Below are positions 1 to 64,000 of a stretch of 64,000 nucleotides of DNA, in pieces. The DNA lies in the IMG/VR virus record IMGVR_UViG_3300044451_000175, positions 124,001 to 188,000 of that record; one strand, written 5' to 3'. The notes beneath the pieces were generated by a model. That model was not told the origin of the DNA, did no database searches, and worked only from the letters and a program-made list of their open reading frames with translations. Position 1 is the stretch's first letter, and each line of letters begins with the position of its first letter. A program made the translations under genes and the position numbers. The DNA comes from a virus.

Positions 1-6
1 GACAAG

Positions 7-675
7 GTGAAGATCGTTGGAGGTCACGATCTGAGTCAGATTAACGGCCGAGTTCCCAGAGGAACCAAACCATCTCCAGATAAAGTTTGGGAAACAGCAA
101 TACAGTACGGTACTAACCTGAGAATGCTTTCAAATGATAAAGGCGAAGTAATTATTGGAGGGGCAAACGCTCATATGTATCTTCCCAATAGATATACGTT
201 TTCTGGTAGCGGTGAATTATTCTACATGCGTTGGTTCATTAATCCAGATTCAAAAATGATAACTCTCAGTTCAACCGATGTAGGTAGCAAAGACGAAACA
301 GTTAAAGCGGAGTTTTGGAAACGACCTGACAAGTTCATAAATTTGACGTTGCGATCTCTTGTGGATTCGGGGTTGGTTAATGGAGGCTGGAGGGTGGAAG
401 CGGGTACGCAGGCTCATGCTCTTGGTGCGCCATTGAAGACGGTTGGAGATTGGTTAGGTTTTAAGTCAAAAGCCGACATTGATGCTGATCTCGCTCGAAA
501 AGCACAAGAAAAATTCGACAGGGACGCCGAGTATAGAGCCACTTGGCCAGCGAGACGGTATATGAGAGAATTAATGCGACGAGGTGAAGGCCCGTGGCAC
601 TTACCTCGGGGGGAAGCTCACCAATGGTCATTTGCCAAATATGTCAGTCTTAGAGAAAACATGGTGCTATCATGA
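7..675 (+). CDS. hypothetical protein, possibly 5'-truncated
   Basis: Unrecognised 222-residue protein. The frame stays open to the window edge, so the GTG at 7 may be internal. The last third is a charged helix rich in A, D, E, K and R. Codon use is visibly more AT-rich than the GC-rich genes that follow, which suggests a separate origin. It ends about 40 bases before a strong terminator and is the last gene of its transcript. No function is proposed. Confidence 0.6.
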   Translation: MKIVGGHDLSQINGRVPRGTKPSPDKVWETAIQYGTNLRMLSNDKGEVIIGGANAHMYLPNRYTFSGSGELFYMRWFINPDSKMITLSSTDVGSKDETVKAEFWKRPDKFINLTLRSLVDSGLVNGGWRVEAGTQAHALGAPLKTVGDWLGFKSKADIDADLARKAQEKFDRDAEYRATWPARRYMRELMRRGEGPWHLPRGEAHQWSFAKYVSLRENMVLS

Positions 676-716
676 TGTTATGGAAAAGATCGTACTGTTT
701 TGTTTGGTTCTGAAAT

Positions 717-746
717 AAAAAGCCCCGAGTCATCTCGGGGCTTTTT
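717..746 (+). terminator. Rho-independent terminator
   Basis: Perfect hairpin: an A-rich start plus AGCCCCGAG, loop TCAT, and the complementary arm running into a T tract. It closes the first transcript, and the A-rich 5' arm could let it work in both directions. Confidence 0.85.
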
Positions 747-814
747 ATTACGCTTTGACCACGATTTCTGTCTTGAAGTCGTTGAGTCCGCTGTTCTTCA
801 GTCTTCGCGACGAG

Positions 815-1003
815 ATGCCCAACGGCGGGTACGTCAAAGAGAATGGCGTGACGCTGTGCAAAGGTGATGACGGAACGTCTTGCCACGAGAAGGCGGAAAT
901 GGTATTACAGGGGATCGACATTCCGGGGTTCTCCCCGGACGACCTCTACACCCTGATCGGTTCCGACCGGGACCGAGCATTCCAAGAGAGCGAGAAGTTA
1001 TGA
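815..1003 (+). CDS. small hypothetical protein with Cys/His pair
   Basis: Short 62-residue ORF from ATG 815; the frame extends up to a TTG at 755. It contains a C-x8-CH segment (CKGDDGTSCH) that could bind metal, and a C-terminal segment GFSPDDLYTLIGSDRDRAF. Its TGA overlaps the ATG of the next gene (ATGA at 1000), which suggests translational coupling. The start is uncertain because no clear Shine-Dalgarno sequence is visible. Confidence 0.5.
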   Translation: MPNGGYVKENGVTLCKGDDGTSCHEKAEMVLQGIDIPGFSPDDLYTLIGSDRDRAFQESEKL

Positions 1004-1869
1004 CGACTGCCATCGCCAGCCCCGACCGCATGACCGACGACGAGTTCAAGAGCTTCTTCCTCGAAAACTCCGTCAGCCCGAACGACGACGACGATCCCGC
1101 CGCCGTTCTCAAGAACTACATCCGCACGCGCAACGAGACGATCTTCAAGGCGACCGAACTCGGCATCGGCGAAGCCGGCCTCCAAGAGATCAAGTCGAAG
1201 GCCGCGAACGCCTTCCTCAAGCGGTGGATGATGCTCCGGTTCGCCACCGTCGATCTGTCCTTCACCGACCGCAAGTGGTGGCTGAAACTCGAACGCGACA
1301 CCAACGGCGTCAAGGTCGTTCAGGCATCGCACGAACCCATCGACGTGACCGGCGATCCGGCCTTCTTCACCGTCGCCGAGATCAACCGCTTCTTCAAGGT
1401 CGAGACGAACGCCGAGGAGTTCGCGTTCGGCAAGAAGATCAGCGACAAAAAGGCTCACCAAAGCAATGGCGGTTTCGCTCCGACACGCAAGAACGGCGGC
1501 ATGCCCCGCACTAACCTGACCATTTCGGCGGTTCTGCCGGACGGGATCGGCCAGAAGCAGATGAAGAAGGCTCAGGTGGCAATCGGCCACAAGCACTTCG
1601 CCCGCGCCGTCTGCTACTGCCACGGCATCGATCTCGAAGCCGATCTGGGCCGCACACGGTGGGATCGGCGCGACTCAACCGTCTCGGTAATCTGGGGGCC
1701 GAACGCGGACGTTCTCAGCTTCACCCAGACGCCGCCGCGTCCGGCCGGTGACCCCGCCATCGTCATCGACATCGGCGAGGAAACGTACCTGCTGGACTTC
1801 TACGACACGCCGGACGAACTCCCGATCAGCAACCTGATTCGCGAGTTCAGCGAAGGGAAGCTTCGCTAA
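1000..1869 (+). CDS. hypothetical protein
   Basis: 289 residues from ATG 1000, preceded by GAGAAG. An acidic linker near residue 28 (SPNDDDDP) is followed by a helical part, then a mixed alpha/beta body and a hydrophobic C-terminal region (AIVIDIGEETYLLDFY). The frame extends further upstream, but this start overlaps the previous stop in ATGA form, the usual arrangement here. A 13-bp hairpin follows directly. Family not recognised. Confidence 0.75.
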   Translation: MTTAIASPDRMTDDEFKSFFLENSVSPNDDDDPAAVLKNYIRTRNETIFKATELGIGEAGLQEIKSKAANAFLKRWMMLRFATVDLSFTDRKWWLKLERDTNGVKVVQASHEPIDVTGDPAFFTVAEINRFFKVETNAEEFAFGKKISDKKAHQSNGGFAPTRKNGGMPRTNLTISAVLPDGIGQKQMKKAQVAIGHKHFARAVCYCHGIDLEADLGRTRWDRRDSTVSVIWGPNADVLSFTQTPPRPAGDPAIVIDIGEETYLLDFYDTPDELPISNLIREFSEGKLR

Positions 1870-1874
1870 AATAT

Positions 1875-1903
1875 GAAGGACGCCCGACATTCGGGCGTCC
1901 TTC
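1875..1903 (+). terminator. intergenic hairpin, probable terminator
   Basis: A perfect 13-bp stem with a CAT loop right after the stop at 1869. There is no T tract, so it may instead stabilise the 3' end of the mRNA. Confidence 0.6.
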
Positions 1904-1918
1904 AAGCTAGGAGAAGTT

Positions 1919-2197
1919 ATGCGGAAAATCATCGTCGCCTTGATTTTGGCTCTGGTGTTGGCCTGTCTGATTGGTTGTGGTCCACAACCACCGGCCGCTC
2001 ATGCCGAGCCGGTGCAAGAGGCCAACATCACGAAAATGTTGCCGCACGGTTATACCAACCTCAAAAAACTGGGCAACCAGTGGTTCTCATACGACCTTGA
2101 GGTCGGCGGCAAGAAACGTCAATTCATGGTCCGGTATTCGACTGGCTCGCACGGAGAGTACAGTCTTGCCGTGACCGAACTACACGAAGGGAAGTGA
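1919..2197 (+). CDS. putative lipoprotein
   Basis: 92 residues. An N-terminal signal peptide (MRKIIVALILALVLACLIG) ends in a lipobox-like LIGC, so the mature protein is probably lipid-anchored at Cys20. The rest is a small soluble domain (GYTNLKKLGNQWFSYDLEVGG) of unknown function. AGGAG sits 8 bases before the ATG. A phage lipoprotein may alter the host envelope, for example in superinfection exclusion; that role is inferred only from localisation. Confidence 0.8.
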   Translation: MRKIIVALILALVLACLIGCGPQPPAAHAEPVQEANITKMLPHGYTNLKKLGNQWFSYDLEVGGKKRQFMVRYSTGSHGEYSLAVTELHEGK

Positions 2198-2200
2198 CTT

Positions 2201-3391
2201 ATGGGAGCCGCAATCGTTGAAGGCGGTGTTGACACCCGTCAAGTAGGATGGGACAGCATCCGGGTGCTGTCCTCGACCGACAAGAACGTAAAGAAGTACG
2301 TCTTCGAGAAGGGGGATGCCGTCGCCGAGTCGGTACTGTACAAGTACCCCGACTACGAAACCCGCACCGTCATCTGCTGCTCAACTCAGAGCGGCTGTCC
2401 GGTCGGCTGTCGGTTCTGCGGCGCGGGCGACAACTTCGTGCGGTCGCTGACCAGCGAAGAGATCTTCTCGCAACCGAAGCGGTTGCTGGATGACACGGGT
2501 GTCGATCCGACGAAGATGGGCCGACTCCAGATCATGTTCATGAGCATGGGCGAGCCGTTGCTCAACCAGAACAACTTGATCCCGGCCCTGTACCGTCTGC
2601 ACGAGAAGTACCCGAACGCCGCCCTGTTGATTTCTACCAGCGGCCCGCGAGTCGGTTACGGTCGAATCCGCGACGTGTCGGTGGCGATCCCGACCATCGG
2701 CCTCCAGTTCTCGATTCACGAAAGCACGGACGAGGCGCGAAACAAGCTGATCCCGTTCGAGAAGAAGCTGACGCTGACAGAGATCGCGGCCGAGGGCAAG
2801 CTGTGGTACGAAGCAACGGGCCGCACACCGTTCTTCAACTACTGCGTCCACGACAAGAACAACACGCCAGAAGACGTGGAACGGCTCACCGCCCTGTTCG
2901 ATCCCGACATCTGGCAGGCGACGATCTCCGTGATCTGCGAGCGTGACGAATACGTCGCGGCGGCGAACGCCCGTCAGAAGGCTCTGGCAGACGATTTCCG
3001 GGGTGGTCTGATGAGCAAGGGGTTCCGCACTCGCGTGTTTGAAGATGCCGAACGACGCGCCGGATTCGAGGCCGAGCATCTCCCGCTTCACGAAGTCGAG
3101 AGCGTTGCGTACCGCGTCGTGGCAAGCGTCCTGACGGGTGTGGGGGTCCATGTTCAGGACGTTCCAGACCTCGCTGATCTGGCCGATCCCGATGCGACTG
3201 TAGAAATCCAGAGCCGCCACAAGGATCGCACCCTGTTCGGCCGTGACTTCCAGCGTGAATTTCTTCTCTTCCGGCATGATCGGCCTCACACTTTGGTGCC
3301 GCGAGATTTGAGGAACTTGACGGCCTCGCCGTCCCACTTCTCCAAGTTCATCGCCCGCAGCCTCTCCACGTCAATGAAGGCGTTGGTGTAA
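2201..3391 (+). CDS. RlmN-like radical SAM protein, 3' end disrupted by inversion
   Basis: Residues 1 to about 280 are a radical SAM protein of the RlmN/Cfr type: the CX3CX2C cluster GCPVGCRFC binds the 4Fe-4S cluster, GEPLLN is the SAM-binding GEP motif, and ATISVICERDE plus GFRTRVF match the end of RlmN. RlmN methylates adenine C2 in 23S rRNA and tRNA. The usual C-terminal GCGQL segment is absent. After about 3040 the open frame to 3391 is antisense to two displaced gene fragments, so the last ~117 residues are probably not native. The enzyme is likely inactive or altered unless the inversion is an assembly error. Confidence 0.75.
   Translation: MGAAIVEGGVDTRQVGWDSIRVLSSTDKNVKKYVFEKGDAVAESVLYKYPDYETRTVICCSTQSGCPVGCRFCGAGDNFVRSLTSEEIFSQPKRLLDDTGVDPTKMGRLQIMFMSMGEPLLNQNNLIPALYRLHEKYPNAALLISTSGPRVGYGRIRDVSVAIPTIGLQFSIHESTDEARNKLIPFEKKLTLTEIAAEGKLWYEATGRTPFFNYCVHDKNNTPEDVERLTALFDPDIWQATISVICERDEYVAAANARQKALADDFRGGLMSKGFRTRVFEDAERRAGFEAEHLPLHEVESVAYRVVASVLTGVGVHVQDVPDLADLADPDATVEIQSRHKDRTLFGRDFQREFLLFRHDRPHTLVPRDLRNLTASPSHFSKFIARSLSTSMKALV
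3041..3277 (-). pseudogene. displaced N-terminal half of a phage hypothetical protein (inverted)
   Basis: The minus strand begins MPEEKKFTLEV at 3277 with GAGG upstream and reads ALDFYSRIGIGQISEVW...SGASFGIFK. This looks like the N-terminus of a small phage protein whose C-terminal half (VPERYKTAWDLQQVIRH) is at 3467 on the plus strand. Joining 3041 (minus) to 3467 (plus) gives GIFKVPERYKTAW in frame. Past 3041 the minus frame is only the shadow of the radical SAM gene. Confidence 0.6.
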
Positions 3392-3466
3392 GCGTGCGGG
3401 TGCTTGACGAACGTTTCTGCTACGGCCCGCGAAACCTCGCGGGCGTACAACTCGCCGTTCAACAGC
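3286..3466 (-). pseudogene. C-terminal fragment of an upstream gene (inverted)
   Basis: The minus strand reads LNGELYAREVSRAVAETF...VKFLKSRGTKV, stop at 3286, nine bases before the ATG of the fragment at 3277. That spacing is typical of adjacent genes here, but on the opposite strand from all neighbours. It is either the tail of a lost gene or a short gene with a TTG start. Unrecognised. Confidence 0.5.
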
Positions 3467-3769
3467 AAGGTGCCTGAGCGGTACAAGACCGCGTGGGATC
3501 TCCAGCAGGTGATTCGGCACGTTCTGGCGTGGGACGCGAACCCGGAAGGCGGGTTCGGTGTCAATTTCCACGAGCCGCTGAAATCGGGCAAGCACGGCCT
3601 TGCTACAATGAAAGTATCCGAACAGTGGCTGCGGGAGATGGCCGAGAAGGAAGACAACGGCATCATCTCTGTCGGCGGTCTGGTAACAAGAATGAGGCAA
3701 GCCAATGATCCCGCCGTCAATCCTGATGCTGGACATGCTGAAACCGAACGGAAAACCACCGAAGAATGA
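3467..3769 (+). pseudogene. C-terminal half of the inversion-split hypothetical protein
   Basis: Plus-strand reading KVPERYKTAWDLQQVIRH continues as LAWDANPEGGFGVNFHEPL. It completes the fragment at 3041-3277. A local ATG at 3404 would make a chimera. The tail from MKVSEQWLREMAEKE (ATG near 3609) could be a separate short protein in the same frame. The last 65 bases overlap the next gene. Confidence 0.55.
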
Positions 3770-3860
3770 ACCGTGGTGGCAGACCGCGATCACGGTCGTA
3801 CTCCTGACGGCCGTGCTGATCGGCACGCTCGTCGGCGCGATCTACTTGATGAAGCATTGA
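3705..3860 (+). CDS. small single-pass membrane protein
   Basis: 51 residues from ATG 3705. A proline- and lysine-rich N-terminus (LKPNGKPPKNEPWW) precedes one transmembrane helix (AITVVLLTAVLIGTLVGAIY) and a short basic end. The Trp pair probably marks the membrane boundary. AGG lies upstream of the start. Role unknown. Confidence 0.65.
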   Translation: MIPPSILMLDMLKPNGKPPKNEPWWQTAITVVLLTAVLIGTLVGAIYLMKH

Positions 3861-3861
3861 G

Positions 3862-4308
3862 GTGAACGTGAGCATACGGTCCTACGATCTGAGCGGCGAT
3901 CAAGCCGCCGAACTGATTCTTGCCCTCAACGGTGACGCAGAGAAACGCGAGAAATGGTTGAGGCAGTTACGCAAGTGGGTCGCCTACCGTGATCTCAAGC
4001 TGAAGATCCTCGGTTTGACGGAGAATTGGCTCAAAGCCTTCGGTTTGAAGAAGGGCGTTCACGTCGGTCGGGAAGATTGGCAGAGCGACGAAGAAAACCT
4101 TCTGGACTGGGTGTACTACCAGATGGAGTACATGAGTGGCTTGACATGGGACGAAGCGACGAAAAGTGTGATCATCAACAAGTACGCTTCGAGCCGCCCG
4201 CTGCTGCGGGACGAAGAGACAAAAGAACTCTTGGAATTTTTGACGTTGGAAATTGGCAAGGATACTGTATATAATGAACTGACGGCCCATCCGCCGGCGC
4301 GGTGTTAG
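3862..4308 (+). CDS. hypothetical protein
   Basis: 148 residues, mostly helical and charged, with two Trp-rich helices (KREKWLRQLRKWVAYRDLK and LLDWVYYQMEYMSGLTW). The start is GTG 3862 or GTG 3868. The 3' end overlaps the tRNA promoter and the first bases of tRNA-Arg, so the last residues (TAHPPARC) are encoded by tRNA sequence. Not recognised. Confidence 0.6.
   Translation: MNVSIRSYDLSGDQAAELILALNGDAEKREKWLRQLRKWVAYRDLKLKILGLTENWLKAFGLKKGVHVGREDWQSDEENLLDWVYYQMEYMSGLTWDEATKSVIINKYASSRPLLRDEETKELLEFLTLEIGKDTVYNELTAHPPARC
4246..4275 (+). promoter_or_regulatory. sigma70-type promoter of the tRNA cluster
   Basis: TTGGAA, an 18-base spacer, then TATAAT. It lies inside the 3' end of the preceding gene, and the predicted start is a few bases before tRNA-Arg. 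Confidence 0.7.
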
Positions 4309-4352
4309 AGCTTCTACCTCTGACTGGACGGGTTCAACTCCTGTATGGGCTT
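4284..4352 (+). tRNA. tRNA-Arg (TCT), shortened D arm
   Basis: The acceptor GGCCCAT pairs with ATGGGCT (first pair G-U). The anticodon stem TAGAG/CTCTG encloses CTTCTAC, giving anticodon TCT for AGA. The T arm has loop TTCAACT. The D arm is only about 12-13 nt and the whole gene is 69 nt, without encoded CCA. tRNA-Arg(TCT) is common in phages of GC-rich hosts, where AGA is rare. Confidence 0.7.
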
Positions 4353-4359
4353 CTTGACT

Positions 4360-4430
4360 GCCGCTATCGTATAGTGGGATTACCCTTGTCTTGTAAACAA
4401 GTGACCTCAGTTCGATTCTGAGTAGCGGCT
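4360..4430 (+). tRNA. tRNA-Thr (TGT)
   Basis: Acceptor GCCGCTA/TAGCGGC, anticodon stem CTTGT/ACAAG with loop CTTGTAA (anticodon TGT), T arm CTCAG-TTCGATT-CTGAG, discriminator T. CCA is not encoded. It lies eight bases after tRNA-Arg in the same transcript. Confidence 0.9.
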
Positions 4431-4441
4431 CTGATTGATTT

Positions 4442-4512
4442 GCCAGCATCGTATAGTGGTATTATGCTTGTTTCGTAAACAAGTGACCTGAGTTCGATTC
4501 TCAGTGCTGGCT
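4442..4512 (+). tRNA. tRNA-Thr (CGT)
   Basis: Acceptor GCCAGCA/TGCTGGC, anticodon stem CTTGT/ACAAG with loop TTCGTAA (anticodon CGT), T arm TGAG-TTCGATT-CTCA. It resembles the preceding tRNA-Thr closely in the D and anticodon arms, so the pair probably arose by tandem duplication with an anticodon change. Confidence 0.9.
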
Positions 4513-4545
4513 CTGTACCCCTCCCGTGGATAGAATCGCGGGACC

Positions 4546-4580
4546 ATCACCTCGGTCTAAACCACCGAGGTGATTCTTTT
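4546..4580 (+). terminator. terminator of the tRNA operon
   Basis: ATCACCTCGG and its complement flank a short loop, followed by TCTTTT. Confidence 0.8.
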
Positions 4581-4593
4581 GGTAGAATTCATC

Positions 4594-4803
4594 ATGGCGC
4601 GACAGCACTTCAAAGATCCGAGCATCAGTCAACGAAACGACGCGAGTTGCATCAACAACAAGCGTGGCATGGCTCGTCGCGCCAAACGCAAGTCAGGCAA
4701 AACCGACCGCCAACTACTGAAGAAGGCTCTCGATGAAATTCAAGATCAAGAAGTCCAATCCGGTTCCGGGTGTGATTCACCTGCTGTTCAAGAACCAGTA
4801 TGA
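4594..4803 (+). CDS. small basic hypothetical protein
   Basis: 69 residues from ATG 4594, with a basic middle (RRAKRKSGKTDRQLLKKA) that suggests nucleic-acid contact. The last 71 bases overlap the next gene in another frame, so the C-terminal GSGCDSPAVQEPV is constrained by that gene. Function unknown. Confidence 0.55.
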   Translation: MARQHFKDPSISQRNDASCINNKRGMARRAKRKSGKTDRQLLKKALDEIQDQEVQSGSGCDSPAVQEPV

Positions 4804-5386
4804 GACGTGTTCCACGTTCATGCGGCTCCAAGAGTTCTATGAGTCGCCGTTCAAGCAGATTCGCGGCAAGCTGTTCTCGCTCGAACAGTTGATGGACCTG
4901 TACGCCAAGCAGCAGGGCAACTTCACTTACACCTGCGACTGGGGCGGCTTCAACGTGCCGGGCCACGTCGTTGACGAGTTCTTCCGTCTTTACGACGGGC
5001 AGTTGCTCGAAAAAGAGAAGGACTTGAGGGAACTGGTTAAGGACAAGGCCGGCAAGATTGCGGTCGGCTCTAAGTATTACGTCATCGGGATGTACGGCGA
5101 AGAATGTCTGGATCACGAACTGGCCCATGCGTTATACTACCTCAATGACGACTACCGCCGTCAAGTTAACGGCCTAGTCAAAGCGTTGCCGGAATCGGTA
5201 AAGTCTGCCATCGCGAAGTGGCTCTTGGACAAAGGGTACTCGAAGCCGCTGATCGTGGACGAAACCAACGCCTACTTGACGACCGACGATCAGGAAGAGT
5301 TGACGAAGCGTTTCGGCAAAGCGGTCGGCAAGCGGTACGCGAAGTACGAGCCTTTCAGGAGAGCGTTCGATGACGCAAAGTTCTGA
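4733..5386 (+). CDS. hypothetical protein with HE-x-x-H-like motif
   Basis: 217 residues. The central segment EECLDHELAHALYYL carries His-Glu-(x)3-His spacing reminiscent of metal-binding sites, preceded by a YVIGMYG strand. The first half contains TYTCDWGGFNVPG and the last is helical with a basic end. Zinc-dependent hydrolase activity is possible but unproven. It overlaps the start of the next gene by 17 bases. Confidence 0.65.
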   Translation: MKFKIKKSNPVPGVIHLLFKNQYETCSTFMRLQEFYESPFKQIRGKLFSLEQLMDLYAKQQGNFTYTCDWGGFNVPGHVVDEFFRLYDGQLLEKEKDLRELVKDKAGKIAVGSKYYVIGMYGEECLDHELAHALYYLNDDYRRQVNGLVKALPESVKSAIAKWLLDKGYSKPLIVDETNAYLTTDDQEELTKRFGKAVGKRYAKYEPFRRAFDDAKF

Positions 5387-6206
5387 GCCGTGGCGTGACG
5401 CAGTCACCTGTTTTGAGGACGGGGTGATTACCCAACACGAGTTCGTCAACACCATGTTCGATCTGTTGACGGTCGAGAACGTTTGGGAGATCGGCAAGCA
5501 GATCGACAAGAAGTATTTCGACATGCTCGCGGCGCGGCTCTCCGAACTGCCCGACGACGACGAGGGCTGGTCGAAGATGCGACGTTCCCACATGGGGAGC
5601 TTCACCGGCCCGGTCACCCAGAACGAAGACTTCTCTGCAATGCGGCGTGGTGTCGAAGCTTTCCGCCGTTACTGTCTGATCCCGACAAAAGCACAAAAGA
5701 ACTGGAAGTGCCTGTGCTATCTCTGCTTCCCCGAAGCGGTGGAGTACGGCGAACTTATCCCAGACATGTTTCTGTTCAAGGACGGCGACACCTACGGGTT
5801 GATGATGCAGTCCGGGCATCGCGGGGACTACATACTCTTGTTCCCAGAAAAGCCGACGCCGGACCCCGATCCTGAGTGTGTCCACGAATACGACGAGATC
5901 GCCACATCCGAGCGTTGGGTGGATGTGGTGGCCGACTGGCAGGAGAAGTTGAAGCTGTTTCCGTCCGAGGGGCATCATCTGGTAGAGTCCTGCAAAGAGG
6001 CCGGGTGGAGCTACAAGCACGGCCACATGCTGTTCTGGCTGTTCGACCGCGCCGGGAAGATGCTGGAGGGTCAGGATGTTTCCGGTCAAACCGCAGGATC
6101 TGGATCTGCTTCCGAACCGGAGTGCAGAGTTGAGGGAGAAGATTCTGATCGGGCATGTGGTTCGCCCGATCAAGGTGGAGTGGTTGGACCTGAAGGAGCC
6201 GACTAA
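5370..6206 (+). CDS. hypothetical protein
   Basis: 278 residues from ATG 5370. It has four cysteines near residues 105-125 (KNWKCLCYLCFPEA) and hydrophobic strands (TYGLMMQSGHRGDYILLF). After residue ~235 the sequence becomes G/S/E/D-rich (SGQTAGSGSASEPE) because it overlaps the next gene in another frame. Native coding may effectively end around 6076. Family not recognised. Confidence 0.65.
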   Translation: MTQSSEPWRDAVTCFEDGVITQHEFVNTMFDLLTVENVWEIGKQIDKKYFDMLAARLSELPDDDEGWSKMRRSHMGSFTGPVTQNEDFSAMRRGVEAFRRYCLIPTKAQKNWKCLCYLCFPEAVEYGELIPDMFLFKDGDTYGLMMQSGHRGDYILLFPEKPTPDPDPECVHEYDEIATSERWVDVVADWQEKLKLFPSEGHHLVESCKEAGWSYKHGHMLFWLFDRAGKMLEGQDVSGQTAGSGSASEPECRVEGEDSDRACGSPDQGGVVGPEGAD

Positions 6207-6261
6207 GCCGAAGAAGGGTTTGCCTCCGATGCGGTCCTTAGACGACGAGTGGGAGTCATGA
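6076..6261 (+). CDS. small protein with C-terminal LDDEW tail
   Basis: 61 residues from ATG 6076 with GGAGGGTCAGG just upstream. It ends with a KPKKG linker and MRSLDDEWES. It shares that end with four other small proteins in the next 5 kb. It overlaps the upstream gene by 130 bases and the next by 4 (ATGA). Function unknown; the tail looks like a sorting or recognition tag. Confidence 0.75.
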   Translation: MFPVKPQDLDLLPNRSAELREKILIGHVVRPIKVEWLDLKEPTKPKKGLPPMRSLDDEWES

Positions 6262-6566
6262 GCAAATTTCTCGAAGAAGCCAAAGAGCTTGAGAAGCGTT
6301 GGGGCCAGTCCAAACTCATGAGCGGTATTGAAGAATCTTGCCGCCGACAAATGATCAAGCAACTGCTTGAGAACCAAGCGGCGATGAATGCTGCGACTTC
6401 TGCTCCAGACGCTTCGGAGTTAAAGCGGATAAAAATTCCGCTCATTCGGCGTCTGCAAGGGCCACAAATGTCGCCTTCTGATCCTATACTGTCGGGACAG
6501 GGGACGACCAAGCCGAAACGCAGAAGGCCGGTCATCCGTGATCTCGATGACGAATGGGAAAGCTGA
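6258..6566 (+). CDS. small protein resembling the N-terminus of a T4-like major capsid protein, LDDEW tail
   Basis: 102 residues from ATG 6258. KFLEEAKELEKRWG, LLENQAAMN and LKRIKIPLIRRL follow the order and spacing of the N-terminal region of T4-type (gp23-like) capsid proteins, where a KxLLENQ helix is followed by a (V/I)RR segment. The protein then stops and continues into KPKRRRPVIRDLDDEWES. It may be a shortened paralogue, a decoy or an assembly factor. The resemblance is from memory, not an alignment. Confidence 0.6.
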   Translation: MSKFLEEAKELEKRWGQSKLMSGIEESCRRQMIKQLLENQAAMNAATSAPDASELKRIKIPLIRRLQGPQMSPSDPILSGQGTTKPKRRRPVIRDLDDEWES

Positions 6567-6574
6567 GGCATCAA

Positions 6575-6892
6575 ATGGGCGGTAGTTGCAACATGGTCGG
6601 TGGTGTTTCGGCCAAAGAACACGCGACAAACGTGTTCTTGAACAAAGACACCGCGTTCGACAAGGCGCGGGACGCACACGAACAGGCCAGTCGCCTCGAA
6701 GACGCCGCTCGGAAAGAGTGGCACGAGGCGAAAGAGGCGTTGGCGAAGGCTGTCGGGTACAAGGCCGGCGATCCGCCGGTTAGCATCGTCGTTGGCGACG
6801 GCCGTTTGATTCGGCTGTACACTCGCCGAGAGGATCGGTGTGGGCGTGACCGCGAGCAAGAGGTTTCCGTCTCCATCGAGAAGGTCGTCTGA
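6575..6892 (+). CDS. hypothetical coiled-coil protein
   Basis: 105 residues from ATG 6575, which has GAGG six bases upstream; the frame is open further up. A long charged helix (KARDAHEQASRLEDAARKEW) is followed by a small beta segment (VSIVVGDGRLIRLYTRR). The TGA overlaps the next ATG. It lacks the LDDDW tail of its neighbours. Confidence 0.7.
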   Translation: MGGSCNMVGGVSAKEHATNVFLNKDTAFDKARDAHEQASRLEDAARKEWHEAKEALAKAVGYKAGDPPVSIVVGDGRLIRLYTRREDRCGRDREQEVSVSIEKVV

Positions 6893-7101
6893 TGTCCGAG
6901 CCGATCAACGTCGATACGCCAGAGAAACTCCTCGAAATCTTCGGCAGTGCCTCGTTCATGCCGAAGACTTTGCTGGATACCGACCCGTTGGTGCGGTTCG
7001 ACACCGAGCGTTCGATGGACCCTGCGATCCTCGCTCAGTTCCTACACAATTCGACCAAGCGGCCGAAGATGCGTGATCTGGACGACGATTGGTTTTCTTG
7101 A
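6892..7101 (+). CDS. small protein with C-terminal LDDDW tail
   Basis: 69 residues. A short helical domain (TPEKLLEIFGSASFMPKTLL) leads into KRPKMRDLDDDWFS at the C-terminus. It overlaps the previous gene in ATGA form. It is the last gene before a promoter and tRNA-like element. Function unknown. Confidence 0.75.
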   Translation: MSEPINVDTPEKLLEIFGSASFMPKTLLDTDPLVRFDTERSMDPAILAQFLHNSTKRPKMRDLDDDWFS

Positions 7102-7130
7102 TTGAAAACATTCACATCTCGGACTATATT
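7102..7130 (+). promoter_or_regulatory. sigma70-type promoter
   Basis: TTGAAA, a 17-base spacer, TATATT. The predicted start is at about 7137, just before the tRNA-like fold at 7140. Confidence 0.75.
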
Positions 7131-7139
7131 ACTTGACAT

Positions 7140-7208
7140 GCCCCGGCCGCTAGTGCGGTGCCGAGTTTCCTAAACTCAGCTTGAGAGGAGCGTAACCTCT
7201 CCGGGGTA
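7140..7208 (+). ncRNA. tRNA-like RNA, possibly degenerate tRNA-Arg (CCT)
   Basis: The acceptor-like stem GCCCCGG/CCGGGGT closes a 69-nt unit. A middle stem encloses TTCCTAA (would-be anticodon CCT), and a third stem GAGAGG/CCTCTC encloses AGCGTAA. The T loop lacks the TTC-R-A consensus and the D arm is minimal. It could be a decayed tRNA, a tRNA mimic or a structured leader of the next gene. Confidence 0.45.
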
Positions 7209-7241
7209 CTAAGGAAAGCATGAAAGAATACGAGGCAACCA

Positions 7242-7784
7242 ATGTGGCCATTCCAGTGCATAGGGCCAAACGGTCAGATCTATCTGCACAACGATAACTG
7301 GGAACAATTCATCAAGGAACGCGAAAAAGAGTATCCACACAACTGGAACCATCGCCGTTCTCTCATTACCCTTTTTGCCCCTCGCGACAACTTCCAAGAC
7401 ATCCCCGGCGTCACCGAGGCCACGTTGCTCAACAACGTGGAGAACGACTATTCGGTGATCTTCCAGCCCTACCCCGCGCACCTGCGTACCGGCTACGACC
7501 CCGACGCCCGCGAAGAGTCGTGGAACATCTTCGTTGAAGACGGCCACTTCAACCCGCTCGGCGAGAAGGTTTCACTGTTCAGCACCGGCTTCTACTTCTT
7601 CCCCTCTGGCAGTTTGTTGGACTTCACCAGTCGCCCGGAGCGGTTCGTGAAGTTCCGAAACAAATACTGGCGGGTACACGCAGTTCGAGGCGGCGGGTTG
7701 GGTGCCGCTGCGCCGCCGGCACCGCCACCCAAGCCAAAGACCGACAAGATCTGTTTGCGTAATCTTGATGATGATTGGGAATGA
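7242..7784 (+). CDS. hypothetical protein with C-terminal LDDDW tail
   Basis: 180 residues from ATG 7242 with GAGG six bases upstream. A globular alpha/beta domain (YSVIFQPYPAHLRTGYDPDA, FVKFRNKYWRVHAV) is followed by a Gly/Ala/Pro linker (GAAAPPAPPPKPKTDK) and the tail CLRNLDDDWE. The flexible linker makes the tail look like a displayed peptide. It is the largest member of the tail family. Confidence 0.75.
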   Translation: MWPFQCIGPNGQIYLHNDNWEQFIKEREKEYPHNWNHRRSLITLFAPRDNFQDIPGVTEATLLNNVENDYSVIFQPYPAHLRTGYDPDAREESWNIFVEDGHFNPLGEKVSLFSTGFYFFPSGSLLDFTSRPERFVKFRNKYWRVHAVRGGGLGAAAPPAPPPKPKTDKICLRNLDDDWE

Positions 7785-7891
7785 CGTTTACAAGTGGGAT
7801 CATCGCTCTGGGAGTTTGGATCTGTTTTGCGGCTCGTTGAACAAAACCAAGAAAAACTTGGAAAAATCCGACGAAGCCGCCGAAAGCTGTC

Positions 7892-8000
7892 TATATTAAC
7901 TTCACGAGCCTCACGGCTCAACGCCCGATCCGGCGTCTAACGCCGGCCGGTAATTTTGTGGCGAGCTTTTTCGCCATTGCACGGGACGCTTTTTAGTCCC
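7892..8000 (+). ncRNA. four-hairpin leader upstream of the HNH/TROVE locus
   Basis: After a TATATT (7892-7897) come four consecutive perfect hairpins: 7906-7919, 7930-7946, 7959-7976 and 7983-8000. The last two have T-rich loops. No gene covers this stretch. The next conserved gene is a TROVE/Ro60 homologue, whose bacterial relatives often sit beside a Y RNA gene, so this could be a Y-like RNA or a structured 5' leader. This is a fold reading by eye only. Confidence 0.45.
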
Positions 8001-8019
8001 TTGACCGAGAAGGAACATC

Positions 8020-8100
8020 ATGTTCAACAAACACATCTTGCAAAACTCTTTTGCACCGCGTGACTATAATACGTCATGCACACAACAAAAACACGTTTGA
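8020..8100 (+). CDS. short leader peptide ORF
   Basis: 26 codons starting MFNKHILQNSFAPRD after a strong AAGGA site. It overlaps the start of the HNH gene in another frame. It may be a leader peptide or the remnant of a gene start separated from its body by insertion of the HNH gene. Confidence 0.3.
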   Translation: MFNKHILQNSFAPRDYNTSCTQQKHV

Positions 8101-8783
8101 GACGTTGGTTGAAAGAAAGGTCGTCTTTTCTTGCTGCGATCAAGAGCAAGGGAGGCAAGTGTCAGAAATGTGGCGAAGACCACATTGCAGTTTTGGATTT
8201 TCATCATCGTGATGGTGACGAGAAAGAAGCACATGTTTCTTCGCTCGTTAGGAAGCCCAAACAAAAAGAAAAACTAGCTGCCGAATTGTTGAAATGCGAT
8301 CTTTTGTGTTCAAATTGTCACCGCAAAGAGCATTTTGACAAATCAAAGTGGGATGCTCACGCCGAGGAAATTGAGCGTAGAGCAACTGGTTGGAAGCCAA
8401 AACGCGATCCGGTTTGCAAACGTGTATCCAAAGATGAGATTTCAAGTATTCGTCTTTGGATTGGCGAAGGATTGTCTTTTGAAAAGATGGCTAACCGTCT
8501 TGGTAGGAACCCAAGCGGGATGCGACGATCTGTCGTGAGACTTTACGAAAAAGGATTGCTCCCTGAATTTGCCTCTTATATTAGACCTAAAAGGGCAAAG
8601 AAGACGCGGGCCGATCAAAAAGAAGCAAAGCGTCTTTGGGAAGAGGGTCATACTGTTGCCGAGATAGCTTTGCTTCTCGGATGTGGCATTCGTGCAGTTT
8701 ATTCTGCACTAAGGGGTATCAAAAATGGCGAACAAGAATCTCTTCAAGTCGAAGTCTCCTCTGGCGAACCTCAAGCCGTGTAA
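8076..8783 (+). CDS. HNH homing endonuclease with helix-turn-helix
   Basis: 235 residues. The N-terminal HNH domain has zinc-binding pairs CQKCGE and CSNCHRKEH around the LDFHHRDG core. It is followed by two helix-turn-helix-like repeats (LSFEKMANRLGRNPSGMRRS and HTVAEIALLLGCGIRAVYSA) for DNA site recognition. AT-rich codon use differs from the neighbours. A TATAAT lies 5 bases before the ATG, so the mRNA may be leaderless. The 3' end overlaps the TROVE gene by 59 bases and carries its ribosome-binding site (AAGGGG). Confidence 0.85.
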   Translation: MHTTKTRLRRWLKERSSFLAAIKSKGGKCQKCGEDHIAVLDFHHRDGDEKEAHVSSLVRKPKQKEKLAAELLKCDLLCSNCHRKEHFDKSKWDAHAEEIERRATGWKPKRDPVCKRVSKDEISSIRLWIGEGLSFEKMANRLGRNPSGMRRSVVRLYEKGLLPEFASYIRPKRAKKTRADQKEAKRLWEEGHTVAEIALLLGCGIRAVYSALRGIKNGEQESLQVEVSSGEPQAV

Positions 8784-10518
8784 TGCGGTGAATGAGGCTG
8801 GAGGAAAGGCGTATAAGCTGTCTGACCGTCAGGCTCTTAGCCAGTACGTCGCGACGGGCTGCTTCAACAGCACCTACTACGTCTCTGCGGAGACGCAACT
8901 ACAGACCGTCCTCGAACTCGCCAACAAGGTCGAGCCGGGGTTCCTCGCGCGTGCGGCCCTGTACGGACACCAGAAGTCGTACATGAAGGACGTGCCGGCG
9001 TTGCTGGCGGCGGTACTCGCGTCCCGCGACGAGAAGACGCTGAAGAAGGTGTTCTCGAAGGTGATCGATTCGGGGAACATGCTGCGCAACTACGCACAGA
9101 TGATCAAGAGCGGCGTGACCGGCCGCAAGTGCCTCGGTACGGCCAGCCGCAAGCTGGTCGGCAAGTGGTTCAGCGACCGCACCCCGGAGAACGTGTTCCA
9201 CCAGAGCATCGGGAACGACCCGACGTTGGGCGACGTGATCCGCATGGCGCACGCGAAGCCGGCGTCCCCGCAGCACGCGGCACTGTTCGCGTACCTGACC
9301 GGCGCAAAGGTCGAGACGGTCGAGGGGCGTAAGCTCCTGCGGACCCCGTACCTCGATGAGTCGAAGGTGCAGAAGTACCTCGAACACCCGTTCGACAACC
9401 TGCCGGAACTGGTGAAGCAGTTCGAGGCGTGGAAGGCTGACAACAGCCAGACGATGCCGAAGCTGAACTTCCGGTTCCTCGACGGCGCGGGCAAGCTCAC
9501 TCTGGACCAGTGGAAGGAGATCGTTCGCAACGCGAACTGGCTGACCACGCTGAAGTCGCTTCAGTCGTGGGCGCGGCGCGGCGTCTTCGCCGACAAGGAC
9601 ATGACCAAGCTGGTTGCCGACCGGCTGCGTAACCCGGAACTGGTGAAGAAGGCCCGCGCCTTCCCGTACCAGATCATGATGGCGTACCTCGCGACGGACG
9701 CCCCGTCGCAGTACACCACCAACTGGGGCCGCGCGTCCTCTTCGGAGGCAACGCCGGTGCCGCCGGAAGTCAAGAACGCACTTCAGGACGCGATGGAAGT
9801 CGCGACCCAGAACGTTCCGAAGATGTCGGACGACGCGGTCTACGTCTGCCCGGACGTATCCGGCAGCATGTCGAGCGGTTCCGTCACGGGCAACCGTGGC
9901 ACGGCAACCTCCCGCGTGCGGCCAATCGACGTGGCGGCACTGATGGCGGCGTGCGCCCTGCGTACCAACCCGAACGGCGAGGTGATCCCGTTCGAGGGGG
10001 CGGTGGTAGACGTGAACCGCATCCGGCTCAACAGCCGGGACAGCGTCATGACGAACGCCGAGAAGCTGTCCAAGATCGGCGGCGGCAGCACGAACTGTGC
10101 CGCTCCCCTGCACCTTCTGAACCAGCGGAAGGCGAAGGGCAAGGTCGTCATGTACATCTCCGACTACGAGTCGTGGGTGGACACCGGAACCGCCGCTCGC
10201 TACGGCAGCGGGGCTGCGGACATGCTCGCGGAGTGGGAGATCTTCAAGAAGCGGAACCCGGACGCGAAGCTGATCTGCATGGACATGACCCCGCGTACCA
10301 CCGCGCAGGTCACGACCCGGAAGGACATCCTTCAGGTCGGCGGGTTCAGCGACAACGTGTTCAACGTGGTGGACTCGTTCCTCCGTGCGAACGACAGCGA
10401 GGACTACTGGGTCAAGCTGATCGAAAGCATCGACCTCGACGCGCCGGTTGACACCCGGCCGGCGAAGGCCGAGGCGTCGGAAGAAGACGTTCCGTTAGCC
10501 GAAGCCGTGGAGGAATAA
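8725..10518 (+). CDS. TROVE-domain protein (Ro60/Rsr homologue)
   Basis: 597 residues. The N-terminal HEAT-like TROVE ring (KLSDRQALSQYVATGCFNST through about residue 330) precedes a von Willebrand A domain with an intact MIDAS motif DVSGSMS at about residue 378. Ro60 binds misfolded non-coding RNAs and Y RNAs in RNA quality control; bacterial Rsr works with exoribonucleases and RNA repair enzymes. The C-terminus is acidic. It is followed by a terminator. The window also holds RNA ligases and an RlaP-like nucleotidyltransferase, which fits an RNA-repair role. Confidence 0.92.
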   Translation: MANKNLFKSKSPLANLKPCNAVNEAGGKAYKLSDRQALSQYVATGCFNSTYYVSAETQLQTVLELANKVEPGFLARAALYGHQKSYMKDVPALLAAVLASRDEKTLKKVFSKVIDSGNMLRNYAQMIKSGVTGRKCLGTASRKLVGKWFSDRTPENVFHQSIGNDPTLGDVIRMAHAKPASPQHAALFAYLTGAKVETVEGRKLLRTPYLDESKVQKYLEHPFDNLPELVKQFEAWKADNSQTMPKLNFRFLDGAGKLTLDQWKEIVRNANWLTTLKSLQSWARRGVFADKDMTKLVADRLRNPELVKKARAFPYQIMMAYLATDAPSQYTTNWGRASSSEATPVPPEVKNALQDAMEVATQNVPKMSDDAVYVCPDVSGSMSSGSVTGNRGTATSRVRPIDVAALMAACALRTNPNGEVIPFEGAVVDVNRIRLNSRDSVMTNAEKLSKIGGGSTNCAAPLHLLNQRKAKGKVVMYISDYESWVDTGTAARYGSGAADMLAEWEIFKKRNPDAKLICMDMTPRTTAQVTTRKDILQVGGFSDNVFNVVDSFLRANDSEDYWVKLIESIDLDAPVDTRPAKAEASEEDVPLAEAVEE

Positions 10519-10536
10519 CCGTCTAAACAACGGACA

Positions 10537-10565
10537 GACCGGCGGGATGGCCCGCCGGTCTTTTT
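10537..10565 (+). terminator. Rho-independent terminator
   Basis: A ten-bp GC-rich stem with an ATGG loop, followed by five T. It lies between the TROVE gene and the convergent gene at 10568. Confidence 0.9.
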
Positions 10566-10567
10566 GT

Positions 10568-10789
10568 TTACCGATGGCCCCAACCGTACCCTGAGATGCA
10601 GTGAGTGCCACGTTGGACGGTGTATAACCGCCCGCTGTGTTCGCCGACGACTTTGAATGTGCCATCCTCGAACGACCCGTCTTCTTCGTTCGGACCCTGG
10701 ACCCGGATGCACCACTCGCCCGTTCCGTTTACTTGCAGACGTTCTCCTCCACTGACGTTTTCGATTACCGTGTCGTAGATGCAGGCCAT
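10568..10789 (-). CDS. hypothetical protein
   Basis: 73 residues on the minus strand with GGAG 7-8 bases before the ATG. A small all-beta fold is likely (GERLQVNGTGEWCIRVQG, FKVVGEHSGRLYTVQRG), ending YGWGHR. It is convergent with the TROVE gene and divergent from 10898. Not recognised. Confidence 0.65.
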   Translation of the reverse strand: MACIYDTVIENVSGGERLQVNGTGEWCIRVQGPNEEDGSFEDGTFKVVGEHSGRLYTVQRGTHCISGYGWGHR

Positions 10790-10897
10790 GATCTGTCTCC
10801 GTTAGTGGCGGGCGAAATGCCAGCCTACAAGATAAACGATTGGCCGTTACAAGAAAATGGCGGGTATAATCTCGACTATACTTAGTAGGGGGTCGTC

Positions 10898-11164
10898 ATG
10901 TGGGACGAAGACACCGCTGAGTCTGACAATGTTTACAACCAGCCGCTTTTCAATCCGTACTTGAAACAGCACGCTAAGGCTCGTATGGACTCTTACCGAA
11001 AAGAACTTGAGAGTTCCTATCGGGGTGCGGAGAACGGTTACTTCACGGAAGCGGAATTGAACAAACTGGCTTCTCAGATCGGTTCGGTGGCAACCGGACT
11101 TGACAACCAGCCCAAGAAAAAGAAACTGGTTATGCGCAATCTTGATGACGATTGGCAAGCCTAA
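10898..11164 (+). CDS. small protein with C-terminal LDDDW tail
   Basis: 88 residues. A helical body (YLKQHAKARMDSYRKELESS, FTEAELNKLASQIG) is followed by the linker QPKKKK and tail LVMRNLDDDWQA. It stands 4 kb from the other tail-bearing genes and 12 bases upstream of ClpS. Putative -10 sequences (TATAAT and TATACT) lie at 10864-10880. Confidence 0.75.
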   Translation: MWDEDTAESDNVYNQPLFNPYLKQHAKARMDSYRKELESSYRGAENGYFTEAELNKLASQIGSVATGLDNQPKKKKLVMRNLDDDWQA

Positions 11165-11176
11165 AGGGAGAATCAC

Positions 11177-11521
11177 ATGCCTGTCAAAACTCTGCCGCGA
11201 ACGAAGCCGTCCGCTCCCGAACACGAGCCGGACGCAAAACGAAAACTCAAACACCAGCCGCCGTACAACGTGGTGCTGCTCAACGACGACGATCACTCGG
11301 TCGATTACGTCGTATTCATGATGCAGAAGTTGTTCGGCAAGAAGCCCGAAGACGGCCTGCGTGTGGCCGAAGAGGTACACACGAAGGGTCGCGCCATTGT
11401 GCTGACGACGACCCTCGAACACGCCGAGTTCAAACAGCAGCAGATCCATGAATTCGGCCCGGACCAGAAGGTGTCTCACTGCAAGGGAAGCATGAGTGCC
11501 GTGATCGAAGTAGCGGAGTGA
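11177..11521 (+). CDS. clpS: ClpS-like adaptor protein
   Basis: 114 residues. The core PPYNVVLLNDDDHSVDYVV carries the NDD signature whose acidic residues bind the alpha-amino group of N-degrons, and the conserved His is in EEVHTKGRAIV. ClpS delivers N-end-rule substrates to ClpA or ClpC. The ~30-residue charged N-terminal extension corresponds to the part that enters the AAA+ pore. It follows an LDDDW-tail gene and precedes a glycosyltransferase-like gene. A ClpX homologue is at 33.7 kb; no ClpA or ClpP is seen. Confidence 0.9.
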   Translation: MPVKTLPRTKPSAPEHEPDAKRKLKHQPPYNVVLLNDDDHSVDYVVFMMQKLFGKKPEDGLRVAEEVHTKGRAIVLTTTLEHAEFKQQQIHEFGPDQKVSHCKGSMSAVIEVAE

Positions 11522-11522
11522 C

Positions 11523-12458
11523 ATGACCAACTTCTCGAACGTCCTATCGGTCTTTTACCGCATCAGCGACAGCCCGACCCCCGACAAGTGTTGCCCCAGA
11601 GAAGTCTGTTTCGTCAACTTCCTGAGCGTGTTCAGGGGGTTGCCGATCATGGTGGTGGCCGACAACGTCGGCCCTAAAACCTTGTCTCTCATCAAGCAGT
11701 CGGGCGTTCCCTTCATCGAAACGTCTCTCGGCAACAGCGGCTCGTTCCTGAAGTGCCTCGAACTGGCAACTCAGGTCGATACGCTGTTCTCCTATTTCTC
11801 GGAAGACGATTACATCTACCGCGACCACGCCCCGCAGCTAATCGTGGAGGGTTTGCGGTGGAGCAACTACGTCACTTTGTACGACCACCCGGATAAGTAC
11901 ATCAAAGAACGCGGGTACGGGGAGGTCGGCCGGTGTTTGAAAACGGAAACGTGGCACTGGCGGCAGACGATCAGTACCTGTTGCACGTTCGGCGCGAACG
12001 TCAACTTGCTCCGTCAGGACATGGACGTGTTCAAGAAGCACTGTCAGGGGAAGACGCCCGCCGACCACGCGATGTGGTGCGAGTTGTCTCAGCAGAAGCG
12101 GAGTCTGACGACCGCGATTCCGGGTGCGGCTTTCAACACGCACCGAGTTTGTGAACACAGTAACTTCGATTGGGGGAACACATGGGCGAGTGGCCAGATC
12201 AAAAAAGTTGTGGACGCGATGAACCAGCAGGGGCGTTTCCAGCACCCGCCAGAATCAGTGACGTTCCAGCCTTTGGAACTGCAAAAAACTACATCGGGAT
12301 TGCCGAACCTAGCGGCGTTGGGGAAAACGTCAACACCGCCGCAATTGCGGGGGCCGTCGCTGGCGATACCGGACCCGATGGCCCTCCACCAACAGAACAT
12401 CAACAAGAAAAAGTACACGTTGCAAGAAGGGGAGCTTGGGGTTTTCACGCCGATCTGA
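11523..12458 (+). CDS. glycosyltransferase-like protein
   Basis: 311 residues. The N-terminal half resembles GT-A folds: a nucleotide-binding strand (LPIMVVADNV), a central SYFSEDDYIY acidic motif like the DXD metal site, and a C-terminal GAAFNTHRV segment. It may glycosylate DNA bases, proteins or surface polymers. The last ~90 residues overlap the next gene by 277 bases and look less coding than the alternative frame, so the native end may be earlier and the tail a read-through. Confidence 0.65.
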   Translation: MTNFSNVLSVFYRISDSPTPDKCCPREVCFVNFLSVFRGLPIMVVADNVGPKTLSLIKQSGVPFIETSLGNSGSFLKCLELATQVDTLFSYFSEDDYIYRDHAPQLIVEGLRWSNYVTLYDHPDKYIKERGYGEVGRCLKTETWHWRQTISTCCTFGANVNLLRQDMDVFKKHCQGKTPADHAMWCELSQQKRSLTTAIPGAAFNTHRVCEHSNFDWGNTWASGQIKKVVDAMNQQGRFQHPPESVTFQPLELQKTTSGLPNLAALGKTSTPPQLRGPSLAIPDPMALHQQNINKKKYTLQEGELGVFTPI

Positions 12459-12700
12459 CGGGTTACCATCTCGAACAAATGCGAGCGGCCGTCGCCGAGA
12501 TCGAAGACCCGATCAACGCGATGTTTTTCAAGGCGCACCTTTCTGGGATGGAAAAGCTTGTTGAAGTAACTCGCCAGTGGTATGATGAACCCACGCCAGA
12601 GCTACACGACCGTATACAGACCCTGCGGCAGAACCTCACAGAAGGGCTGCAAGCACTGAGGAACTCAAATGAGCCAGCAAGTGCGCACATTGCGAATTGA
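12182..12700 (+). CDS. hypothetical protein
   Basis: 172 residues from ATG 12182 with GGGGG upstream; an alternative start is ATG 12480. The N-terminal half is Gly/Pro/Ala-rich (AIAGAVAGDTGPDGPPP) and the C-terminal half forms helices (MRAAVAEIEDPINAMFFKAH, ELHDRIQTLRQNL). It overlaps the upstream gene by 277 bases and the next by 32. Unrecognised. Confidence 0.6.
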   Translation: MGEWPDQKSCGRDEPAGAFPAPARISDVPAFGTAKNYIGIAEPSGVGENVNTAAIAGAVAGDTGPDGPPPTEHQQEKVHVARRGAWGFHADLTGYHLEQMRAAVAEIEDPINAMFFKAHLSGMEKLVEVTRQWYDEPTPELHDRIQTLRQNLTEGLQALRNSNEPASAHIAN

Positions 12701-13013
12701 CCAGAAGGAACGGGTCGAGACGGGTGCCGTCGAGTTCCAATACTCGGACGGCAACACCGACTGGCCCGGCATCTTCATTCGCGGCGACAACGCATTCGGA
12801 CTCGCTCTTGGCATCCAGAGCGTCGTCGCCTTCTTCAAAGAGTACGAGAAGACCAAGCCCCTCCCCTTCGACCTGTTCATGGGTCTTCAACAGATCGCCG
12901 GCCTCGCCGACACCATCCACGGCGAGGTGATCGTCGGCGGCGCTTCCCCCGGCCTCGAACAAAAAATCAAAGACCAACAGATCGACCGAAAGATCGCCGA
13001 GGCAGGAGTTTGA
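12669..13013 (+). CDS. hypothetical protein
   Basis: 114 residues with GAGGA before the ATG. A beta segment (VEFQYSDGNTDWPGIFIRGD) is followed by a helical hydrophobic stretch (FGLALGIQSVVAFFKEYEK) and a charged helical end. It is last in its run before a promoter-like TATAAT at 13068. Not recognised. Confidence 0.7.
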   Translation: MSQQVRTLRIDQKERVETGAVEFQYSDGNTDWPGIFIRGDNAFGLALGIQSVVAFFKEYEKTKPLPFDLFMGLQQIAGLADTIHGEVIVGGASPGLEQKIKDQQIDRKIAEAGV

Positions 13014-13115
13014 AAACAAGATCAAGAAAAACATAGTCGAGACATTATGTCTTGATTACGCCTGCTGTATAATGAGTCGTTCTGGTTCAACCGATGACCA
13101 CTCCGAGGGATCAAC

Positions 13116-13700
13116 ATGAAGAATCTCACCTTTCTCAGATGGTGGGTAATCTACATCGCCTGCATGGTCGGGCTGGCGTTCGTGTGGAAAGCTGGTTTGG
13201 TCAGCAAGATTGCACAGAAAGACGACACCTACGTTTCGTTCATCATCATGGCGGTTTTCATGGTGGTGTCCCCGCTGTGCGGTCTGAGTACGCGGGCGGT
13301 CTGTCGCGCACAGGACGGCGGCAACTGGGACGAGCAGTTCAAGAAAAAGGCCGAAGGCTGGAACGAGACTGGCTGGTTCTACAGCGAGTTGTGCCTGACG
13401 CTAGGCATGCTCGGTACGGTGATCGGGTTCGTGTTGATGTTGGGCGGCTTCGAGCAGCTTGACATGAACAACGTCGCGAGCATGAACGCCTTCATCACTT
13501 CGTTCGGCCACGGCATGTCGAAGGCGTTGTACGCCACTTTGGTCGGCATCGTGTGCAGCATTCTTCTGAAGCTCCAATACTTCAACCTGACCAAAGCCAT
13601 CGAGAAGAAGGCGAAGACCGAAGAACAGACCAGCTTCTCGTTGCGTATCTCGCCAGAGGCGATGAACAAGCTCGCCGGCAAAAAGGATGGTGCCAAGTGA
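13116..13700 (+). CDS. MotA/TolQ/ExbB-like proton-channel subunit
   Basis: 194 residues with about four membrane helices: two N-terminal (WWVIYIACMVGLAFVWK, FIIMAVFMVVSPLCGL), then GMLGTVIGFVLMLGG and ALYATLVGIVCSILLKL. The GMLGTVIGF signature and the order match the MotA/TolQ/ExbB channel family, which couples ion flow to mechanical work in the inner membrane. Its stop overlaps the next gene (GTGA), so the two are probably co-translated partners. A TATAAT lies 43 bases upstream. Confidence 0.8.
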   Translation: MKNLTFLRWWVIYIACMVGLAFVWKAGLVSKIAQKDDTYVSFIIMAVFMVVSPLCGLSTRAVCRAQDGGNWDEQFKKKAEGWNETGWFYSELCLTLGMLGTVIGFVLMLGGFEQLDMNNVASMNAFITSFGHGMSKALYATLVGIVCSILLKLQYFNLTKAIEKKAKTEEQTSFSLRISPEAMNKLAGKKDGAK

Positions 13701-14323
13701 GAAGCAAATACGCTACGCACTTCGCGTGGATCGACACGCTGATGAACATCCTGCTGGCCTTCATGGGGCTGTACGCGGTTGCGTTCATCATGACGGCGGT
13801 CAACAAGAAGCAGCAAGAGATGCAGGCGTCCGCGCCGATGAAGGGCGTGTTCCTGATCACCGCGACGTGGGAACCGGACCACGACGACGACGTTGACTTG
13901 TGGGTCGAAGACCCGGAAGGTCATACGGTCGGCTACAACCGCCGCGAAGACGGTCTGATGCACCTCGACCGCGACGACCTCGGTTTTAGCAGCGACACTG
14001 TTGAGACACAGTTCGGGCCGGTCACCGTCAAGGACAACCGCGAACTCGTGACGATCCGTGGGATAACGCCCGGCGAGTTTACGGTCAACGTCCACATGTA
14101 CCGCAAGACCGACCCCAAGCCGACACACGTTCGTGTCACGCTCGAAAAACTCCAGCCGTACAGCATCGTCACGGCCAAAGAGGTGATCTTGACGGTCGCG
14201 GGGGACGAGGTTACTTCGTTCCGGTTCACGTTGAACTCGAAGGGTGAAGTGACCGAGATCAATCAACTGCAAAAGAAGTTCGCATCCAACGCCGCTCGCG
14301 GTCAGCCGCCGGGCCAACCTTAA
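13697..14323 (+). CDS. ExbD/MotB-position membrane protein with periplasmic beta domain
   Basis: 208 residues from GTG 13697. One N-terminal membrane helix with a buried Asp (FAWIDTLMNILLAFMGLYAV), as in ExbD/MotB where the Asp carries protons, is followed by a beta-sandwich-like domain (VDLWVEDPEGHTVGYNRR, ITPGEFTVNVHMYRK) similar to bacterial DUF2135-type domains. The end is rich in Q and P. Start and stop overlap the channel gene, which supports a complex. Confidence 0.75.
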   Translation: MRSKYATHFAWIDTLMNILLAFMGLYAVAFIMTAVNKKQQEMQASAPMKGVFLITATWEPDHDDDVDLWVEDPEGHTVGYNRREDGLMHLDRDDLGFSSDTVETQFGPVTVKDNRELVTIRGITPGEFTVNVHMYRKTDPKPTHVRVTLEKLQPYSIVTAKEVILTVAGDEVTSFRFTLNSKGEVTEINQLQKKFASNAARGQPPGQP

Positions 14324-14334
14324 CGGAGGTCGTC

Positions 14335-14991
14335 GTGGACAACAACGCTATCGGCATCCCTCTGGCGTTTTTCGCCATGATGGTCGTGCTGTGCTGGTGG
14401 GTCGTCGCCGCCAAAGGCTATTGGCTGATGAAGGTCTTGCTGGTCGCGTCCGCGCTGCTGGTGAGTCTGCTTCTGTGGAAGTCGGTCAGCAGTTTGGGCG
14501 GATGGGCGACCAACGAGAAACTCCCTGAGAAGTTCTTGGTTCACTGGGTCGTGATCCAAGAACCAGATCCGGGCGGCAAACACCCCGGTTACATCATGAT
14601 CTGGGCCACCGAGCTTTCCGACGACACGACCGTCAAGAAAGACGAGAGCAGGTTCAAGATCACCGCCGATCACCCCGGCGAACCTCGCGTCTACAAACTG
14701 CCCTACAGCCGGCCACTACACGACCAGATGAACAAGGTTCAGGGTCGTCTCAAACAGGGCAAGCCGGTCGTCGGGAAACGCAGAGGCGTGGAAGACGGAG
14801 AAGATGGTGACGGCGACGGGGATGAAGATGGGGACGGTGACGGGGATGGCAAGGGCGGTAAGGGCAAGGGTAAAGGAAAAGGCAAGGGCAAGGGCGGTAC
14901 TGGTTCGGGCGGCGGGTTCTCGAAGCCCACCGAGTTCATGTTCTATGATCAGCCGCCGCCGAAGATGCCTGAGAAGATTCCGGGCAAGTGA
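14335..14991 (+). CDS. membrane protein with acidic and Gly/Lys repeats
   Basis: 218 residues from GTG 14335. Two N-terminal membrane helices and a soluble domain (FLVHWVVIQEPDPGGKHPG) are followed by low-complexity DGDGDE and then GKGKGK repeats, and a proline-rich end. It is the third gene of the channel operon and is followed by a terminator. Charge-segregated repeats could contact peptidoglycan or polyanions; this is speculative. Confidence 0.75.
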   Translation: MDNNAIGIPLAFFAMMVVLCWWVVAAKGYWLMKVLLVASALLVSLLLWKSVSSLGGWATNEKLPEKFLVHWVVIQEPDPGGKHPGYIMIWATELSDDTTVKKDESRFKITADHPGEPRVYKLPYSRPLHDQMNKVQGRLKQGKPVVGKRRGVEDGEDGDGDGDEDGDGDGDGKGGKGKGKGKGKGKGGTGSGGGFSKPTEFMFYDQPPPKMPEKIPGK

Positions 14992-14994
14992 AAC

Positions 14995-15025
14995 AAAAAC
15001 GCCGACCACATGGTCGGCGTTTTTG
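14995..15025 (+). terminator. terminator of the membrane operon
   Basis: A 14-bp hairpin with a CA loop whose 3' arm ends in five T. The A-rich 5' arm makes it potentially bidirectional. Confidence 0.88.
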
Positions 15026-15040
15026 TTGCCTATATACGGT

Positions 15041-15766
15041 ATGAACTTTAGAGTATGGCTTGAGTCGCAATTGCCGTCGCCTTTGGACTCCTTCAGGAGC
15101 AAGGACGAGTTTATTGCGTTTTTGAAGAAGTCTTCGGCGGCGGATCGTCAGGGCATTCTGGATTGGGCCGAGAAGATCAATGCCGCCAACTACGCGAAGA
15201 AGGTGGGGACCAACAATCCCGCAGTCCTCTACCACGGCTCGCCTCAAGATAAGATCGCCAAAGACGGGTTCCAGATCACGATGGGCCAAAGAAGTTCCGG
15301 GTTCATGGGCGCGACGTACTCGGTCCAGAACCAGGGCATCTTCATGACGGACTCGAAGGAGATGGCGAACTACTTCGGGAGCAATCGGAGCGACGGCGGC
15401 AGGAACTTCCGCGTCTACACGGCCTATGCCAACCTAGATCACCTGTTTGATGTGACGCTCGGCATGCCGCTTCAGTACCGCAAACTCGGCCTCAAGCTCA
15501 TCAACGACTACTACGGCAAGAAGAAGACGAAGTTGGCCGAGTCGGACATCTGGTGGTTATTGGACCGGCCGGATTTTGTGAACCTGATCAAGCAGGGCGG
15601 TTACAACGCCGTCAAGTTCAAAGAAGACTACTCGATCAGGAAACAGAGCAGCAAGGCGGCGTTCAGCTATCTTGTTTTCGACACAGCACATCTGGTGGTC
15701 AAGAGTCCCCAAAACGATTTGCTCAACAGCGTGGACTCCATTTGGGAGTACATCTCCGGTCATTAG
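15041..15766 (+). CDS. ADP-ribosyltransferase-like protein, possible injected effector
   Basis: 241 residues. LYHGSPQDKIAKDGF, GIFMTDSKEMANYFG and VYTAYANLDHLFDV follow the strand order of small ADP-ribosyltransferase folds that use NAD+, with the His of YHGS as a probable NAD-binding residue. The N-terminus MNFRVWLESQL resembles the capsid-targeting sequence of T4 internal proteins such as Alt, an ADP-ribosyltransferase packaged and injected to modify host RNA polymerase. A promoter-like TATATA lies just before the ATG. The exact ART subfamily is not settled. Confidence 0.7.
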   Translation: MNFRVWLESQLPSPLDSFRSKDEFIAFLKKSSAADRQGILDWAEKINAANYAKKVGTNNPAVLYHGSPQDKIAKDGFQITMGQRSSGFMGATYSVQNQGIFMTDSKEMANYFGSNRSDGGRNFRVYTAYANLDHLFDVTLGMPLQYRKLGLKLINDYYGKKKTKLAESDIWWLLDRPDFVNLIKQGGYNAVKFKEDYSIRKQSSKAAFSYLVFDTAHLVVKSPQNDLLNSVDSIWEYISGH

Positions 15767-16218
15767 TTGGGGATCTTGCTCGCGCAAACCGACTTCTCAG
15801 TAGCCTTCCCTGCGAGGTGAGGGTCAACGGCTCTGGGCTTTTTGACCAGACAGTCTTTGGTCGGCTTGCCCGGAAGTGGTGAATCTTGTGGCTTCCGTAC
15901 ATCGCCCGGCGGCATCTTGTAGTGCGGCATTTTTGCCGGGCTTCCTTTTGCATGAGGCACGACCCATCCGGGCATGCCGTGTCCCTTCGGCTCTTGTACG
16001 TCACCGGACAGGTGATCGATGTTGAACGGCTTGCCTTCCCAGTACGCCGAGTATCTGTCGTCAATGCTGAGGTAGTACAAGGTGTCGGCCGCTGACGGCA
16101 TCAGGTAAGCGGGAGGGTAGTTGCCGATGCCGTCGTATCCGAGCGGGTACAGGCCGGTTTTGGTTCCCGCGCGGCTGTTCTCGTTAACCAAGTCCAGAAA
16201 TTGGTCAAAGTTCATCAT
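15763..16218 (-). CDS. hypothetical protein with capsid-targeting-like N-terminus
   Basis: 151 residues on the minus strand, convergent with the ART gene and overlapping its stop by 4 bases. It begins MMNFDQFLDLVNENS, similar to the N-termini at 15041 and 58624. The rest is Pro/Gly/Lys-rich and poorly ordered (GDVRKPQDSPLPGKPTKD). AAGAG precedes the ATG pair. It may be an internal virion protein; function unknown. Confidence 0.65.
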   Translation of the reverse strand: MMNFDQFLDLVNENSRAGTKTGLYPLGYDGIGNYPPAYLMPSAADTLYYLSIDDRYSAYWEGKPFNIDHLSGDVQEPKGHGMPGWVVPHAKGSPAKMPHYKMPPGDVRKPQDSPLPGKPTKDCLVKKPRAVDPHLAGKATEKSVCASKIPN

Positions 16219-16301
16219 CGCTCTTATTTAGCCAGTTGACTGCGAAGAAAACGTGGATCGAAACGGGACTTCATGTTACAATAAGTCTCAAGGAGGCACC
16301 G

Positions 16302-16793
16302 ATGAAATACTACACCCCCGAAATGGTCAACCGCTGGAACGGCGACAAGCTCGGTCTGAGACAGGCCGAGTTCGACGCCGAATGGGACAAGGCTCAGACC
16401 GAGTACGAGGAGCATTTCGCCAAGCTCAAGGATCTTCCGCTTTCCGTACAAAAACTGCACGACGGCGCGGTCCTTTATGGCGAGCGGCTGATCTCCCTTC
16501 CGAAGCCCGAAGGGTATCAACGCGGCGAAGACTTCGTGATCGTAACTGGCGACGAACGCGATGGTGTAAACCACATTTTGGTCTATACTGTCGAAAAGCC
16601 GCCGGTCGTGAGGGTTCACGAGGGGGTCGGGTTCGACCCCGCAACCACGCCCGGCGTCTGGCTTTACGACGAGTTCGGTGTCGATGCGGACGGTGCGTTC
16701 ACGCACAATACGATCTTCACCAACGGCATCGAAGTGGAAGTGACGTTCAAGTCGATGCACTGGATCGAGGCGGTCACACAGGAATCCGGGTGA
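16302..16793 (+). CDS. hypothetical protein
   Basis: 163 residues. The start is set by a perfect AAGGAGG five bases before ATG 16302, although the frame opens further upstream. A charged N-terminal helix is followed by beta-rich sequence (GEDFVIVTGDERDGVNHILV, GVWLYDEFGVDADGAFTHNT). A TATA-box-like TCTATACTGTC occurs inside it at 16583 and could start transcription of the next gene. Unrecognised. Confidence 0.7.
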   Translation: MKYYTPEMVNRWNGDKLGLRQAEFDAEWDKAQTEYEEHFAKLKDLPLSVQKLHDGAVLYGERLISLPKPEGYQRGEDFVIVTGDERDGVNHILVYTVEKPPVVRVHEGVGFDPATTPGVWLYDEFGVDADGAFTHNTIFTNGIEVEVTFKSMHWIEAVTQESG

Positions 16794-17158
16794 TGGAAAC
16801 GAAACAGGTAATTCTGATTCGCCGCGACCTGAAAATGCGTCGGGGCAAAGAAATCGCGCAGGGGGGCCACGCTGCGTCGTCCTTCCTCGCCGAGATCGTC
16901 AGAACGGGCCGAGAGGTCACGCTCGCGGAACGGGCGTGGCTCGACGGGCTTTACAAGAAAGTCTGCTTGGTGGTCGAATCCGAAGCGGAACTCCGCGAAC
17001 TACATGAGAAGGCACAGGCGGCGGGCCTGACCTCCCACATGATTTTGGATTCGGGTCTGACGGAGTTCGGCGGCGTGCCTACACCGACATCGTGCGCCAT
17101 CGGGCCAGCCGAGGAAAGTGCGGTGAACGCGATCACCGGCCACCTGAAGCTTTACTGA
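16793..17158 (+). CDS. peptidyl-tRNA hydrolase, Pth2 family
   Basis: 121 residues, the typical Pth2 length. KMRRGKEIAQGGHAA matches the conserved RKG(K)xxAQxxHA helix, and GLTEFGGVPTPTSCAIGP matches the Pth2 C-terminal motif ending in (A)IGP. Pth2 releases peptides from peptidyl-tRNA that dropped off the ribosome. It overlaps the preceding gene by one base. A phage copy fits the translation-linked cargo here (tRNAs, release factor). Confidence 0.9.
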   Translation: METKQVILIRRDLKMRRGKEIAQGGHAASSFLAEIVRTGREVTLAERAWLDGLYKKVCLVVESEAELRELHEKAQAAGLTSHMILDSGLTEFGGVPTPTSCAIGPAEESAVNAITGHLKLY

Positions 17159-17170
17159 CGTGGGGTGAAG

Positions 17171-17560
17171 ATGCGTTCAGACGTTTTGGCAAAAAGTTGG
17201 GCATTGACGGTGTCCAACTTGTCTGTGGCCGCAACGGTTTTGTTGAGCATGGTGTTGACGGCGTCTGCTTGGGGTCTGATCGGGTTGATCGTGATCCCCG
17301 TAAATCTGCTGGTTTGGCAGTACACGAGACGCGGCCTCATGCTCGTCGGGTGCGAGGACCACGAGATCGAAGTGTTGTTCCAAACCATAGGAGAGGAATC
17401 AGGTGGAGACGGCCTTGATTGTGGCGACCGTCGTTCTCGCCATAGGGCTTGTGGCGGCGTTCGCCCTCCAGAGACAACAAAACAAATCGCTGACCCTGAA
17501 GTTAGCGAAAATGCAAGCCGCATTGACGACCCAAGATACGCTAACTGCTTCAAAGCTTGA
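17171..17560 (+). CDS. small membrane protein
   Basis: 129 residues from ATG 17171 with GGGG upstream. Two membrane helices (VSNLSVAATVLLSMVLTA, GLIGLIVIPVNLLVWQYT) are followed by a short soluble part. The last 158 bases overlap the next gene in another frame, and that tail (DCGDRRSRHRACGG) does not look native. Function unknown. Confidence 0.6.
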   Translation: MRSDVLAKSWALTVSNLSVAATVLLSMVLTASAWGLIGLIVIPVNLLVWQYTRRGLMLVGCEDHEIEVLFQTIGEESGGDGLDCGDRRSRHRACGGVRPPETTKQIADPEVSENASRIDDPRYANCFKA

Positions 17561-18029
17561 CGCGATCACCGTGGAGGTCGAGGAACGGCTGATCGACCAC
17601 AAGAAATACTGTGCGGGCGTTGAAGAGGCGTTGAAGTCTCTGTTGACGCAAGAAGAATCGAAATGGCGCGAACTTATCGAGCGGCTGAAGGCTCAGTTCG
17701 GTACTGCCATCGAAGAAGCCCGAAAGGAAACGGGCGAGAAACAGGCCGAAATCATGGCCGACATCCAGAAGGAACTGACGAAGCAGGTGGATAACTTCCG
17801 CAGCCTGATGAATCAGGCGTATCTCGAACAGTACGAGAAGATGCGGCGTAATCCGCCGAGGCCGGTGAAACGGCCGCGAAGCAAAGTTGCCCCACCGGAG
17901 CGGTACAGAAGTCTTGACGACGACTTCAACTGCATGCCGACGCCCGAACCCGAACCCGAACCCGCTGCTACTGAAGAGGCTGCCGAGCCGGTGAAGAAGA
18001 AGCGGACGACGCGGAAGAGGGCCAGATGA
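17403..18029 (+). CDS. membrane-anchored coiled-coil protein with RSLDDDF motif
   Basis: 208 residues from GTG 17403 after GGAGAGGAA. One N-terminal membrane helix (ALIVATVVLAIGLVAAFAL) is followed by a long coiled coil to about residue 145, then RYRSLDDDFN, a PEPEPEP linker and a basic tail (KKKRTTRKRAR). The RSLDDDF segment resembles the C-terminal LDDDW tails of the small proteins at 6-11 kb but is internal here. It may tether something to the membrane. Confidence 0.7.
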   Translation: METALIVATVVLAIGLVAAFALQRQQNKSLTLKLAKMQAALTTQDTLTASKLDAITVEVEERLIDHKKYCAGVEEALKSLLTQEESKWRELIERLKAQFGTAIEEARKETGEKQAEIMADIQKELTKQVDNFRSLMNQAYLEQYEKMRRNPPRPVKRPRSKVAPPERYRSLDDDFNCMPTPEPEPEPAATEEAAEPVKKKRTTRKRAR

Positions 18030-18032
18030 GTG

Positions 18033-18066
18033 GGTTTCATGGTGTGGGGCCGTGAAACCTTTTTTG
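18033..18066 (+). terminator. Rho-independent terminator
   Basis: GGTTTCA and TGAAACC flank a 13-nt loop, followed by seven T. Confidence 0.75.
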
Positions 18067-18106
18067 TTGAGGGAAAGGGACCAGAGCTATGCTCTAGGGG
18101 GAAATT

Positions 18107-18802
18107 ATGGGTGCTTTAGCTCAGAAGAAGGTGTTGGTACTGAACAAGCACAGCGTTGCTGTCGGCGTGGTGTCGCTGCAACGCGCCATCATCATGTTGT
18201 TCTCATTCGACCCGAAAACCCTCAAGCCGAAGGCCGAGATCATTGACGAGGGGTGCCAGCCGTGGACCTGGGAGGAGTGGGCGTTGTTGCGCCCGGAGGA
18301 CAACGAGGACGCAATAAACTCCTGTCAGGGTCGGTTCAAGATTCCTGAGATCATCAAGCTGTCGAAGTACGACAAGATGCCACAGCATCAGATCCACTTC
18401 AGCCGCCGGATGATCCACAAGCGTGACGGTAGCCAGTGCATGTACTGTCGCGCCCGGCCGGGAACCGAGGAACTGACCATCGACCACATCATTCCACGCT
18501 CGAAGGGTGGCTTGACGACGTGGGAGAACTGTGTCCTCGCCTGCGTGCCGTGCAACAGCAACAAGGCCAACCGGATGCCCGACCGCACGACCGTCGTTGA
18601 CCACGTCAAGGACGATCACGGCAAGCTGAAGGAAGTACACGTTCCGGCCTTCACCGTGTACTTCAACGACAAGACCCGGAAGACCATCCGGCAGCCGAAG
18701 AAGCCCAACTTCGAGGTCTTCCGTGGGGAGATCCCATACAAGTCTTGGGCGCAGTGGCTCAACGTGGCCTACTGGAACGTCGAGCTAGAAAACGACAACT
18801 AA
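18107..18802 (+). CDS. HNH endonuclease
   Basis: 231 residues. The N-terminal domain (KKVLVLNKHSVAVGVVSLQRA) is typical of bacterial HNH proteins. The HNH core has zinc pairs CMYC and CVPC around the catalytic LTIDHIIPRSKGG and NSNKANR. GC-rich codon use matches the neighbours, unlike the three AT-rich HNH genes, so it may be a resident nuclease rather than a recent homing element. AGGGGG precedes the ATG, with a small hairpin (AGAGC/GCTCT) upstream. Confidence 0.88.
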   Translation: MGALAQKKVLVLNKHSVAVGVVSLQRAIIMLFSFDPKTLKPKAEIIDEGCQPWTWEEWALLRPEDNEDAINSCQGRFKIPEIIKLSKYDKMPQHQIHFSRRMIHKRDGSQCMYCRARPGTEELTIDHIIPRSKGGLTTWENCVLACVPCNSNKANRMPDRTTVVDHVKDDHGKLKEVHVPAFTVYFNDKTRKTIRQPKKPNFEVFRGEIPYKSWAQWLNVAYWNVELENDN

Positions 18803-18817
18803 GAACAAGGGGAGCAA

Positions 18818-19708
18818 TTAGTCGTGGTGCTTTTGATTGGCCGCACTCAGGTATCCGTCGTCTCTCTCGGCCCGGCTTCTGAAGCGGTGCTTGGTCAAGA
18901 ACTTGCCGAACTTGGCGAGCCGTCCACGCGGGTTCGGGACGTGAGCCTGTCCGAGACTCGGCAGTAGGTGTTCGAGTTCCTTGAAGTCGTGCCATTTTTT
19001 ACCGTCGAACCCGGCGATCCAAACGCTCGTGTCATCTCGAATGACGCCCTTCGCGGCGAGCTTGGCGAGATCCTCAAACTTCACGTCCACCTTACGCCCG
19101 AATGCGTTGATGTAAGCCGCGTTTTTGCCGGCGAATTCCTCGGCACCCAAAGTCGGTGTTGTAGCCGCGACGTACTGGTGCATGTCATCTTGCACGTCTT
19201 TGTGTTTGTACGGCAGCCAATCGTCGTATCCGTACCGCTTTACCATCGTGTCGGGTTTGATCCACCTTTTGGCGACCGCGTCAGCGAACTCTTTAGACCC
19301 GACGAATTTGTAGGCGTGTCCGTCGAGGTAGGCCCACCACACCGTCTTGTCGTTCGCCACGCCCTTGCTGACCCGGCTGAAAGGGAGGTACTTCTTGGCG
19401 TCTTTGATCTGGTTCCAGTTTTGCTCACCTTGTACCCAAATCATGTCTTCGGGATGAACTTGGTTGATCCGGTACAACTGAACGATTTTGATGCCGTCCA
19501 TTTGCACCGGGTTGACGCCGTCTTCTCGCGGCTTGTCGGGCCGGTACAACCAGAACATGCCGCGCTGGTCTTTTCGCTTGCCGCGTTCGCCGAGGCCACC
19601 CTTGATCGCGCCGTAAGCAGCACCGCCCAACGCGGCGGCGGCGAGTGCCGTACCGACGATTTCGTCCAGTTGCCGCTTCTCTTTCCCCCATTTCACGAAT
19701 GATTCCAT
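18818..19708 (-). CDS. GYF_2-like repeat protein
   Basis: 296 residues on the minus strand with AGAGG before the ATG. After a short Gly/Ala-rich helix (ALAAAALGGAAYGAIKGG) come about four repeats of the type x-W-x-Y...I-x-D-T-x-V...W (QVHPEDMIWVQGEQNWNQI, WIKPDTMVKRYGYDDWLPY, VIRDDTSVWIAGFDGKKW). These resemble GYF_2 peptide-binding domains common in bacterial membrane proteins. The N-terminus MESFVKWGKEKRQLDE has some likeness to capsid-targeting sequences. It is divergent from the release factor gene. Confidence 0.7.
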   Translation of the reverse strand: MESFVKWGKEKRQLDEIVGTALAAAALGGAAYGAIKGGLGERGKRKDQRGMFWLYRPDKPREDGVNPVQMDGIKIVQLYRINQVHPEDMIWVQGEQNWNQIKDAKKYLPFSRVSKGVANDKTVWWAYLDGHAYKFVGSKEFADAVAKRWIKPDTMVKRYGYDDWLPYKHKDVQDDMHQYVAATTPTLGAEEFAGKNAAYINAFGRKVDVKFEDLAKLAAKGVIRDDTSVWIAGFDGKKWHDFKELEHLLPSLGQAHVPNPRGRLAKFGKFLTKHRFRSRAERDDGYLSAANQKHHD

Positions 19709-19791
19709 TTTGCCTCTTTGCAGAACAACACAAGCTCGCTAGTATATAGTCCGAAGGGTCACATTCTGCCCTGTTTCAACCGGAGGCAATC

Positions 19792-20570
19792 ATGTCGAAG
19801 AAAAACCAATCAGCGAGGTGGCTTTGACCCTGTAAAGGGTCAGGAAACCCATTCCCAGGCTGCCTCCTGGCTTTGACCACGCCAACGAAATCATCCTCGA
19901 AGTCCTTTATGGCGAGGGTGGTACTGACTCGAAACTCTTCGTCACCGATCTCGGCGATCTCTACGTCAAATATGCCGCCCGCAAGGGTCTGGCGTGTGAG
20001 CTTTTGACCGAAGACGACGGACACGTCACCTTCAAGATCAAAGGCAAGAAAGCCGCGTGGCACTTCCGTCACGAGGCAGGCAAGCACTGCGTTCAGCGGG
20101 TTCCCCCGACCGAGCGTAACGGCCGGCGTCAAACGAGCTTCGTGAACGTCGCTATCCTGCCGATCCTTCCTGAGTACACGAAAGTGACACTCAGGGACAA
20201 CGACCTCGAAGAGAAGTTCCAGACTGGGCGTCAAAAGGCCGGGGGCCAAAACGCGAACAAAGTCGCTTCCGCCGTGCGACTGAAGCACAAGCCGACCGGC
20301 CTCTGCGTGTTCATCAACGGCCGCGATCAGGGGCAGAACCGCGAGGAAGCTCGCCGCATCCTGACGGCCAAAGTGAACCAGCAGAAGATCGAGAAGGAAC
20401 GCGCGGCCGAGGTCGGGATGAGGGAAGACTTCCTGAAGAATCGCGGACGCGGGGACAAGATCAGGACGTACAACTTCATCATCAACGAGGTGACGGACCA
20501 CCGACTGGATCGTTCTTCCAAGAACATCAAGGCGGTGATGAAGGGCGATCTGGACGAAGTCATCGGATAA
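19792..20570 (+). CDS. class I peptide chain release factor requiring translational recoding
   Basis: ATG 19792 has GGAGG five bases upstream. The reading frame changes twice, each time at CTTTGAC (TGA at 19825 and at 19874), before the main frame runs to 20570. The main frame has release-factor domains 2-4: EIILEVLYGEGGTDSKLFV, HRVQRVP-like CVQRVPPTE, the catalytic GGQ at 20241-20249 within KAGGQNANK, and KIRTYNFI...VTDHRLD. Domain 1 is missing. No suitable in-frame start lies between the second site and 20004. Bacterial prfB uses one CTTTGAC +1 shift for autoregulation; this gene has two, 49 nt apart, with hairpins between. Confidence 0.85.
19814..19878 (+). promoter_or_regulatory. recoding element: duplicated CTTTGAC site with hairpins
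   Basis: The direct repeat TGGCTTTGACC occurs at 19819-19829 and 19868-19878. GAGG stands three bases before the first CTT, as in prfB. A 7-bp hairpin starts at the first TGA (TGACCCT, loop GTAA, AGGGTCA), and a second (CCAGG, loop CTGCCT, CCTGG) ends just before the second CTT. A double +1 shift, or one 50-nt hop from CTT to TTT, restores the frame. Confidence 0.75.
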
Positions 20571-20587
20571 TCGAGCCGAACAAGACA

Positions 20588-20626
20588 GAAGGCACGAGTT
20601 ATAATGACTCGTGTCTTCTTTTTTTT
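20588..20626 (+). terminator. terminator with promoter -10 in its loop
   Basis: A 12-bp stem (one G-U) encloses TATAATG and is followed by eight T. The loop TATAAT and TGAC match the local promoter pattern, so it may both end the release factor mRNA and start the next. Confidence 0.75.
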
Positions 20627-20635
20627 GAGGTCGAT

Positions 20636-20980
20636 ATGACTACCGAAGAACTACTTGACCAGATTTCGGCGTACCTTCTGACGGAGAACGCCGAACTTCA
20701 CGAGGAGTGGTCGGAGATGAAGAACACGGGCGGGAACCCGTGCAAAGTTTGGAATCAAAAACTGGAAGCTATCGGGATCGTGGATCAGGCGTCTTACGAG
20801 TGGCACCACGGCGAGTTCGGATTGCCGGTGCTGCACGAGATGTTCCACCGCGTGATTAACGCGAACCACCCGCCCCTCGTGGTTGTCGATTTCGATGACG
20901 GGAGCAACATGACGCAGACCTACGTCTTCGACCGGAAGAAGGCCGAAACTACTTTACAAGGCAAGCGATTTTGCGTATAG
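20636..20980 (+). CDS. hypothetical protein
   Basis: 114 residues. An acidic helical N-terminus (EELLDQISAYLLTENAELHE) is followed by a strand-rich C-terminal part (PPLVVVDFDDGSNMTQTYVF). It is the only gene between the terminator-promoter at 20.6 kb and an HNH gene. Unrecognised. Confidence 0.65.
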   Translation: MTTEELLDQISAYLLTENAELHEEWSEMKNTGGNPCKVWNQKLEAIGIVDQASYEWHHGEFGLPVLHEMFHRVINANHPPLVVVDFDDGSNMTQTYVFDRKKAETTLQGKRFCV

Positions 20981-21002
20981 TGGCTAAATGGGAGATTGAG
21001 TG

Positions 21003-21713
21003 ATGCCTACCAAAACCGAATACCAGAAACGCAAACAAAACAATCTCTGTTTACGTTGTGGTAAAACGCCATTGGATTCCAAAAACGTTTGTCAAAAGTG
21101 CATAGACAAGGCGATGGCGAAGTATGCCGCAAAAAAACAAGCAAAAGTTTGTGTAAATTGTAGTCGGCCCGCTCCAAATGGAGCCAGATGTGTCGAGTGC
21201 GCAAAGGTCCACAAAAAAGTTGCAGATCGAAGACGGATTACAAAAAGAAAAACATCAATTTGTTTGATTTGCCCGACTCAAACAAATGGCTCTGCCTATT
21301 GTGATTCTTGTTTGGCGAAGAATAGGGCCAAGTGTCGCCGGAAGCGAGAATCGGGATTGTGTCGCAATTGTTCCAAAAAGGCTATTCCGGGGAAAGCAAG
21401 ATGTGAAGAATGCACGCAGACAAATCGCGAGAGCATTCTCAGACTCAGGGATAAAGTGTTCGCTGCGTATGGAGGGGCAAGATGTAATTGTTGTGGAGAA
21501 ACGACAGTAGAGTTTTTGGCATTAGATCACATAAACAACGATGGTGCCGAACACAGACGAAGTTTGCGTGAGAACAGCGTCTATCGTTGGGTTAGTAAAA
21601 ACGGGTTCCCTGCCGGTTTTCAGGTACTGTGCCACAATTGCAATTGGGGCAAACATATTTGTGGTGGAGTCTGCCCACATCAGAGGAAAATTCATGTCGA
21701 ACATCATCAATGA
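21003..21713 (+). CDS. HNH homing endonuclease with zinc-ribbon repeats
   Basis: 236 residues from ATG 21003 (a GTG stands one codon earlier). Five or more short CxxC modules (CLRCGK, CQKC, CVNC, CVEC, CRNC) lead into a C-terminal HNH core (CNCCGE, LALDHINNDGAEHRRS, CHNCNWGKH). AT-rich codon use contrasts with the flanks. It overlaps the start of the nucleotidyltransferase gene by 20 bases and its 3' end carries that gene's GAGGA site. Confidence 0.85.
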   Translation: MPTKTEYQKRKQNNLCLRCGKTPLDSKNVCQKCIDKAMAKYAAKKQAKVCVNCSRPAPNGARCVECAKVHKKVADRRRITKRKTSICLICPTQTNGSAYCDSCLAKNRAKCRRKRESGLCRNCSKKAIPGKARCEECTQTNRESILRLRDKVFAAYGGARCNCCGETTVEFLALDHINNDGAEHRRSLRENSVYRWVSKNGFPAGFQVLCHNCNWGKHICGGVCPHQRKIHVEHHQ

Positions 21714-23805
21714 TCTGGTCCAGAAGAAACTTGCTCACCCACCTGCGTGGCTTAGTTCCAATACCCATTATCTAACGATGATGGGTTCGGTGGCCTACGG
21801 GGTGAGCAGCGACACGTCCGACATGGACCTGTACGGCTTTTGTCTGCCGCCGAAGGAAATCGTCTTCCCGCACTTGTCGGGGGAGATTTTCGGTTTCGGC
21901 ACGCAGAAGAAGCGGTTCAACCAGTGGCAGCAGCACCACATCAAAGACCCGTGTGCGATGCAAGGGAAGGGACGGCAGTATGACCTCACGGTCTACAACG
22001 TGGTGGATTACTTCAATCTGTTGATGCAGAACAACCCCAACATGATTGACAGTATTTTCACGCCCGACAACTGCGTGTTGCACATCACGCGGATCGGCAC
22101 GATGGTTCGCGAGAAGCGACGGATGTTCCTCCACAAGAAGTGTTGGCACACCTTCAAGGGGTACGCCTACGCTCAGATGAAGAAGATCCGCAACAAGGAG
22201 CGTGAGTCTTCGTCGCGGCGCGACCTGATCGAGAAGTACGGGTACGACTGCTATCTTGATTCCGAAACTGAATTTCTTACTGAAGCCGGCTGGAAGAAGT
22301 ACGACGATGTGGAGGCCGACGATTCTCTGGCAGTGGTAGATCCGTCAACGGGGAAGATCGGATGGGAAAATTACACCGAACGCATCGACAAGCCTTTCTC
22401 CGGTCCCATGTACGTCGTAGAACCGGCGATGAGCAGGTGTGTGGTTACGCCCAATCACCACATGCTCGTTTCACCCGCACGTCGCTCGGAGGCGACTAAC
22501 TTTTCATACCGTTATTTCGAGGATAAAGCGGACTGGAATTTGGTTCCTTTCTCAACCCTTATGACTGGATCGAGGTCGTGGTTTCACACACGTCGCCGTG
22601 TGGAAGGCAACTGCTTCGACTATTCCGGTGTCACCGACGAGTATTTGGTTTTGGCCGGTCTGTATATTGCCGAAGGCACCATCAACTTCAGGGATGGCAA
22701 GGTCAAGACCGCAAGACTGACCCAGACGCCGAATGGGAAGCAAGAGTTTTTCGAGATGGCTGATCGTATTGCTAGTGCCTTCGACATGAAGCGATACGAC
22801 TACGACAAGGAAACAGTCTGGACCGTTGAGCGTGCTACCGCCGAAAAACTCTATACGGATTTCGGACATGGTTCTGGTAGCAAGAGGCTCCCTCTGTGGT
22901 GTTACAAGTTGTCCGAACGACAGGCTTCCATTCTTTGGAAGAATGCCTGTCTCGGAGACGGAACTCCTACGCCAAACGGCGAAGTCTACTACACCAGTAA
23001 CGCTGCACTTGCTGGCGATGTGCAGGCTATGTTAACATGCGCCGGCGTACTGTGTTCTGTACGCGGGCCTTACAGTTACGAGCGAAACGATGAATGCTTC
23101 GGTAACTGTGACATGTATCAGGTGTATCGGCCTTCGGACCAGTACGCCTACTCCTGCGTAGATTTCAAGAACAGGATTCAGAAATCCGATGATGAGGCGA
23201 CTGAGGTGACGGGCGATGTTCGTGTTGATGGCCTCCGTCATTTCACAGAAGATGACGACCCCAAAACAAGCTGGCCCATCAAGGAACGTATTGTTCAAGA
23301 AGAACGCATCGTGTGTTTCCAAGTCCCATCGGGAACTTTGATCACTCGAAGTAAGGGCCGAGTCGCCCTGCATGGCAATACGAAGTTCGCATACCACCTT
23401 GTTCGTCTGATGAACGAAGTGGAACAGATCATGGTCGAACACGACCTCGATCTGATGCGGAACCGCGAACAGTTGAAGCAGATCCGCGCCGGGTGCTGGA
23501 CCGAGGAGCAACTTGAGGACTACTTCGCCAAGAAGGAAGTATCCCTCGAAGAGACGTACAACAAGAGCGATCTCCGTTGGGGACCGGACGAGCCGGCCAT
23601 CAAGGAACTGCTCCTGAACGTGCTGGAAGAACACTACGGCAACCTCGACAAGTGCGTCATCCGTCAGGACGCGGTCGTGACTGCCCTCCGCAACGTGATC
23701 GGCGCGGCTGATGAAGCCCGCCGCGTACTGGAGCAGATCACATATGAAGAACCTGCTGAGGCGGGCGGCGAACAGTCTGAACAGGCTGTGGCACCGACTG
23801 AGTGA
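21694..23805 (+). CDS. RlaP-like nucleotidyltransferase interrupted by an intein
   Basis: 703 residues from ATG 21694 (GAGGA upstream); the spliced product would be about 326. The N-extein has the nucleotidyltransferase signature MMGSVAYGVSSDTSDMDLYG, the GSxAYG and SDxD pattern of the pol-beta-type RlaP/PF10127 family found in RNA repair operons. The intein starts at Cys186 and ends with HGN before Thr. The C-extein is helical. The protein may add nucleotides to RNA ends. It sits after an HNH gene and before DUF2934 and vWA genes. Confidence 0.85.
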   Translation: MSNIINDLVQKKLAHPPAWLSSNTHYLTMMGSVAYGVSSDTSDMDLYGFCLPPKEIVFPHLSGEIFGFGTQKKRFNQWQQHHIKDPCAMQGKGRQYDLTVYNVVDYFNLLMQNNPNMIDSIFTPDNCVLHITRIGTMVREKRRMFLHKKCWHTFKGYAYAQMKKIRNKERESSSRRDLIEKYGYDCYLDSETEFLTEAGWKKYDDVEADDSLAVVDPSTGKIGWENYTERIDKPFSGPMYVVEPAMSRCVVTPNHHMLVSPARRSEATNFSYRYFEDKADWNLVPFSTLMTGSRSWFHTRRRVEGNCFDYSGVTDEYLVLAGLYIAEGTINFRDGKVKTARLTQTPNGKQEFFEMADRIASAFDMKRYDYDKETVWTVERATAEKLYTDFGHGSGSKRLPLWCYKLSERQASILWKNACLGDGTPTPNGEVYYTSNAALAGDVQAMLTCAGVLCSVRGPYSYERNDECFGNCDMYQVYRPSDQYAYSCVDFKNRIQKSDDEATEVTGDVRVDGLRHFTEDDDPKTSWPIKERIVQEERIVCFQVPSGTLITRSKGRVALHGNTKFAYHLVRLMNEVEQIMVEHDLDLMRNREQLKQIRAGCWTEEQLEDYFAKKEVSLEETYNKSDLRWGPDEPAIKELLLNVLEEHYGNLDKCVIRQDAVVTALRNVIGAADEARRVLEQITYEEPAEAGGEQSEQAVAPTE
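22249..23379 (+). other. intein with LAGLIDADG endonuclease, 377 residues
   Basis: The N-terminal splice block is CYLDSETEFLTEAGWKKYDD. Block B is VTPNHHMLVS. The two LAGLIDADG-type motifs are LAGLYIAEG and ACLGDGT. The C-terminus is VALHGN followed by extein Thr+1. Cys1, terminal His-Asn and Thr+1 are the residues expected for active splicing. Confidence 0.88.
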
Positions 23806-24007
23806 TCCGTTTTTGGCGGGCGAGTATTGGCTCGTTGTCGAATACTCGCCCGCCAAAGATGCCATCTACTACTACACCTACTACGACGAAGCAGAAGCCC
23901 GTGAACACGCCGTTCGTTTGGGCAAGTCAGAATACTTCTGGTACTGGTGGAGCGGGATGTACGGATGGGCTTCGCAGGGTGTTGACATTTACCCGAAACC
24001 CAGATGA
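23744..24007 (+). CDS. hypothetical aromatic-rich small protein
   Basis: 87 residues from ATG 23744 with GGAG upstream, overlapping the nucleotidyltransferase gene by 62 bases. The basic N-terminal helix (MKNLLRRAANSLNRLWHRL) is followed by an unusually Tyr/Trp-rich part (DAIYYYTYYDEA, YFWYWWSGMYGW). Role unknown. Confidence 0.7.
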   Translation: MKNLLRRAANSLNRLWHRLSDPFLAGEYWLVVEYSPAKDAIYYYTYYDEAEAREHAVRLGKSEYFWYWWSGMYGWASQGVDIYPKPR

Positions 24008-24016
24008 GGGGTTGCC

Positions 24017-24181
24017 GTGAACGACAAATTCGACCCCCGAAAGTACATCGAAGAACTCGCCTATCGTCTTTGGCAAGAGGCGGGCGAGCCTCCGAACAGT
24101 GCTTTGCATTTCTGGTTGGAAGCCGAACGGCAATTCGAGCGAACGACCGGCTCCGGTCGCGGCCCGCAAGGTCGTCAATAA
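24017..24181 (+). CDS. DUF2934 family small protein
   Basis: 54 residues from GTG 24017. YIEELAYRLWQEAGEPPNSA followed by LHFWLEAERQ matches the DUF2934 signature, a short helical hairpin of unknown function common in proteobacteria and planctomycetes. The stop is followed 50 bases later by the vWA gene. Confidence 0.75.
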   Translation: MNDKFDPRKYIEELAYRLWQEAGEPPNSALHFWLEAERQFERTTGSGRGPQGRQ

Positions 24182-24233
24182 ACGCAATTCGGATCACTAT
24201 GATAGGTTTGTCGCCGCCCTTCATAGTGAGAAC

Positions 24234-24779
24234 ATGGAAACACCAGAAACATTCGGCCCGCCTATCGTTCCGTCTTCCATAGACGAACCCGAACAACGGC
24301 CGTTGGCCGTCGCGCTCGTTTTTGACATCTCCCGTTCGGCCTACGGCAATCAGCGTGTTGTGGATCTGTTCAAGTCCGCGTTGGTGAAAAAGTTCGCCAA
24401 CATGGAGTACGACAACGTTCTTTTGCTCGGCAACGAGCTACACGAAGATCCGGGTCACGCCGTCGCCGCGATCAGGGAGTACAAGAACCCCGTCCGACGT
24501 TTTAACCAAATGCTCGGCGAAGCCGTTCGGTCGCTGATGCACATCGACCGTTTTTACGTTCGCCGTCTGGTGGTCGTGACCGATCAGTTTGCACAGCCCG
24601 ATTTGACGATTGTCGAGTCGGCGATCAACAAGAACCAAACGTCAATGTCCGACATTGACTTCTACTGTTTAGCCTTCGGGCCGCAGTACGAGCGTGCGGT
24701 CGCCAACTGTAGTTGGGACATTTTCCGCCACGCCGAACCACAAGACATCGAAGCCGCAGTAAACGAGGTGTGCAGTTGA
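24234..24779 (+). CDS. von Willebrand A-like protein
   Basis: 181 residues from ATG 24234; the frame opens earlier. ALVFDISRSAYG carries a DxSxS MIDAS motif, and RRLVVVTDQFAQPD is the later acidic vWA strand, so metal-dependent protein binding is likely. Its stop overlaps the TTG start of the next gene. The nearby TROVE protein also has a vWA domain, and both families recur in RNA-repair loci. Confidence 0.7.
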   Translation: METPETFGPPIVPSSIDEPEQRPLAVALVFDISRSAYGNQRVVDLFKSALVKKFANMEYDNVLLLGNELHEDPGHAVAAIREYKNPVRRFNQMLGEAVRSLMHIDRFYVRRLVVVTDQFAQPDLTIVESAINKNQTSMSDIDFYCLAFGPQYERAVANCSWDIFRHAEPQDIEAAVNEVCS

Positions 24780-25594
24780 ACACAACACAAAGAGTACGAA
24801 TCAAGAAAGAGAATGTTGAAGTCGATGGTTTCGTGGGGCTGGAGTCCACGATCAAGCACCCCGTTTTCGGTCGCAGTCCTGTTGACATCATCGTCCCGTT
24901 CCACGGGCAATACAAGCGACTCATTACCTTGATCGAGAGCGTTTTGAGGGTGCGGAGCAACCCGTATTTGCTCACTCTGGTGGATGACGGTTCGCCCAAT
25001 CCGGGCTTCCTCAAACAACTGGAGAAAGTCCCCCAACTCAACCGGATCAGGTTGGATGAACAAGTCGGTTTCGGCGCGGCTCTACAGGCCGGCTTTCAAG
25101 CGACCAAGCAACCGTTCGTCATGTTCATGCACAGCGACTGCGAAGCCCTCGACCCTTCTTGGATGTTGAGCCTCGGTCAAACCCTGATCGAACTAGAAGA
25201 AAAAGGCGTCGGGATGGTTTCGGCACGCTCGGACAATCCGTTTTGTGATGACACGCGGTTTGAAGGGAAGCTGAATTCTACCTCCGAACACGTCATTCTT
25301 GAATCGGGCGAATCCATGCCGCTCTACTGCGCCATGTGCCGACGCGGACTGTTCAACAAGATCGGAGGGTTCATCAAGAGCTATCCGTTCGCAATGTACG
25401 AGGACCAAGAGTTGTCGTACCGAATGGGCGTCCACGGCGTCAAGCAGGCGATCAGCGGGACCAGTTGGATCAAACACCACGCCAATGCCACTATTAGTGA
25501 AGTTTCGCGATCTAACCCGTTGGCTCTGGGGCAGATGGAGAAGAACTACGACCGCTGTGTCGCGGACATGAAGGCTTGTTTGCCCAAAAAGTGA
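24776..25594 (+). CDS. family 2 glycosyltransferase
   Basis: 272 residues from TTG 24776, overlapping the previous stop (TTGA), with GAGG upstream. VDIIVPFHGQYKRLITLIES and LLTLVDDGSPNPGF are the GT2 nucleotide-sugar-binding strands, FMHSDCEALD is the DXD-like site, and YEDQELSYRMGVHG is the acceptor-side catalytic segment. It may glycosylate DNA, capsid or host surface polymers. It resembles the gene at 32915. Confidence 0.85.
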   Translation: MNTTQRVRIKKENVEVDGFVGLESTIKHPVFGRSPVDIIVPFHGQYKRLITLIESVLRVRSNPYLLTLVDDGSPNPGFLKQLEKVPQLNRIRLDEQVGFGAALQAGFQATKQPFVMFMHSDCEALDPSWMLSLGQTLIELEEKGVGMVSARSDNPFCDDTRFEGKLNSTSEHVILESGESMPLYCAMCRRGLFNKIGGFIKSYPFAMYEDQELSYRMGVHGVKQAISGTSWIKHHANATISEVSRSNPLALGQMEKNYDRCVADMKACLPKK

Positions 25595-25646
25595 TGACGC
25601 GGGCTATATACCTGTACGAGCTAGGCCAGCTTTACAAGGAGAAACC

Positions 25647-25802
25647 ATGCGTTGCAAAAAGCCTGACGGCACTTTCACGAACGCGACTTGGTTGGTGTTT
25701 TACCCGACCTGTCCGAGAACCAATGTCAACCACCTCTGCAACCAGCTTGCGGGTGCTTACGTTGCGGCTGTCACCGTGTGCGGTCAACGACTGTTCCGTT
25801 GA
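25647..25802 (+). CDS. small cysteine-containing protein
   Basis: 51 residues with AAGGAG seven bases before the ATG and a TATATA box about 40 bases upstream. Four Cys (MRCKK, YPTCPRTN, HLCNQ, TVCGQ) in a short hydrophobic protein suggest metal binding or disulfides. A terminator follows directly, so it is a single-gene unit. Confidence 0.65.
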   Translation: MRCKKPDGTFTNATWLVFYPTCPRTNVNHLCNQLAGAYVAAVTVCGQRLFR

Positions 25803-25823
25803 TCTGCGATCTGGAAACAAGAA

Positions 25824-25856
25824 GACCCCGGCTACCGGAAGCCGGGGTTTTTCGTT
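25824..25856 (+). terminator. Rho-independent terminator
   Basis: A nine-bp stem ACCCCGGCT/AGCCGGGGT, then a T tract. Confidence 0.88.
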
Positions 25857-25937
25857 TTCCGTCGTGACAAACAGCGAATTTCGGTCTAGAGTGTCCGTCG
25901 TGACTATCTCGCCGTCAAACCGCGTCCGGGGTTCGTT

Positions 25938-26165
25938 GTGCTGCCAAACAATCTGCTCGACCAAGTGAGGAAGACACTTGGCGAAAATTCCCACACCCAG
26001 AAACTAAGGATCACCGCCGACGACGAAGACGGAGTTCTCGTGTTACGCGGATCGGTTTCTAGTTATTACCTGAAGCAGATGTCACAAGAATCAATTCGGG
26101 GTTTGCTGGACGATTATGATCCGCGCCCCGTTCTCCGCAACCTCATTGAAGTAAACGGGAATTGA
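25938..26165 (+). CDS. BON-domain-like small protein
   Basis: 75 residues from GTG 25938. KLRITADDEDGVLVLRGSVS and SYYLKQMSQESIRG followed by LRNLIEVNGN match the beta-alpha-beta-beta layout of BON domains, which often bind membranes or ligands. No signal peptide is visible. Its stop lies in a 16-bp palindrome. Confidence 0.6.
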   Translation: MLPNNLLDQVRKTLGENSHTQKLRITADDEDGVLVLRGSVSSYYLKQMSQESIRGLLDDYDPRPVLRNLIEVNGN

Positions 26166-26175
26166 CATGTCAATT
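26160..26175. repeat. perfect 16-bp palindrome
   Basis: AATTGACATGTCAATT overlaps the stop codon of the BON-like gene, 80 bases before the HNH gene. It is symmetric enough for a dimeric repressor site. Confidence 0.5.
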
Positions 26176-26203
26176 GACTTCGTTTATCCGCCTCGAAATT
26201 CGC

Positions 26204-26250
26204 CTTCCATTTCATAGATACCTTCGACAATAGGGTCTATGAAATGGAGG
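26204..26250 (+). promoter_or_regulatory. hairpin sequestering the HNH ribosome-binding site
   Basis: A 13-bp perfect stem (26206-26218 with 26236-26248), extendable by a T-G and a C-G pair, buries the GGAGG at 26246-26250 that serves GTG 26255. This would keep endonuclease translation low. Confidence 0.55.
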
Positions 26251-26254
26251 AAGT

Positions 26255-26701
26255 GTGTCTTACTTCAAAGAACGACGTGATCGTCTTTACAGTGCTGGTT
26301 TGTGTGTCAATTGTGGAGTTTCGCCACACACTGCCACGGCAAAGATGTGCGATGAGTGCGGGATCAAAGCAAGGGCTGCTTCCAATGCGTGGCGTGTGGC
26401 CCACCCAGATAAGTGGAAAAAGCTGAAGAACAACAACGCCAAAAAACGGCGAAACGAAACAAGGTTGGAACTGCTTAAAAAGCTCGGTGGCAAATGTGTC
26501 TGTTGTGGCGAGGAAAGAGAGCAGTTTTTGCAGATAGACCATGTCAACCGGGACGGTAGTCGGCATCGAAAGGAATGTCATAACCGTGTTGTCTTGGACT
26601 TGCTGAAGAATCCAGACAAATACCAAACAAGGGTGTTGTGTGCAAATTGTCACTTTGCCATAACCGTATATGGAGCCTGCCCTCATGAGTCTTCTGAATG
26701 A
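26255..26701 (+). CDS. HNH homing endonuclease
   Basis: 148 residues from GTG 26255. Zinc pairs CVNCG, CDECG, CVCCGE and CANCH surround the HNH core LQIDHVNRDGSRHRKE. The C-terminal ITVYGACPHE resembles ICGGVCPHQ in the gene at 21003, so the two are related. It is AT-rich relative to its flanks and overlaps the start of the ligase-like gene by 17 bases. Confidence 0.85.
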   Translation: MSYFKERRDRLYSAGLCVNCGVSPHTATAKMCDECGIKARAASNAWRVAHPDKWKKLKNNNAKKRRNETRLELLKKLGGKCVCCGEEREQFLQIDHVNRDGSRHRKECHNRVVLDLLKNPDKYQTRVLCANCHFAITVYGACPHESSE

Positions 26702-27299
26702 GTATGTCTTCCCGCCTCGTCCGGGCGGCAGTATTACGGCCGGCGACCTGTCATATTACGAAAAGACTGGTCAGTGGCTGGTACAGCCGAAGTTCAACGA
26801 CACCCGCCTGCTCACGCACATTCGGCCCGATGGAACCGTGGTTTTCTGGACCCGGCACCGCACTCGGCCCACCAAATTTGACGCCGCTGGCTTCAGCATC
26901 GAAGTCCTGAAGCACCTCAATCTCGCGCCGGGCCAGGAATACTGGCTCGACGGCGGCGTGATGAATCGCGAGAAAGACGCGGGTGGCGAATTGGTCTTTT
27001 TCGACGTTCTGTGCGTCGGGAAGTACCTGTTTCTGAAGGGCCAAGAGGACCGACTTGCTGCCCTGAGTACAATTTGTCACAACCCGGAGACGTTCAACGA
27101 ACAGGGAACGGCTCTGAAGATCGGCGGGCGACTGTACATGGCCCCGATTTTCCGTAAAAACTTCTCCGAACGTCTCAAGTCGCTCTTGACAGTCAGCTAC
27201 ATTGAGGGCTTAATGCTCAGAAGATGTAGCTCGCAGCTTGACAACTACGGTGTCAAGCAATACGAGGCTTCTTGGATGAAGCGTTGTCGAGTGAAATAG
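26685..27299 (+). CDS. small ATP-dependent ligase-like nucleotidyltransferase
   Basis: 204 residues. Motif I is degenerate (VQPKFNDTR against KxDGxR), with the Lys still available for adenylylation. ELVFFDVLCVGKYLFL, YIEGLMLRR (motif IV) and YEASWMKRCRVK (motif V-like) follow in the proper order. There is no OB domain. It may join RNA or DNA ends or be a non-ligating relative. The HNH gene overlaps its start. Confidence 0.7.
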   Translation: MSLLNEYVFPPRPGGSITAGDLSYYEKTGQWLVQPKFNDTRLLTHIRPDGTVVFWTRHRTRPTKFDAAGFSIEVLKHLNLAPGQEYWLDGGVMNREKDAGGELVFFDVLCVGKYLFLKGQEDRLAALSTICHNPETFNEQGTALKIGGRLYMAPIFRKNFSERLKSLLTVSYIEGLMLRRCSSQLDNYGVKQYEASWMKRCRVK

Positions 27300-27384
27300 T
27301 CTGCAATCCATCGGCTACGGCTGATGTTCAGGCAGAAGCGTTGCCGGATCAAGTAATTCTCACCACGCTCACGAGGAACGTACC

Positions 27385-28602
27385 ATGTCCGCGAAACTGG
27401 CCGAAGGCATCAAGCACGTCTACGGGACGCTCTACGAGATCCCCCACGACATCATCATCATCCCGAAGAAGGGTGAAGAGGGCGCGAACATCCGCTACCT
27501 CTCCGGGGACGACAACAGCCTCGGCGTGGGTTTCGAGAAGCCCGCGATGGACCGGCTCTACGAGTCGATCAAGAGCAGCGGCCTCCACAACCCGCTCATC
27601 TGTCGGTGGATCACGGAGGGCGACGAGAAGACCGTCAAACTGGTTGACGGGGAACGTCGCTGGCGGAACGTCGAACGCCTTCTGGTTAAGGACGAGAAGG
27701 TCTACGACCCGGCCACCAAGAAGATGGTCCCGGCGAGTGAACTCTACGGCAAGTTGTTGGTCCGCGTCTACGACGCCGCCGACGACAAGGAAGCCATCCG
27801 CCTGTCCTACCAAGAGAACCACAGCCGCGTGGCTTTCAACGACAAGGTGGACATCTCGCTGGTCAAGCAACTCCGCGACAAGGGTTTCAAGGACGAGGAG
27901 ATCCTCGACATCACCGGCCAGAAGTCGGACTGGCTGCGTGACACGGACAAGCTGATCGCCGCGTTGGAACAAGACCCCGACACGCTGGACGCCCTGTCCC
28001 ACGGTGTCATCCGCCGTGACGCGGCCCTGATCTTCATCGGGATCGAGGGCAAGGAAGAACGCAAGGACGCCATCAAGATCGCCACCGACTACGCCGACAA
28101 GCAGTACAAGGCGAAGATGGAGAAGCTCGACAAGTCCATCCGCCGCGCCCGGCTACAGAAGGACGAAGCGGCTACCGCCGAGGCAATCGCGGGTGCGAAG
28201 GGTGACGACACGGCCAAGAGTGCGGCGAAGGACAAGAAGGACGCGGCGGCACAGCGGATCGATGACAAGACCCGCGAGAAGACGGAAACCAAACCCGAAG
28301 TCGGTAAGCGTGGCGCGAAGAAGGCCGCGAAGAAGAAGTCCGGTGGCGCTCGGCCGAACGACGGGCCGAGGGCGATGAGCAACAAGAAGATCACGAAAGA
28401 GTTCATCGAACCCTACGACAAGCTGATCAAGGCTCGCGGCGTGCCGGAAGGCGAAACCGACATGGCGTGCCACCCAGACGTTCTCAAGGCGTTCCGCGAC
28501 GTGGCGAAGGCCATCGCGACCAGCGACGAGGGTCAGGCACTGCGGGTGGCGAAGAAGTGGTACAAGCACTTCGTGCTGTACGGCTTCAAGGGCAGCAAGT
28601 AA
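27385..28602 (+). CDS. ParB-like N-terminal domain protein
   Basis: 405 residues. The N-terminal half has the ParB/Srx-like region (LYESIKSSGLHNPLICRW, VKLVDGERRWRNVERLL, the latter the GxRR motif that binds CTP or acts as a nuclease site in relatives). A helical middle is followed by a basic Ala/Lys-rich linker (KRGAKKAAKKKSGGARPND) and a C-terminal helical domain. It may bind DNA for segregation or regulation. It stands alone, followed by a strong hairpin. Confidence 0.8.
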   Translation: MSAKLAEGIKHVYGTLYEIPHDIIIIPKKGEEGANIRYLSGDDNSLGVGFEKPAMDRLYESIKSSGLHNPLICRWITEGDEKTVKLVDGERRWRNVERLLVKDEKVYDPATKKMVPASELYGKLLVRVYDAADDKEAIRLSYQENHSRVAFNDKVDISLVKQLRDKGFKDEEILDITGQKSDWLRDTDKLIAALEQDPDTLDALSHGVIRRDAALIFIGIEGKEERKDAIKIATDYADKQYKAKMEKLDKSIRRARLQKDEAATAEAIAGAKGDDTAKSAAKDKKDAAAQRIDDKTREKTETKPEVGKRGAKKAAKKKSGGARPNDGPRAMSNKKITKEFIEPYDKLIKARGVPEGETDMACHPDVLKAFRDVAKAIATSDEGQALRVAKKWYKHFVLYGFKGSK

Positions 28603-28608
28603 ACAAAA

Positions 28609-28641
28609 CGGGAACACCCGGCAAAACGCCGGGTGTTCCCG
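28609..28641 (+). terminator. strong hairpin terminator
   Basis: A fourteen-bp perfect stem with an AAAAC loop; T-poor 3' side. A promoter-like TACATAATGAC follows at once at 28643. Confidence 0.7.
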
Positions 28642-28656
28642 TCTACATAATGACTG

Positions 28657-28986
28657 ATGATGTACCTTTGCCCCTTCTGTGGCAACCAACTCGACCGCGA
28701 GCTTCGTGACGGCATCGCGGACTGTTACCACTGTCATCGAGTCTTCGACTCCTGCAAGTACAACCAACTCTCTTCTGCCGCCTGGGTCTTGCAGAAAAAC
28801 CCACACGTCGATCTCGACCGCTTCATCTACATGACCAAGTTGTCGCGTGAAGACGCCATCTTCGTGTACGCCTTCATGGTCGATAACTGTTACTCTCACG
28901 AAGAGTTTCAGAAGTACCTGCGGACTTTGGGACTGGCTAAAAAGATCGCTTGCGAACTTGAAGGGTCCGCGATACCATCTACTTGA
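28657..28986 (+). CDS. zinc-ribbon hypothetical protein
   Basis: 109 residues. The N-terminal zinc ribbon CPFCGN...CYHCH is followed by helices (DRFIYMTKLSREDAIFVYAF, YSHEEFQKYLRTLG). The ATG lies 6-7 bases after CATAAT with no visible ribosome site, so the mRNA may be leaderless. Unrecognised; nucleic-acid binding is plausible. Confidence 0.65.
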   Translation: MMYLCPFCGNQLDRELRDGIADCYHCHRVFDSCKYNQLSSAAWVLQKNPHVDLDRFIYMTKLSREDAIFVYAFMVDNCYSHEEFQKYLRTLGLAKKIACELEGSAIPST

Positions 28987-29043
28987 CGACCGATGACTGG
29001 TCGATTGACTTCCACATGACGTGTACTCCTTCCGAGGGCCGTC

Positions 29044-29547
29044 ATGAAGATCCAAGTTCTGGTCGGGATGATCGCGTCCGGCAAATCGACCTACGCGAAG
29101 AATGCGGCGCGGTCGGGCCTTCTGTGCGTCAACGACGACGCCATAGTCAACATGCTGCACGGCGACGACTACTCGCTCTATAGCACCGCTCTCAAGCCAC
29201 TCTACAAGACACTCGAAAACACCGCGATCTCCACCGTACTTGCGATGGGGAAAACAGTCGTCGTTGACCGTGGGCTGAACGTGAGCTTGGAAGGGCGTCA
29301 GCGGTGGCTGGCTCTCGCCAAGAGTTTCGATGTTCCGTGCGAGGCGGTCGTCTTCGACCACGACGGCGTCACGACACACGCCGAACGTCGCGCCAAGTCC
29401 GACTCTCGCGGTCACGACATCGAATACTGGAAGCGTGTCGCTTTCATCCACAATTCCGTCTACAAAATGCCCACCGTCGAAGAGGGGTTCGATAAAATCC
29501 ATCGGATCTCTTTCGATGAAATCACAGCCGGGAAGGTAATCCAATGA
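29044..29547 (+). CDS. P-loop kinase of the polynucleotide-kinase type
   Basis: 167 residues. VLVGMIASGKSTYAKN is the Walker A loop, VNDDAIVNML the acidic substrate-binding segment, TVVVDRGLNVS the next strand, and ERRAKSDSRGH the lid arginines. This matches the kinase half of T4 Pnk and related AAA_33 proteins that phosphorylate 5'-OH ends. No phosphatase domain is present. Its stop overlaps folD. With RNA ligases in the window, end repair is a natural role. Confidence 0.8.
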   Translation: MKIQVLVGMIASGKSTYAKNAARSGLLCVNDDAIVNMLHGDDYSLYSTALKPLYKTLENTAISTVLAMGKTVVVDRGLNVSLEGRQRWLALAKSFDVPCEAVVFDHDGVTTHAERRAKSDSRGHDIEYWKRVAFIHNSVYKMPTVEEGFDKIHRISFDEITAGKVIQ

Positions 29548-30401
29548 CCGCACGCTCACTGTCGGGTCGGCCAGTCGCGGACTCCATCGAAGCAGAAATC
29601 GCCGTAGAAACGCGGCGATTTCTGCTTGAAGAGGGTCGCAAACCTTATCTCGCAGTCGTAGTCGTTGGGAACGACCCGGCCAGTCAGATCTACGTCAACA
29701 AAAAACGAGAAGCCTGCGAGCGGGTCGGCGTCCACTGTTGTATTCACCACTTGCAGACGACGGCAGACTTGATTGCCAAACTCGACAGTCTTTCGGAAAA
29801 CGACGGGTGCGACGGGATCATTCTGCAACTCCCGCTGCCCGGCGGCGAAAGCCCGGCACCGTACTTCAATCACATCGTCTCTTCCAAAGACGTTGACGTT
29901 TTCTCCCCGACGAGCGTCGGCCTGTTGGACCAGGGCAGGTTCGACTGGGAGCCGTGTACCCCTTCGGCCGTGATGCGGATTCTCAAACACTACGAAATCC
30001 CTACGGCCGGCAAGGAAATGGTGATTTTGAATCGCAGTTGGGTGGTGGGTCGCCCGCTGATGGGGATGGCGGTACACAAAGGGGTGGACGCGACGGTCAC
30101 GGTGTGTCATGATATGACTCCCGCCGCGAGTACGGCGCGGCACTGTCGCGAGGCCGACATCATCGTCGTGGCGGTCGGTAAACCGGGGTTTCTGACTTCT
30201 GACATGGTGCGACCGGGTCAGACGGTGATCGATGTCGGGATCAATCGCATCGACGGCAAGGTGGTCGGAGACGCCGCCGCATCGGTGGCCGAGGTAGTTG
30301 AAAACTTGACCCCCGTTCCCGGTGGCGTCGGGCCGGTCACGGTCGCGTGTCTGATCGAGAATGTCGTTCACGCCGCTTCTATTCGTTCCAAACGTAGTTG
30401 A
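29544..30401 (+). CDS. folD: bifunctional methylenetetrahydrofolate dehydrogenase/cyclohydrolase
   Basis: 285 residues, full FolD length. GNDPASQIYVNKKREACERVG includes the active-site Tyr and Lys, IILQLPLPGG and PCTPSAVM bind folate, NRSWVVGRPLMGM is the NADP-binding turn (Asn where Gly-Arg-Ser is usual), and DVGINRIDGKVVGD and PVPGGVGPVTVACL complete the family set. It makes formyl-THF for purine and initiator-tRNA formylation. ATGA overlap with the kinase gene. Confidence 0.95.
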   Translation: MTARSLSGRPVADSIEAEIAVETRRFLLEEGRKPYLAVVVVGNDPASQIYVNKKREACERVGVHCCIHHLQTTADLIAKLDSLSENDGCDGIILQLPLPGGESPAPYFNHIVSSKDVDVFSPTSVGLLDQGRFDWEPCTPSAVMRILKHYEIPTAGKEMVILNRSWVVGRPLMGMAVHKGVDATVTVCHDMTPAASTARHCREADIIVVAVGKPGFLTSDMVRPGQTVIDVGINRIDGKVVGDAAASVAEVVENLTPVPGGVGPVTVACLIENVVHAASIRSKRS

Positions 30402-30404
30402 ATT

Positions 30405-30614
30405 ATGCCGGACACATTCACAGATTGCAGAACGACCGAGGGCGTGACTGTTGGTTTGGTTGACGCTTTGATTTCGATTGCAAGAGTCCTAGCAAGCAGA
30501 CATTTGACTTCACCCGAAGTAACCGAAGCTTTGTGTGATTTGGCCGACGACGAGGACGTTCAACGTTTGTTTACCAAAGCTTCTGAAGTTGCTTCTATCC
30601 GCAACCGGAGGTAA
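30405..30614 (+). CDS. small hypothetical protein
   Basis: 69 residues, helical (VGLVDALISIARVLASRHL, TEALCDLADDEDVQRLFTK), placed between folD and prs with tight spacing, so co-transcribed. More AT-rich than both neighbours. The next gene's GGAGG lies in its last codons. Function unknown. Confidence 0.6.
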   Translation: MPDTFTDCRTTEGVTVGLVDALISIARVLASRHLTSPEVTEALCDLADDEDVQRLFTKASEVASIRNRR

Positions 30615-30618
30615 TGCC

Positions 30619-31617
30619 GTGGGCATCAAGATTTTCGGTCTGGACTCTTCAAGAGACTACGCGGCCAAAGTCGCCGCCGAGGTCGGAGTTCCGCTCTCGA
30701 ACAAAGTCGAAGACTACTTCGAGGACGGCGAGGCGACTCTTCGCAGCGAGGTGAACGTTCGCGGTCAGGACGTTTACGTTGTCGGCTCTCTGCACACCTG
30801 CGAAAAGGAACGGGTCGCCGACAAGATCGTGAAGATGCTGATGTTCATCGGCTCGCTGCGTGACGCATCCGCCAGACGCATCACCGCCGTCGTGCCGTAC
30901 CTCGCCTACCAGCGGCAGGACCGCAAAACGGTCAGCCGTGCGCCCATCGTGACCAAGTACCTCGCGAAGTGGCTGCAATCCGTCCAGCTTGACCGGCTGC
31001 TGACGATTGACACCCACAGCCTTCAAGCCCTTCAGAACTCTTTCGACAAGACGATCACCGACCACCTCGAAGCCAAACGGCTTCTGGCGACATACGTTGC
31101 CGAAAACATCACCAACCCTGACCGCATCTCGGTGATGTCGGCCGACATCTCGGCGATGAATCGCGCCAGACTGTTCCGCAACGTGTTGGCGTCCATCTTC
31201 GTGGCACGCCGTGTGCTTCCGCCGGACTTCGAGATCCCGCTGTGCGTGATGGACAAGACGCACGTCGGCCGGGTGATCGAGGGACACATGATCGTGGGCG
31301 ACGTGAAAAACCGAGACGTGATCATCGTGGACGACATGATCGCCAGTGCCAAAACGATGGCCGAAGCTCGAAAAGGCGTACTGGACAATCAGGGTCGCGT
31401 CTGGGGTGCGTGTGCCACCCACGGCCTTTTCGTGGGCAAGGCGAACGAAAATCTGGCCGGGTTCGACCGGATCATCGTCAGCGATTCGGTGCGAGCCGGC
31501 TACCGGCTCAACCCGCAAAACGCCCAAAAACTCGTCACGATTTCAACGGCCAAACTGTTCGCGGACGCCATCAAACGCATTAACGAGGAAGGTTCGATCA
31601 GTGACTTGCTGTCCTGA
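30619..31617 (+). CDS. prs: ribose-phosphate pyrophosphokinase
   Basis: 332 residues from GTG 30619 with GGAGG seven bases before. VVPYLAYQRQDRKTVSRAP is the catalytic flexible-loop region, LLTIDTHSLQ matches the DxH metal site, and VIIVDDMIASAKTM is the PRPP-binding loop (usually DDMIDTGGT, so the last part is altered). It makes PRPP for nucleotide and NAD synthesis. Several large T4-like phages carry prs. The ADP-ribosylation genes in the window would also draw on NAD. Confidence 0.92.
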   Translation: MGIKIFGLDSSRDYAAKVAAEVGVPLSNKVEDYFEDGEATLRSEVNVRGQDVYVVGSLHTCEKERVADKIVKMLMFIGSLRDASARRITAVVPYLAYQRQDRKTVSRAPIVTKYLAKWLQSVQLDRLLTIDTHSLQALQNSFDKTITDHLEAKRLLATYVAENITNPDRISVMSADISAMNRARLFRNVLASIFVARRVLPPDFEIPLCVMDKTHVGRVIEGHMIVGDVKNRDVIIVDDMIASAKTMAEARKGVLDNQGRVWGACATHGLFVGKANENLAGFDRIIVSDSVRAGYRLNPQNAQKLVTISTAKLFADAIKRINEEGSISDLLS

Positions 31618-31642
31618 CGGGCCGAATAACTGGCAGATTGCC

Positions 31643-31671
31643 TTCACAAATCCGCCGGTTTTGTCTATACT
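31643..31671 (+). promoter_or_regulatory. promoter, TTCACA-N17-TATACT
   Basis: A good sigma70-like pair whose -10 lies in TCTATACTGAC (31664-31674), the motif repeated elsewhere. It lies 40 bases before the next ATG. Confidence 0.75.
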
Positions 31672-31710
31672 GACCGCACCTGATTTGGAGCGCATCGCCT
31701 GGAGAAAGAC

Positions 31711-32244
31711 ATGAACATGACAGCCGACGTTAGCGTCCAAAGGGCGCGACTGGCAGAACTCAAGATACAAGAAGCCGAGCTTCTGATGGAGGCTGCCAAC
31801 ATCGAACGCGATCTCGCCGCAAAAGAGGGCGAGATCCTCAAACTGCGTGGTCAGATCGAACAACTGACACGCGGCCTATCCCACCTCGCATACGGCCCTG
31901 TGACGCCCCGCGTGGGGAGTGAGGTGATCGTCAAGGCCGAAGTGACCGGCAACGCGCCGGCGACAAAGACCAAGAAGCACGGGCGTCCGCGACTCTCCGA
32001 CATCGAGAACGCCGGTGGTTCTTCATCCCAACCGTCGCTCGGTGCGGTGATCGAAAAGATCGTCAACGAGTCCAACGGTGTGTCGAAGCCCGAACTCGCG
32101 ACCAAGATCCTCGCGAGCGGCTACGTCAGCCTGTCCGACGACTTCGAGACGATGATCGATCAGGCGATCTACCGTCTGAAAAAGAAGGACAAGATCTACC
32201 GCCACCCGGACAGCCTCTTGTTCTTCAAGAAGGAAGCTGCGTAA
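31711..32244 (+). CDS. coiled-coil protein with winged-helix-like C-terminus
   Basis: 177 residues. The N-terminal coiled coil (ARLAELKIQEAELLMEAANI onward) is followed by a basic linker (KTKKHGRPRLSDIE, with a GRPRL AT-hook-like core) and a C-terminal domain (VIEKIVNESNGVSKPELATK, YRLKKKDKIYRHPDSLLF) like winged helices in bacterial regulatory proteins. Probably DNA-binding. Confidence 0.7.
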   Translation: MNMTADVSVQRARLAELKIQEAELLMEAANIERDLAAKEGEILKLRGQIEQLTRGLSHLAYGPVTPRVGSEVIVKAEVTGNAPATKTKKHGRPRLSDIENAGGSSSQPSLGAVIEKIVNESNGVSKPELATKILASGYVSLSDDFETMIDQAIYRLKKKDKIYRHPDSLLFFKKEAA

Positions 32245-32250
32245 CCGTTC

Positions 32251-32859
32251 TTATTTCGCAGCCGCGTCGATCTCCACGCTCGAACGCATTAGGTTCGCCA
32301 CGTTCTCTTTGCAGAACCCGAACCCGGTGCGTTCGATGAACTCGTAGATGACCCCGGTGAGTGCGTGCGGGGTCGAGAACACCTGCGTTAGACCTTCGCA
32401 GTGAAACGGCTTTTCGCTGCTGAAGGTTCCCCACCCTTTTTCTGCCCATTCTTTCATTTTCCCTTCAACACTCGGCACCTGATACGCCAAGTGGTGTATC
32501 CCGCCGATCCCACCGCGAGCCGCTACCCATTGTCCAACAATGCTGTTCGGCGTCCCGTCAGACACGAAGATTTCCGGTGCCATGTGATAGTCGATGTTCA
32601 CGGTCGGCAATGCCAGATATGCGTCTATGCTGATGCCGAGGTCGTCTCTGATGCAGTCGGGGTGTGTCGCGAGGGATTGATGGACCCACGGAGCGTCGGC
32701 GACTTTTTCCGGCGGTTCTAGCGCGATACAGAGGCACTGGTCGCCGCCGCCGAAGTCAATTGTGAACTCTTGTTGGAGCTTGTACCCGAATGCGTCCATG
32801 AAGAACTGGGCGGTCTTTTTGCGGTCTGCGGTTCGGTAAGCAATATGATCCAGTCTCAT
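32251..32859 (-). CDS. VOC/glyoxalase-fold protein
   Basis: 202 residues on the minus strand. MRLDHIAYRTADRKKTAQFF opens a first beta-alpha-beta-beta-beta unit and GGIHHLAYQVPSVEGKMKEW the second, with metal-binding His (HIAY, HHLAY) and a late Glu (GVIYEFIER), as in methylmalonyl-CoA epimerase or dioxygenase relatives. Substrate unknown. It is one of the few minus-strand genes and looks host-derived. Confidence 0.85.
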   Translation of the reverse strand: MRLDHIAYRTADRKKTAQFFMDAFGYKLQQEFTIDFGGGDQCLCIALEPPEKVADAPWVHQSLATHPDCIRDDLGISIDAYLALPTVNIDYHMAPEIFVSDGTPNSIVGQWVAARGGIGGIHHLAYQVPSVEGKMKEWAEKGWGTFSSEKPFHCEGLTQVFSTPHALTGVIYEFIERTGFGFCKENVANLMRSSVEIDAAAK

Positions 32860-32914
32860 CTTTCCTCCTGTTGGGGTTTGACTCTATTATGAAGAGAGAA
32901 ACACCGGAGGAAAA

Positions 32915-33688
32915 ATGTCACAAGCTCGGATCGAAGCGGAACTCGCGATTGCCTCGGCATGTCAAAAACCTGCCGAGATCGACGTAATCATGGTGGTACA
33001 CAACCAGCCCGAACTCACCCAGAACGCGATTTCTTCACTGTCGCAAACGACGCCCAATTACCATCTGTACGTCTACGACAACGGGTCTGACCAAGAGACG
33101 GTTGACGTTCTGAAGAAGGCCGATTTACGCGGCGGCAGAATAGTGAGGGGCGAAAGAAACATTGGCTTCCTTTTGCCCAATAACTTGCTTGCGAAGGAGG
33201 GGAAAAGCCCCTATATTGTCCTTCTCAATAACGACGTGTACTGCTTGCAGGGTTGGTGGGAACCGCTGATCGGTTGTCTCCAAAACTACCCCGAAGTCGG
33301 CGCGACGGGCTACCTCGGAGGGTATCTGAACACTCAAGGAGTGGGAACCTCGCCGGCATGGGGGTACGATGTGGACTACATCTCCGGTTGGTGTCTGGCC
33401 TTGCGCCGCAAGGACTACGAGAAATTCGGGTTGTTCGATGCGGAACACCTCGAATTTGCCTACTGTGAAGATGCCGATTTCTGCTTCCGATTGAGAGAAG
33501 CAGGACTCACCACATACGCCTTTGGCCTCGATCTTGTCTGGCACAAAGGCCACGCAACATCAGGAAACATCGATCCGCAACTACTCGGAGGTCCGTTCGC
33601 GCGTAACCACGCTTACATAAGAAACCGCTGGCAAAAGTATCTTGGCCGAAGTACGAGTGGGCTATACAACCCCCTCGCTAATTGTTAA
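32915..33688 (+). CDS. family 2 glycosyltransferase
   Basis: 257 residues with GGAGG before the ATG. VIMVVHNQPELTQNAISSL, LYVYDNGSDQET, NIGFLLPNN and VLLNNDVYCLQGWWEPL give the full GT2 core with NND as metal site; YCEDADFCFRLREAG is the catalytic acidic segment. It is related in layout to the gene at 24776. Likely modifies phage DNA, virion or host glycans. Confidence 0.88.
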   Translation: MSQARIEAELAIASACQKPAEIDVIMVVHNQPELTQNAISSLSQTTPNYHLYVYDNGSDQETVDVLKKADLRGGRIVRGERNIGFLLPNNLLAKEGKSPYIVLLNNDVYCLQGWWEPLIGCLQNYPEVGATGYLGGYLNTQGVGTSPAWGYDVDYISGWCLALRRKDYEKFGLFDAEHLEFAYCEDADFCFRLREAGLTTYAFGLDLVWHKGHATSGNIDPQLLGGPFARNHAYIRNRWQKYLGRSTSGLYNPLANC

Positions 33689-33715
33689 ACTCTGTCATCC
33701 AATGGAGATGGACCA

Positions 33716-34993
33716 ATGGCAAAAAACCGCAAGAACAAAGTCGCAGAACCGCACTGCGACTTCTGCAAGCAACCCAAGTCCGAATGCGGGGGCCACCTGA
33801 TCGAAGGGCCGGGTTCTCTAGGCAACGGGCGCAACAGCGGGGAGGACACCGTCTGGATCTGCCCCACCTGCATCGGCACCTGCGCTGCGATGCTCAACAA
33901 GGCCGGGATTGAGTTCGCGGCCAAAGAGGAAGAGAACGCTCCGCTGCCGGCTCTCAACGTCCCCGACCCGCGTGAGATCAAGAAACATCTCGACAAGTTC
34001 GTCATCGGTCAGGACCATGCCAAGCGGATCATGGCGGTGGCCGTAGCGAACCACTACAAGCGGCTCGTTTCGACACCCGGCGACTACCTGAAGGATGTCG
34101 AGATCGAAAAGAGCAACATCCTGATGGCCGGGCCGACCGGCAGCGGCAAGACCCTGCTCGCCCGCACCCTCGCGAAGACGCTCAACGTGCCGTTCGCCAT
34201 CGGTGACGCCACCGCGATCACTGAAGCCGGCTACGTCGGTGAAGACGTGGAGAACCTGTTGTTGCGACTCATCCGCGCGGCAGACGGCAATCTGGTGGCG
34301 GCACAACGCGGCATCCTCTACATCGATGAGATCGACAAGATCGGCCGCACCAACCAGAACATGAGTTTGACCCGCGACGTGTCGGGCGAAGGTGTTCAGC
34401 AGAGCCTCCTGAAGATGATCGAGGGGACTATTTCCAACGTCCCTCCGCAGGGCGGGCGGAAGAACCCCGAAAGCAACTACATTCAGTTCGACACCAGCAA
34501 CGTGCTGTTCATCTGCGGCGGCACGTTCTGCGGCCTGAGCGACATCGTGAAACGCCGCGTCGGACGCGGGTCGATGGGGTTCCTCGCGCAGTCGAAGTCG
34601 GGTGAACTGACTGACGATGAACTGCTGCGTCAAGTCACCACCGAAGATCTCGTTGAGTTCGGGATGATCCCCGAATTCATCGGCCGGCTGCCCGTCCGCA
34701 CCTCGCTCGACAAGATCACCGAAGACGGGCTGATCAAGGTTCTGACCGAGCCGAACAACGCGATCATCAAGCAGTACCAGAAGATCTGCCACATGGACAG
34801 CGTTTCGCTCAAGTTCGATGACGACGCCGTCCGCGAGATCGCCAAACAAGCCCTCGAACGCGACACCGGGGCGCGTGCCTTGCGGGGCGTCGTGGAAGAA
34901 GTCATGCTGGACCTGATGTTCGACATCGCCGACCACAAGGGTAGCGAGATCGTCATCACCGGCGAACGGGTTCGTCAAAAGAAGGCGGCGTGA
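33716..34993 (+). CDS. clpX: ClpX-like AAA+ unfoldase
   Basis: 425 residues. The N-terminal C4 zinc domain (CDFCKQ...CPTCIGTC) binds adaptors and substrates. Walker A GPTGSGKTLLARTLA, Walker B ILYIDEIDKIG, the pore loop GYVGED and sensor EFIGRLPV are intact. The ClpP-docking IGF loop appears as MGF (RGSMGFLAQ). ClpX unfolds proteins and feeds ClpP or remodels complexes. No ClpP is in the window, so it may use host ClpP or act alone. Confidence 0.95.
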   Translation: MAKNRKNKVAEPHCDFCKQPKSECGGHLIEGPGSLGNGRNSGEDTVWICPTCIGTCAAMLNKAGIEFAAKEEENAPLPALNVPDPREIKKHLDKFVIGQDHAKRIMAVAVANHYKRLVSTPGDYLKDVEIEKSNILMAGPTGSGKTLLARTLAKTLNVPFAIGDATAITEAGYVGEDVENLLLRLIRAADGNLVAAQRGILYIDEIDKIGRTNQNMSLTRDVSGEGVQQSLLKMIEGTISNVPPQGGRKNPESNYIQFDTSNVLFICGGTFCGLSDIVKRRVGRGSMGFLAQSKSGELTDDELLRQVTTEDLVEFGMIPEFIGRLPVRTSLDKITEDGLIKVLTEPNNAIIKQYQKICHMDSVSLKFDDDAVREIAKQALERDTGARALRGVVEEVMLDLMFDIADHKGSEIVITGERVRQKKAA

Positions 34994-34994
34994 C

Positions 34995-35414
34995 ATGTCG
35001 GACGTGATCGCGACGTTCAAGAAAACTGCGGATGGCCTTATCGACCACGATGGGGTCTATCCCAACTTCGTCGTTTACGAGGCTGAGAACGGCTCTGCGA
35101 ACGTCGAGTTCGTGGAGCGTTGCGAGCCGATCATGGTGATGTGCCGCGCCTTCGACAAGATCCACAACCTCAAGTCGAAGAAAGTCGTTTTTTGCATCGA
35201 CCGCTACACCGATCCCGAATTCGGGATCGACACAAAAGATTTCCTCGCCGTGTACTACTGGGACGAGTCCGCTTGGAAGTTCGGCGTCCTCGAATACGAC
35301 GACGGCAAGACCCGTGAGATTCGGTGGGACCACGCCGCGTGGGGCAAGTGGCACAAGCGTTTTGGCGACGAGATCAAACAGGCTATGATGCAGTTTCTGA
35401 AGGTGCGGTCATGA
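34995..35414 (+). CDS. hypothetical protein
   Basis: 139 residues starting two bases after clpX. Mixed strands and helices (YPNFVVYEAENGSANVEFVE, KKVVFCIDRYTDPEFGIDTK, AVYYWDESAWKFGVLEY). The C-terminal helix overlaps the next start. It may be functionally linked to clpX by position only. Unrecognised. Confidence 0.7.
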   Translation: MSDVIATFKKTADGLIDHDGVYPNFVVYEAENGSANVEFVERCEPIMVMCRAFDKIHNLKSKKVVFCIDRYTDPEFGIDTKDFLAVYYWDESAWKFGVLEYDDGKTREIRWDHAAWGKWHKRFGDEIKQAMMQFLKVRS

Positions 35415-36382
35415 AGTTCCACACGCCACGCAAGAGGGTTACTGAGCGGGTGCCGTGCGCCGAGTGCGGCACCAAGCCGTTCACCCCGTACATGATCCAA
35501 GACGACCTTTGGAAGAAGGTCGCCGGTAACACGAGCCTGCTTTGTCTTTCTTGTTTCACCAAGAAGCTAGGCAGAAAATTGAAGTTGGATGACTTCAAAC
35601 CGTGCCAACTGACTAATTTGATCATGTTGGGGAATTCGATTGGCACCGGAGAAGAAATCGACATGACCGAAGGCTACAAAGACGAGCCGGCGAAGGTTCA
35701 CTTTCGGATGATCGGGGACGTTCACGGCGAACTCTTGGAATACATCAAGCTCGCGAAGGGGGCCGAATACTCGCTGCAAGTCGGCGACCTCGGCTTCGAC
35801 TGCATGGGGCTGGAACAGTACCTGTCTCCGCAGCACCACTTCGTCGTGGGCGGCAACCACGACAACTACAACACGCTCAACGACGGCGAGACGTTCTACG
35901 ATCAGCCGCCGCACTACCTCAAGGACTTCGGAAGTCTGGAACTGCCCGGCGTCCCGAAACTGTTCTACGTTCGCGGCGCACGCAGCGTTGACAAGGACCG
36001 CCGCACGGCCGGTCACGACTGGTGGCCTCACGAGGAACTGAACTACCGCCGGATGACCGACGCCATCACCGCCTACAACGAGGCCAAGCCCGATTTTGTG
36101 GTGAGCCACGAGTGTCCGGCGTTTCTGGTCAACGAGGTGACGCGGTGGAAAGTGCCGCTGCGTCCGAGCAGTACGGCCTTTGCACTGGAGTCGATGTTCG
36201 AGAACCACCAGCCGAAGGTGTGGATTTTCGGACACTTCCACAACGACTGGTCGATGGAGTTCAAGGGAACCTATTTCCGCTGTCTCGACATCCGCACCAC
36301 TTACGACCTGACCTTCCCATTTGGGATCGATGAGTTCGTCTCTGGTGGCAAGATCACGAGTTTGAACATCGGGGGCAAATGA
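35411..36382 (+). CDS. metallophosphoesterase with N-terminal zinc-finger domain
   Basis: 323 residues from ATG 35411. Residues 1-60 hold two Cys pairs (CAECG, CLSC). From about residue 98 comes the calcineurin-like core: MIGDVHGELLEYI, QVGDLGFD, VVGGNHDNYN and FGHFHNDW supply the metal-binding Asp, His and Asn. The substrate may be a phosphodiester or phosphoprotein; phage relatives include serine/threonine phosphatases. The fusion of a zinc domain is less usual. Confidence 0.88.
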   Translation: MKFHTPRKRVTERVPCAECGTKPFTPYMIQDDLWKKVAGNTSLLCLSCFTKKLGRKLKLDDFKPCQLTNLIMLGNSIGTGEEIDMTEGYKDEPAKVHFRMIGDVHGELLEYIKLAKGAEYSLQVGDLGFDCMGLEQYLSPQHHFVVGGNHDNYNTLNDGETFYDQPPHYLKDFGSLELPGVPKLFYVRGARSVDKDRRTAGHDWWPHEELNYRRMTDAITAYNEAKPDFVVSHECPAFLVNEVTRWKVPLRPSSTAFALESMFENHQPKVWIFGHFHNDWSMEFKGTYFRCLDIRTTYDLTFPFGIDEFVSGGKITSLNIGGK

Positions 36383-36963
36383 AGCGATTCTGGGCCGCAC
36401 CGCTGAACAAGGCGGCATTCTCGGCGGGGGTAAATTGGGTGTCGCACGTTAAGCGACACAAGCTATTGCCACTCGTTGTCGATCTGGGCATGGACGACGA
36501 TCAGGTGAAAGAACTCGTTGCCGAGAAGGTGACGGTGCTGTCGGTCGGTCCCAAGTCGCACTTCGATGTTTGGGGCGAGCTTTTGAATCTTGATTTCGGC
36601 GTACTTTTGTACTCTTCGCCGGGAGATTTGTTCGACCCCACAAAGGCGATGCTGAACGGCGAGGACCACATGGTTTTTGCCAAGTGGCCGGCGGATAGCG
36701 AATACTACAATCTCTGTGGAGCGATTGTTTCGGTGCTGGCTCGCGCAAAGACCGCGATCCACATTGAGAAGAAAGTGGCAGAGACGCAGGGCGGGATCGC
36801 CTGCCCGGTACGGGTTTGTGGGCCTGCCTATTTGTGGCGGGCGATGGTCGGGATGACGCGGTTCGTCCGCGCCGGCCAGCCGCACCCGTCGAACCAGTGG
36901 GAGCCGTTGGCCGTCAATCTGTTTGCGGCCGAGTATCCCGAATACACACTGCTCGAAAGTTAA
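36379..36963 (+). CDS. hypothetical protein
   Basis: 194 residues in ATGA overlap with the phosphoesterase gene. Alpha/beta layout with a Rossmann-like order (LLPLVVDLGMDDDQVKELV, VTVLSVGPKSHFDVWGELL, FGVLLYSSPGDLFDP) that suggests a nucleotide- or sugar-binding fold. GEDHMVFAKWPADSEYYN follows. Function unknown. Confidence 0.7.
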   Translation: MKRFWAAPLNKAAFSAGVNWVSHVKRHKLLPLVVDLGMDDDQVKELVAEKVTVLSVGPKSHFDVWGELLNLDFGVLLYSSPGDLFDPTKAMLNGEDHMVFAKWPADSEYYNLCGAIVSVLARAKTAIHIEKKVAETQGGIACPVRVCGPAYLWRAMVGMTRFVRAGQPHPSNQWEPLAVNLFAAEYPEYTLLES

Positions 36964-36971
36964 GAGGAAAG

Positions 36972-37379
36972 ATGGCGAAGCACTTACTGTTCGTGTACGG
37001 CACTTTGAAAAAGGGTCACACCCGCCACAAGGTCATCGGCGACCAACGGTACTTGGGGACAGCCGTCCTCAAGCCCAATCACAAGATGATCTACCTCGGC
37101 GGTTTCCCCGCACTCGTTCCGGCTCTTACCGGCGAGGGCAGCAAGGTTCGTGGCGAACTTTACGAAGTTGACGACAACTGTTTGGTGGAAGCTGACAAGG
37201 TCGAGGGCGTCGATCACGGTCTGTTCAAACGCGACCCGTTGGAAATCGAATCCCACGTTCCGATGATGCTCCCCACCCAACAGACCACGTTCAACAAGCT
37301 TGAGAAAGGCGAGGTCCAGGGTTACGTCTACGCTCGCGAGTATGGCAATGCTCGTGACTGTGGTGTTTTTTGGTTTTGA
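36972..37379 (+). CDS. gamma-glutamylcyclotransferase family protein
   Basis: 135 residues from ATG 36972 with AAGAGG upstream. LFVYGTLKKGHTRH is the substrate-binding YGTL-K-G motif, GGFPALVPA and VRGELYEVDD follow in AIG2/GGCT order, with an acidic residue in EVDD as expected for the catalytic Glu region. It may act on gamma-glutamyl amines. Found in several large phages. Confidence 0.88.
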   Translation: MAKHLLFVYGTLKKGHTRHKVIGDQRYLGTAVLKPNHKMIYLGGFPALVPALTGEGSKVRGELYEVDDNCLVEADKVEGVDHGLFKRDPLEIESHVPMMLPTQQTTFNKLEKGEVQGYVYAREYGNARDCGVFWF

Positions 37380-37403
37380 CTGAGAAAACACCCCCTTCAT
37401 CTC

Positions 37404-37433
37404 TTGCGTCAGTTCCCTTCAAGTGGTTATAAT
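37404..37433 (+). promoter_or_regulatory. promoter of the sigma factor gene
   Basis: TTGCGT, an 18-base spacer, TATAAT, 24 bases before ATG 37458. Confidence 0.7.
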
Positions 37434-37457
37434 GCCGCTATCGAGGAGGGAACGTAC

Positions 37458-38405
37458 ATGGTCGCAACACTGCCTGTTACCGATGCTCGCAAGCGTGCTG
37501 ACGCCCTTCGGGGGGTTCTGGACTCCCGTTGGAAGGTGTTCTCTCACCCGGACTTCGACCGGCCGAAGATGGAGCGGAAGATCGTGGCCGACATGCCCGA
37601 TCTCGCCTCCTACGAGGCGAAACGGGGTGAAGTCAAGAAACTCCGTCTCGCCAACACCGACAGCGAGATCCTGCCGTTCTACCAAGAGCCGTTGCTCTCG
37701 AAGGCTCAGGAACAGCACCTGTTCCGTAAGATGAACTTCTTCAAGTACAAACTGGAGAAGACGGTGCGGTCGCTCCACCCGTCGCACCCCAGTCTGGTGA
37801 AGCTCGGATTCGCCGAGTACCTGAACGTCAAACGGAACGCCGTGAAGCAGCACATAGTTTGCTGCAACACGCGGCTGGCCTCTCAGGTGCTGCGGCGGTA
37901 CGGCGATTACTGCCGTCAACGCGGTCTGGCGACCGACATGTTGAGCGAGGCGTACCTCAACATCGTCCGCGCCGTGGACTGTTTTGACTGGACGAGGGGC
38001 TTCAAATTCAGTACCTATGCTACATGGGTTCTGATCAACAACTTCAGCCGCGACCTGAGCGGCGAACGTAAGTTCACCGAGAACTTCGTCACGGGTTTTG
38101 ACGAATCCATCTACGACGACAAAGAAGACAATCGCGATGAGGTGGATCGGGTCTATACTGAGAAGCACGAGGACAACAAGGTCCGGGCCGAAAAACTGAT
38201 CGGCCTGCTCGACAAGCCGGAAGACGAGCGAAAACGTTCCGTCATCGAACGTTTCTTCGGTATCGGCGGTGAGAAAAAGACCTTGCTCCAGATCAGCGAA
38301 GAGATGGGGCTGACGAAGGAGCGGGTCCGTCAACTTCGCGAACGCGGTCTAGAAGAGATCCGCGAGCGGATGGCGGAAATGGGATGGACGGACGAACTCA
38401 ACTGA
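37458..38405 (+). CDS. sigma-70 family RNA polymerase sigma factor
   Basis: 315 residues. Region 2 is clear (DMLSEAYLNIVRAVDCFDWT, FKFSTYATWVLINNFSRDL), region 4 ends in a helix-turn-helix (TLLQISEEMGLTKERVRQLR). Region 1.1 is absent and region 3 shortened, as in group 3 factors. It has its own promoter and GGAGG. It may direct host polymerase to the phage-type promoters (TCTATA(G/C)TGAC) seen in the window; that link is inference. Confidence 0.9.
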   Translation: MVATLPVTDARKRADALRGVLDSRWKVFSHPDFDRPKMERKIVADMPDLASYEAKRGEVKKLRLANTDSEILPFYQEPLLSKAQEQHLFRKMNFFKYKLEKTVRSLHPSHPSLVKLGFAEYLNVKRNAVKQHIVCCNTRLASQVLRRYGDYCRQRGLATDMLSEAYLNIVRAVDCFDWTRGFKFSTYATWVLINNFSRDLSGERKFTENFVTGFDESIYDDKEDNRDEVDRVYTEKHEDNKVRAEKLIGLLDKPEDERKRSVIERFFGIGGEKKTLLQISEEMGLTKERVRQLRERGLEEIRERMAEMGWTDELN

Positions 38406-38412
38406 GGTCAAG

Positions 38413-39351
38413 ATGAACACGCAGCTAACCGACAAGGAATTCTTAGCTCTCGCCCGGTCATTCGACGCCGGGCCAGAGCCGATGATCAACGGCTACCTCT
38501 GGACCGAAATGGGCCAGTTCGCGGACGGCGACCACCACAACATGATGGTGGAGTATCGTGGCAACGGCAAGTGGGCCATCAAGGTCGGCGGTTGCACTCT
38601 CGACATCCACGGGGAGCGACAGTACGAAGGCATGAGCAGCAGTCGCACCGACGAGTACCTTGCCGAAAACAGGTACGTTTCGGCCCGCGAAGCTCTGGAG
38701 ATCGCCGGTCACTATCGCGACCGTGTGACTTGGGCGATCCTCGAAGCCCGGAAGACCGACCCGAAATCGACGCATTGGGGCGACTCTGACGACCACGTCA
38801 TCTTCCGCGCCACCGCACTGGCCTACGTCGCACACCGTGGACAGGTCCGCAAGTACAGTGAACCCGGACAAGAACCGTCCCCGTACATCAACCACCCGGC
38901 GGCGATTGCTTCGGTGACCGAAAGCTGGACTATCGCCAAGAAGAAGTCGGAACAGCGGCGGCTGATGGTTTCGGCGGCGTGGTTGCACGACGTGATCGAG
39001 GACTGCCCGGCCGAGTTCGCGGGCCGCATCAAAGAACTCGGTCAGGACATCTACACGCTGGTCAAGGAACTGACCAATCCGAGTAAGGGGTCGAAGCTCA
39101 ACCGCGCCGCCCGCAAGAAGATGGACCGCGACCACCTGAAACACGTTTCGTGGCAGGCTAAGGTCATCAAGTTGATCGACCGTCGATCCAATTTGATGGA
39201 GATCCACGGGCAACCGGCCGAACCGGACTTCAAGCGGCTCTACGCCCGCGAAAGTCTGGAACTGCTGGAAGCTCTCCGCAGCCCCGACACCGCCGATCTC
39301 GAAGAGGAATTGGAGGTCTGGGCGCGGGCGTTGCTAGAAACGAAGGGCTGA
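38413..39351 (+). CDS. HD-domain hydrolase similar to SpoT/MESH1
   Basis: 312 residues. The last two thirds carry the (p)ppGpp hydrolase pattern: YVAHRGQVRKY, PYINHPAAIA, SAAWLHDVIEDC with the HD and ED metal ligands, VKELTNPSKG, and KVIKLIDRRSNL with the later Asp. No synthetase domain is present. It could remove alarmone during infection. The first ~125 residues are an extra domain of unknown role. Confidence 0.8.
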   Translation: MNTQLTDKEFLALARSFDAGPEPMINGYLWTEMGQFADGDHHNMMVEYRGNGKWAIKVGGCTLDIHGERQYEGMSSSRTDEYLAENRYVSAREALEIAGHYRDRVTWAILEARKTDPKSTHWGDSDDHVIFRATALAYVAHRGQVRKYSEPGQEPSPYINHPAAIASVTESWTIAKKKSEQRRLMVSAAWLHDVIEDCPAEFAGRIKELGQDIYTLVKELTNPSKGSKLNRAARKKMDRDHLKHVSWQAKVIKLIDRRSNLMEIHGQPAEPDFKRLYARESLELLEALRSPDTADLEEELEVWARALLETKG

Positions 39352-39352
39352 G

Positions 39353-39697
39353 ATGAACGTCTGGTTCCTCCCTTGTAACGAGACGCCCTTCCTCAACCGC
39401 GATCACCCGGTCTTCCTGGCAATCAGGGACCGGGTGCTTGGCTGTGACGACTACCGCATCCTGCTCGAACACTTCGGTTGGGTGACTTACCACTCGTGCT
39501 TCAAGACGAAGGAAGAAGCACAGGAAGAACTGTTCCACAAGTACGAGGTTTACTGGCTCGATCAGGGGTTGCCCCTGGTCGCAAAACGGAGTACCCTGTT
39601 TGGGTATTTCAAACATCTGGGCAAGCCAGAGGTCATGTTGCCCTGGTTCGATTTGGACAGCGTTCTGCGAGATCCCTATGCCGAAACCACAGATTGA
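39353..39697 (+). CDS. hypothetical protein
   Basis: 114 residues immediately after the HD gene. MNVWFLPCNETPFLNRDHPV and YRILLEHFGWVTYHSCFKT; Trp-, Phe- and Tyr-rich with a helical centre. It overlaps the next gene by 20 bases. Unrecognised. Confidence 0.65.
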   Translation: MNVWFLPCNETPFLNRDHPVFLAIRDRVLGCDDYRILLEHFGWVTYHSCFKTKEEAQEELFHKYEVYWLDQGLPLVAKRSTLFGYFKHLGKPEVMLPWFDLDSVLRDPYAETTD

Positions 39698-40055
39698 TCC
39701 CGAACTTCTCGCGGGCTGGAACCAAGAACTCAGTGCCGCCGAGGTACAACTCGAACATCTGGTCGTCAATCCGGTGCTTCACGCCAAGCTGCACGAGATC
39801 GGGTTGGCCGGCAAATGGCTCAAGCACGTTCTTGTTTCCGACAACACGCCACCAGACAAGGTGACACAGTTTTTTGCACTGTTCTGCCAGAAGGCGTTCG
39901 GCGTACAAGACGTGTGGGAACTCGCGGTCAAAACCTTCGACGCCCACCACAAGTTCCAAGAGTTCAAAAAGAATCCACCCTACACAACAGTCGAAGTCCC
40001 CCTCGCCGAACGGGACGAACTGCTCGAACGACTGACCCGCGTTCATTCCGAATAA
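39678..40055 (+). CDS. hypothetical helical protein
   Basis: 125 residues from ATG 39678. Almost wholly helical (LHAKLHEIGLAGKWLKHVLV, VTQFFALFCQKAFGVQDVWE) with a charged end. Last gene before the PARP promoter region. Unrecognised. Confidence 0.65.
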   Translation: MPKPQIDPELLAGWNQELSAAEVQLEHLVVNPVLHAKLHEIGLAGKWLKHVLVSDNTPPDKVTQFFALFCQKAFGVQDVWELAVKTFDAHHKFQEFKKNPPYTTVEVPLAERDELLERLTRVHSE

Positions 40056-40080
40056 AAAGCGCTGAAGACCTTTACAAACT

Positions 40081-40129
40081 GCTCCGAAGTGTCGATATTG
40101 ACTCCATAATCGACACACGCACTCGGAGC
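40081..40129 (+). promoter_or_regulatory. 5' hairpin burying the PARP ribosome-binding site
   Basis: Two nested arms: GCTCCGA (40081) with TCGGAGC (40123) and GTGTCGAT (40089) with ATCGACAC (40109). The 3' arm contains the GGAG used by ATG 40135. A TTTACA at about 40071 and a TATTGA could form a promoter over the same palindrome. Translation of a toxic enzyme may be restrained here. Confidence 0.6.
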
Positions 40130-40134
40130 AGATC

Positions 40135-41715
40135 ATGGGCCTCAAACTCGACAAGAACGAATTCCCTGCCAATCACGTCGCCGAAGACTTCCAGTGCTTC
40201 GGCCCGCCCGCTCTGAAGGACGGCGAGTTCGACACCGTGAAGATCGCCGACCTCGGCTGTTTCACCCAAGACGGCAAGGACAGCAACAAGTATTACCACT
40301 GCGCTGTAGTCAAGTCTCGCAAGACCGGCGAGTGGGGCGTCTACAAAGAGTGGGCGCGTACCGGCTCCAAGAATCCGAACTTTCAGTTCGTGATGTGTTC
40401 GAGCGAAGCCGAAGCCCAACGCGAATTTGCCTCCCAACTTCACGAGAAAAACGACCGTCGCGGCGAGTGGACCGTCGTCGGCGGCATCCGCGTCCTCCGC
40501 GCCAAAGCGGGCAAGGATTGCTACCTCGTTCGCGCACAAGCGACCCGTTCAACCGGACTGCCCGACGCCAAGTGCATCAAGGCCAACGACGGCGCACCCA
40601 AGCCCGTGGCGGAAGCCAAAAAGACGGACGCTGCCCCGACAACTGCCAAGCGGCGTTCGGACACTCATACCCTTTCGTTGCTCCGCGATTTGGGGCAGGC
40701 GACGGTGAGCTACACCCGTGGCAGCATGGCCGACAGCAGCCTGCCGACCCAGACCGCCATTGACGAGGCGCGGAGCTTCCTCGGCGAAGCCAAGAAGCGG
40801 CTGAAGGTAGTCGGTCCCAACGAAGATGATCAGGTGAAGGACAAGGCTCTCGTTGACTTGACGAGTCTCATGTACGGTCGCATCCCGAAAAAGAAGGCTC
40901 TGCACTGCCCGCCGAAGGACTGGATTCTCAGTGCCGGCAACATCGGCGCGTGGGAACTCGACCTCGATGCCTTCGAGTCGGCTCTCCACACCGAGCAACA
41001 GACGGAACAACAGGTTTCCGACCCGCTCGACGGCCAACCGTTCTTCCTCGAATGGATGGACCCGAAGTCGAAGGAAGGGGACTGGCTGTACAAGTGGTGG
41101 CCGAACGCCACCCGCAACCGCCACGGTCACGTCGGCTCGATGAAGATCAAAAACCTCTGGCGGGTCGAACGTTTCGGCGACCGCGACCTGATCGAGAAGT
41201 CGCAGACCGCGATCCTCAAGAGTAAGTTCTCGATCACCGAGAGGGCTTTGCACCAGCCGAAAGAACGCGCGGACCTCGCCGAGAAGGACTTCCAGCGGTA
41301 TCGGGACACGAACACCGCGATGTTGTTCCACGGCACGCGGCGGGTGAACGTGACGGGCATCCTCCGCGAGATGCTGCGGTTGCCGAAGCATCTGGTGGGC
41401 GTCGTGATCACCGGGGCCATGTTCGGCGGCGGCTGTTACTGGGCCGACGACTGGAAGAAGTCTGCCGGCTACACGGACGGCGGCTACTACGACCGGGGCG
41501 GCAGCGGCGGCAATCGCGGGTGCTTCATGTTCGTCGGGGACGTAGTTCTCGGCAACCCGTGGGTCGCGCCGTCGAGCGGCGGCTACACCGGCCCGCCGAA
41601 GGGCCACCACTGCATCTTCGGCAAGGCCGGACACAGCGGCGTCCAGAACAACGAGTGGATCACCTTCGAGCGGAACCACATGGAACTCCGCTACCTCGCC
41701 GAGTTCACCAGTTGA
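40135..41715 (+). CDS. poly(ADP-ribose) polymerase with WGR-like domain
   Basis: 526 residues. The N-terminal WGR-type domain (NKYYHCAVVKSRKTGEWGVY, EWARTG for WGR-G) is followed by a linker, a helical regulatory-like region and a C-terminal PARP catalytic domain. The catalytic triad is intact: His399 in MLFHGTRR, Tyr435 in GGCYWADDW and Glu507 in VQNNEWITF, the residues equivalent to human PARP1 His862, Tyr896 and Glu988. The Glu supports chain elongation. PARPs of this kind are unusual in phages. A 27-bp inverted repeat follows. Confidence 0.92.
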   Translation: MGLKLDKNEFPANHVAEDFQCFGPPALKDGEFDTVKIADLGCFTQDGKDSNKYYHCAVVKSRKTGEWGVYKEWARTGSKNPNFQFVMCSSEAEAQREFASQLHEKNDRRGEWTVVGGIRVLRAKAGKDCYLVRAQATRSTGLPDAKCIKANDGAPKPVAEAKKTDAAPTTAKRRSDTHTLSLLRDLGQATVSYTRGSMADSSLPTQTAIDEARSFLGEAKKRLKVVGPNEDDQVKDKALVDLTSLMYGRIPKKKALHCPPKDWILSAGNIGAWELDLDAFESALHTEQQTEQQVSDPLDGQPFFLEWMDPKSKEGDWLYKWWPNATRNRHGHVGSMKIKNLWRVERFGDRDLIEKSQTAILKSKFSITERALHQPKERADLAEKDFQRYRDTNTAMLFHGTRRVNVTGILREMLRLPKHLVGVVITGAMFGGGCYWADDWKKSAGYTDGGYYDRGGSGGNRGCFMFVGDVVLGNPWVAPSSGGYTGPPKGHHCIFGKAGHSGVQNNEWITFERNHMELRYLAEFTS

Positions 41716-41774
41716 AGTTAACTTTCATCGAGAATATCCCTAAAAACGGGATATTCTCGATGAAAGTTAACTTC
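41714..41774. repeat. perfect 27-bp inverted repeat with 7-nt loop
   Basis: Arms 41714-41740 and 41748-41774 are exactly complementary around TAAAAAC. It starts inside the PARP stop codon and ends 11 bases before the next ATG. There is no T tract, so it is longer and different from the window's terminators. Confidence 0.9.
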
Positions 41775-41785
41775 GGAGACATCAC

Positions 41786-42034
41786 ATGGATTTCCCAGAA
41801 GACGAGATGGATTTTCAACGAGCTTGGTCGTTGGTCGCCGGTGAACTTTACGGCGTCAAGCAGTGCATTGTTGAAACCGAAAAGCGTGCGTGTGTGGCGT
41901 TCGCGCGGCGTCAAGACGCGGTCGCAAATGCTCTGCGTGATTTGACCGACGAACTCGCCCGCAAACGTGACAGTCTTTCCGAACAGGTTCAGGGGTACAT
42001 CAACGAAAACCGGCGGCGGAAAGCTCTCGTTTAG
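41786..42034 (+). CDS. small hypothetical protein
   Basis: 82 residues; GGAG (41776) precedes ATG 41786. Helical, with a likely coiled coil (ALRDLTDELARKRDSLSEQV) and a basic end (NENRRRKALV). The stop TAG runs into a copy of the GCGCAATTTCGGAGAC element. Confidence 0.6.
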   Translation: MDFPEDEMDFQRAWSLVAGELYGVKQCIVETEKRACVAFARRQDAVANALRDLTDELARKRDSLSEQVQGYINENRRRKALV

Positions 42035-42050
42035 CGCAATTTCGGAGACA
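42034..42050 (+). repeat. GCGCAATTTCGGAGAC element, copy 1
   Basis: Begins at the last base of a TAG stop. Related copies are at 43278, 45181 and 52312. Confidence 0.7.
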
Positions 42051-42095
42051 TCGGTTTTGCTCGCTTTTTGGGTATGAACCTCTTTGGAGAAGGCC

Positions 42096-42320
42096 ATGCC
42101 AATCGAACAGATCGAAACCGAAATCACCGTGGGCGACATCCTCGACCGCATCGCGCAGGGTCGCCTGAGCCGCGACACGAAGGTCAAACTCGTGATGAAC
42201 CACGTTCACGAGGAGCCGCCGCTGGACTTCAAACTGTTCAACGTGGCTTCGGTCACTTCGGACGGTGACGAACACGGACTCTACGTTGTGGTCGAAAGCC
42301 GCCGCCAACCAGTGGAGTGA
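42096..42320 (+). CDS. small hypothetical protein
   Basis: 74 residues from ATG 42096 with GGAGAAGG upstream. EITVGDILDRIAQGRLSRDT then strands (VKLVMNHVHEEPPLDFKLFN, HGLYVVVESR). Resembles small phage proteins without assigned role. Confidence 0.65.
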   Translation: MPIEQIETEITVGDILDRIAQGRLSRDTKVKLVMNHVHEEPPLDFKLFNVASVTSDGDEHGLYVVVESRRQPVE

Positions 42321-42323
42321 GCC

Positions 42324-42677
42324 ATGACACGCGACATGAAGGCCACGATGCCTTACATCCACTACTCCAACCCGATCTGGGACAAACCTCGGACGATCTG
42401 GGGCGCGGCCGAAGAAGGGCTTCAGTACGAGTACAGCGACCGGCTTTGGCAGTGGGACCGGGCGAAGGCAGAAGACGCGAGCAAGAAGGCGGCGAAGAAG
42501 GCGGGCAAGGCGTTTACGCCCAAGTACATTCAGGAGTTCTTGAAGGTGCTGTTGGGCGAGCCGGTGGAACTGCTGCACATCAAGGGCGGCGTCAACACCA
42601 ACGGCTACACCTATTACATCTACGGGTTCCGGGTCAAGGAAAAGGCCGTCAAGAAGAAGAAGGTGTCAAGTGAATGA
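42324..42677 (+). CDS. small hypothetical protein
   Basis: 117 residues three bases after the previous stop. Trp/Tyr-rich start (NPIWDKPRTIWGAAEEGLQY), Lys/Ala-rich middle (SKKAAKKAGKAF) and a basic end (KAVKKKKVSSE). It overlaps the next gene by 8 bases. Unrecognised. Confidence 0.65.
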   Translation: MTRDMKATMPYIHYSNPIWDKPRTIWGAAEEGLQYEYSDRLWQWDRAKAEDASKKAAKKAGKAFTPKYIQEFLKVLLGEPVELLHIKGGVNTNGYTYYIYGFRVKEKAVKKKKVSSE

Positions 42678-43278
42678 CATCCCGCTCGCCAAGCCGAAAC
42701 TCTTCGAGTTCACGAAGGTTCCGGCCGTCATTCTCGCGGCCAAGACGCCCGTCACCGAGGCGTTGTTCGTCAAGATCGTCGGGAAGGCGAACGTCGAACA
42801 CTTGCAATGGGTGATCGGGAACTACTGGGAACAGAAGATTTCCCGGCTCGACACCGACGCTCTCTACGAGGAACTTCGCATCCTGTTCCACAGTAAACGC
42901 CGTGCGAAGCGGACGATGAACGAGACGCGGGACGAGATCGCCTCCCGCGTGATCGAGTGCGACTGGGGCCGCATTTGGAAGACCTTCAAGCAGAAGGTCG
43001 AACGGTGCTTGTGGAAACACCCGAAGACGAAAGGACTCGTGGCACAGACGATCCAGCTACACGGCGCGGACCTTGTCATCGAAGAAAACAGCACTTGCGA
43101 GGTGCATTTCGAGGGCAAGGGTTACACGGTGGACATCGAGGGCCGACGCAGCATCGTGGGCAACTTGACTTCCGTCAACCGTGACAAGACCCGCGTGATG
43201 AACGTCAAAAACAGGTTCGTGGGCAGGACGTTTTGGCAGTGTCAGGGACGCAGCCACGTCGTCTACCAAGAAAAGTAG
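42670..43278 (+). CDS. hypothetical protein
   Basis: 202 residues from GTG 42670. Helical N-terminal part (ALFVKIVGKANVEHLQWVIG) with a basic patch (HSKRRAKRTMNE), then a beta-rich C-terminal part (ADLVIEENSTCEVHFEGKGY). The TAG stop leads into repeat copy 2. Not recognised. Confidence 0.65.
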   Translation: MNDIPLAKPKLFEFTKVPAVILAAKTPVTEALFVKIVGKANVEHLQWVIGNYWEQKISRLDTDALYEELRILFHSKRRAKRTMNETRDEIASRVIECDWGRIWKTFKQKVERCLWKHPKTKGLVAQTIQLHGADLVIEENSTCEVHFEGKGYTVDIEGRRSIVGNLTSVNRDKTRVMNVKNRFVGRTFWQCQGRSHVVYQEK

Positions 43279-43306
43279 CGCAATCTCGGAGACACAATCT
43301 CCGAGA
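43278..43306 (+). repeat. GCGCAATCTCGGAGAC element, copy 2, with hairpin
   Basis: The copy has one change (CTC for TTC) and forms a perfect 9-bp hairpin TCTCGGAGA/TCTCCGAGA at 43284-43306. Confidence 0.7.
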
Positions 43307-43356
43307 GCTTGTTGGTGGTGGGTACGAATCCAAAACCTTGCAAAACTGGTGCTGAC

Positions 43357-44043
43357 ATGGGCGTCGATGCGAAGATCTATCTGCCGGGCAACGTGCGTCT
43401 GAGTACGGTCGTGGAAGTGGTCGCACGGTTGCTGGACGCGCCGGCGGTCTACAAGAAGCTCGAACCGGAGAAGCCCAAATCAACTTCGTGGCATGCCTCG
43501 ATTCCCGAAGGCGTGGTAGAGTACCGCAACACCGTGCAGGGTCTGGTGGGCGTCACCATCGGCCAGATCAACCCCGCCCTTCGCGGCAGCGAACACTTCC
43601 CGTTCAGCTACCACTATGAGTTCGGCGGCTATAAGGGCATGGGCGCGTGTCGGGGCATGATCCTTCGTTCGTGGGACTGCAACATTGCGATCCTGCGTGG
43701 CCTCGCCGACTTCTTCGGCGGCATCGTGGACCATCAAGACTGCGACGACGAGGAGCGTGACTACGTCGTCGCGGACAAGCCCGACAACATGAACTGCCCG
43801 GAAGATGGTCGCGCGTGGCAGTTCCTGCAAGAACGTATCATGGCCGTCGAACCGCTCACACAGGAGCAGATCGACGCTTGCGACCAGTACGCCGCTTACC
43901 ACGAGAACGTCGGCGAACGCACCAAGCGGCTCGCAATGAAGAAGAAGACTTCTGCGTCCATCGCCGTCGAAACACTGGCGAAGGAGTTGGGCAAGTCGGT
44001 CGATTTCGTTACAGCCCTTCTTAGGAACGGGGGTGCGATGTGA
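43357..44043 (+). CDS. hypothetical protein
   Basis: 228 residues from ATG 43357. MGVDAKIYLPGNVRLSTVVE starts a globular domain with several strands (VVEYRNTVQGLVGVTIGQ, FGGYKGMGACRGMILRSWD), ending in a helix-turn-helix-like segment (SIAVETLAKELGKSVDFVTA). It overlaps the next start in GTGA form. Confidence 0.65.
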   Translation: MGVDAKIYLPGNVRLSTVVEVVARLLDAPAVYKKLEPEKPKSTSWHASIPEGVVEYRNTVQGLVGVTIGQINPALRGSEHFPFSYHYEFGGYKGMGACRGMILRSWDCNIAILRGLADFFGGIVDHQDCDDEERDYVVADKPDNMNCPEDGRAWQFLQERIMAVEPLTQEQIDACDQYAAYHENVGERTKRLAMKKKTSASIAVETLAKELGKSVDFVTALLRNGGAM

Positions 44044-44504
44044 GCGACTACGACCGCCTCGCCGAGTTGTTCCGAGACGAGTTCTACACCCACCCACAAG
44101 GCGGTGGGGCGGCTCTGAAGGCCCGCATCGATTCGGGCGAGGTGAAGTTCAAGTTCGCGCCGAAGAACTGGCGTGAGGACTGGTACTCGGACCCCTACTT
44201 CAAGGTGTCGGTCCCGGTCGCGTTGAGCATCGCTTCTGCCCTCGCCGGGCCGTTGAACTTCGAGATCTACTACACACCGGACTTCGACTTCCATCACGTC
44301 CGGTTCGAGTACGACGGCGACACTTACGCCGTCCAGTGGTACAAGGTGTTCGTCCTCTACCGCAAGAGCGACGGCAAGCAGTGTTCGTTCGCCTACGACC
44401 GTTACAGCATCGCCCCATTCTTCCGCCGGGGCGATCACAAGAACGATAAGTTCTGGTTCGACGGCGGAAGGTTTGCCACCCCGTTTAAGGAACAAGAATC
44501 ATGA
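44040..44504 (+). CDS. hypothetical protein
   Basis: 154 residues from GTG 44040, coupled to both neighbours by 4-base overlaps. Aromatic-rich (YYTPDFDFHHVRFEYDG, YAVQWYKVFVLYRKSDG, KFWFDGGRFATPF). No family recognised. Confidence 0.65.
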   Translation: MSDYDRLAELFRDEFYTHPQGGGAALKARIDSGEVKFKFAPKNWREDWYSDPYFKVSVPVALSIASALAGPLNFEIYYTPDFDFHHVRFEYDGDTYAVQWYKVFVLYRKSDGKQCSFAYDRYSIAPFFRRGDHKNDKFWFDGGRFATPFKEQES

Positions 44505-45178
44505 GTAAGACACTTGACACCCTGCTCGTCGCGGGGATTCAGAACGCCATCGACGCCAAAGTCGGGGCGTGCGACATGTTCACCGCGTTCGGCGTTTCGA
44601 GAGCCGTTCAGCAGACCGGCGTCAAAGAGCGTCACAACAACATGAAGCACGTCGTCCACGAATACTTCGAGAGCGGCGCGATGCCGGGCTACGACCGCAC
44701 CCTCGTTCGCGTGGACCCGTCCAAGCCGGAAGCGTGGGTGTACCACCCGACAGGCACCGACGCCACAACGTACCGGCCGAGCTACCAGCCGCTGCCCTCG
44801 CCCGGAACGACACCGCAATCGTTCTACGCGGCGAACCAGCCGACCTCGGCCCCCGCGCCGACGCCGAACCCGTCGATCAGTTCGGTGTCGTTCCAGCCGC
44901 CGGCCGCGAAGCACAAGCCCGACCAACGGGGGGCCGTGACCGTGCCTGCGAAGGTAATCGTGGGCATCGGCGCGAAGGCGGGTGACGTTCTGGACGTGGT
45001 GGTTGACGGGGACAAGATCGTCGTCTCCAAAGACGGCACGACCGGCCGGAAGTACGTCGTCAACACCTCGAACAATATCCGCATCAAGCGTCGGACGTGG
45101 TCGCAGATCGTCAAGACGACCACCGGCGACTTCGACTTCGCCGAGAGCAACGGGCAGATCGTCGTCACCCACAAATGA
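44501..45178 (+). CDS. hypothetical protein with proline-rich linker
   Basis: 225 residues. The N-terminal helical domain (DMFTAFGVSRAVQQTGVKER) resembles a small DNA-binding fold. A Pro/Ser/Thr linker (TSAPAPTPNPSISS) separates a C-terminal beta domain with a hydrophobic strand pair (DVLDVVVDGDKIVVSKDG) like AbrB-type swapped hairpins. It may be a regulator. Followed by repeat copy 3 and a terminator. Confidence 0.65.
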   Translation: MSKTLDTLLVAGIQNAIDAKVGACDMFTAFGVSRAVQQTGVKERHNNMKHVVHEYFESGAMPGYDRTLVRVDPSKPEAWVYHPTGTDATTYRPSYQPLPSPGTTPQSFYAANQPTSAPAPTPNPSISSVSFQPPAAKHKPDQRGAVTVPAKVIVGIGAKAGDVLDVVVDGDKIVVSKDGTTGRKYVVNTSNNIRIKRRTWSQIVKTTTGDFDFAESNGQIVVTHK

Positions 45179-45180
45179 CG

Positions 45181-45196
45181 GCGCAATTTCGGAGAC
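45181..45196 (+). repeat. GCGCAATTTCGGAGAC element, copy 3
   Basis: An exact copy two bases after a TGA stop, directly upstream of a hairpin terminator. Confidence 0.7.
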
Positions 45197-45204
45197 TCGT
45201 CAAC

Positions 45205-45243
45205 TAGAGGCGTGTGCCTGATGGACACGCCTCTAATCTTTTG
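45205..45243 (+). terminator. Rho-independent terminator
   Basis: An eleven-bp stem TAGAGGCGTGT/ACACGCCTCTA with a 9-nt loop, then ATCTTTT. Confidence 0.82.
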
Positions 45244-45254
45244 GAGTTCCTGCC

Positions 45255-45494
45255 ATGATGTTCGACGGACAACGATGGGTGATCAGTCACAAGGTCGTTC
45301 CTCTTCCACACGACATGTGGCAGGGCGACTCGAAGAACTACGTCACCTTCGGGCGAATTGTCGCTCGGAACACCCCCGGCGCGATCAAGACGACCCGCGT
45401 TTACCGACACTCGTACCCCCGAAACCTCTGGGGTGCGGATACTCAACCGGAGCCGGACGGGTACGAGGAGAAGACCGGCGTACTGGAGATCTGA
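45255..45494 (+). CDS. small hypothetical protein
   Basis: 79 residues with GGAG 10 bases upstream of ATG 45255. A beta-rich small domain (GQRWVISHKVVPLPHDMWQG, NYVTFGRIVARNTPGAIKTT). Near its end a TATATT at about 45494 may start the next transcript. Unrecognised. Confidence 0.6.
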   Translation: MMFDGQRWVISHKVVPLPHDMWQGDSKNYVTFGRIVARNTPGAIKTTRVYRHSYPRNLWGADTQPEPDGYEEKTGVLEI

Positions 45495-45519
45495 CCTATA
45501 TTGAAAGCTGTCTACTGAA

Positions 45520-45537
45520 GGCTCGCACTCGCGAGCC
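45520..45537 (+). promoter_or_regulatory. leader hairpin
   Basis: GGCTCGC, loop ACTC, GCGAGCC in the leader between TATATT and ATG 45565. Possible mRNA stabiliser. Confidence 0.4.
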
Positions 45538-45564
45538 GGGTCAACCCCTGATCTTGGAGAAGCG

Positions 45565-45834
45565 ATGAACGGTCTGCCCCAACAAGCCGAAGCCGTGATC
45601 GGCCAGATTACCGACGAGAACGCCAAGAAGTCGGAGCCGATTATTCTGTCTTGGAAGGGAACCAAGACGCCGCGAGGACTGTCCATCAACGGTGTCCAGA
45701 TTGCGTGGGCGAAAAACGGCATCGTCACCGGCGTGAACGGTGAGATGCTCGGCACCTACGCCCGCACCAAAGAGTTTGCCGGTCCAAACAGGGATGAACA
45801 CGCGATGATCGTCATCCCCCGTCCAGCAAAATAG
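45565..45834 (+). CDS. small hypothetical protein
   Basis: 89 residues with TTGGAG upstream. IILSWKGTKTPRGLSINGVQ and IAWAKNGIVTGVNGEMLGTY suggest a beta barrel. It precedes the RNA ligase gene by nine bases, so the two are co-transcribed. No family recognised. Confidence 0.65.
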   Translation: MNGLPQQAEAVIGQITDENAKKSEPIILSWKGTKTPRGLSINGVQIAWAKNGIVTGVNGEMLGTYARTKEFAGPNRDEHAMIVIPRPAK

Positions 45835-45843
45835 GAGAAGTCC

Positions 45844-46932
45844 ATGTTCACTCTCGCCGAAGCGATGAAGGCTCTGGAAGGACGTGAGGAGTTCGCCGTC
45901 AAGAAGAAGGACGGTCTGACCGTGATCAACTATCTGATCACGCTGCCCGATTCGTTCGTTGGCATCCGCGAGAACTTCCGTGGCGTCGTGTTCGATGACG
46001 CGACCGGCGAGATCGTCTCTTTGCCGCTCCATAAGTTCTACAACGTAAACCAAAAGGAACACACCCAGATCGGGCTGATCGGGGAACAAGAATGTCGCGT
46101 CCTCGAAAAGTTCGACGGAACGATGTGCCACGCGCTGAAGGTCGGCGACCAAATCGTTCTGGCAAGTCGCATGGGGTGGGATAGCTCCCAAGCAATTGCG
46201 GCGACAAAGCTGATGTCGCGGCTGCCACGCCTGTCCGCAGGTGTTGCACGCGAAGTCAACGAGGGTCGAACGCCGATCTTCGAGTACGTCGGGCCTAACA
46301 ACCCGGTGGTGCTACACTACAAGACCGAGGATCTCGTTTACCTGTGGTCACGCGACCGTAAGACCGGGGAGTACACGCGCAACGAAGAGATCATGAAGAC
46401 GCAATCGTCCCCCACAGAACGCCGCATGCTCATCAAGGACGTGATGGCCGAAGTCGCGGTGCTGAAGGACAAGGAAGGGTTCGTGTGCGTTCTGCCGGGG
46501 ATGTGGGTGAAGGCGAAGTGTCCGTGGTACTTGGACCGTCATCAGGCGTTCGACATGCTGATGAAGCCGATGTACCGGCTCTACGAGGTCGGGTTGCAAG
46601 GGAAGCTGGACGACCTGATCGCGCAGTGTGCGGACCTGTACAAGCCGAAGTTGGAGAAGATTTTGGTTGAAGTCGGTCGCGACCAAATTCGTCTTCACCG
46701 CGAGCTTCGCAGCGAGTATGATGCGTTGGTCGAGCAAGTTCCTCCGGTCGAAACGGAACACGAGCGTCGTAAGACGTTTGTGTTTCTGGCGAAGCCCAGT
46801 CCGAATTTCGGCGGGCTTATGACGCTGTACAGCGGCCGGGAGATCGACGGGTGGGTGAACGCCCGCTTGTTCGACCAATACAAGGCGACTTATACGGGTC
46901 GCCTGTTCGCCGATCTCTCTGACGATTCGTGA
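45844..46932 (+). CDS. T4 RNA ligase 1-like protein
   Basis: 362 residues, the Rnl1 length. Motif I LEKFDGTM provides the adenylated Lys; FRGVVFDDATGEIVSLP precedes it as in T4 gp63; motif III-like IFEYVGPNNPVVLHY, motif IV EGFVCVLPG and motif V WVKAKCPWY follow in order. The C-terminal helical domain resembles the tRNA-specific domain of Rnl1. It seals 3'-OH to 5'-P RNA breaks, for example anticodon-nuclease-cleaved tRNA. AGGAGAAG precedes the ATG. Confidence 0.93.
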   Translation: MFTLAEAMKALEGREEFAVKKKDGLTVINYLITLPDSFVGIRENFRGVVFDDATGEIVSLPLHKFYNVNQKEHTQIGLIGEQECRVLEKFDGTMCHALKVGDQIVLASRMGWDSSQAIAATKLMSRLPRLSAGVAREVNEGRTPIFEYVGPNNPVVLHYKTEDLVYLWSRDRKTGEYTRNEEIMKTQSSPTERRMLIKDVMAEVAVLKDKEGFVCVLPGMWVKAKCPWYLDRHQAFDMLMKPMYRLYEVGLQGKLDDLIAQCADLYKPKLEKILVEVGRDQIRLHRELRSEYDALVEQVPPVETEHERRKTFVFLAKPSPNFGGLMTLYSGREIDGWVNARLFDQYKATYTGRLFADLSDDS

Positions 46933-46939
46933 GGCTCGC

Positions 46940-47761
46940 ATGAAATCCAAATTCTCTGTCGAAAGCGGTGAGCTTTCGATAACCGTAGAGGATGTCGGCC
47001 ACGAAGAGGCCGCGAAGCAAGCCCTGAAAATCTGGCAAGCCGCCGAGGAACGCCTTTGTCTCGGCGGCTTGCTCACCGTTAAGGGCAAACCCAAGAAACT
47101 CGGAGAACGTATCTTCTCGACAGCCACCGTTTTGGCCGAACTGGGCATCAACTTTTTCAAGAACGCCGAAGACCTGATGACCATGCCCCCGGCCAAGCCC
47201 AAGATCACGAAGACCGAAGACATCGCCACCGAGAAGTGGCTCGCCCTCAAGCGGCTGCACTACAAGTGGCCCGGCGGCAAGAACATGGTCTGGGACTTCG
47301 TCACGCGGCCCACCCGCAAGGGCAAGCACGATGCCGTGGTCGTCGTCCCGTTTCTCAAGAACCCGAACCGGCTGGTAGTCACCCGCGAGTTCAGGCTGCC
47401 GATCAACGACTTCGAGATCGGCTTCTGCGCGGGCCTGATCGACGGGACTGAAACACCGGAGCAGGCCGCGCGACGGGAACTGAAAGAAGAAACCGGACTC
47501 GAACTGAAGAAGGTGTTGTCCGTCAGCCCGCCACTGTTCAGTTCGCCCGGCATGACGAACGAGAACGTGGTGATGGTCTTCTGCGAGGCGGAAGGCCAGT
47601 TAGTCGGCGTAGACTCGGACGAAGAACACATCGAGGCTTTTGTCCTCGATCTCAAGGGCGTAGAAGAAGTTCTCAGGAAACCACCATGCTCCATGAGCCA
47701 GAAGCTCTGGCCCGTGCTGTGCATGATGAAACAACAAGGATTCATCGGATGGAAAGCTTGA
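46940..47761 (+). CDS. Nudix hydrolase, ADP-ribose pyrophosphatase type
   Basis: 273 residues. The N-terminal ~90 residues are an extra helical domain. The Nudix fold follows, with a perfect G-x5-E-x7-REL-x-EE-x-G box from GLIDGTE to EETGLEL and the NudF-like PFLKNPNRLVVTREFRLPIN strand pair. Likely substrates are ADP-ribose or NADH. It overlaps the ADP-ribosylglycohydrolase gene by 13 bases, which points to ADP-ribose turnover. Confidence 0.9.
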   Translation: MKSKFSVESGELSITVEDVGHEEAAKQALKIWQAAEERLCLGGLLTVKGKPKKLGERIFSTATVLAELGINFFKNAEDLMTMPPAKPKITKTEDIATEKWLALKRLHYKWPGGKNMVWDFVTRPTRKGKHDAVVVVPFLKNPNRLVVTREFRLPINDFEIGFCAGLIDGTETPEQAARRELKEETGLELKKVLSVSPPLFSSPGMTNENVVMVFCEAEGQLVGVDSDEEHIEAFVLDLKGVEEVLRKPPCSMSQKLWPVLCMMKQQGFIGWKA

Positions 47762-48735
47762 AATCAAAGGTCAAGGGGATGCTGTACGGGGTAGCTGTGG
47801 GTGACGCCCTCGGTCAGCCCCACGAAATGAAGCCGCCCCTCGGTCATCCCGTCACGGATTACCCGGACACGGGAGGTCGCACGACCGACGACTGGCAGTT
47901 GACGCGGGCGATGGCTCGCGGTCTGATCGTCGGTCGCGGGTTCGACATGCCGACCTTGATCAAAGAACACGTCGCGGCCTACAAGACGACGACACGCGGG
48001 TGGGGCGGCGCACACCGGAACGCCTGCGAAGGTCTGAGTAAGGGTGTGTCGCCGAAGGAAACCGGCAAACTCGCGCTCGATCCGGCGAAGCCGTATCGCG
48101 GACGCGGCAACGGTATGTGCATGAAGATCTCCCCGCTCGCGGCCTACCACTTCGTCAAGAAGCAGAGCCTCGAACAACGAATGCCGACAGTGGCCGAACT
48201 CACCATGATGACCCACGCCACCGGCATGGGCTTGGCGAGCGCAGCCGCGATGGAGGCCGCACTGTTCTACTGTCTCGGCGTGTCACCGCAGGACTTCGAC
48301 CGGAACGACTTCCTCGCTATGGCTTCGGCAAGTGCGGGGTACGCCGAGTCGTGGGTGGTCAACGAGGAGAACCCGCCCGCAGAGAAGTTGTCCGAACGCC
48401 TTAGTCAGTTGGCGAAGATCGACTGGAACAATTTCGGGCCGGAAGAAATCATCGCCGAGTACAAGGGCGGCGGGTACGTCTACGAGAGCCTGCCGTTCTC
48501 GCTGGCCTTCTTCTGTTTGGGGAAGCAAGACCTGAACTGCGTTTACGACTGCGTCGGCAGCGGCGGCGACACCGACACCAACGGCTCGATGGTGGCGGCT
48601 CTGGTCGGCGCACTTCAAGGCGAAGGAATTTTTCCCGAAAAGCTGCTTTACAAACTCAACGACTTTGTCGATATTGACCAAGTCACTGAGGCGTTCGCCG
48701 ACTGGTGCAAGATCCAGACGCCTCCAGTCAACTGA
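47749..48735 (+). CDS. ADP-ribosylglycohydrolase (DraG/ARH family)
   Basis: 328 residues from ATG 47749. GVAVGDALGQPHE, TTDDWQLTRAMARGL (metal-binding TDD) and GGDTDTNGSMVAAL (second metal motif GxDTDxxG) are the diagnostic ARH motifs; SPLAAYH and the central MTHATGMG segment fit as well. It removes ADP-ribose from proteins or nucleic acids. It overlaps the Nudix gene and lies 6 kb from the PARP, forming an eraser to the writer. Confidence 0.94.
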   Translation: MESLKSKVKGMLYGVAVGDALGQPHEMKPPLGHPVTDYPDTGGRTTDDWQLTRAMARGLIVGRGFDMPTLIKEHVAAYKTTTRGWGGAHRNACEGLSKGVSPKETGKLALDPAKPYRGRGNGMCMKISPLAAYHFVKKQSLEQRMPTVAELTMMTHATGMGLASAAAMEAALFYCLGVSPQDFDRNDFLAMASASAGYAESWVVNEENPPAEKLSERLSQLAKIDWNNFGPEEIIAEYKGGGYVYESLPFSLAFFCLGKQDLNCVYDCVGSGGDTDTNGSMVAALVGALQGEGIFPEKLLYKLNDFVDIDQVTEAFADWCKIQTPPVN

Positions 48736-48786
48736 CTGTTCGGTAATGAAATGCGGTTCAATCCGGCTCCACTACAAGGGAAAGTC

Positions 48787-49404
48787 ATGAACGAGAACAT
48801 CCGCCCCACCCAGAACGAGATCGACACCGTCGTCGCGGGCATCGCGTACAACCAGATGGGCTACAACAGCCAACTGGCCGACGCGCGACTGGTCGATCTG
48901 GCCCTCGCCAAGCCCACCGCTGAAACCGCCCTCGCCACCGAGACGAACGGCGCGGACGGCGACGAGTACGACCCGGCGACCGCCGCGAAGAAGGCCGCGA
49001 TCAACGCGGCAGACGCGGCGGCGGTCAAGCTGCACGCGGCAGCGGCCGAGACGATCAAGAAGCACCCGGAGCGGACGCTGCTCGCGAGCCGCCTCAACGT
49101 CAAGTTGCTCACCGGGAAGCCGGGCAACTTCTCCTTCACGAAGGAAGAAACGGACTTCATCGTCACCGGGCTTCGCGGCGTCGAACACTTCGACATCGAA
49201 GGCTCCCGCTACACCGAAGTGGTCATGAACGCGGTGGTCGGCACCCCCACCCACCTCGGTTCGGCCTACTCGCAACGTCAGTCGCAGGCCGAACGCGCCC
49301 GGCTCCAGACCGTCCGCGACGACTTCCTCGCCCTGTTCTCGAAGTTCATCCAGTACCAGCGGGCCTTCGCCGCGACCCCGGAAACCAACAACAACGACCA
49401 GTGA
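48787..49404 (+). CDS. hypothetical Ala-rich helical protein
   Basis: 205 residues from ATG 48787 with AAGGGAAA upstream. Strongly Ala-rich helices (AAINAADAAAVKLHAAAAET) follow TATETNGADGDEYDP. The C-terminal part (FIQYQRAFAATPETNNNDQ) is polar. A structural or scaffold-like role is possible, without family evidence. Confidence 0.65.
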   Translation: MNENIRPTQNEIDTVVAGIAYNQMGYNSQLADARLVDLALAKPTAETALATETNGADGDEYDPATAAKKAAINAADAAAVKLHAAAAETIKKHPERTLLASRLNVKLLTGKPGNFSFTKEETDFIVTGLRGVEHFDIEGSRYTEVVMNAVVGTPTHLGSAYSQRQSQAERARLQTVRDDFLALFSKFIQYQRAFAATPETNNNDQ

Positions 49405-49414
49405 GTTCCGCCGA

Positions 49415-49439
49415 GGGGCGACGGACAGTCCGTCGCCCC
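49415..49439 (+). terminator. hairpin after the Ala-rich gene
   Basis: A perfect 11-bp GC-rich stem with a CAG loop; no T tract. Confidence 0.6.
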
Positions 49440-49473
49440 CTCATCCCCCAACCCCTTGAACATTGAGACTGCC

Positions 49474-49749
49474 ATGAACGAGACGATCTACCTGAACGCG
49501 ACTGGTGCGCAGAAACTGTTCGGCCACACCAACGTGATCGGCCTCCCCTGCCGCGTCACCAACCCCGGCGACGGCAACGTGTACCACGAGGTCGTGGAAG
49601 CCTCGACCGGCGCGAAGATCGGCGGCTTCATCAGCGCGGACGACTTCTCGAAACAAGACCCCGGCGAAGGCGTGCGTAACTACGCCGTCTCGGAGTACCA
49701 CGCTCACACCAAGTGGCTGAACGAAAAGTACGGCCGGACGACCTACTGA
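49474..49749 (+). CDS. small hypothetical protein
   Basis: 91 residues from ATG 49474. MNETIYLNATGAQKLFGHTN and IGLPCRVTNPGDGNVYHEVV; mostly beta, with an aromatic C-terminal helix (SEYHAHTKWLNEKYGRTTY). Unrecognised. Confidence 0.6.
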   Translation: MNETIYLNATGAQKLFGHTNVIGLPCRVTNPGDGNVYHEVVEASTGAKIGGFISADDFSKQDPGEGVRNYAVSEYHAHTKWLNEKYGRTTY

Positions 49750-49779
49750 TCACACACCATCGCCCATTCGGAGAACAAG

Positions 49780-50055
49780 ATGTCTTTCTCGCTCACATGG
49801 GTAGAAGGGGTGGGGCTGGTAGTCCTCTTCCTCTTCGCCGTCCTGATGATCTGGAAACTCGGCTACCGCATCTGCATGCGGCACTACCTCGGCCTGTCGC
49901 TCGCCCTCGCCGGACTGGTGATCGTCCTCACGAAGCAGAAACTGCTCGGACTCAACGTCGAGGGCGAGGAACGCGAATCGGTCGGCTTCATGGTGTCACT
50001 GGCCGGGGTGCTGTTGCTCTCGGCCTACAAGAAAGAACCGCCCGCAAAGACCTGA
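49780..50055 (+). CDS. small membrane protein
   Basis: 91 residues with three predicted membrane helices (GVGLVVLFLFAVLMIWKLGY, YLGLSLALAGLVIVLTK, GFMVSLAGVLLLSAY). Loops are short, with a charged segment (NVEGEERES). Possibly a holin-like or envelope protein; holins have this size, but no lysis neighbours are visible. Confidence 0.65.
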   Translation: MSFSLTWVEGVGLVVLFLFAVLMIWKLGYRICMRHYLGLSLALAGLVIVLTKQKLLGLNVEGEERESVGFMVSLAGVLLLSAYKKEPPAKT

Positions 50056-50079
50056 ACACGAGGGAACCCTGCCAACCTA

Positions 50080-50113
50080 AAGCCGTCCGAGGATTCGGGC
50101 GGCTTGTTTTTTT
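50080..50113 (+). terminator. Rho-independent terminator
   Basis: An eleven-bp stem (one T-G) with a GGAT loop, then G and seven T. The next gene's GGAG follows at once. Confidence 0.85.
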
Positions 50114-50124
50114 GGAGATCGCCA

Positions 50125-50607
50125 ATGTCCTACAAGTTGCTCATCACGGTTCACGCCCGCCAGCGGTGGGTGGAACGCATCCTCTGTCCCGACCGCTACG
50201 TCCATTTGCGAACTTGCAAACGTCCCAAGCAGTGCGTCACCTGCATCGCGCAAATGGCCGAGATCAACGCCATGATTGATCGCTCCTGCCGCGAGATCGA
50301 CCGGAACATCATTCGGCGTTACTTCGCTGCTAAGGAAGCGGAGAGCTACGTTCTTGATCCCAATTTCCACGCTGCCATTCGTCAACGCTTCGGCGACGAA
50401 GAGTTCACGTTCTTGAAGGATCACAGCGCGGTCTTCGCGATCTCGCACCCGCCGAACGAGCCGATCCCGGTGCTGAAGACGGTCATGAGCCTCGACATGA
50501 TCGAAGGCATGGTGTTCCAAGTCTTCGGCAACGACCGGGAGGCGATCCAGACCGTCTTCGAGCGGTGGCGGCACGAGCGGCGTCAAGGGATTATCAGCAA
50601 GGTCTAA
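50125..50607 (+). CDS. hypothetical protein
   Basis: 160 residues from ATG 50125 with TTGGAG upstream. LLITVHARQRWVERI is a motif seen in small bacterial and phage proteins; two Cys pairs (CKRPKQCVTC) follow. The C-terminal half is helical. Possible zinc-binding protein of unknown role. Confidence 0.65.
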   Translation: MSYKLLITVHARQRWVERILCPDRYVHLRTCKRPKQCVTCIAQMAEINAMIDRSCREIDRNIIRRYFAAKEAESYVLDPNFHAAIRQRFGDEEFTFLKDHSAVFAISHPPNEPIPVLKTVMSLDMIEGMVFQVFGNDREAIQTVFERWRHERRQGIISKV

Positions 50608-50636
50608 TTTACAAACTTGATCTTGCCGTCTATAGT
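50608..50636 (+). promoter_or_regulatory. promoter, TTTACA-N17-TATAGT
   Basis: Consensus spacing, with the -10 inside TCTATAGTGAC (50629-50639). The -35 overlaps the previous stop. Confidence 0.8.
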
Positions 50637-50671
50637 GACATCGTGTTCAACTAGCCCTCTGGAGTTCGGTC

Positions 50672-51010
50672 ATGGCACGCAACGACGATGATTCACCGGG
50701 TGCGATTGGTGTGGGATGTGTCGCGATCATCCTGTTGATCCCGGTCGGCATCCTGATGACGGGGTTCGTCATCTCGCGACTGTGGGAGTGGTTCATGGTG
50801 CCGCTCGGAGTGTCCGCGATCACCCTGCCGCACGCCTACGGTCTGACGATTCTGGTCGGTCTGCTGAGTATGCGGGGCATGTCGTCCGACATGAAATCAC
50901 AAGAAGACACCAGCATGGCGAAGTCGGTCTTCCTGATGGTTTGGATGGCCGTGATCATGCCGCTACTCGCGTGGTTCGGCGGCTGGCTGTGCCACCTCTG
51001 GATGACGTGA
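50672..51010 (+). CDS. membrane protein
   Basis: 112 residues. Three membrane helices (IGVGCVAIILLIPVGILMTG, AYGLTILVGLLSM, VFLMVWMAVIMPLLAWFGGW) and an acidic N-terminus (MARNDDDSPG). A single-gene unit between two promoters. Unknown role; envelope action during infection is possible. Confidence 0.7.
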   Translation: MARNDDDSPGAIGVGCVAIILLIPVGILMTGFVISRLWEWFMVPLGVSAITLPHAYGLTILVGLLSMRGMSSDMKSQEDTSMAKSVFLMVWMAVIMPLLAWFGGWLCHLWMT

Positions 51011-51030
51011 TCCGAGGCGAAGTGAAAGAC

Positions 51031-51070
51031 GAAAACACCCGGTTTACAACCGGGTGTTTTCGTCTATAGT
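51031..51070 (+). promoter_or_regulatory. overlapping terminator and promoter
   Basis: The hairpin AAAACACCCGGT/ACCGGGTGTTTT (51032-51060) carries TTTACA (51043-51048) in its loop region. TATAGT (51065-51070) follows with a 16-base spacer in TCTATAGTGAC. One element ends the upstream unit and starts the next. Confidence 0.75.
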
Positions 51071-51147
51071 GACTTTGGCCCCTACGACCGGACGACGCGA
51101 TCCCCGCGTCGGGTCGAACAGTGCCTAACCAAGAAGGAATGGCTCCC

Positions 51148-52092
51148 ATGTCCACGACCACCGACCCCAAGACCCAAGTTCAGACTACGGCCGACGCGAT
51201 CCCGGCCATCAGCATCCCCGGCGCAGTCCTGCCCGGCACCACCCCGCCGGCCGCGAAGCCGAACCTCAAGGATCGGATGAAGGGTCTGAAGTCCGCGCCG
51301 AAGACGGACAAGCCCGCCGCCTCGAAGCGGCCGGAATACGACGCCCCGAAGGAAGCGGTCGAAGCCATCCGCCGGTTCATCCCGGCCGACACCATCCGTA
51401 AGATCGCCGAGAAGCGGGCCGAGAACGCCAACGCCGAGGCCAGCGAGATCCTGTTCAAAGCGTTCTGTGCCGCGCTGTGGAAGAACAAGGCGGTGCCGGC
51501 CAACCCGAAGGTCGTAGTCCGCGACGGGAACGACCAGCCGGAAATGTCGGCCATCTTCCAAGTCCAAGACCGTTTCAGCCCCAACGCGATGAAGCTGCCG
51601 GAAATCAAGCCGGAAATGGAAGAGGAAGACGCGGTCGCGGTCATCATCGCCACGCTGGTCGAAGCAGGACTGGAGAAGGCCGACGCCGAGAAGTTCGTCG
51701 CCGCTGAAGTGGAAACCACCAAGAAGCGGAACATCCGCTCGCTCAATGAACTCGCCCTCGGCCACTACGGGGCCGACAAGCAGTGGGTGGAGGCGTCCCC
51801 GGAGGAACAGTCCGTCGCCGCCAAGCTCATGGACTTCCTCGATACCCTGACGGACGCCGAGCAAGCCCTCATCCGGCGCGACGAGATGCGGATCTCCGTC
51901 AAAAAGGACACACTCGCTCGCGTCTGCCAGTACGCCCACTGCGCACCGCAGGTGGAAGCGATCCTGAAGGTGTTCCAGCCGGTGAACTTCATCAGCCACA
52001 GCGTCCTCGGCATCGCGGAAGACGAGGCGACCAAGATCAAGAAACTCCAAGACGCGGCCAACGAGATGATCGGGAGCGTCGAGGTCAAGTAG
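51148..52092 (+). CDS. hypothetical protein
   Basis: 314 residues from ATG 51148 with AAGGA upstream (GTG 51121 also in frame). A Pro/Ala/Lys-rich disordered N-terminus (residues 1-70) is followed by a largely helical body (EAVEAIRRFIPADTIRKIAE, AEASEILFKAFCAALWKNKA). Abundance is suggested by its strong promoter and highly biased codons. No family recognised; a structural or nucleic-acid-associated protein is possible. Confidence 0.7.
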   Translation: MSTTTDPKTQVQTTADAIPAISIPGAVLPGTTPPAAKPNLKDRMKGLKSAPKTDKPAASKRPEYDAPKEAVEAIRRFIPADTIRKIAEKRAENANAEASEILFKAFCAALWKNKAVPANPKVVVRDGNDQPEMSAIFQVQDRFSPNAMKLPEIKPEMEEEDAVAVIIATLVEAGLEKADAEKFVAAEVETTKKRNIRSLNELALGHYGADKQWVEASPEEQSVAAKLMDFLDTLTDAEQALIRRDEMRISVKKDTLARVCQYAHCAPQVEAILKVFQPVNFISHSVLGIAEDEATKIKKLQDAANEMIGSVEVK

Positions 52093-52102
52093 GAGTCCGA
52101 CG

Positions 52103-52312
52103 ATGGGCATGAGCGAAGACGACTACCTCTACGAGCGATTGGAGAGGGAGTGGGAGCAATCGGGGCGACCATGCCCCGATTGCTCCACGCAAATGGTTGA
52201 CGACCACGAAGAGAACAACAAGCTCACGCGACCGATCCCCGGAAACATCTACGGCACACGCGAACCCGTGTGCCGCCACTACAAATGCCCCAAGTGCGGG
52301 CGGAAAAAGTAG
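52103..52312 (+). CDS. small zinc-ribbon protein
   Basis: 69 residues. Two Cys pairs (CPDCSTQM and CPKCGRKK) plus CRHYK, an acidic N-terminal helix (SEDDYLYERLEREWEQSG). The TAG stop runs into repeat copy 4. Probably binds zinc; partner unknown. Confidence 0.7.
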   Translation: MGMSEDDYLYERLEREWEQSGRPCPDCSTQMVDDHEENNKLTRPIPGNIYGTREPVCRHYKCPKCGRKK

Positions 52313-52327
52313 CGCAGTTTCGGAGAC
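52312..52327 (+). repeat. GCGCAGTTTCGGAGAC element, copy 4
   Basis: One change from the consensus, starting in a TAG stop. It is followed by GGCACCTG (52331) and CAGGTGCC (52367), which can pair around the start region of the next gene. Confidence 0.65.
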
Positions 52328-52378
52328 AGTGGCACCTGCCGCTTTTACAAGTTGAAGTCCCAACCAACAGGTGCCGCC

Positions 52379-52636
52379 GTGGTCAACGACAACCTCAAGT
52401 TCTTCGTCAACACCGACAACAAAGCCAGTTTCCAGATCTGTCTGAGCGACGTTAACCGGCCGCGATCCAAGCCGGGCAAGGCGGTCGTTCTGGTGCGGTG
52501 TGATCGCCTTGACACTGAGGATAACGAACGCGGCCTCAAGTTGGCGCAGAAGATTGTCGATAATCTCAACACCTTGACTCAGGACGAGATCAAGGCTCTG
52601 GTGGCGGATGAGTCGATTCCGCCGCTTTTTAGTTGA
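52379..52636 (+). CDS. small hypothetical protein
   Basis: 85 residues from GTG 52379 (TTG 52352 also in frame). LKFFVNTDNKASFQICLSDV, VVLVRCDRLDTEDNERGLKL and a C-terminal helix (AQKIVDNLNTLTQDEIKALV). Its ribosome-site region (CAGGTGCC) can pair with the arm at 52331, which may control initiation. Confidence 0.65.
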   Translation: MVNDNLKFFVNTDNKASFQICLSDVNRPRSKPGKAVVLVRCDRLDTEDNERGLKLAQKIVDNLNTLTQDEIKALVADESIPPLFS

Positions 52637-52662
52637 ACCTTTAGCCCACGGAAGGGTCTAAA

Positions 52663-52803
52663 ATGAAGAAGTTGATTCTTTTCGCGATGGCCGTGCTATT
52701 CCTCTGTTCGGGTTGTACGGTCATGAACCAAGAGATCCACACGTCGTTCTCCGTCAACGTGAGTGAACCGTGTGGACACCGGCACCATCGGGGTCACAGG
52801 TGA
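52663..52803 (+). CDS. small putative lipoprotein
   Basis: 46 residues. The signal peptide MKKLILFAMAVLFLC ends in a lipobox LCSGC; the mature part is short with a His-rich end (CGHRHHRGHR) that may bind metal. GGAAGGG precedes the ATG. The stop overlaps the next GTG. Size and overlap recall lysis or exclusion lipoproteins, but there is no direct evidence. Confidence 0.7.
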   Translation: MKKLILFAMAVLFLCSGCTVMNQEIHTSFSVNVSEPCGHRHHRGHR

Positions 52804-53042
52804 AAGTCTGGCAAGCCGCAATTGCAGTCCTTCGCGAAACGAACAACCCTGCGGTAATGTTCGGCGACGAGGGACTGTGTCACCTGATCGCCGCGAAGCT
52901 CGGCTGGAAGCACGAAGCGTGGAAGACGAGCGAGCGGGTACTGGCGGCACTGGCGCGGACTCCGGGTGAACTGGTCAAGAAGAAAACAAGAACCGGCGGC
53001 GGAAGATTGGTTAACATCTTCCGACTGCCAGAGGACGTGTGA
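52800..53042 (+). CDS. small hypothetical protein, winged-helix-like
   Basis: 80 residues from GTG 52800, coupled (GTGA) to the lipoprotein gene. KVWQAAIAVLRETNNPAVMF, HLIAAKLGWKHEAWKTSERV and RTGGGRLVNIFRLPEDV give helix-helix-helix-wing order. DNA binding is plausible. ATG overlap with the next gene. Confidence 0.6.
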   Translation: MKVWQAAIAVLRETNNPAVMFGDEGLCHLIAAKLGWKHEAWKTSERVLAALARTPGELVKKKTRTGGGRLVNIFRLPEDV

Positions 53043-53170
53043 TGACACTCTTTGCTGAACAAGTATCCGGCCTCCAACTGTTTTTGGCGGTCGTTGTGGG
53101 TTCCTTCTGTGTCATGGGATTTTCCGCCCTGATCTTGGGGCTGGCGAAATGGATTCAAGGTAAGTCATGA
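53042..53170 (+). CDS. small single-pass membrane protein
   Basis: 42 residues with one hydrophobic helix (LQLFLAVVVGSFCVMGFSAL, then ILGLAKW). Overlaps both neighbours by 1-4 bases, so it is part of a coupled run ending with the RNA ligase. Role unknown. Confidence 0.6.
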   Translation: MTLFAEQVSGLQLFLAVVVGSFCVMGFSALILGLAKWIQGKS

Positions 53171-53889
53171 AAGAATATCCAAGCATCCTCGGTGTAAACG
53201 CACATGGTTGCCCCGGATTGGGACAATCTGCAATCGCTTTCAAGAAATATGACGGTTCCAACCTCCGCTTCGAGTGGAACCCGAAGAAGGGTTGGCACTT
53301 GTTTGGCACTCGGCGTCGTCTCTTCGACAAGGCCGACCCAGAGTACGGCGCGGCCATCGACATCTTCCTGAACAAGTACGGCAGCGGTCTTGAAGCCGTC
53401 ATCAAGAAGGACAAGCACCTGCGGCAAGCCCGCGAGATCATCGTCTACGGCGAGTTCTTCGGGCCGTGGAGCTTCGCCGGGCAGCACGATCCGCAACACC
53501 CCGCCATGCACCCGAAGTGGACGGCCGGGGACCACCTTCCTTACAACGGCGGGCCAAACGAACCGCTGGACGTAGTCATCTTCGATGTCAACGTCCACAA
53601 GAAGGGGCTGATGTCCCCGCGAGAATTCGTCAACACGTTCGGCCATCTGCCTATCGCCGAGATCGTGTATCAGGGGAACATGAATCAATCCTTCATCAAG
53701 GACGTGAGGGAAGGGACACGCACCTGTCTCGGATGGGACATGAACATCCCGATCTTCGAGGGCGTGGTTTGCAAGGGGCTGACCGGGAAAGCGCCGCATG
53801 GGATTTGGATGGCGAAAATCAAAACCAACCATTACCTTTCCGAACTCAAGCGGCGGTTCGAGAAGGATTGGGAACAGTTCGGGGAGTGA
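53167..53889 (+). CDS. Rnl2-like RNA ligase
   Basis: 240 residues, lacking the C-terminal domain of T4 Rnl2 (334). Motif I FKKYDGSNLRFEW has the nucleophilic Lys, IIVYGEFFGPW is motif III-like, VVIFDVNVHKKG and FEGVVCKG (IV) follow, and WMAKIKTNHY is motif V. It seals nicks in RNA or RNA:DNA. It is the second RNA ligase in the window, giving complementary specificities with the Rnl1-like gene. Confidence 0.9.
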   Translation: MKEYPSILGVNAHGCPGLGQSAIAFKKYDGSNLRFEWNPKKGWHLFGTRRRLFDKADPEYGAAIDIFLNKYGSGLEAVIKKDKHLRQAREIIVYGEFFGPWSFAGQHDPQHPAMHPKWTAGDHLPYNGGPNEPLDVVIFDVNVHKKGLMSPREFVNTFGHLPIAEIVYQGNMNQSFIKDVREGTRTCLGWDMNIPIFEGVVCKGLTGKAPHGIWMAKIKTNHYLSELKRRFEKDWEQFGE

Positions 53890-53891
53890 CC

Positions 53892-54386
53892 GTGGAACAC
53901 ATCAACGTGGTACTCGACGGCGACCAGAAGGCGGCTCTCGTCGCCAAGTACGCGGTGGAACTCGGTGTCGTCTTCATGTTCTCGAAGAACGGAGGGATGC
54001 CGCAGTTCCAATTGCTCAAGTCGGATTACCCGCAGTTCCAGAAAGCTCTGAACCGCGCCGAGCGTGAACTGCACCCGACCCCGTGCCGCTTCAAGAAGGG
54101 GGACAAGGTCGTCGTTCGTGGGTTCGACATGGCTCTCGTATTCGACCACTACTCCGCAGACGGCAAGTTGGCGAGGGTCTTCATCGAGGGCGAAAGTTGG
54201 GACACGAAACACTCGATCCTGTTCGCGCGGCCGTTGGTTCTGGCTCCCAACGACACGCAAACGATGAATGAAGAAGGGTGGGTTCCCGATTTGACGGCCT
54301 ACCAACCACTCACCGAAGAGTTCAAGAAAGCGGCCGACATCGAGGCGAACACGCCGATCACTGCCGGCCGTGAATTGATTGGCTGA
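53892..54386 (+). CDS. hypothetical protein
   Basis: 164 residues from GTG 53892 with GGGGAG upstream. A central beta segment (FKKGDKVVVRGFDMALVFDH) resembles small SH3-like or KOW-like domains that bind nucleic acids. N-terminal strands and helix (HINVVLDGDQKAALVAKYAV). Function unknown. Confidence 0.65.
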   Translation: MEHINVVLDGDQKAALVAKYAVELGVVFMFSKNGGMPQFQLLKSDYPQFQKALNRAERELHPTPCRFKKGDKVVVRGFDMALVFDHYSADGKLARVFIEGESWDTKHSILFARPLVLAPNDTQTMNEEGWVPDLTAYQPLTEEFKKAADIEANTPITAGRELIG

Positions 54387-54418
54387 ATTCGGACGGGAAC
54401 CACAAAGGTGCGTTAGTC

Positions 54419-54688
54419 ATGATGGACGGTCCTCGCTATGTCGTCGGCCTTCGCGATCCGAAACAGAGCAATCTGTACAAGGACATGATCGAGGGCGAGA
54501 AAGAGGGCGAGGCCAAGCAACAGGCCGAGGAACTGGCGGCGAAGGAAGGCCGCGCCACGATAGTCTGGGATCGCAAGAACCACGAAGTGATTCACAGGGT
54601 CGCGGGCAAGGACGATCCTGTTGAGAAACAAGAAACCAAGCCCGAACCGAAAAAACGGGGAAGGCGTAAACAAGAGGACGCTTCCTGA
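54419..54688 (+). CDS. small charged hypothetical protein
   Basis: 89 residues; an acidic/basic helical middle (DMIEGEKEGEAKQQAEELAA) and a very basic end (KPEPKKRGRRKQEDAS). Last gene before the structured RNA. Unrecognised. Confidence 0.65.
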   Translation: MMDGPRYVVGLRDPKQSNLYKDMIEGEKEGEAKQQAEELAAKEGRATIVWDRKNHEVIHRVAGKDDPVEKQETKPEPKKRGRRKQEDAS

Positions 54689-54691
54689 CCC

Positions 54692-55037
54692 TATAATACC
54701 TTGCCTCTGAAACTTATGAGGAACATTCGGGAGCCGAAGGAGAGACAGTTGCTGGTGACCGGACTGATCCGAGGGTAGATTTCCCCGGATCGGGTTGAAG
54801 GGCATATGGGTCTGGTGTGGATGGGCTGTTCCCCTACCGGCGGCTTGCCGCCAACGCACATGACCCAGAGCAGCAGCGCTACCCCGTCCAAGAGTCCCAG
54901 ATGTTTTGGGTTGAGGACGCGCCAACTTACCATGTTGTAAGTAGCGTTGTGGCTACCGCTAACGTGGCGGTAGGATCGAACCAACCCTTGCCGAATGGGG
55001 GTCAACACCAGCAGGAAACTGCTGGTGTTTCCTTTTT
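54692..55037 (+). ncRNA. candidate free-standing structured RNA
   Basis: This stretch has no convincing ORF. TATAAT at 54692-54697 gives a start near 54704. A long-range stem CATTCGG (54724)/CCGAATG (54991) closes a ~270-nt domain holding at least four local hairpins: 54766-54791, 54839-54852, 54926-54941 and 54953-54973. A terminator with a GAAA tetraloop (55004-55029) and T tract ends it at about 55037. It does not show the hallmark motifs I know for tmRNA, RNase P or group I introns. Class unknown. Confidence 0.6.
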
Positions 55038-55039
55038 GG

Positions 55040-55050
55040 TCTATACTGAC
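55040..55050 (+). promoter_or_regulatory. TCTATACTGAC promoter motif after a terminator
   Basis: The -10-like motif lies three bases after the T tract of the RNA's terminator and 22 bases before ATG 55072. The -35 would fall in the hairpin's 3' arm. Confidence 0.55.
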
Positions 55051-55071
55051 CCCAACACACAGGAGAACAAG

Positions 55072-55662
55072 ATGCTTTCTTTACAAATGGCCGGTTACGG
55101 GATGGGGATGGTCGGGGTCGCGAATAACGCGAACCTCAACGCATTGTCCTACGGGATCAGCCAGTTGATCAGTTGGGGTTTGGGCTGTGGCGCACACCGT
55201 CTGACCTTCAAGGCCGACAAGAACCGCGTCGGGATTTCGGTCTTCATGGACCCCGAAGTCGAGCCGCAGGTGATTTCGGCGGCAGGGTGCTGCACGATGC
55301 AGGGCTTGCACGAGATGGGGCTGCTGCCGCAAGACATCCCCCAGTTTGAGCGGATGAACATGGACGGCGCGACCAACACGGCGAAGGACGGGCAGTCGCG
55401 GTTCTCGTTCAAACAGGGCGAGGGAATCCTGATCCAGAACTACAACGTGAGGCCAGAACTCTCGCTCGCGACGTGGGCGTTCGCCCACGCCGACCACATC
55501 ACCGGCTTCATCTGGCGGGGTGCGAGGGAAATCAAGGTCTTTCACAGCATGAAGCTGACTCAGATCTACATGAGTCCGGCGATTGCCGATGACGTGGCGA
55601 AGACCGCGATGGCGGGCGAGCAGAACTATCCGCAGGACACGCTGATCTCCAGCATCAAGTGA
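55072..55662 (+). CDS. hypothetical protein
   Basis: 196 residues from ATG 55072 with AGGAG upstream. A Gly/Asn/Met-rich hydrophobic N-terminus (AGYGMGMVGVANNANLNALS) is followed by an alpha/beta body (HRLTFKADKNRVGISVFMD). Its own promoter and terminator make it a single-gene unit. Unrecognised. Confidence 0.7.
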   Translation: MLSLQMAGYGMGMVGVANNANLNALSYGISQLISWGLGCGAHRLTFKADKNRVGISVFMDPEVEPQVISAAGCCTMQGLHEMGLLPQDIPQFERMNMDGATNTAKDGQSRFSFKQGEGILIQNYNVRPELSLATWAFAHADHITGFIWRGAREIKVFHSMKLTQIYMSPAIADDVAKTAMAGEQNYPQDTLISSIK

Positions 55663-55675
55663 AACGAATTCCTAT

Positions 55676-55716
55676 AACGCAGAAAGCCGCGAGTTTTTTC
55701 GCGGCTTTCTGCGTTT
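55676..55716 (+). terminator. strong Rho-independent terminator
   Basis: A seventeen-bp perfect stem with a GTTTTT loop and a T tract. Confidence 0.92.
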
Positions 55717-55850
55717 TTTGTGTCCTGAAAATCTGCCGATTGGTGTCTTCTTTTTGTCATAAATCCGGGGACTGTGTGCGTTCTCAATGTGCGAGTCGAA
55801 AAACTCGCCGCCGGGAGCGTAGTCCTTCTGAAGACCCCAAGAGGTGACCC

Positions 55851-56261
55851 ATGCGTAAGAAACTGACCAAGACGACGACCGAGGCAATCGGCTATCTGAC
55901 GCAGCAGGACGCACTGGATAAGTGCTACACGCAGGAGAACAACGCCTTCTTCGACGGGCGTTACGGTCGGCCGGACGATCTCCGCAAGGTGCGGTGCGTG
56001 ATCAACAACATGAAACCCGGCACCGAGATCCGCGCCCTCATCTACAAGTACAACTACCACGGGACGGTTTTGGGGTTCCGCTACACGCCCCGACGCGGCT
56101 GGACGATGGGGATGCTGCTCAAGAGTGGCAGCGTCAAGGACGTGAGCATCGACCCCCGCGACTGGTTCGACGGGGAGAAGACGGTCTTCGTTTACTGCGG
56201 GAAGACCGTCTACGCGATCTACAGACACGGCTACCGACTCGCACTCGAACCCGTCGCTTAA
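55851..56261 (+). CDS. hypothetical protein
   Basis: 136 residues with AAGAGG upstream. Basic start (MRKKLTKTTTEAIGYLTQQD), then a compact beta domain (IRALIYKYNYHGTVLGFRYT, VFVYCGKTVYAIYRHGYR). Preceded by ~130 bases without a gene, where I see no clear promoter. Convergent with the GP88 gene. Confidence 0.65.
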   Translation: MRKKLTKTTTEAIGYLTQQDALDKCYTQENNAFFDGRYGRPDDLRKVRCVINNMKPGTEIRALIYKYNYHGTVLGFRYTPRRGWTMGMLLKSGSVKDVSIDPRDWFDGEKTVFVYCGKTVYAIYRHGYRLALEPVA

Positions 56262-58624
56262 TCGCAACACAGATCCAAGATGTCGCTCAGATACGGGTTG
56301 GTTGATTCTGCGGCGACCACACGACGTTTCTTCTTCTTAGGCACCACCGCTCCGACTGGCTTCGTCGCCGGCCCGGACCCCGCACCGCCACCGATTGCGG
56401 CAGCGTACTCGTCGTCAAACGCCTTCCGTCTCGGACCAATGTGTTGGTCCAGGGCGGAAGGGGCAGTAGTCATCGGCAGCGGAATGCGGCCGGACAGTTG
56501 GTCGTTCGGCGCACGCCCCTTGTCAGTCGCCAAGTAGTGGGGCGAACGGTCGTCCCGCTTGAACGGCGTAAGCCCGTCAAAATCTTCATCTTGGTACTTC
56601 TTGGCGACGGCGGCGTGGTAGGCGTCCTTGTCGGCGTCTTCCCACTTGATCGCCCGACGTTTTTCGGTCGGCTTGACACCTTTCATCAGTTCTTCGCGGG
56701 TGATGCCGGCACGCTCTGCGTCACGGATCTCACGGTTAATACGATTGGACAGGTCGCGTCTCGCTTGCGCTTGGAACACACTTCGGGTGAGTTCCATTGG
56801 AGACAGACCGTCCGGGTTTTCGTCACTCTTGGAATCCGGCGTTTGCGCGAGGTCATATATTGCGTTCGACCGACGCCGTTGAGCGTTCGGGCCGAAGTAG
56901 TTCACAATCCCCTGTTCGATCCTATCGGCACGAGCCAGTAGTTCTTCTTTCTCCTCGCCCGTTGCTGTAGCCGCTTTAGCACGCAGTTCAGCCACCAGTT
57001 TGGTGTCTTTTGCCTGACGAGCCGCAACGGTCTTCAAACGCTGTGGGTGGGCTTTAGATGCCGCGATGACCCATCCCTTGTTCTCCTCTTCGTATCGCAG
57101 GTGCGGGTCGTCGGGCTGGACGACGAACACTTGCTTGCCCTGTCCGTTCGATTGAACGTACTTGGCGTCACCCTTTGCGGCCAGACCGATGATCACGCCG
57201 GTCTTGTTCTTGCCCTTTTGCATGTCGTCAATGAACCGCAAGTCGTGAATGTCGCCGCTCACGATGCGGTAAAGCTTGCCGTTCTCACCACGCCACACCT
57301 TCGGCAGCTTGTACGGGCCGTTTTCGGCTCCGCTATTCGGATCAACGGCGTACTCTTTTCCCTTTGGGTCTTCTTTGAACTCAGGGGCGACGTACTCGGT
57401 GTTGCTTTTCCTGGCCCGCGTTTGGGCGCGAGCTTCCATAGCCCTCTTCGCTTTGGCGGGGTCGTAGTTCTTCTCCGCGAACGCGAACACCATAGCGACG
57501 TTGCCGCCGTTGTCCAGCAGTTCTTCCATCTGGTGCAGGTTGGTCTTCTCGGAATAAGAAAACGTGAGGTGGTAGTTCGCCGGCCACTTGCCGCCGCCCG
57601 ACTTCATGGCCTCGGCGTGCTTCATGGCGCGGCCGATGACCTTCGTGTAGTCGTAGAACTGCACCTCTGGGAAGTGACAGAAGATCGACTTCTTCTCGTT
57701 GGGGTCGGGCGGGCAGTTCATTGCACGAGCTTTCGGGCTGCGTTCCACAGCCCCCTCGTACCCCGGCAGTTCTTTGCCTTTGGTCTTCGGGTTCTTGCGT
57801 TGGTAGGTGAACCAGTATTTTTCGGTTTCCCACGGAATGTCGGACGTGCCGTTCAGTCTGAGGCCGAAGTTGAAGCCCTGACTGTGCGATTCCGCTGCGG
57901 CGTGTTCGACTTCTTGGGCGAGCCTCGTGAGGGCCGCGTTCTTGTTATAGGCGAACATGAACGTGCGCCGCATACGACCGGACGTTTTGACGCCCATGAA
58001 GCCGGGGTTGCCGGCCACGTCGAGACAGGACGCTGCACATTCTGGGGTGTGAGCGGAGCAGGTGTTGCACCCTGAGAAGCCGGCCGGCAACAAGTGCATG
58101 ACGGCGTTCTTCATCGGCCGCATCATGCCGTGGTGCGGGTTTGCGACGGCGTGCGGGTATCCCTTTTCGGTCTTCGGGTTGTTGTCGCCGGGGGAAACCA
58201 GAGACAAGCCGGCGTGCGGATTCTTCAGACGCCGCTTTTTATCCCTACGCGGGCGGAACATGTCTTTGATGTCGTCTTGGTGCTGGTCCCACTGTTGACG
58301 GGTGAAATTGACTAGCTTGTTTTTCTCGTCATCCTTCTTGGTTTTTGACGTGCCGACATCAACATCGGCGTCCACCGAGTCGTCATCTTCGTCGTCCTCG
58401 ACTTCGACCGGCTCCTCTCGCTTCGCTTTCTTCCTCTTCGATTCGACAACGAGGTTGCCGGCCATACTTGCAAATTCTGGCAGGTTTTCCATAACGTCAT
58501 CATAGTCGGTGGAAATGCCGAGTTGCTCGTTGAACGAGAGGTGATAGGCCCACTCCTCGTCGGTCAAACGAAGATCATCGGCCCAGTCTGTTTCGCGGAA
58601 GAAGTCTCTGAAGTTCATTTTCAT
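56258..58624 (-). CDS. GP88-domain protein with capsid-targeting-like N-terminus
   Basis: 788 residues on the minus strand with GAGGAG upstream. The N-terminus MKMNFRDFFRETDW resembles T4-type capsid-targeting sequences. After an acidic repeat (EDDEDDDSVDADVDVG) comes the phage GP88 domain: GCNTCSAHTPECAASCLDVA cysteines, RRTFMFAYNKNAALTRLAQE, LRLNGTSDIPWE and VQFYDYTKV. GP88 proteins are of unknown function, widespread in phages and plasmids. The C-terminal half is helical and basic. It may be injected with the DNA. Confidence 0.82.
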   Translation of the reverse strand: MKMNFRDFFRETDWADDLRLTDEEWAYHLSFNEQLGISTDYDDVMENLPEFASMAGNLVVESKRKKAKREEPVEVEDDEDDDSVDADVDVGTSKTKKDDEKNKLVNFTRQQWDQHQDDIKDMFRPRRDKKRRLKNPHAGLSLVSPGDNNPKTEKGYPHAVANPHHGMMRPMKNAVMHLLPAGFSGCNTCSAHTPECAASCLDVAGNPGFMGVKTSGRMRRTFMFAYNKNAALTRLAQEVEHAAAESHSQGFNFGLRLNGTSDIPWETEKYWFTYQRKNPKTKGKELPGYEGAVERSPKARAMNCPPDPNEKKSIFCHFPEVQFYDYTKVIGRAMKHAEAMKSGGGKWPANYHLTFSYSEKTNLHQMEELLDNGGNVAMVFAFAEKNYDPAKAKRAMEARAQTRARKSNTEYVAPEFKEDPKGKEYAVDPNSGAENGPYKLPKVWRGENGKLYRIVSGDIHDLRFIDDMQKGKNKTGVIIGLAAKGDAKYVQSNGQGKQVFVVQPDDPHLRYEEENKGWVIAASKAHPQRLKTVAARQAKDTKLVAELRAKAATATGEEKEELLARADRIEQGIVNYFGPNAQRRRSNAIYDLAQTPDSKSDENPDGLSPMELTRSVFQAQARRDLSNRINREIRDAERAGITREELMKGVKPTEKRRAIKWEDADKDAYHAAVAKKYQDEDFDGLTPFKRDDRSPHYLATDKGRAPNDQLSGRIPLPMTTAPSALDQHIGPRRKAFDDEYAAAIGGGAGSGPATKPVGAVVPKKKKRRVVAAESTNPYLSDILDLCCD

Positions 58625-58721
58625 CTATCTGGCTCCTCGGCTGTCTTTTCGGGTATATAGCCATAAGAATTCCTCTTCTGATTTGCCGTTTTTGGTTTAT
58701 CGTGAAAGTGGAGGAGTTGCG

Positions 58722-59357
58722 ATGCAGCAGTATTACACTTTCGACAAGTGCCGACTGATCAACGGGCAGCACCGTTCTCTTGACGCGCAAGTCAACATCG
58801 AAATCGACATCCAGAACAGCGACCCTTACGGCCCACCGCCGCCGAAGGGCTACTATAATCCCTACGGCTTCGCGTGCAGGGGGGAACTCTCCGTAGAGTG
58901 GGCTTCTGACGGGCCGTCTCACCTCAAGAAGATGTTGGAAGTCGAGCTTGTTCTCCGAGAGGAAGACCTTTCCACCAAGCTCAAAGTCGTTCTAATGGAA
59001 TTCATCGGTTCCGACGTGGTGTTGCCCGGTGCCAGACCGGGGCAGCCCGCTCGGATCAAGCGGCACATGTGGTCCTTCATCTGCATCCAGCGTCCGATCA
59101 GCGACGGTCTGCAACTGTTCCCAGAGGCTTTGAAGAGAACCGTGATGAAAGTGTTCTTGTTTACCGGCTTCCTCGGCGTCTGGAACAACACCAAGACATC
59201 GGCGGTGATCGTAGCTTCGGGCAAGGCCGAAGCAATCGCGCAGATGAAAGAGGAATTGAAACAAAGAGGTCTTGCCGACTTGGAAGAGAGCGATTACTCT
59301 TTGGTTGAGATCGATCCAACTCGTCCCTGCCGCGTGATGGTCGCGGACGGGGACTAA
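58722..59357 (+). CDS. hypothetical protein
   Basis: 211 residues from ATG 58722 with GGAGG upstream. Beta-rich first part (DAQVNIEIDIQNSDPYGPPP, ELSVEWASDGPSHLKKMLEV) and a C-terminal alpha/beta module (KTSAVIVASGKAEAIAQMKE). Divergent from the GP88 gene. Unrecognised. Confidence 0.7.
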   Translation: MQQYYTFDKCRLINGQHRSLDAQVNIEIDIQNSDPYGPPPPKGYYNPYGFACRGELSVEWASDGPSHLKKMLEVELVLREEDLSTKLKVVLMEFIGSDVVLPGARPGQPARIKRHMWSFICIQRPISDGLQLFPEALKRTVMKVFLFTGFLGVWNNTKTSAVIVASGKAEAIAQMKEELKQRGLADLEESDYSLVEIDPTRPCRVMVADGD

Positions 59358-59378
59358 TTTCACACAAGGAACACGGTC

Positions 59379-61382
59379 ATGGGAAACAAACTCACGGTTT
59401 ACTCGAACGGCATCACCCACGTCCAGAAGGTCGTCGCCCTCGACGGCAGGACCACGGTTTCGATCCCCGTGCGGAAGAAGTACGTCGCCGACGTACTCGC
59501 TACCGTGGCGGTGTTCGGCAAGGTCAAGCTCGTGGAGCCGCCGTCCTACACCAACGACGCCTCGAAGAACGCGCTGACGCTCGATCCGAGCAACGTCCAC
59601 TTCGCGCTCGTCACCAAGCTCTCCGGTGCGGCCGTCAAGATCAACCAATCGGGGGTCAACTACGAGGGCCGGCTGCTCGGCGCACACTCCGAAGAAGTCG
59701 CCTCCGCGAACGGCACGACCAGCGTCAAGTACCACGTCCAGATCATCGACAAGAGCGGGGTCGTCCGTCAGTTCGCTCAGGGAACTTACGCGACCCTCGA
59801 ATTCACCGAGCCGGAAGTCCAGCGGCTGATCGACACCGCGATCTCCAAGAACTTCGAGAGCGTTCGGCCCGACTCCGTACTCGTCAAGCTGGTCCTCGAA
59901 CCGACCGAAGGCAAGACCGGCGAGGCCAGAGTGGAGTACGCGACCCCGACCGCCGCGTGGCAGTCGATCTACCAACTGCGGTTGGGTAAGTCGGCCACAC
60001 TGGAATACAACGCCAAGATCGACAACCCGACCGACGAGGACTGGCTCAACTCGAAGGTGAGCGTCGTGGTCGGCGAGCCGATCACGCTGGAAACCACCCT
60101 CGGTGAAGTGCGGACGCCGAGCCGGTCGAAGGTCGATCTCGTCGCGAGCAAGGCGGTGGGTCCGATCCGCGATCAGAGTGCTGTGTCCCGGTCGATGACG
60201 AAGGGTGGCGGGCAGATGTACGCCCTCTCCGCGATGCGGGGCGCACCGGAATCCATCGGTGCGGCACTGGGCGACTACGAAGTCGATGCGTGCTATGCCG
60301 AGAACAGTTTCGGCGGGGCGGCACAGGTGGCCGGCGCGACGGCCGAAGAGGTGGGGGACTTCGCCATCTTCACCTCGACCGACGAGATCGACGTGAAGGG
60401 CGGGTCGAGTGGCGTGGTGCGGCTGTTCAACGAGACGGTGGACGCAGAAGAGGTTCTGTTCTTCGACAAGAAGCAGGACGCCAACCGCGCCTACCGTGGC
60501 GTCCGGTTCAAGAACACCACCCCGAACTCGCTCGGTCAGGGCATCTGCACCGTGTACCTCGGCAACACCTTCGCGGGGCAGTCCGAGTTCAAGGCGTGCA
60601 AACCGGGCCAGAAGAAGACCATCGTGTTCGCCCGCGAGAACGGCGTGAACGCCCACTCGACATCCGACAGCAAGAACAGTCGGATCGCGGTCGGCGTGGC
60701 GTCCGGCAAGCTGTGGGTGCGTTCGCGGTCCACGGTGGAGACGACGTATAAGTTCAACAACCTGTACAAAGACACCGCGTTCGAGGTCGAAGTCGATCAC
60801 GAGTACAGCCTCGGCGAACAGGTCGATCTGGCGGTCACCAACGGCGTGAAACTCGAAAAGACCAAGACGGGCGTCAAACTGACGGCCAAGATGCCCGCGA
60901 ACAGTGAAACGTCCTTCACGCTGACGGAAACGAAGGTCGTTCCGCAGGAGTGGAACGTCGTGGGGGCGAACGGTCTGGACTCGGTCCTCCGCATCTTCGG
61001 CGACGACAAGAAGCTGATCGCGAAGCTCGAAGCGTCGGCGTCGTACCAGAAGGTTCGCAAGCTGGCCGACGAACTGGACGCGATCAAGGTCGAAATCGGT
61101 GACATCAACGCCAAAGTCACCGAGTTCAACCAAGAGGCGGCTTCGCTCAAGGAAGAACAGAAGCGGCTCCTGTCGCTGGTGCAGGTGGGCAGCGCGGCCT
61201 CGCAACTCAGCAAGTGGCAGGGTGAACTGGACAAGACCGAAGACCGGATCAAGGAAATCGACAAGACTCTCGTCCCGAACACCAAGAAGGACGTGAAGGC
61301 CAAAGAGAAGGACGCTCGCGCGAAGGAAAAGGAAATCGAGGCCGCGATGAAGGAGTTCGTGTTCGAGTCCGAAGGCGTCTGA
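59379..61382 (+). CDS. DUF4139-like large protein
   Basis: 667 residues. The central part (TAAWQSIYQLRLGKSATLEY, DNPTDEDWLNSKVSVVVGEP) matches the DUF4139 pattern W-x-x-x-Y-x-L...N-x-t-x-x-D-W. Later strands and a C-terminal coiled coil (from ADELDAIKVEIGDINAKVTE) ending KEFVFESEGV follow. No signal peptide. Related bacterial proteins are large and often annotated as mucoidy inhibitor-like. High codon bias and a private terminator suggest strong expression. Function in a phage is unknown. Confidence 0.7.
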   Translation: MGNKLTVYSNGITHVQKVVALDGRTTVSIPVRKKYVADVLATVAVFGKVKLVEPPSYTNDASKNALTLDPSNVHFALVTKLSGAAVKINQSGVNYEGRLLGAHSEEVASANGTTSVKYHVQIIDKSGVVRQFAQGTYATLEFTEPEVQRLIDTAISKNFESVRPDSVLVKLVLEPTEGKTGEARVEYATPTAAWQSIYQLRLGKSATLEYNAKIDNPTDEDWLNSKVSVVVGEPITLETTLGEVRTPSRSKVDLVASKAVGPIRDQSAVSRSMTKGGGQMYALSAMRGAPESIGAALGDYEVDACYAENSFGGAAQVAGATAEEVGDFAIFTSTDEIDVKGGSSGVVRLFNETVDAEEVLFFDKKQDANRAYRGVRFKNTTPNSLGQGICTVYLGNTFAGQSEFKACKPGQKKTIVFARENGVNAHSTSDSKNSRIAVGVASGKLWVRSRSTVETTYKFNNLYKDTAFEVEVDHEYSLGEQVDLAVTNGVKLEKTKTGVKLTAKMPANSETSFTLTETKVVPQEWNVVGANGLDSVLRIFGDDKKLIAKLEASASYQKVRKLADELDAIKVEIGDINAKVTEFNQEAASLKEEQKRLLSLVQVGSAASQLSKWQGELDKTEDRIKEIDKTLVPNTKKDVKAKEKDARAKEKEIEAAMKEFVFESEGV

Positions 61383-61389
61383 TTCTCGC

Positions 61390-61434
61390 AAAAACGGGAC
61401 GCGGACCTAACCGCGTCCCGTTTTTGTTTATAGT
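61390..61434 (+). terminator. terminator followed by promoter -10
   Basis: A hairpin of 11 or more bp with an ACCTAA loop and T tract (61390-61425), then TTTATAGTGTCC with TATAGT at 61429-61434, 24 bases before ATG 61458. Confidence 0.8.
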
Positions 61435-61457
61435 GTCCTTTCAACGACGAGGGTGTC

Positions 61458-62150
61458 ATGGTGGAAATCACACAAGGCAAGCTGATTTCGTTCGAGATGA
61501 CGCCCACAAACAAGGGCGTCGGCCGCGTCTGCGGCATCGCATACGTCGGGCAAGTCATGAACTCCGAAGACGTGGTGATGGCGTTTGGCGCTCACAGGGG
61601 CAAGAAACTGTCCCAAGTGCCGCACGACTACCTGAAGTGGATGGAAAAGGCCATTCAGGACAAACCCGAACTCATTGCGCACGTCAAAGCGGTTCTCGCC
61701 GCCAACAAACCCGTTCAAACGGTCGATCCGAACGATGTCGCCAAAGTGAAAGCGGAACTGGATCGTGAGAAGAGGAAGCCACGCCCACGGTTCACCTTAA
61801 CGTCGAAGAACATCGACGCGGTACTGTCGTTGGGCGAAGCCCTCCCGCCAGAGGTTTACATCAACGCTCCATCCAAGACCGAGATGGAAGCGATCCTGAT
61901 GAAGTGCGAAGAGTACACGGGCTGCATGGTCAAAACCCGTTGGGCGGCGCAAGGCCGGGTACTGCTTCCAGAGGCGACACACTCTTACGTTTTCAACTGG
62001 CTAAAAAGCGATCATCAAGGAAGGCCGATCCCCGTTTACGTCTACAACATGGACCAGACCATCTTCGACGCGGACGAAGAGGAGCGGTTGAAATGCTTGG
62101 ACGCTTTGAACGCCCTCGCCAGAGGGTCAACCACTACTGAGGAAGAGTGA
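61458..62150 (+). CDS. DUF3820-like protein
   Basis: 230 residues. VVMAFGAHRGKKLSQVPHDY followed by LKWM matches the short DUF3820-type module (FGKHKG..L..VP..YL.W) often found with exonucleases. The C-terminal region (YINAPSKTEMEAILMKCEEY, THSYVFNWLKSDHQGRPIPV) is a second domain. A DNA-processing accessory role is likely but unproven. ATG of the next gene overlaps the stop. Confidence 0.7.
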   Translation: MVEITQGKLISFEMTPTNKGVGRVCGIAYVGQVMNSEDVVMAFGAHRGKKLSQVPHDYLKWMEKAIQDKPELIAHVKAVLAANKPVQTVDPNDVAKVKAELDREKRKPRPRFTLTSKNIDAVLSLGEALPPEVYINAPSKTEMEAILMKCEEYTGCMVKTRWAAQGRVLLPEATHSYVFNWLKSDHQGRPIPVYVYNMDQTIFDADEEERLKCLDALNALARGSTTTEEE

Positions 62151-62296
62151 TGCAGAACTTCATTCTGGGACTGGCCGTTGGAGCTTTTTTGACATCGATC
62201 CTGTTCGCGCTTCTCAATCGCTCGTCCAGAGCGGAGAAGAAAGAAGATCCCGCCGACTGGTGGAAGAACGGCGGCGAACCGCCGAACCCGTTTTGA
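62150..62296 (+). CDS. small single-pass membrane protein
   Basis: 48 residues. One membrane helix (FILGLAVGAFLTSILFALL) then a polar tail with Trp pair (DPADWWKNGGEPPNPF). Overlaps the previous stop (ATG in GTGATG). Too short for wider comparison. Role unknown. Confidence 0.65.
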   Translation: MQNFILGLAVGAFLTSILFALLNRSSRAEKKEDPADWWKNGGEPPNPF

Positions 62297-62327
62297 AAAA
62301 AGCCCCGGTTCGACACCGGGGCTTTTT
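62297..62327. terminator. bidirectional terminator
   Basis: A thirteen-bp stem starting with five A and ending with five T, between convergent genes. Confidence 0.9.
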
Positions 62328-62638
62328 CACGCGACCGCTGTTATTAGCGACACGATGATGGAAACTATCTGAAGGATCTGCGGGAGGTTCTTCTGAAGCC
62401 AGTCGAAGAATCCGCCTTTGGATGGTGGCGGCGGTTCGGCCCCAACCTCCATTGCGGCGAGCGCCACGGTCTTGTTGTCGAGGTCGTCAACCGCGTCGGC
62501 CGCTTGTTTGCGGCTGAAGCCGTGCTGACGCCGCAAACGGGCTTCCACGCGGTTGCGGATGACGTGTTGGAAAAGCGGGTGGTTCGAGTAGGCGTCCAGC
62601 GGGCTGGCGGCGACTTGAACAATTTCGGTGTCTGACAT
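62327..62638 (-). CDS. small protein with C-terminal membrane anchor
   Basis: 103 residues on the minus strand. A soluble helical part (FQHVIRNRVEARLRRQHGFS) is followed by a PPPPSKGG linker and a C-terminal hydrophobic helix (LPQILQIVSIIVSLITAVA). Tail-anchored arrangement. Function unknown. Confidence 0.65.
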   Translation of the reverse strand: MSDTEIVQVAASPLDAYSNHPLFQHVIRNRVEARLRRQHGFSRKQAADAVDDLDNKTVALAAMEVGAEPPPPSKGGFFDWLQKNLPQILQIVSIIVSLITAVA

Positions 62639-62675
62639 AATGCCTTTCGATTGGAGTTATGGGACACCGTATTTA

Positions 62676-63215
62676 TTACTCTCGGAAGTAAATTGCCATC
62701 CCCTCGCCGTGTCCTTCGAGCTTGCGGGCGTACCACCCCGGCAAGTTACACGTCCGGTCGAACGACCAGCCTGGGCCGTGATCGAGACTCGTTTCCGCCA
62801 CGTCGTGAACCAAAATGTACCCGTGTTTCGACAGACGCAACATGGCCTGTGTCATGTCCAAGTGCGACGGTAGATCCCCGTGGTCGCCATCGACGTAGAT
62901 CAGGTCGAACACGTCGTCTTTGCTCAACGATTTCCAGAAGTCCCAACTCGATGATTCGACAAACCTGAACGGGCAGTCCAAATCTTTGAGTCCTTTGGGC
63001 CGATCTTTCAGCTTGATGTCAACGCCCGTGTAGTCGCCGAACACGTCGTGGCAGTACAGTAGCACGTCGGCCGAATCGACCCCGATTTCCAGTACGCGGG
63101 GCTTCTCGAACATCTCGGCTACCGCCCGAATGCAGTGGCGGCGGTCCCAGAATTCGAGACGCGATTGCGGCCAGTTCAATTCGGGTTTCTTGTTCCAAAA
63201 TTTGGCTCGGTCCAT
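62676..63215 (-). CDS. class I SAM-dependent methyltransferase
   Basis: 179 residues from the ATG at 63215 (an upstream ATG at 63245 is in frame), with GAGAAAG before it. VLEIGVDSADVLLYCHDVFG is the glycine-containing SAM motif I, YTGVDIKLKD motif II, and LIYVDGDHGDLPSHLDMTQA resembles the DGDH segment of class I methyltransferases acting on sugars or small molecules. Substrate unknown; glycosyltransferases elsewhere suggest glycan tailoring. Confidence 0.8.
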   Translation of the reverse strand: MDRAKFWNKKPELNWPQSRLEFWDRRHCIRAVAEMFEKPRVLEIGVDSADVLLYCHDVFGDYTGVDIKLKDRPKGLKDLDCPFRFVESSSWDFWKSLSKDDVFDLIYVDGDHGDLPSHLDMTQAMLRLSKHGYILVHDVAETSLDHGPGWSFDRTCNLPGWYARKLEGHGEGMAIYFRE

Positions 63216-63225
63216 TTTGTCTTTC

Positions 63226-63663
63226 TCAAGCCATTTGCTTGGCATTAGTGTTCTTGTTCTGGACGACGTTATCTATGTTGTCTTTCAGATGGAGGAGGAA
63301 TTCTTTCTGCTTGCCGTTTTTGATCGCCAAGTTCAAAGAAGCAAGAAGCTCCAGGGCGTCTTTGCTGTATTGTTCTTTGTTTTTCATCGCGTGTTTCAAG
63401 ACTTCGCCCAGATTGTCTTCGGTAGCCAACTCCCCGGTCAGCCTCGCGTAGTCCCTCTTCAAAGCGGCCAGACGGACACCGATCTCTTCAAAATCGAAAT
63501 AATAGTTCTCCGTATCCGAAGCCTTCTTCCCTCCGAGGACGCCGCCGGCCGCGAAGCTCATCATCCTGTCCTGGGTGGAGTGTGACAGTTCGTGAGCCAG
63601 AGTGTGGATTTTGCTAACGTCGGACACAACGCAGTATTTCTGCGATTTGCCGTTTACTGTCAC
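63226..63663 (-). pseudogene. zincin-like metallopeptidase, C-terminal part of a frameshifted gene
   Basis: From MTVNGKSQKY at 63663 the frame carries IHTLAHELSHSTQDRMM, an HExxH zinc-protease motif (HELSH), then a helical C-terminal part. Upstream the same frame continues as KAGWNSNAGKKQVNGFCGVV to about 63725, so the real start is not the ATG here. The N-terminal part is in the overlapping frame at 63660-63989, one base out of phase. Confidence 0.65.
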
Positions 63664-63989
63664 AACGCCACAGAATCCGTTGACCTGTTTCTTCCCCGCG
63701 TTAGAGTTCCATCCGGCCTTTTGGAAAATTCGTTGGGATCAATTCCGACAACAACTGGCACCGGCTTGTCCAGTAGTTTCGCGTCCATCGCCGTCCCGTC
63801 GAGCCGAAAGGTTTGTTTGGACGCGCGGTCTACCGAAGCCTTGTATAGCTTGTCGTTACCATAAAGGGGTTGGATTATTTGTGATGGGGTAATCATCTTG
63901 ATGTTGTTTCTGCCGATGTTGACATGCGGGTACTCTTTCTTCAAAGCGACAAGTATGTAATCGACTTCTTGCTCCCCGCTTTTCACCAT
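63660..63989 (-). pseudogene. N-terminal part of the frameshifted zincin-like gene, cut by window edge
   Basis: Reads EQEVDYILVALKKEYPHVNI to KPVPVVVGIDPNEF, then leaves the real frame near a run of T and A at 63719-63731 (SKRPDGTLTRG onward looks non-native). It may extend beyond position 64000. The break is either a true frameshift, a sequencing error, or recoding. Confidence 0.55.
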
Positions 63990-64000
63990 TTGTTGTTTCG

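Follow-up and report, generated by a model that had tools for sequence, protein, structure and literature searches.

A phage RF1-type release factor gene with two candidate +1 frameshift gates in series

The gene described here is predicted to encode an RF1-type release factor without domain 1, which most probably (roughly 0.87, as judged from sequence comparison) is expressed through two successive +1 frameshift gates of the prfB type. Release-factor frameshifting, a textbook case of autoregulatory recoding, has so far been seen as a single device, confined to RF2 and to UGA or UAA. The gene lies in a window of 64,000 nucleotides, the whole stretch of DNA analyzed, which spans positions 124001-188000 of a virus record 188,369 bases long (IMGVR_UViG_3300044451_000175).

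Anatomy of the locus and class of the product

The sole start codon with a Shine-Dalgarno (SD) sequence is ATG 19792, two frames away from the GGQ-bearing frame, which closes at TAA 20568-20570. On one of the readings offered by an earlier note on this DNA, a ribosome initiating there would need to shift by +1 at 19822 and again at 19871 to read the release factor. Every anatomical feature listed in that note (the start, its GGAGG, both CTTTGAC sites, the repeat, GAGG and two hairpins) was found in the sequence (Table 1). At both gates the slippery sequence CTT T comes with an in-frame stop that is followed by C; both lie within an 11-bp direct repeat, TGGCTTTGACC, at 19819-19829 and 19868-19878 with a spacing of 49. 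The second gate stands 40 nt 5' of the GEGG motif, and a +1 shift at this point enters the release-factor frame, as indicated by Pfam, NCBIfam and fold evidence.

Table 1. Features of the release factor locus in window coordinates
Feature	Position	Strand	Evidence or remark
SD sequence GGAGG of start codon ATG 19792	19782..19786	+	sequence
Leader ORF, MSKKNQSARWL then TGA, 11 codons	19792..19827	+	sequence; SD-ATG leaders in 8/8 double-gate genes
Internal SD-like GAGG, 3 nt 5' of first CTT	19815..19818	+	sequence; prfB spacing
First gate, CTT TGA C (stop 19825-19827)	19822..19828	+	sequence
7-bp hairpin with GTAA loop, beginning at first TGA	19825..19842	+	perfect stem; not conserved in family
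Inter-gate stretch in +1 frame, 16 codons, DPVKGQETHSQAASWL	19826..19873	+	open frame
5-bp hairpin CCAGG-CUGCCU-CCUGG, directly 5' of second CTT	19855..19870	+	possible SD substitute
Second gate, CTT TGA C (stop 19874-19876), without SD-like sequence	19871..19877	+	position of the single gate in most relatives
Release factor body, 231 aa, domains 2-4 without domain 1	19875..20570	+	Pfam, NCBIfam, PDB, predicted fold
PPT codon-recognition motif (PxT, RF1 type)	20103..20111	+	sequence motif
GGQ catalytic motif	20241..20249	+	sequence motif

Non-standard initiation or re-initiation in the main frame past the second stop, with the upstream ORFs as mere leaders, is a rival reading. Main-frame codons do start right past that stop, and one relative (L022; L numbers denote loci) has an ordinary ATG with an SD sequence just 5' of the body. 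In the window, however, the GGQ frame (19875-20570) holds no ATG, GTG or TTG from its upstream stop, TAA 19833, to the conserved GEGG motif, leaving no other in-frame start for the translation from downstream of 19875 that the earlier note had named as a refutation, and no SD sequence precedes the beginning of this frame just 3' of the second stop. Such initiation also fails to explain why CTT precedes each stop, why C follows it and why a prfB-like SD is present, and we consider it very improbable.

The body matches the second half of the Pfam PCRF domain and the RF-1 domain. Its NCBIfam scores rank RF1 (205.5 bits) above RF2 (160) and PrfH (45.1), all of them under cut-off because domain 1 is missing; the RF1 match starts at model position 103. 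PDB sequence and fold searches ranked RF1 first (pLDDT of the predicted model, 87), and the RF1 features, an intact GGQ and a PxT motif, are present. By these motifs and matches, the product, 258 aa given both shifts, is a domain-1-less (truncated) RF1-type class I release factor. The gene had earlier been treated as prfB-like; an RF2 identity is contradicted by PPT instead of the SPF motif, the absence of domain 1 and the RF2 score under cut-off. A full-length RF1 equivalog was likewise rejected (no domain 1, 205.5 bits against a cut-off of 400), as was PrfH (45.1 against 166.65 bits), whose RtcB partner was not found in the window's virus record, itself a fragment. In the protein tree the short factors form one clade (support 100/99), separate from full-length RF1 and RF2. 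Most family members carry PxT motifs, and many, the window included, have QTS in place of the HTS of RF1 and RF2. The conserved histidine of the recognition loop stacks on the stop codon.

Elsewhere in the window, 21541-23805 encodes an RlaP-like (PF10127) RNA-repair nucleotidyltransferase that looks intein-interrupted, and 14804-15763 gives a weak ART-PolyVal (ADP-ribosyltransferase) match slightly under cut-off. RlaP is also found near the release factor gene in the L005 and L006 records.

TGA appears to be a genuine stop in the window phage, given eight ATGA/TGATG gene overlaps, and recoding of TGA as Trp is unsupported there. In some distant relatives from huge phages, the release factor gene lacks a CTT gate and carries TGA in frame at Trp-like positions (L124, LR756501; L125, LR756504; L127, LR756502; L128, LR745206), and TGA likely encodes Trp in them.

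The heptamer CTTTGAC is not rare by itself: it occurs 8 times in the window, where 10.5 occurrences are expected by chance. We scanned every ATG on both strands of 464 kb of the window and related genomes for a short ORF followed by a +1 short ORF. Among 4,664 such pairs, CTT preceded both stops in 10 (about 2.5 expected by chance); all 10 fall in eight release factor genes, and none lies elsewhere in the 464 kb on either strand.

Double-gate and single-gate relatives

Scanning viral and genome contigs at the protein level gave relatives in huge-phage contigs and bacterial MAGs. The 39 loci walked comprise eight with two gates, 24 with one N-terminal gate, three with a gate inside domain 2, one with a plain ATG and three with an in-frame stop. 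All eight double-gate genes share one layout: an ATG with an SD sequence, a CTT-stop, 11-23 open +1 codons, a second CTT-stop and the release factor. The CTT-to-CTT distance is 49 nt in the window, 70 in L002, 46 in L003 and L008, 49 in L010, 37 in L011, 34 in L017 and 52 in L086; every interval (34-70 nt) equals 1 mod 3 and is open in the +1 frame, and most of the encoded peptides are unrelated in sequence. The stops are TGA (2), TAA (2) and TAG (4) at the first gate and TGA (5) and TAG (3) at the second, the two differing in L008 and L086 (TAG/TGA) and L003 (TAA/TGA). C follows the stop at 14 of these 16 gates. The comparison with related phage release factors that the earlier note had proposed thus yields seven other divergent genes that keep the double layout. 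Together with the phased, open intervals and the single-gate relatives that use the second site alone, this argues strongly for the two successive +1 shifts that the note had offered as one reading.

Assembly or sequencing error, which a single metagenomic contig might suggest as the source of the frame changes, is barely conceivable: the same layout occurs in independent metagenomes and in a separately deposited 595-kb genome (L003), and every shift falls on a prfB-type site. That L003 and L008, of different collections, are both double-gated argues against it as well.

The exact 11-bp repeat at a spacing of 49 nt in the window, and the near-identical cassettes of L017, would also fit a private duplication or a decaying gene, in which one site is ancestral, the other is recent damage, and little or no factor is made. 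The body is intact, however, with conserved motifs, and the seven other divergent genes are double-gated, with intervals of unrelated sequence whose frame compensates in every case; this explanation is very improbable for the layout as a whole. The 49-nt insertion that the earlier note considered may still account for the window's own interval, but fails to explain the double layout of the relatives. The doubles are scattered on the protein tree, where they require 6 changes, of which well-supported branches force at least 3; this implies that the second gate was repeatedly gained or lost and that any single copy might be decaying.

Programmed bypassing, in which the ribosome would leave at CTT 19822 and resume some 50 nt farther on, like that of T4 gene 60, predicts a product without DPVKGQETHSQAA. 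The window does resemble gene 60: its CTT codons match, a hairpin begins right at the first stop, and TTT 19872 lies 50 nt away. In contrast to gene 60, the gap would be translated if two shifts occur, and neither length nor hairpin is conserved: the distances vary among relatives, and the first-stop hairpin is strong in the window and L011 only, being absent in most doubles. The supposedly skipped stretch is open in the +1 frame every time, yet bypassing requires neither an open interval nor its phase nor a second CTT-stop. A ribosome that landed on the second CTT would once more have a stop codon in its A site, and single-gate relatives go straight into the second gate. The 50-nt hop of the earlier note is accordingly highly improbable, and the window's 50 nt and stop hairpin are most likely coincidental or stimulatory.

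Most of the 24 single-gate relatives carry the gate at the second-gate position, 40 nt before GEGG; across all 24 the stop is TGA in 14, TAG in 9 and TAA in 1. The bodies of L006 and L007 are near-identical while their leaders have diverged, and both keep the CTT-stop, one as TAA and the other as TAG. The gate lies within domain 2 in L080, L081 and L092. An internal-gate group, mostly CGGAGGGGT-CTT-TRR, also has it inside domain 2 (L126, L143, L145, L155, L160, L161, L162, L167, L170, L171 and L238).

In L015, L064 and L083 a stop stands in frame and the frame is unchanged. An in-frame TGA follows a short leader in L015 (2468-2530, MKNQ*RGN) and in L235 (1956-2020, DRTS*RDG), possibly as a readthrough-type gate, and other genes near L015 end in TGA; comparable stops lie deeper in the gene in L064 (TAG) and L083 (TGA). 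tRNAs with a CUA anticodon, possible amber suppressors, were seen at L212:19243-19320 (genome of L002) and L219:819-895 (genome of L015). Each phage record tested has one PF00472 gene; that of L066 lies in two pieces, split just past GGQ (2501 to 5312), and the gap between them contains, downstream, a match to a group II intron (Rfam RF00029). Short family members whose gate is CTT TAG C and lacks an SD sequence also occur in L087-L091, mostly Obscuribacterales MAGs. The Obscuribacterales gene lies near sigma-factor and MsrAB genes, coexists with additional release factor genes and appears to be chromosomal.

Putative mechanism and stimulatory elements

Slippage at both gates, its efficiency and its regulatory purpose we infer as follows. 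A ribosome from ATG 19792 would meet UGA while its peptidyl-tRNA-Leu is paired with CUU. Action of a release factor there would free a peptide of 11 residues; with slow termination, tRNA-Leu would slip from CUU to UUU and GAC would be read, by analogy with prfB (PMC12421855, PMC5009743). Sixteen codons later the ribosome would face the identical choice at the second CTT TGA C, and the factor would be made solely by ribosomes that slip twice. Scarcity of release activity would in this way be gauged twice, yielding a steeper and less leaky switch than a single gate; as two gates multiply, output might fall approximately with the square of termination efficiency, provided that one and the same factor is sensed by both. 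The arrangement looks like a two-step safety catch under selection rather than an accident.

Since most members have the PxT motif of RF1, which predicts UAA/UAG recognition, TAG gates would fit autoregulation by the product. For the same reason, the UGA gates of the window may respond to host RF2 and not to the product, or may imply altered specificity. We tentatively consider, as a rather doubtful extension, that two gates in tandem sense termination capacity cooperatively or as a two-input device, and that the phage factors, several of them with Gln for the conserved His of the recognition loop, have altered or broadened stop specificity and thereby autoregulate even at UGA. If so, the mixed-stop doubles (L003, L008 and L086) would need host RF1 and RF2 both limiting for expression.

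Stimulatory elements differ among gates. At the first window gate an SD-like GAGG lies 3 nt upstream of CTT, and stronger versions (AGGGGG/GGAGG) occur in L002, L010, L011 and L017, with AGGGGG preceding both CTTs in L011 and L017. The SD-like element is absent at four of the eight second gates of doubles, the window included, and at 13 of the 24 single gates. As SD loss lowers frameshifting in Escherichia coli prfB (PMC12421855), the yield at the second window gate could be low. A 5-bp hairpin abuts CTT there (P ~0.03 in shuffles, a post hoc comparison), and an upstream hairpin beside the shift site can stand in for the SD sequence in +1 shifting in a 70S system (PMC6321510); the hairpin possibly does so at this one site. 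Upstream CTT-abutting hairpins as a family rule were not borne out across relatives, nor were hairpins as general stimulators, with strong ones past the first site confined to the window and L011.

Relation to known recoding systems

The window family shares with prfB the CTT slip codon, the A-site stop, the C after the stop, the SD-like element 3 nt upstream (at the first gate) and the location in a release factor gene. It differs in having two gates in series and an RF1-type body without domain 1, as well as in a second gate that lacks the SD-like element in half of the doubles. The phage gates also include TAG, whereas 8,164 bacterial prfB motifs have TGA (98.6%) or else TAA as their stop, without a single TAG, and no programmed frameshift is known for prfA (PMC12421855). 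Like RF1 (PrfA), which provides the nearest solved structures, the phage factor has PCRF and RF-1 domains, PxT and GGQ; unlike RF1, it lacks domain 1, forms a separate clade, scores under the NCBIfam RF1 cut-off and is encoded by a gated gene. Absence of domain 1 is shared with PrfH, but the phage factor scores only 45 bits to that model against 205 to RF1, and the window's record has no RtcB. Genes with more than one shift per product are known from some retroviruses, Euplotes and mitochondria (PMC5009743); these employ other shift sites and machinery and have no release-factor gates. Huge phages carry RF1 and RF2, in a paper silent on frameshifting (PMC7162821). Tandem gates, gated RF1-like genes and gated phage release factor genes were unreported in our literature searches, whose coverage largely excluded subscription journals.

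In summary, standard gene calling can miss or truncate such gated genes. The phage RF1-type family appears to use the gate widely, with UAG, UGA and UAA, at varied gene positions and twice in series in eight genes. This makes it testable why two inefficient steps are stacked, perhaps for a sharper response, and to which release factor each of the gates responds.
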